A stretch of DNA of 5,670 nucleotides, from contig JAJFBO010000082.1 in assembly GCA_020697025.1 (NCBI GenBank), positions 1 through 5,670 on the forward strand, written 5' to 3'. The stretch is from Burkholderiales bacterium (GTDB lineage Bacteria > Pseudomonadota > Gammaproteobacteria > Burkholderiales > UBA11063). Below, piece by piece: positions 1-5,670 of this stretch. The notes below the pieces were generated by a model that was not told the origin of the DNA, searched no databases, and was given only the letters and a program-made list of their open reading frames with translations. The translations under genes and the position numbers were made by a program. Each line of letters starts with the position of its first letter. Positions within the stretch are counted from its first letter, which is position 1.

Positions 1-76
1 TATCATTTATGCAGCTATTTAGTGCAAAGATACATAACCCATAAAGCACCGCAGCTACTATTTTTAAATTTTTCAT
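1..76 (-). CDS. Probable lipoprotein, N-terminal fragment (runs off the left edge)
   Basis: Reading the minus strand from the ATG at 76 gives 25 codons with no stop before the window ends. The peptide looks like a lipoprotein signal: a Lys-containing n-region (MKNLK), a hydrophobic core (IVAAVLYGLCIFAL) and a lipobox-like L19-N20-S21-C22, so Cys22 would be lipidated by Lgt after cleavage by signal peptidase II. Asn at lipobox -2 is uncommon, so an ordinary secretory signal or a membrane anchor is possible. The residue after Cys is Ile, not Asp, so by the enterobacterial rule it would go to the outer membrane. A GTG directly before the ATG is an alternative start; an in-frame TGA lies two codons further upstream. 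The Shine-Dalgarno is weak (AAAG very close to the start). The mature protein is outside the window, so no function can be given. Confidence 0.5.
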   Translation of the reverse strand, partial: MKNLKIVAAVLYGLCIFALNSCIND

Positions 77-97
77 CACTTTATATCAACACCAAAA

Positions 98-126
98 TTT
101 ACATTAAACTATCAGTTTAAACTCAA
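98..126 (-). promoter_or_regulatory. Possible lipoprotein promoter whose spacer is a perfect palindrome
   Basis: On the minus strand TTGAGT (126-121, 4 of 6 matches to the -35 consensus) is followed by exactly 17 bases and then TGTAAA (103-98, 4 of 6 to the -10 consensus). The 17-base spacer (104-120) is itself a perfect inverted repeat, TTAAACT-ATC-AGTTTAA in plus-strand reading. This would suit a dimeric repressor or activator binding between the two RNA polymerase contacts. The implied leader before the ATG at 76 is only about 15 bases. Both hexamers are weak, and a TATAAT on the minus strand at 142-147 is a competing -10, so this is tentative. Confidence 0.3.
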
Positions 127-258
127 GAAAGCTATTTTTTAATTATAAAATTTTTATTATGAAAATAAATTTCTTTTTGTTTAGTTTAATGAGTATATAT
201 TTTTATAAAAGGCGTTTAAAAATAGATAAATGAAAATAACCTTTACAAATCGGCTTTC

Positions 259-410
259 TGCCACTTGCATAAAGTAAAATTTATTTAGCTACTTTTTACC
301 TGCTTTAACTGCCATGCCACTTGGATAACTGTAAGTGCCAATTATATTTTATATAACCTTACTTATTTACAATATAATAACACACCCATATTGAAAAGTA
401 AAATTTATTT
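259..410. repeat. Short duplicated motifs in the intergenic region
   Basis: TGCCACTTG occurs at 259-267 and again at 315-323; extended to 14 bases (TGCCACTTGCATAA against TGCCACTTGGATAA) the copies differ at one base. AAAGTAAAATTTATTT occurs at 271-286 and again, identical over 16 bases, at 395-410. At 259-286 the two motifs sit side by side; further right they are separated. An inverted variant, AAGTGCCA (333-340), can pair with 315-322 except for one C-C mismatch. This looks like local duplication followed by decay, or an intergenic repeat family. AT-richness makes the A/T motif partly a chance match. Confidence 0.4.
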
Positions 411-416
411 TTCAAT
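390..416. repeat. 27-base AT-rich palindrome
   Basis: The stretch ATTGAAAAGTAAA-A-TTTATTTTTCAAT is an inverted repeat with 13-base arms around a single central base. Only one pair breaks it (G398 against T408, a G-T wobble if the plus strand is transcribed). It lies 55 bases past the tadA stop on the transcribed strand. It could act as a weak terminator, a processing or stability stem, or a binding site for a dimeric protein. Low GC makes a strong RNA stem unlikely, and no clear T-run follows it on the minus strand. Confidence 0.4.
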
Positions 417-470
417 GCTTAACTGTCATTACACCACCAAAAACTGATAGATCCTGTAAAGCTAATATAT

Positions 471-1181
471 CTAGCGTTTTGATTGAAGAAAGTTACGTAA
501 AGCTTTTGAATATTTTACGGAATCAATAGGACCATATACCTGGGTATGATGATTTACAGCTTTATTGTCAAATACCTGATACTGACTTACTACTGCACCC
601 GTTTTAGACTCCAGCGCACCAAAAATCACCCGTTTAATCCGGCTGTTAATAATTGCCCCACTGCACATTAAGCACGGCTCAATCGTTACATACAAATCAC
701 ATCCAGATAAATAAGCACTATTTAAATACCTTGATGCATTAGTTATCGCACATATCTCAGCATGCATACCAGGCAAATTGGTTGTTTTGCTAAAATTATA
801 TCCGCAGCCAATTACCTTTTCATCTTTAACTATAACAACACCTACCGGAATTTCATTTTGTTTGCCTGCAAGCTCTGCCTGCTCATATGCCAAATCAAGA
901 TACCGTTTTATACTAGTTGTTTTAAGAGGTGCATAACAAGGTAATATTTTCTTATATAACTGCCTGAGGTGCTTTTCCCGGGCTATATCCAGGCTATTTA
1001 ATGGTAAATTAGATACTATACAATATAAATCATATAGTACTTTATAACTACTTGAAGGATATATATCGCGAAGCCAGGCAAATACTTTTAAATAATCATA
1101 TTGCATTAGATCACTTAGCGATTCAATAGTGAAATCTTTTAATTTTTCCTGCAAATAAAACGGTATATTTTGTTTAATCAA
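471..1181 (-). CDS. tadA: tRNA adenosine(34) deaminase TadA with an N-terminal TfoX_C-like domain
   Basis: This 236-residue protein should deaminate A34 of tRNA-Arg(ACG) to inosine in the cytoplasm, letting it read CGU, CGC and CGA. The deaminase domain covers about residues 88-234. It has the HAE zinc/proton-shuttle motif (H140, A141, E142) and PCLMC (C170, C173 as the other zinc ligands), followed by the TadA-typical RVIFGA and SKTGAV segments. Standard bacterial TadA is about 150-170 residues. Here about 80 extra residues at the front resemble the helical C-terminal domain of TfoX/Sxy (pattern around residues 18-75: SLSDL, FAWLRDIYP, YKVLYDLYCIVSNLPLNSL). The start is TTG at 1181, directly preceded by an in-frame TAA and by TAGG six bases upstream. 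The next in-frame ATG, codon 26, would cut into the extra domain. The gene begins 7 bases after the carbonic-anhydrase stop, so it is probably cotranscribed and perhaps translationally coupled. TadA identity is firm; the TfoX_C call rests on remembered family patterns. Confidence 0.93.
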   Translation of the reverse strand: MIKQNIPFYLQEKLKDFTIESLSDLMQYDYLKVFAWLRDIYPSSSYKVLYDLYCIVSNLPLNSLDIAREKHLRQLYKKILPCYAPLKTTSIKRYLDLAYEQAELAGKQNEIPVGVVIVKDEKVIGCGYNFSKTTNLPGMHAEICAITNASRYLNSAYLSGCDLYVTIEPCLMCSGAIINSRIKRVIFGALESKTGAVVSQYQVFDNKAVNHHTQVYGPIDSVKYSKALRNFLQSKR

Positions 1182-1188
1182 TTAGAAC

Positions 1189-1731
1189 CTACGGGTTATA
1201 ACTAGCGACTAAATGTCCATTTTTAACCCGGACATAATGTTCTGCCGAATATTGAATAAACTGTATCTCTTCTGCAGTTAATGGACGAATTTTTTTTAAC
1301 GGGTTACCAAAATATAGATAACCAGACTCAAGACGTTTATTTGACGGGACGAGACTCCCGGCACCAATTAGTATATTTGGTTCAATAATACAATTATCTA
1401 ATAACGTTGAACCCATTCCAACTAATACATTATCCATAACAGTACAAGCATGTAAACAGCAATTATGTCCAACTGTTACATTATTACCAATAGTTAAGGG
1501 AGATTCCCGGGAAATACCCGGACTATAATGCGTTACATGTAGCATAGTTAAATCCTGAATATTGGTATTGTCGCCAATCTCGATACTGCTAACGTCACCA
1601 CGAATTACACTATTACACCAAATAGAAGTATCTTTGCCTATTTTTACCCGGCCAATTACTACACTGCTTGTATCAATATAACAATTTTCACCAATTTGAG
1701 GAGTAAACCCCTGATAACTTCGCACTTGCAT
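1189..1731 (-). CDS. yrdA: Gamma-carbonic anhydrase-like left-handed beta-helix protein (YrdA family)
   Basis: This 180-residue cytoplasmic protein has the hexapeptide-repeat pattern of a left-handed beta-helix, expected to form a trimer with zinc at the subunit interfaces. The three zinc-ligand histidines of the gamma class are visible as H65 (MLHVTH), H89 (VGHN) and H94 (CLHAC). R44 and D46 (IRGD) and Q59-D60 (NIQD) match conserved active-site or interface positions. The C-terminal part (NKRLESGYLYFGNP, RPLTAEE, YSAEHYV) closely follows E. coli YrdA, and the length fits. Many YrdA-type proteins show little or no measured carbonic anhydrase activity, so CO2 hydration is likely but not certain. 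I chose the ATG at 1731 because AAGGG (1742-1746) sits 10 bases upstream and family homology begins at MQVRSYQ. A 20-codon extension to 1791 would overlap the preceding gene and has no family match. Five bases separate it from the fusion gene. Confidence 0.9.
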   Translation of the reverse strand: MQVRSYQGFTPQIGENCYIDTSSVVIGRVKIGKDTSIWCNSVIRGDVSSIEIGDNTNIQDLTMLHVTHYSPGISRESPLTIGNNVTVGHNCCLHACTVMDNVLVGMGSTLLDNCIIEPNILIGAGSLVPSNKRLESGYLYFGNPLKKIRPLTAEEIQFIQYSAEHYVRVKNGHLVASYNP

Positions 1732-1736
1732 AATAT

Positions 1737-4700
1737 TTATACCCTTGTTAATAGCGCAGCAGCAGAAGTAAACCCACCGCCAAAAGCACATAATGCTATT
1801 ATATTCCCGGAATTTTGTTTAAGTAATGTTTCGCTCAAAGCAATAGGAATAGTGCAGGAAGAGGTATTAGCATAATGTTCAATGTTACTATATACCGCGC
1901 CTTCAGGAATTCCTAAATGACTTCCAACTGCATTTAAAATACGTTGATTTGCCTGATGCGGTACTACTAAATCTAACTGTTCTAAGTTTACCCCGCCTTG
2001 GGTACAACATTTACGTAAAACCCAAGCCATATTTTTAACTGCTAATGTAAATAATTTTTTACCTTGCATTTGTATCCCGCCTGAAATATCAGTCGGAATA
2101 TTTAAAACACTACCATCTTCAGCGATAGCTGATATAAATACTTCATCCAAAGTTGCATCCGCTTTATCCAAATGATTATTTCCGTATAAGATTGTAGCAC
2201 TTGCTGCATCAGCAAATAAAAAAGCAGTTTCAAAATCCGTATTTTTTGTTCGCACAGACATATTTTCAGCAGTAATAACCAGTACCCGGGCATCAGGCCT
2301 GGTTTGCAAATAATCTTTTGCATTTTGCAAGGCATAGATATACCCGCTGCAAGCAGCATTAATATCATATCCTGCAATTCTTTGTTCACCGTAACTTGCA
2401 TAAAGTTTTTGCATAATTAAACATGCCATTGATGGCGATTGATATTTTTCCGGAGTTGTTGTTGCACAAATAATCAGGTCAATGTCACCAAGTGTAATAT
2501 TTTTTTCTTCGAAAATCTTTTTAACTGCTTCAACTGCTATATCTATAACAGACTCATTTTCTGCTAGGTGGAAGCGTTGTTTTATTCCCGTTCGCCTAAC
2601 AATATCTTCTGTTGTATAGTCAGGAAAATTAAGTAAAATTTCATTATTTTCAACTAAGCGTGAGCCAGTTTTAAAAGTTGGATTAGATAAACCAACTTTA
2701 TGTACTCCAACTGAAACTTCTGATTTTACTGTATTTATCGTTACCTTACGTTTTAAAGTCGGAGTTTTTTTAGTATATTGTTTTGCTCTTGATATCCCTT
2801 GTGGCAGCCTAATTTTTAGGAGAGGTGCGCCAACTACAGCACGTTCTGATTCGCTAACATATATTTCTTCAACAATCCCGGCACAAGGAGATAATATTTC
2901 TCCAGCAGATTTACTTGCCTCAATATCTACTAAAACATCACTATTTTTTATCTGCGAACCAATACCTACATATAATTTATTAACTAAAACGCTTTCATCT
3001 GATGGACTGGCCCCTATAACATTAACCATATATACATCTTCTTCATGGGCGGCTTCCTCTTCCCATATTAAAGATAAATCCAGTATTTGTGCTGCAGCTG
3101 CCAATATTTTTTCATATGAAGGTAATACTTCTAATTGGTTAGCAAAATTACATGGCGTATACGTATCCGGCCTGGTTATTCTACGTACTTTAAAAGGTAC
3201 AGTTATATATTCAGCAACTGCAGCAATTATTTCACCGCCCAGGCCACAAGTATGATTATCTTCATGGGTTACAATAAGATTTCTGGTTTTTTGCACAGAT
3301 ATTAAAATAGTGTCCAAATCATATGGTTTTATGGTTCGTAAATCAATAATTTCTGACTCAATTCCCACTTTATCTAAAGTATCTGCTGCCTGAATACATA
3401 ATTCAACAGTATTCCCCCAGCCTACTAAAGTAATATCGCCTCCGGAGCGGACAATCCTGGCCCGGCCGATCGGTACTAAATGCCTGTTAATATCTCTTGA
3501 AGTTGTATCGCTAATTGATGCATTATTCAGAAGCTTTTTAGGGTATAAGAAAATACTTGGGCGACCTGACCTGAAGGCAGCATTTAGCATTCCAGCAGCA
3601 TCTGCTGCATTTGATGGCACATACACATCTAGCCCGGGTATATGGGCATATGTTGCTTCATTAGTTTGTGAATGAAATGGACCTAATCCGGGACGATAAG
3701 CGCCACTTGCAGCGAAAACTATTACAGGAGCCTGCCAGGCCCCGGCAGTGCGCCAGTACATAGTAGCTAATTCACTAAATATTTGATTATATGCAATTGG
3801 CATAAAATCAGCAAATTGTATAAAAGCAACCGGTAATTTACCAGCAAGAGCCATACCACAAGCCAGTCCCACAATTGTAGACTCGCTAAGAGCGCTATTT
3901 TTTACTCGTGAACCATATTTAGTAGATAATCCACGGGTAATGCCAAATACATCGCCTTTACCATCTTCAATATCTTCACCCAATAAACATACATTTGGAT
4001 TACTTGCTAAATGATAATCAAATACTGCCCGCATTGCTTCCAACATTGTATAACGTTGATCTGCAATAGTAAAATCACCTCGGTATTCAGAAGCATCGGG
4101 CATCAATTCCCTGATTAAGGGTCTTTCAGCATCAAATATAGCGGCAGGTTCGCCATCTAGTCTGGCTAAATCAACTGCCCGACGGACAAATTTAATAGAT
4201 TCATTTTTTGCTTTTTCAATTACATCAGCATTAAAACCGTTTTTTTGTAAAAAGATATATGCAGTATTTAATGGATCATTTTGGTCAAACTTTGTAAATT
4301 CGTCACTGCTTCGGTAAAGTTTATGATCATCAGCGTTAGAGTGATTATCTAATCTATCAACATTAAAAACAATAATGTGGGATTTTCTATCATCGCGTAT
4401 AGTCTGTACAATTTTTTCTAAGTCAGAGGTTTGATCGAATGGATGAGTTCCATCCAGATAAGTAATAGGTATATCATAAAATAATTTAGCGTTTTTATTC
4501 TTTGGCAATGAAAAAAAAGTCTTCTCATTAGTTCTAGTCGAAATAGCCAGCTCATTATTATGAATAAAAAATAATATGGGTAGATGTGACCGGCATGCCT
4601 CAGCAATTGCTTCTAATACTTCGCCTTGTTGGGAAGTTCCATCGCCAATAGCACAATATACTATTGGCTTGTCCGGGCTATCTTTAATTACATGAGCAAT

Positions 4701-5072
4701 TCCAGCAGCCTGTAAAGCATTATTACCTACTGGTCCAACAATACTTAAGATATTTAATTCGGGAGCGCTCATGTGTGAGACCATTTGACGTCCGTGAGAA
4801 TGCGATTTTTCTTTCGCTAGTGCGCTGTAAAAAAACATTTCATTTGAAACTCCTCGAGCAAGCATAAGCGCTTTATCTCTGTAATGGCAATGCAAATAAT
4901 CTGTTTTTAATAAATAGGGAGCAAGTATTACACTTCCTTCATGGCCTTTACTTGAGGCTAAAAAATTTGCCTCACCACTATTTACCAGTTCAGACTCAAC
5001 TATATCTGATTCCCGGGAAGCTACCATATATCTGTAAAGTTCAAGATACTTATCCATATTCAAGGTTTTCAT
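1737..5072 (-). CDS. Four-module fusion: 2-oxoacid dehydrogenase E1-alpha/E1-beta, lipoyl domain, beta-ketoacyl-ACP synthase III
   Basis: This 1111-residue soluble protein holds four modules in one frame. Residues about 5-300 are E1-alpha-like: YRD (64-66), HGRQM (93-97) and the thiamine-diphosphate motif GDG (143-145) to NN (172-173). Residues about 335-665 are E1-beta: GED with the cofactor-activating Glu366, LSES (395-398), FADF, HSQT (467-470) and DLRTIKP. After an acidic linker, about 680-758 is a lipoyl domain with K721 in EASKS. About 786-1111 is a full FabH-like ketosynthase with C908, H1039 and N1069, spaced as in E. coli FabH (112/244/274), ending FGGGF. I infer decarboxylation of a 2-oxoacid, acyl transfer to the lipoyl arm, then condensation with malonyl-ACP to begin a fatty acid or similar chain. 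No E2 acyltransferase or E3 domain is present, so E3 would act in trans. The start at 5072 has AAAGGA 9 bases upstream; an ATG five codons later has none. The substrate (pyruvate, branched-chain or other) cannot be read. Domain identity is firm; the joint reaction is inference. Confidence 0.93.
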   Translation of the reverse strand: MKTLNMDKYLELYRYMVASRESDIVESELVNSGEANFLASSKGHEGSVILAPYLLKTDYLHCHYRDKALMLARGVSNEMFFYSALAKEKSHSHGRQMVSHMSAPELNILSIVGPVGNNALQAAGIAHVIKDSPDKPIVYCAIGDGTSQQGEVLEAIAEACRSHLPILFFIHNNELAISTRTNEKTFFSLPKNKNAKLFYDIPITYLDGTHPFDQTSDLEKIVQTIRDDRKSHIIVFNVDRLDNHSNADDHKLYRSSDEFTKFDQNDPLNTAYIFLQKNGFNADVIEKAKNESIKFVRRAVDLARLDGEPAAIFDAERPLIRELMPDASEYRGDFTIADQRYTMLEAMRAVFDYHLASNPNVCLLGEDIEDGKGDVFGITRGLSTKYGSRVKNSALSESTIVGLACGMALAGKLPVAFIQFADFMPIAYNQIFSELATMYWRTAGAWQAPVIVFAASGAYRPGLGPFHSQTNEATYAHIPGLDVYVPSNAADAAGMLNAAFRSGRPSIFLYPKKLLNNASISDTTSRDINRHLVPIGRARIVRSGGDITLVGWGNTVELCIQAADTLDKVGIESEIIDLRTIKPYDLDTILISVQKTRNLIVTHEDNHTCGLGGEIIAAVAEYITVPFKVRRITRPDTYTPCNFANQLEVLPSYEKILAAAAQILDLSLIWEEEAAHEEDVYMVNVIGASPSDESVLVNKLYVGIGSQIKNSDVLVDIEASKSAGEILSPCAGIVEEIYVSESERAVVGAPLLKIRLPQGISRAKQYTKKTPTLKRKVTINTVKSEVSVGVHKVGLSNPTFKTGSRLVENNEILLNFPDYTTEDIVRRTGIKQRFHLAENESVIDIAVEAVKKIFEEKNITLGDIDLIICATTTPEKYQSPSMACLIMQKLYASYGEQRIAGYDINAACSGYIYALQNAKDYLQTRPDARVLVITAENMSVRTKNTDFETAFLFADAASATILYGNNHLDKADATLDEVFISAIAEDGSVLNIPTDISGGIQMQGKKLFTLAVKNMAWVLRKCCTQGGVNLEQLDLVVPHQANQRILNAVGSHLGIPEGAVYSNIEHYANTSSCTIPIALSETLLKQNSGNIIALCAFGGGFTSAAALLTRV

Positions 5073-5081
5073 CCCGTATAA

Positions 5082-5087
5082 TCCTTT
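5082..5087 (-). promoter_or_regulatory. Ribosome binding site of the fusion gene
   Basis: AAAGGA on the minus strand ends 9 bases before the ATG at 5072. It supports that start over the in-frame ATG at 5057, which has no comparable sequence in front of it. Confidence 0.7.
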
Positions 5088-5113
5088 AAGTTTTAAATAC
5101 TCTTTTGCCGAAG

Positions 5114-5144
5114 ATTATACCATATAATGTATACGTTCGTACAA
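5114..5144 (-). promoter_or_regulatory. Extended -10 promoter of the fusion-yrdA-tadA operon
   Basis: On the minus strand TGGTATAAT (5122-5114) is a perfect TATAAT with the TGn extension. A weaker -35, TTGTAC (5144-5139), lies 19 bases upstream; the long spacer is tolerable with an extended -10. Transcription would start near 5107, giving a leader of about 35 bases. An imperfect inverted repeat (plus strand TATACG-TT-CGTACA, 5130-5143) overlaps the -35 and could be an operator, although it is short. No second promoter is evident between the three operon genes, whose gaps are 5 and 7 bases. Confidence 0.6.
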
Positions 5145-5263
5145 ATTGGAAATAGTAAAGAAGTAGCACTTAATTGTGTCATATTAGATTAACCAAGTTA
5201 AGCAGTATCATGCTGCCCAGGTTTTAAATCATCTGAGTATATTTCCTATCAGGCTTTTATTTA

Positions 5264-5272
5264 TGTTAAAAT
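5264..5272 (+). promoter_or_regulatory. Possible extended -10 promoter of gspG
   Basis: TGTTAAAAT matches the extended -10 pattern TGn-TAtAAT at all but one base. Transcription would start near 5279, about 31 bases before the gspG ATG. I see no good -35 (best is TTTCCT at 5242-5247, 19 bases upstream). AATTGTGTC at 5270-5278 also occurs at 5172-5180, a possible but unproven regulatory repeat. Confidence 0.4.
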
Positions 5273-5309
5273 TGTGTCTGTCAAGATTTTTTAAAGGAGT
5301 ATATTAATT

Positions 5310-5670
5310 ATGCAAAACACAAACTTTAAACAAAAAGGTTTTACGTTAATTGAAATTATGGTTGTCCTGGTAATATTGGGCGTTATGGCCGCTTTGGTTG
5401 TACCCCGGGTGCTTGGCCGGGCTGATGATGCCCGGAAGGTAGCAGCAAAAAGTGATATAGCTTCCCTTATGAATGCATTAAAATTGTACAATCTGGATAA
5501 CGTACGTTATCCTACAAATGCACAAGGCTTAGAAGCTCTTAGTCAAAAGCCCAGTGTAGCGCCAATTCCCAATAACTATAAAGATGGCGGCTATCTTGAT
5601 AAACTGCCTATTGATCCATGGGGTTCTCCATATCAATACCAAAACCCTGGTAAACATGGTGAAGTAGATG
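5310..5670 (+). CDS. gspG: Type II secretion major pseudopilin GspG (3' end outside the window)
   Basis: The 120 codons present encode the major pseudopilin of the type II secretion system, which polymerises in the inner membrane and periplasm into the pseudopilus. A 10-residue leader ending K9-G10 is followed by F11 and the type IV prepilin signature GFTLIEIMVVLVILG. GspO would cut after G10 and methylate F11; E15 is the conserved Glu at mature +5. The hydrophobic helix runs to about residue 31, followed by the GspG-typical PRVLGRADDA, the helical SDIASLMNALKLYNLDN, RYPTNAQGLEAL and GYLDKLPIDPWGSPYQY segments. GspG is usually about 140-150 residues, so only the last part, with the calcium-site region, is missing. 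Ribosome binding site AAAGGAGT (5293-5300) lies 9 bases before the ATG. The gene diverges from the fusion operon; other gsp genes may follow beyond the edge. Confidence 0.95.
   Translation, partial: MQNTNFKQKGFTLIEIMVVLVILGVMAALVVPRVLGRADDARKVAAKSDIASLMNALKLYNLDNVRYPTNAQGLEALSQKPSVAPIPNNYKDGGYLDKLPIDPWGSPYQYQNPGKHGEVD

What the first reader, a model, noticed from the sequence alone, without database searches (positions are those of the whole stretch)
1737..5072. One polypeptide joins a complete 2-oxoacid dehydrogenase E1, a lipoyl arm and a FabH-type ketosynthase
Seen: E1-alpha and E1-beta thiamine-diphosphate motifs, a lipoyl-lysine motif and an intact KAS III triad in one uninterrupted 1111-codon frame. 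Known: in standard branched-chain fatty acid synthesis, E1/E2/E3 make acyl-CoA and a separate FabH uses it. Inference: the fusion replaces that relay with a self-contained initiation module that turns a 2-oxoacid plus malonyl-ACP into a beta-ketoacyl-ACP. It could feed iso/anteiso or other unusual fatty acids, or a polyketide-like product.
Basis: partly seen in the sequence, partly recalled or inferred. Interest (0 to 1): 0.8.

Follow-up and report, generated by a model that had tools for sequence, protein, structure and literature searches.

The report
Dehydrogenase fused to fatty-acid starter enzyme
This bacterial gene encodes one long protein that joins a keto-acid dehydrogenase, a lipoyl-type arm domain and an enzyme of the family that starts fatty-acid chains; related bacteria in several phyla keep the same layout, and it is predicted to start chains directly from a keto acid without the usual coenzyme A intermediate.

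Summary
Confirmed: window 1737-5072, minus strand, is one uninterrupted 1111-codon frame with E1-alpha, E1-beta, lipoyl and KAS III domains. It is a conserved family: 119 of the 120 best hits, the query's own entry included, carry all six Pfam domains. Catalytic residues checked are kept in 158 or 159 of 159 aligned members. New here: the KAS III domain has lost the three residues that contact CoA's adenine in FabH (Thr28, Trp32, Arg151: 0 of 159 members, 22 of 22 standalone FabHs), while the Cys-His-Asn triad and Arg249 stay. The nearest unfused E1 genes found are followed by an ordinary lipoyl-acyltransferase E2 gene (9 of 9). So KAS III appears to have replaced the E2 acyltransferase. Best reading: E1 acylates the lipoyl arm, which hands the acyl group to the ketosynthase cysteine for condensation with malonyl-ACP, without acyl-CoA. 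Lipoylation, substrate, transfer and product are inferred, not shown. 'Self-contained' is too strong: E3, lipoylation and malonyl-ACP must come from outside. Three literature searches aimed at the fusion listed no paper on it.

The parts
1737..5072 (-). whole gene: 1111-aa E1-alpha/E1-beta/lipoyl/KAS III fusion, start codon 5070-5072, stop 1737-1739
   Evidence: full-length relatives
4083..5072 (-). E1-alpha module (residues 1-330)
   Evidence: Pfam E1_dh 14-308; best solved relative T. thermophilus 2-oxoacid dehydrogenase alpha 1um9_A
4554..4646 (-). thiamine-diphosphate motif GDG...N (residues 143-173)
   Evidence: G143, D144, G145, N173 each 159 of 159
4341..4343 (-). His244, counterpart of human BCKDH His291-alpha
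   Evidence: alignment; 159 of 159; role named in the title of 1ols; the residue-number match is mine
3075..4061 (-). E1-beta module (residues 338-666)
3672..3674 (-). His467, counterpart of human BCKDH His146-beta'
   Evidence: alignment; 158 of 159; the residue-number match is mine
2802..3032 (-). lipoyl domain (residues 681-757)
   Evidence: Pfam PF00364 694-754; strands in the model
2910..2912 (-). Lys721, predicted lipoyl attachment site, with Glu at -3 and Gly at +11
   Evidence: K721, E718, G732 each 159 of 159
2703..2747 (-). probably flexible linker before the ketosynthase (residues 776-790)
   Evidence: pLDDT below 50 at 779-787; KS-less relatives match the query only to 775 and 777
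1740..2702 (-). KAS III module (residues 791-1111)
2349..2351 (-). Cys908, nucleophile
   Evidence: 159 of 159
1956..1958 (-). His1039 of the triad
   Evidence: 159 of 159
1866..1868 (-). Asn1069 of the triad
   Evidence: 159 of 159
2604..2606 (-). Asp823 in place of E. coli FabH Trp32 (CoA adenine stack lost)
   Evidence: D 159 of 159; W in 22 of 22 standalone FabHs
2232..2234 (-). Phe947 in place of FabH Arg151 (other side of the adenine stack)
   Evidence: F 150, R 0 of 159; R in 22 of 22 standalone FabHs
2436..2438 (-). Ser879 in place of FabH Phe87 (acyl pocket gate)
   Evidence: S/T 155 of 159; F 19 of 22 standalone

Best explanation
The gene encodes one chain holding E1-alpha, E1-beta, a lipoyl domain and a KAS III ketosynthase, and it likely works as a 2-oxoacid dehydrogenase whose E2 acyltransferase has been replaced by a ketosynthase, so that a 2-oxoacid would be turned directly into a chain-starting 3-oxoacyl-ACP without acyl-CoA. 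Predicted cycle: (1) the E1 half, with thiamine diphosphate, decarboxylates a 2-oxoacid and reductively acylates the lipoyl group on Lys721; (2) the arm swings on flexible linkers and passes the acyl group to Cys908; (3) His1039/Asn1069 decarboxylate malonyl-ACP and the condensation gives 3-oxoacyl-ACP; (4) an ordinary E3 from the PDH/OGDH complexes re-oxidises the arm with NAD+. Shown by sequence: domain order, conserved catalytic residues, loss of the CoA adenine clamp, no dedicated E2 found in the genus, and sister genes still paired with an E2. Inferred: lipoylation, direct lipoyl-to-Cys transfer, malonyl-ACP as partner, E3 use. Most likely substrates, with low certainty, are branched or otherwise longer 2-oxoacids.
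For: All six domains in one frame and in 119 of the 120 best hits, own entry included. E1, lipoyl and KS catalytic positions kept in 158-159 of 159 members. Adenine-contact residues Thr28, Trp32, Arg151 of FabH (roles: PMC4606726 passages) in 0 of 159 fusions and 22 of 22 standalone FabHs; Asn247 (159), Arg249 (159) and Arg36 (146 of 159) kept. Phe87 replaced by Ser/Thr in 155 of 159: small residues there go with longer acyl primers (PMC3734052 passage). At most two E2s in each of 23 genus genomes and in 9 genomes reached through fusion loci, one of them from the genus; both E2s of single-contig G017 are AceF (two frames) and SucB. Nearest unfused E1s found (34-38% identity) are followed by a lipoyl + PF00198 E2 gene in 9 of 9, and 8 of these 9 group with one fusion clade (support 1.0) in an E1 tree. 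Dihydrolipoyl dehydrogenase above cut-off in 21 of 23 genus genomes, own included.
Against: No biochemistry. Position 28 is often aromatic in the fusions (F/Y/H/W 108 of 159), so a re-made CoA site is not excluded. Two standalone KAS III relatives, P0216 and P0217, also lack Trp32/Arg151, so the loss is not strictly tied to fusion. FabH Lys214, 22 of 22 in standalone, is absent in 159 of 159, which could also mean weaker ACP docking. Two incomplete genomes with the full fusion, G006 (87%) and G018 (74%), show no E2 and no E3 above cut-off. Some members lack the KS (L119; a second copy in L030), so the E1-lipoyl part can exist without it. No E3-binding domain was matched. Lipoylation not shown.
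Confidence: 0.6

Rival explanations
1. The KAS III domain acts as a stand-in E2 acyltransferase: it moves the acyl group from the lipoyl arm to an acceptor (ACP or CoA) without condensation.
For: It follows the lipoyl domain where the sister genes have the acyltransferase; KS-type enzymes with acylating activity are reported (named in a PMC4578411 passage).
Against: His/Asn of the condensing triad are 159 of 159; the CoA clamp is lost, so CoA is an unlikely acceptor.
Confidence: 0.15
2. Two successive enzymes fused for co-expression only: the E1-lipoyl part feeds something else, and the ketosynthase takes acyl-ACP or acyl-CoA from solution.
For: KS-less members exist: a 781-aa gene in L119 and a 793-aa copy beside a full fusion in L030; standalone KS relatives P0216/P0217.
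Against: KS-less copies are nested inside the fusion clade, so look like later losses; no dedicated E2 found; adenine clamp lost.
Confidence: 0.17
3. A KAS III that still takes acyl-CoA but through a rearranged adenine site, with the E1-lipoyl arm supplying an outside E2.
For: Aromatic residue at FabH position 28 in 108 of 159.
Against: At most two E2s per genus genome, AceF and SucB where I identified them; Trp32 and Arg151 lost in all 159 members aligned.
Confidence: 0.06

Closest known systems
Branched-chain / pyruvate-type 2-oxoacid dehydrogenase complex (E1 alpha2 beta2 + E2 + E3)
   Same: E1-alpha and E1-beta domains, ThDP motif, both reductive-acylation histidines, a lipoyl domain
   Different: E1-alpha, E1-beta and lipoyl are one chain; no E2 acyltransferase (PF00198) and no E3-binding domain matched; scores far below the curated cut-offs of the PDH E1 models listed
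FabH / KAS III
   Same: fold, Cys-His-Asn triad, Arg249; over the NCBIfam beta-ketoacyl-ACP synthase 3 cut-off
   Different: adenine clamp Thr28/Trp32/Arg151 and Lys214 lost, Phe87 to Ser/Thr, tethered behind a lipoyl domain; below the TIGR00747 fabH cut-off (222.6 against 292.1)
Photorhabdus BkdABC
   Same: reported to provide iso-fatty acids and a 5-methyl-3-oxohexanoyl thioester, i.e. a branched 3-oxoacyl starter (PMC4578411, PMC4901931 passages)
   Different: an operon of three genes, with an ACP domain in BkdB that needs a phosphopantetheinyl transferase; no ACP domain matched here. Its E1/lipoyl/KS layout could not be read with these tools
Relay of BCKDH then FabH in Gram-positive bacteria
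   Same: same predicted input and output (PMC5857589 abstract and passages)
   Different: there free acyl-CoA is the intermediate between separate enzymes

Membership tests
2-oxoacid dehydrogenase E1 (BCKDH/PDH type) | E1-alpha and E1-beta domains with ThDP motif | tested here: met
   Pfam E1_dh, Transket_pyr, Transketolase_C above cut-off; GDG...N 159 of 159
2-oxoacid dehydrogenase E1 (BCKDH/PDH type) | the two histidines of reductive acylation | tested here: met
   H244 159 of 159, H467 158 of 159, placed
Pyruvate dehydrogenase E1 (curated NCBIfam equivalogs) | score over curated cut-off | tested here: not met
   TIGR03181 151 against 411; PRK11892 202 against 454
Lipoyl domain | PF00364 with Lys at the hairpin, Glu -3, Gly +11 | tested here: met
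   32.6 bits against 22.1; K721, E718, G732 159 of 159; the Glu/Gly rule is recalled
Lipoyl domain | actual lipoylation | not testable with these tools
   needs mass spectrometry
E2 of a 2-oxoacid dehydrogenase | acyltransferase catalytic domain PF00198 | tested here: not met
   absent; present in 9 of 9 sister-operon E2s
KAS III | fold and Cys-His-Asn triad | tested here: met
   PRK09352 252.4 over 249
FabH proper (acetyl-CoA using) | TIGR00747 cut-off | tested here: not met
   222.6 against 292.1; the host's separate FabH scores 434.6
FabH proper (acetyl-CoA using) | adenine clamp Thr28, Trp32, Arg151 | tested here: not met
   0 of 159 fusions; 22 of 22 standalone
Photorhabdus BkdABC | ACP domain in the complex | tested here: not met
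   no carrier-protein family among the 9 Pfam hits of this protein; a separate ACP in the host is not excluded
Photorhabdus BkdABC | 2-oxoacid to 3-oxoacyl thioester activity | not testable with these tools
   needs assay

The most novel reading that the evidence does not exclude
A new way to start a fatty-acid or polyketide chain: the ketosynthase is charged by a swinging acyl-lipoyl arm on the same polypeptide, not by CoA or an acyl carrier protein, because in this lineage KAS III took the place of the E2 acyltransferase of a 2-oxoacid dehydrogenase. That would be, as far as I know, the first lipoyl-primed ketosynthase, a chemistry shared by several phyla and hidden under automatic names such as '2-oxoisovalerate dehydrogenase E1 component'.
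Probability: 0.52. Interest if true: 0.85.

Novelty: new variant of a known kind. Interest (0 to 1): 0.7.

Why it matters
As established, KAS III enzymes are primed by acyl-CoA or acyl-ACP, and 2-oxoacid dehydrogenases end in an E2 acyltransferase that makes acyl-CoA. A conserved protein that joins the two without the E2 would show that the lipoyl arm can feed carbon-carbon bond formation directly, would link keto-acid supply to lipid chain starts without drawing on the CoA pool, and would offer a compact module for making branched or unusual chains. It would also give a function to a variously named family present in uncultured Burkholderiales, Francisella-like bacteria and planctomycetes.

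Tried and rejected
Biosynthetic-cluster idea: not supported. The recurring neighbours differ between lineages, and the three recurring ones I scanned are BMC, Rep_3 and malic-enzyme genes; most neighbours were not annotated. BkdABC-like split operons: none seen among 17 unfused E1 hits whose surroundings I took (12 from the class search, 5 from the order search); 10 show separate E1-alpha and E1-beta genes, with a following gene judged by size only, 3 are fused E1s without a lipoyl or KS hit nearby, and 4 were not resolved by the script. Biotin rather than lipoyl carrier: unlikely, the lysine is flanked by S/T/D and S/A, not Met, and the carrier part matches E2 lipoyl models. Contamination or assembly accident: rejected by full-length copies in independent genomes, one a single contig. 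Reading the substrate from supply genes: inconclusive (ilvC hits in 15 of 23 and ilvE hits in 18 of 23 genus genomes, 14 and 13 over cut-off; own genome, 88% complete, only a partial ilvC and no ilvE). Fatty-acid profiles of cultured carriers: none seen in the held library (search; two papers checked). Effect of the M. tuberculosis FabH W42A/R161A double mutant (entry title): the search found no text on it. VIA-align covered mainly E1-beta and KS; E1-alpha and the lipoyl fold were barely tested there.
Full report

A CONSERVED FAMILY. 119 of the 120 best hits (the window's own entry, P0001, included) carry all six Pfam domains; the exception, P0111, is an 856-aa partial record. Source names vary: '2-oxoisovalerate dehydrogenase E1 component', 'transketolase', 'beta-ketoacyl-ACP synthase 3'. 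In the window's genus 17 of 23 genomes have it full length in one frame, 3 have parts or a split frame (G001, G020, G021), and 3 show none (G008, G013, G019; 52-81% complete); none of the 77 other genomes of the order searched has a full-length match. In the class, of 369 genomes drawn (own included), G214 has it full length, G137 has residues 232-1109 at a contig end, and G418 has a form without the KS. Of 196 genomes in the order of the planctomycete G471, 9 have it (8 in one frame, G642 in two overlapping frames). Records with all six domains also bear the names Spirochaetota (P0310) and Kiritimatiellales (P0327), both marked partial.

CATALYTIC RESIDUES. Over 159 aligned full-length members (own, 118 database proteins, 40 from loci, with overlaps; 131 after removing copies over 97% identical) the GDG/N thiamine motif, H244, E397, lipoyl E718-x-x-K721 and G732, and the KS triad C908-H1039-N1069 are each 159 of 159; H467 is 158 of 159. 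H244 and H467 align with the histidines of human BCKDH whose role in reductive acylation is the title of entry 1ols (the exact numbering match is mine).

WHAT THE KETOSYNTHASE HAS LOST. I compared these 159 KS domains with 22 standalone FabHs: E. coli, the host's own, and 20 from the genus and order (recounted). Three residues that contact the adenine of CoA in FabH, Thr28, Trp32 and Arg151 (PMC4606726, passages), are 22 of 22 in the standalone set and 0 of 159 in the fusions: Trp32 is Asp in all, Arg151 is Phe in 150. Asn247 on the pantetheine side and Arg249 are kept in all, Arg36 in 146. Lys214 is lost in all. Phe87, which in E. coli FabH goes with acetyl-CoA while Thr there goes with long chains (PMC3734052, passage), is Ser or Thr in 155. 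So most of the tunnel for a pantetheine-like arm remains, while the CoA grip is gone. Against a strict reading: residue 28 is aromatic (F/Y/H/W) in 108 of 159, and two standalone relatives (P0216, P0217) also lack Trp32 and Arg151.

NO E2 LEFT, AND WHERE IT WENT. None of 23 genus genomes has more than two E2 acyltransferases; in the single-contig G017 they are AceF (read in two frames) and SucB, with AceE and SucA nearby. Nine genomes reached through fusion loci (one of them, L024/G470, from the same genus) have one or two. The nearest unfused E1 relatives found are in the same planctomycete order: 9 of 196 genomes have a fused E1-alpha/beta gene at 34-38% identity, and in 9 of 9 it is followed on the same strand by a gene with a lipoyl domain and PF00198, motif HxxxNG. 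In an E1 tree of 48 sequences, 8 of these 9 (L195 left out) group with the fusions (support 1.0) and the fusion clade has 0.997; calling them sisters assumes that the root lies among the other E1s. The two KS-less copies, in L119 and L030, nest inside the fusion clade (supports 0.993 and 0.919), so they look like later losses. The plain reading is that the ketosynthase replaced the acyltransferase behind the lipoyl domain. It rests on position and phylogeny; the event itself is inferred.

MECHANISM. Inferred net reaction: 2-oxoacid + malonyl-ACP + NAD+ to 3-oxoacyl-ACP + 2 CO2 + NADH. Needed from outside: E3 (TIGR01350 above cut-off in 21 of 23 genus genomes, own included), lipoylation and malonyl-ACP. 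Two genomes with the full fusion, G006 (87% complete) and G018 (74%), show neither E2 nor E3 above cut-off; this may be missing sequence, or it counts against step 4. A normal FabH gene next to plsX (G000:C284) scores 434.6 on TIGR00747, so ordinary initiation is covered and this is a second entry point. Substrate is open: E1-alpha scores higher with branched-chain and T. thermophilus chains (88-99 bits) than with PDH chains (67 or less), while E1-beta scores both kinds alike, and the NCBIfam models nearest are PDH ones, far below cut-off; the Phe87 change leans away from acetyl only.

KNOWN RELATIVES. The standard relay BCKDH to acyl-CoA to FabH is described in PMC5857589 (abstract and passages). 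The nearest functional precedent is Photorhabdus BkdABC, reported to support iso-fatty acids and a 5-methyl-3-oxohexanoyl thioester, with an ACP domain in BkdB (PMC4578411 and PMC4901931, passages); other papers describe it as a branched-chain dehydrogenase (PMC8248439, PMC3838401, passages). No ACP domain is matched in the window protein. Whether BkdABC is a split homologue could not be tested. Searches aimed at this fusion returned 0, 1 and 3 papers; by title and the start of the abstract none is on it (of these I read the abstract and passages of PMC5857589 only). The library holds open-licence papers only, so absence there is weak evidence.

VERDICT. A real, conserved and, in these searches, undescribed architecture; the mechanism is well supported by sequence and untested in the tube. 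I rate it a new variant of a known kind (2-oxoacid dehydrogenase crossed with KAS III), with a bolder reading, a lipoyl-primed ketosynthase, not excluded.

Noticed in passing
window 471-1731, minus strand: The fusion is followed at 5 and 7 bp gaps by a gamma-carbonic-anhydrase-like gene and a TadA-like deaminase with an N-terminal extension of about 90 aa; homologues of both (86% and 68% identity) follow the fusion in the same order in the close relative L050/L024.
   Followed up: partly
window 5310-5669, plus strand: Divergent type II secretion major pseudopilin gene gspG, cut by the contig end.
   Followed up: no
L036, L038-L044 and L046, directly downstream of the fusion: In 9 planctomycete loci the next gene on the same strand belongs to one protein cluster; the one member scanned (L038) has two bacterial microcompartment (BMC) domains.
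   Followed up: partly
L051, L053, L057, L058, L061 upstream of the fusion: A malic enzyme-phosphotransacetylase gene lies directly before the fusion on the same strand in 5 loci of the window's genus (one member, L061, scanned).
   Followed up: partly
L052, L054, L055, L056, L059, L060: A Rep_3-type replication initiator-like gene lies next to the fusion on the other strand in 6 loci of the genus (one member, L060, scanned).
   Followed up: no
L030:4627-7008 and L030:7929-11333: Tandem pair: an E1-lipoyl copy without KS, a DJ-1/PfpI gene, then the full fusion.
   Followed up: partly
L119:7626-12228: A KS-less E1-lipoyl gene (matches the Piscirickettsia litoralis record P0244 by protein and contig length) is followed by SET-domain, WelO5-like and alpha/beta-hydrolase genes.
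   Followed up: partly
P0216, P0217: Standalone KAS III proteins of 321 and 324 aa that also lack Trp32 and Arg151; possible split forms.
   Followed up: no
L178:6004-7631: In the single-contig relative G017 the AceF E2 is read in two frames (lipoyl part and catalytic part), a possible frameshift or real split.
   Followed up: no
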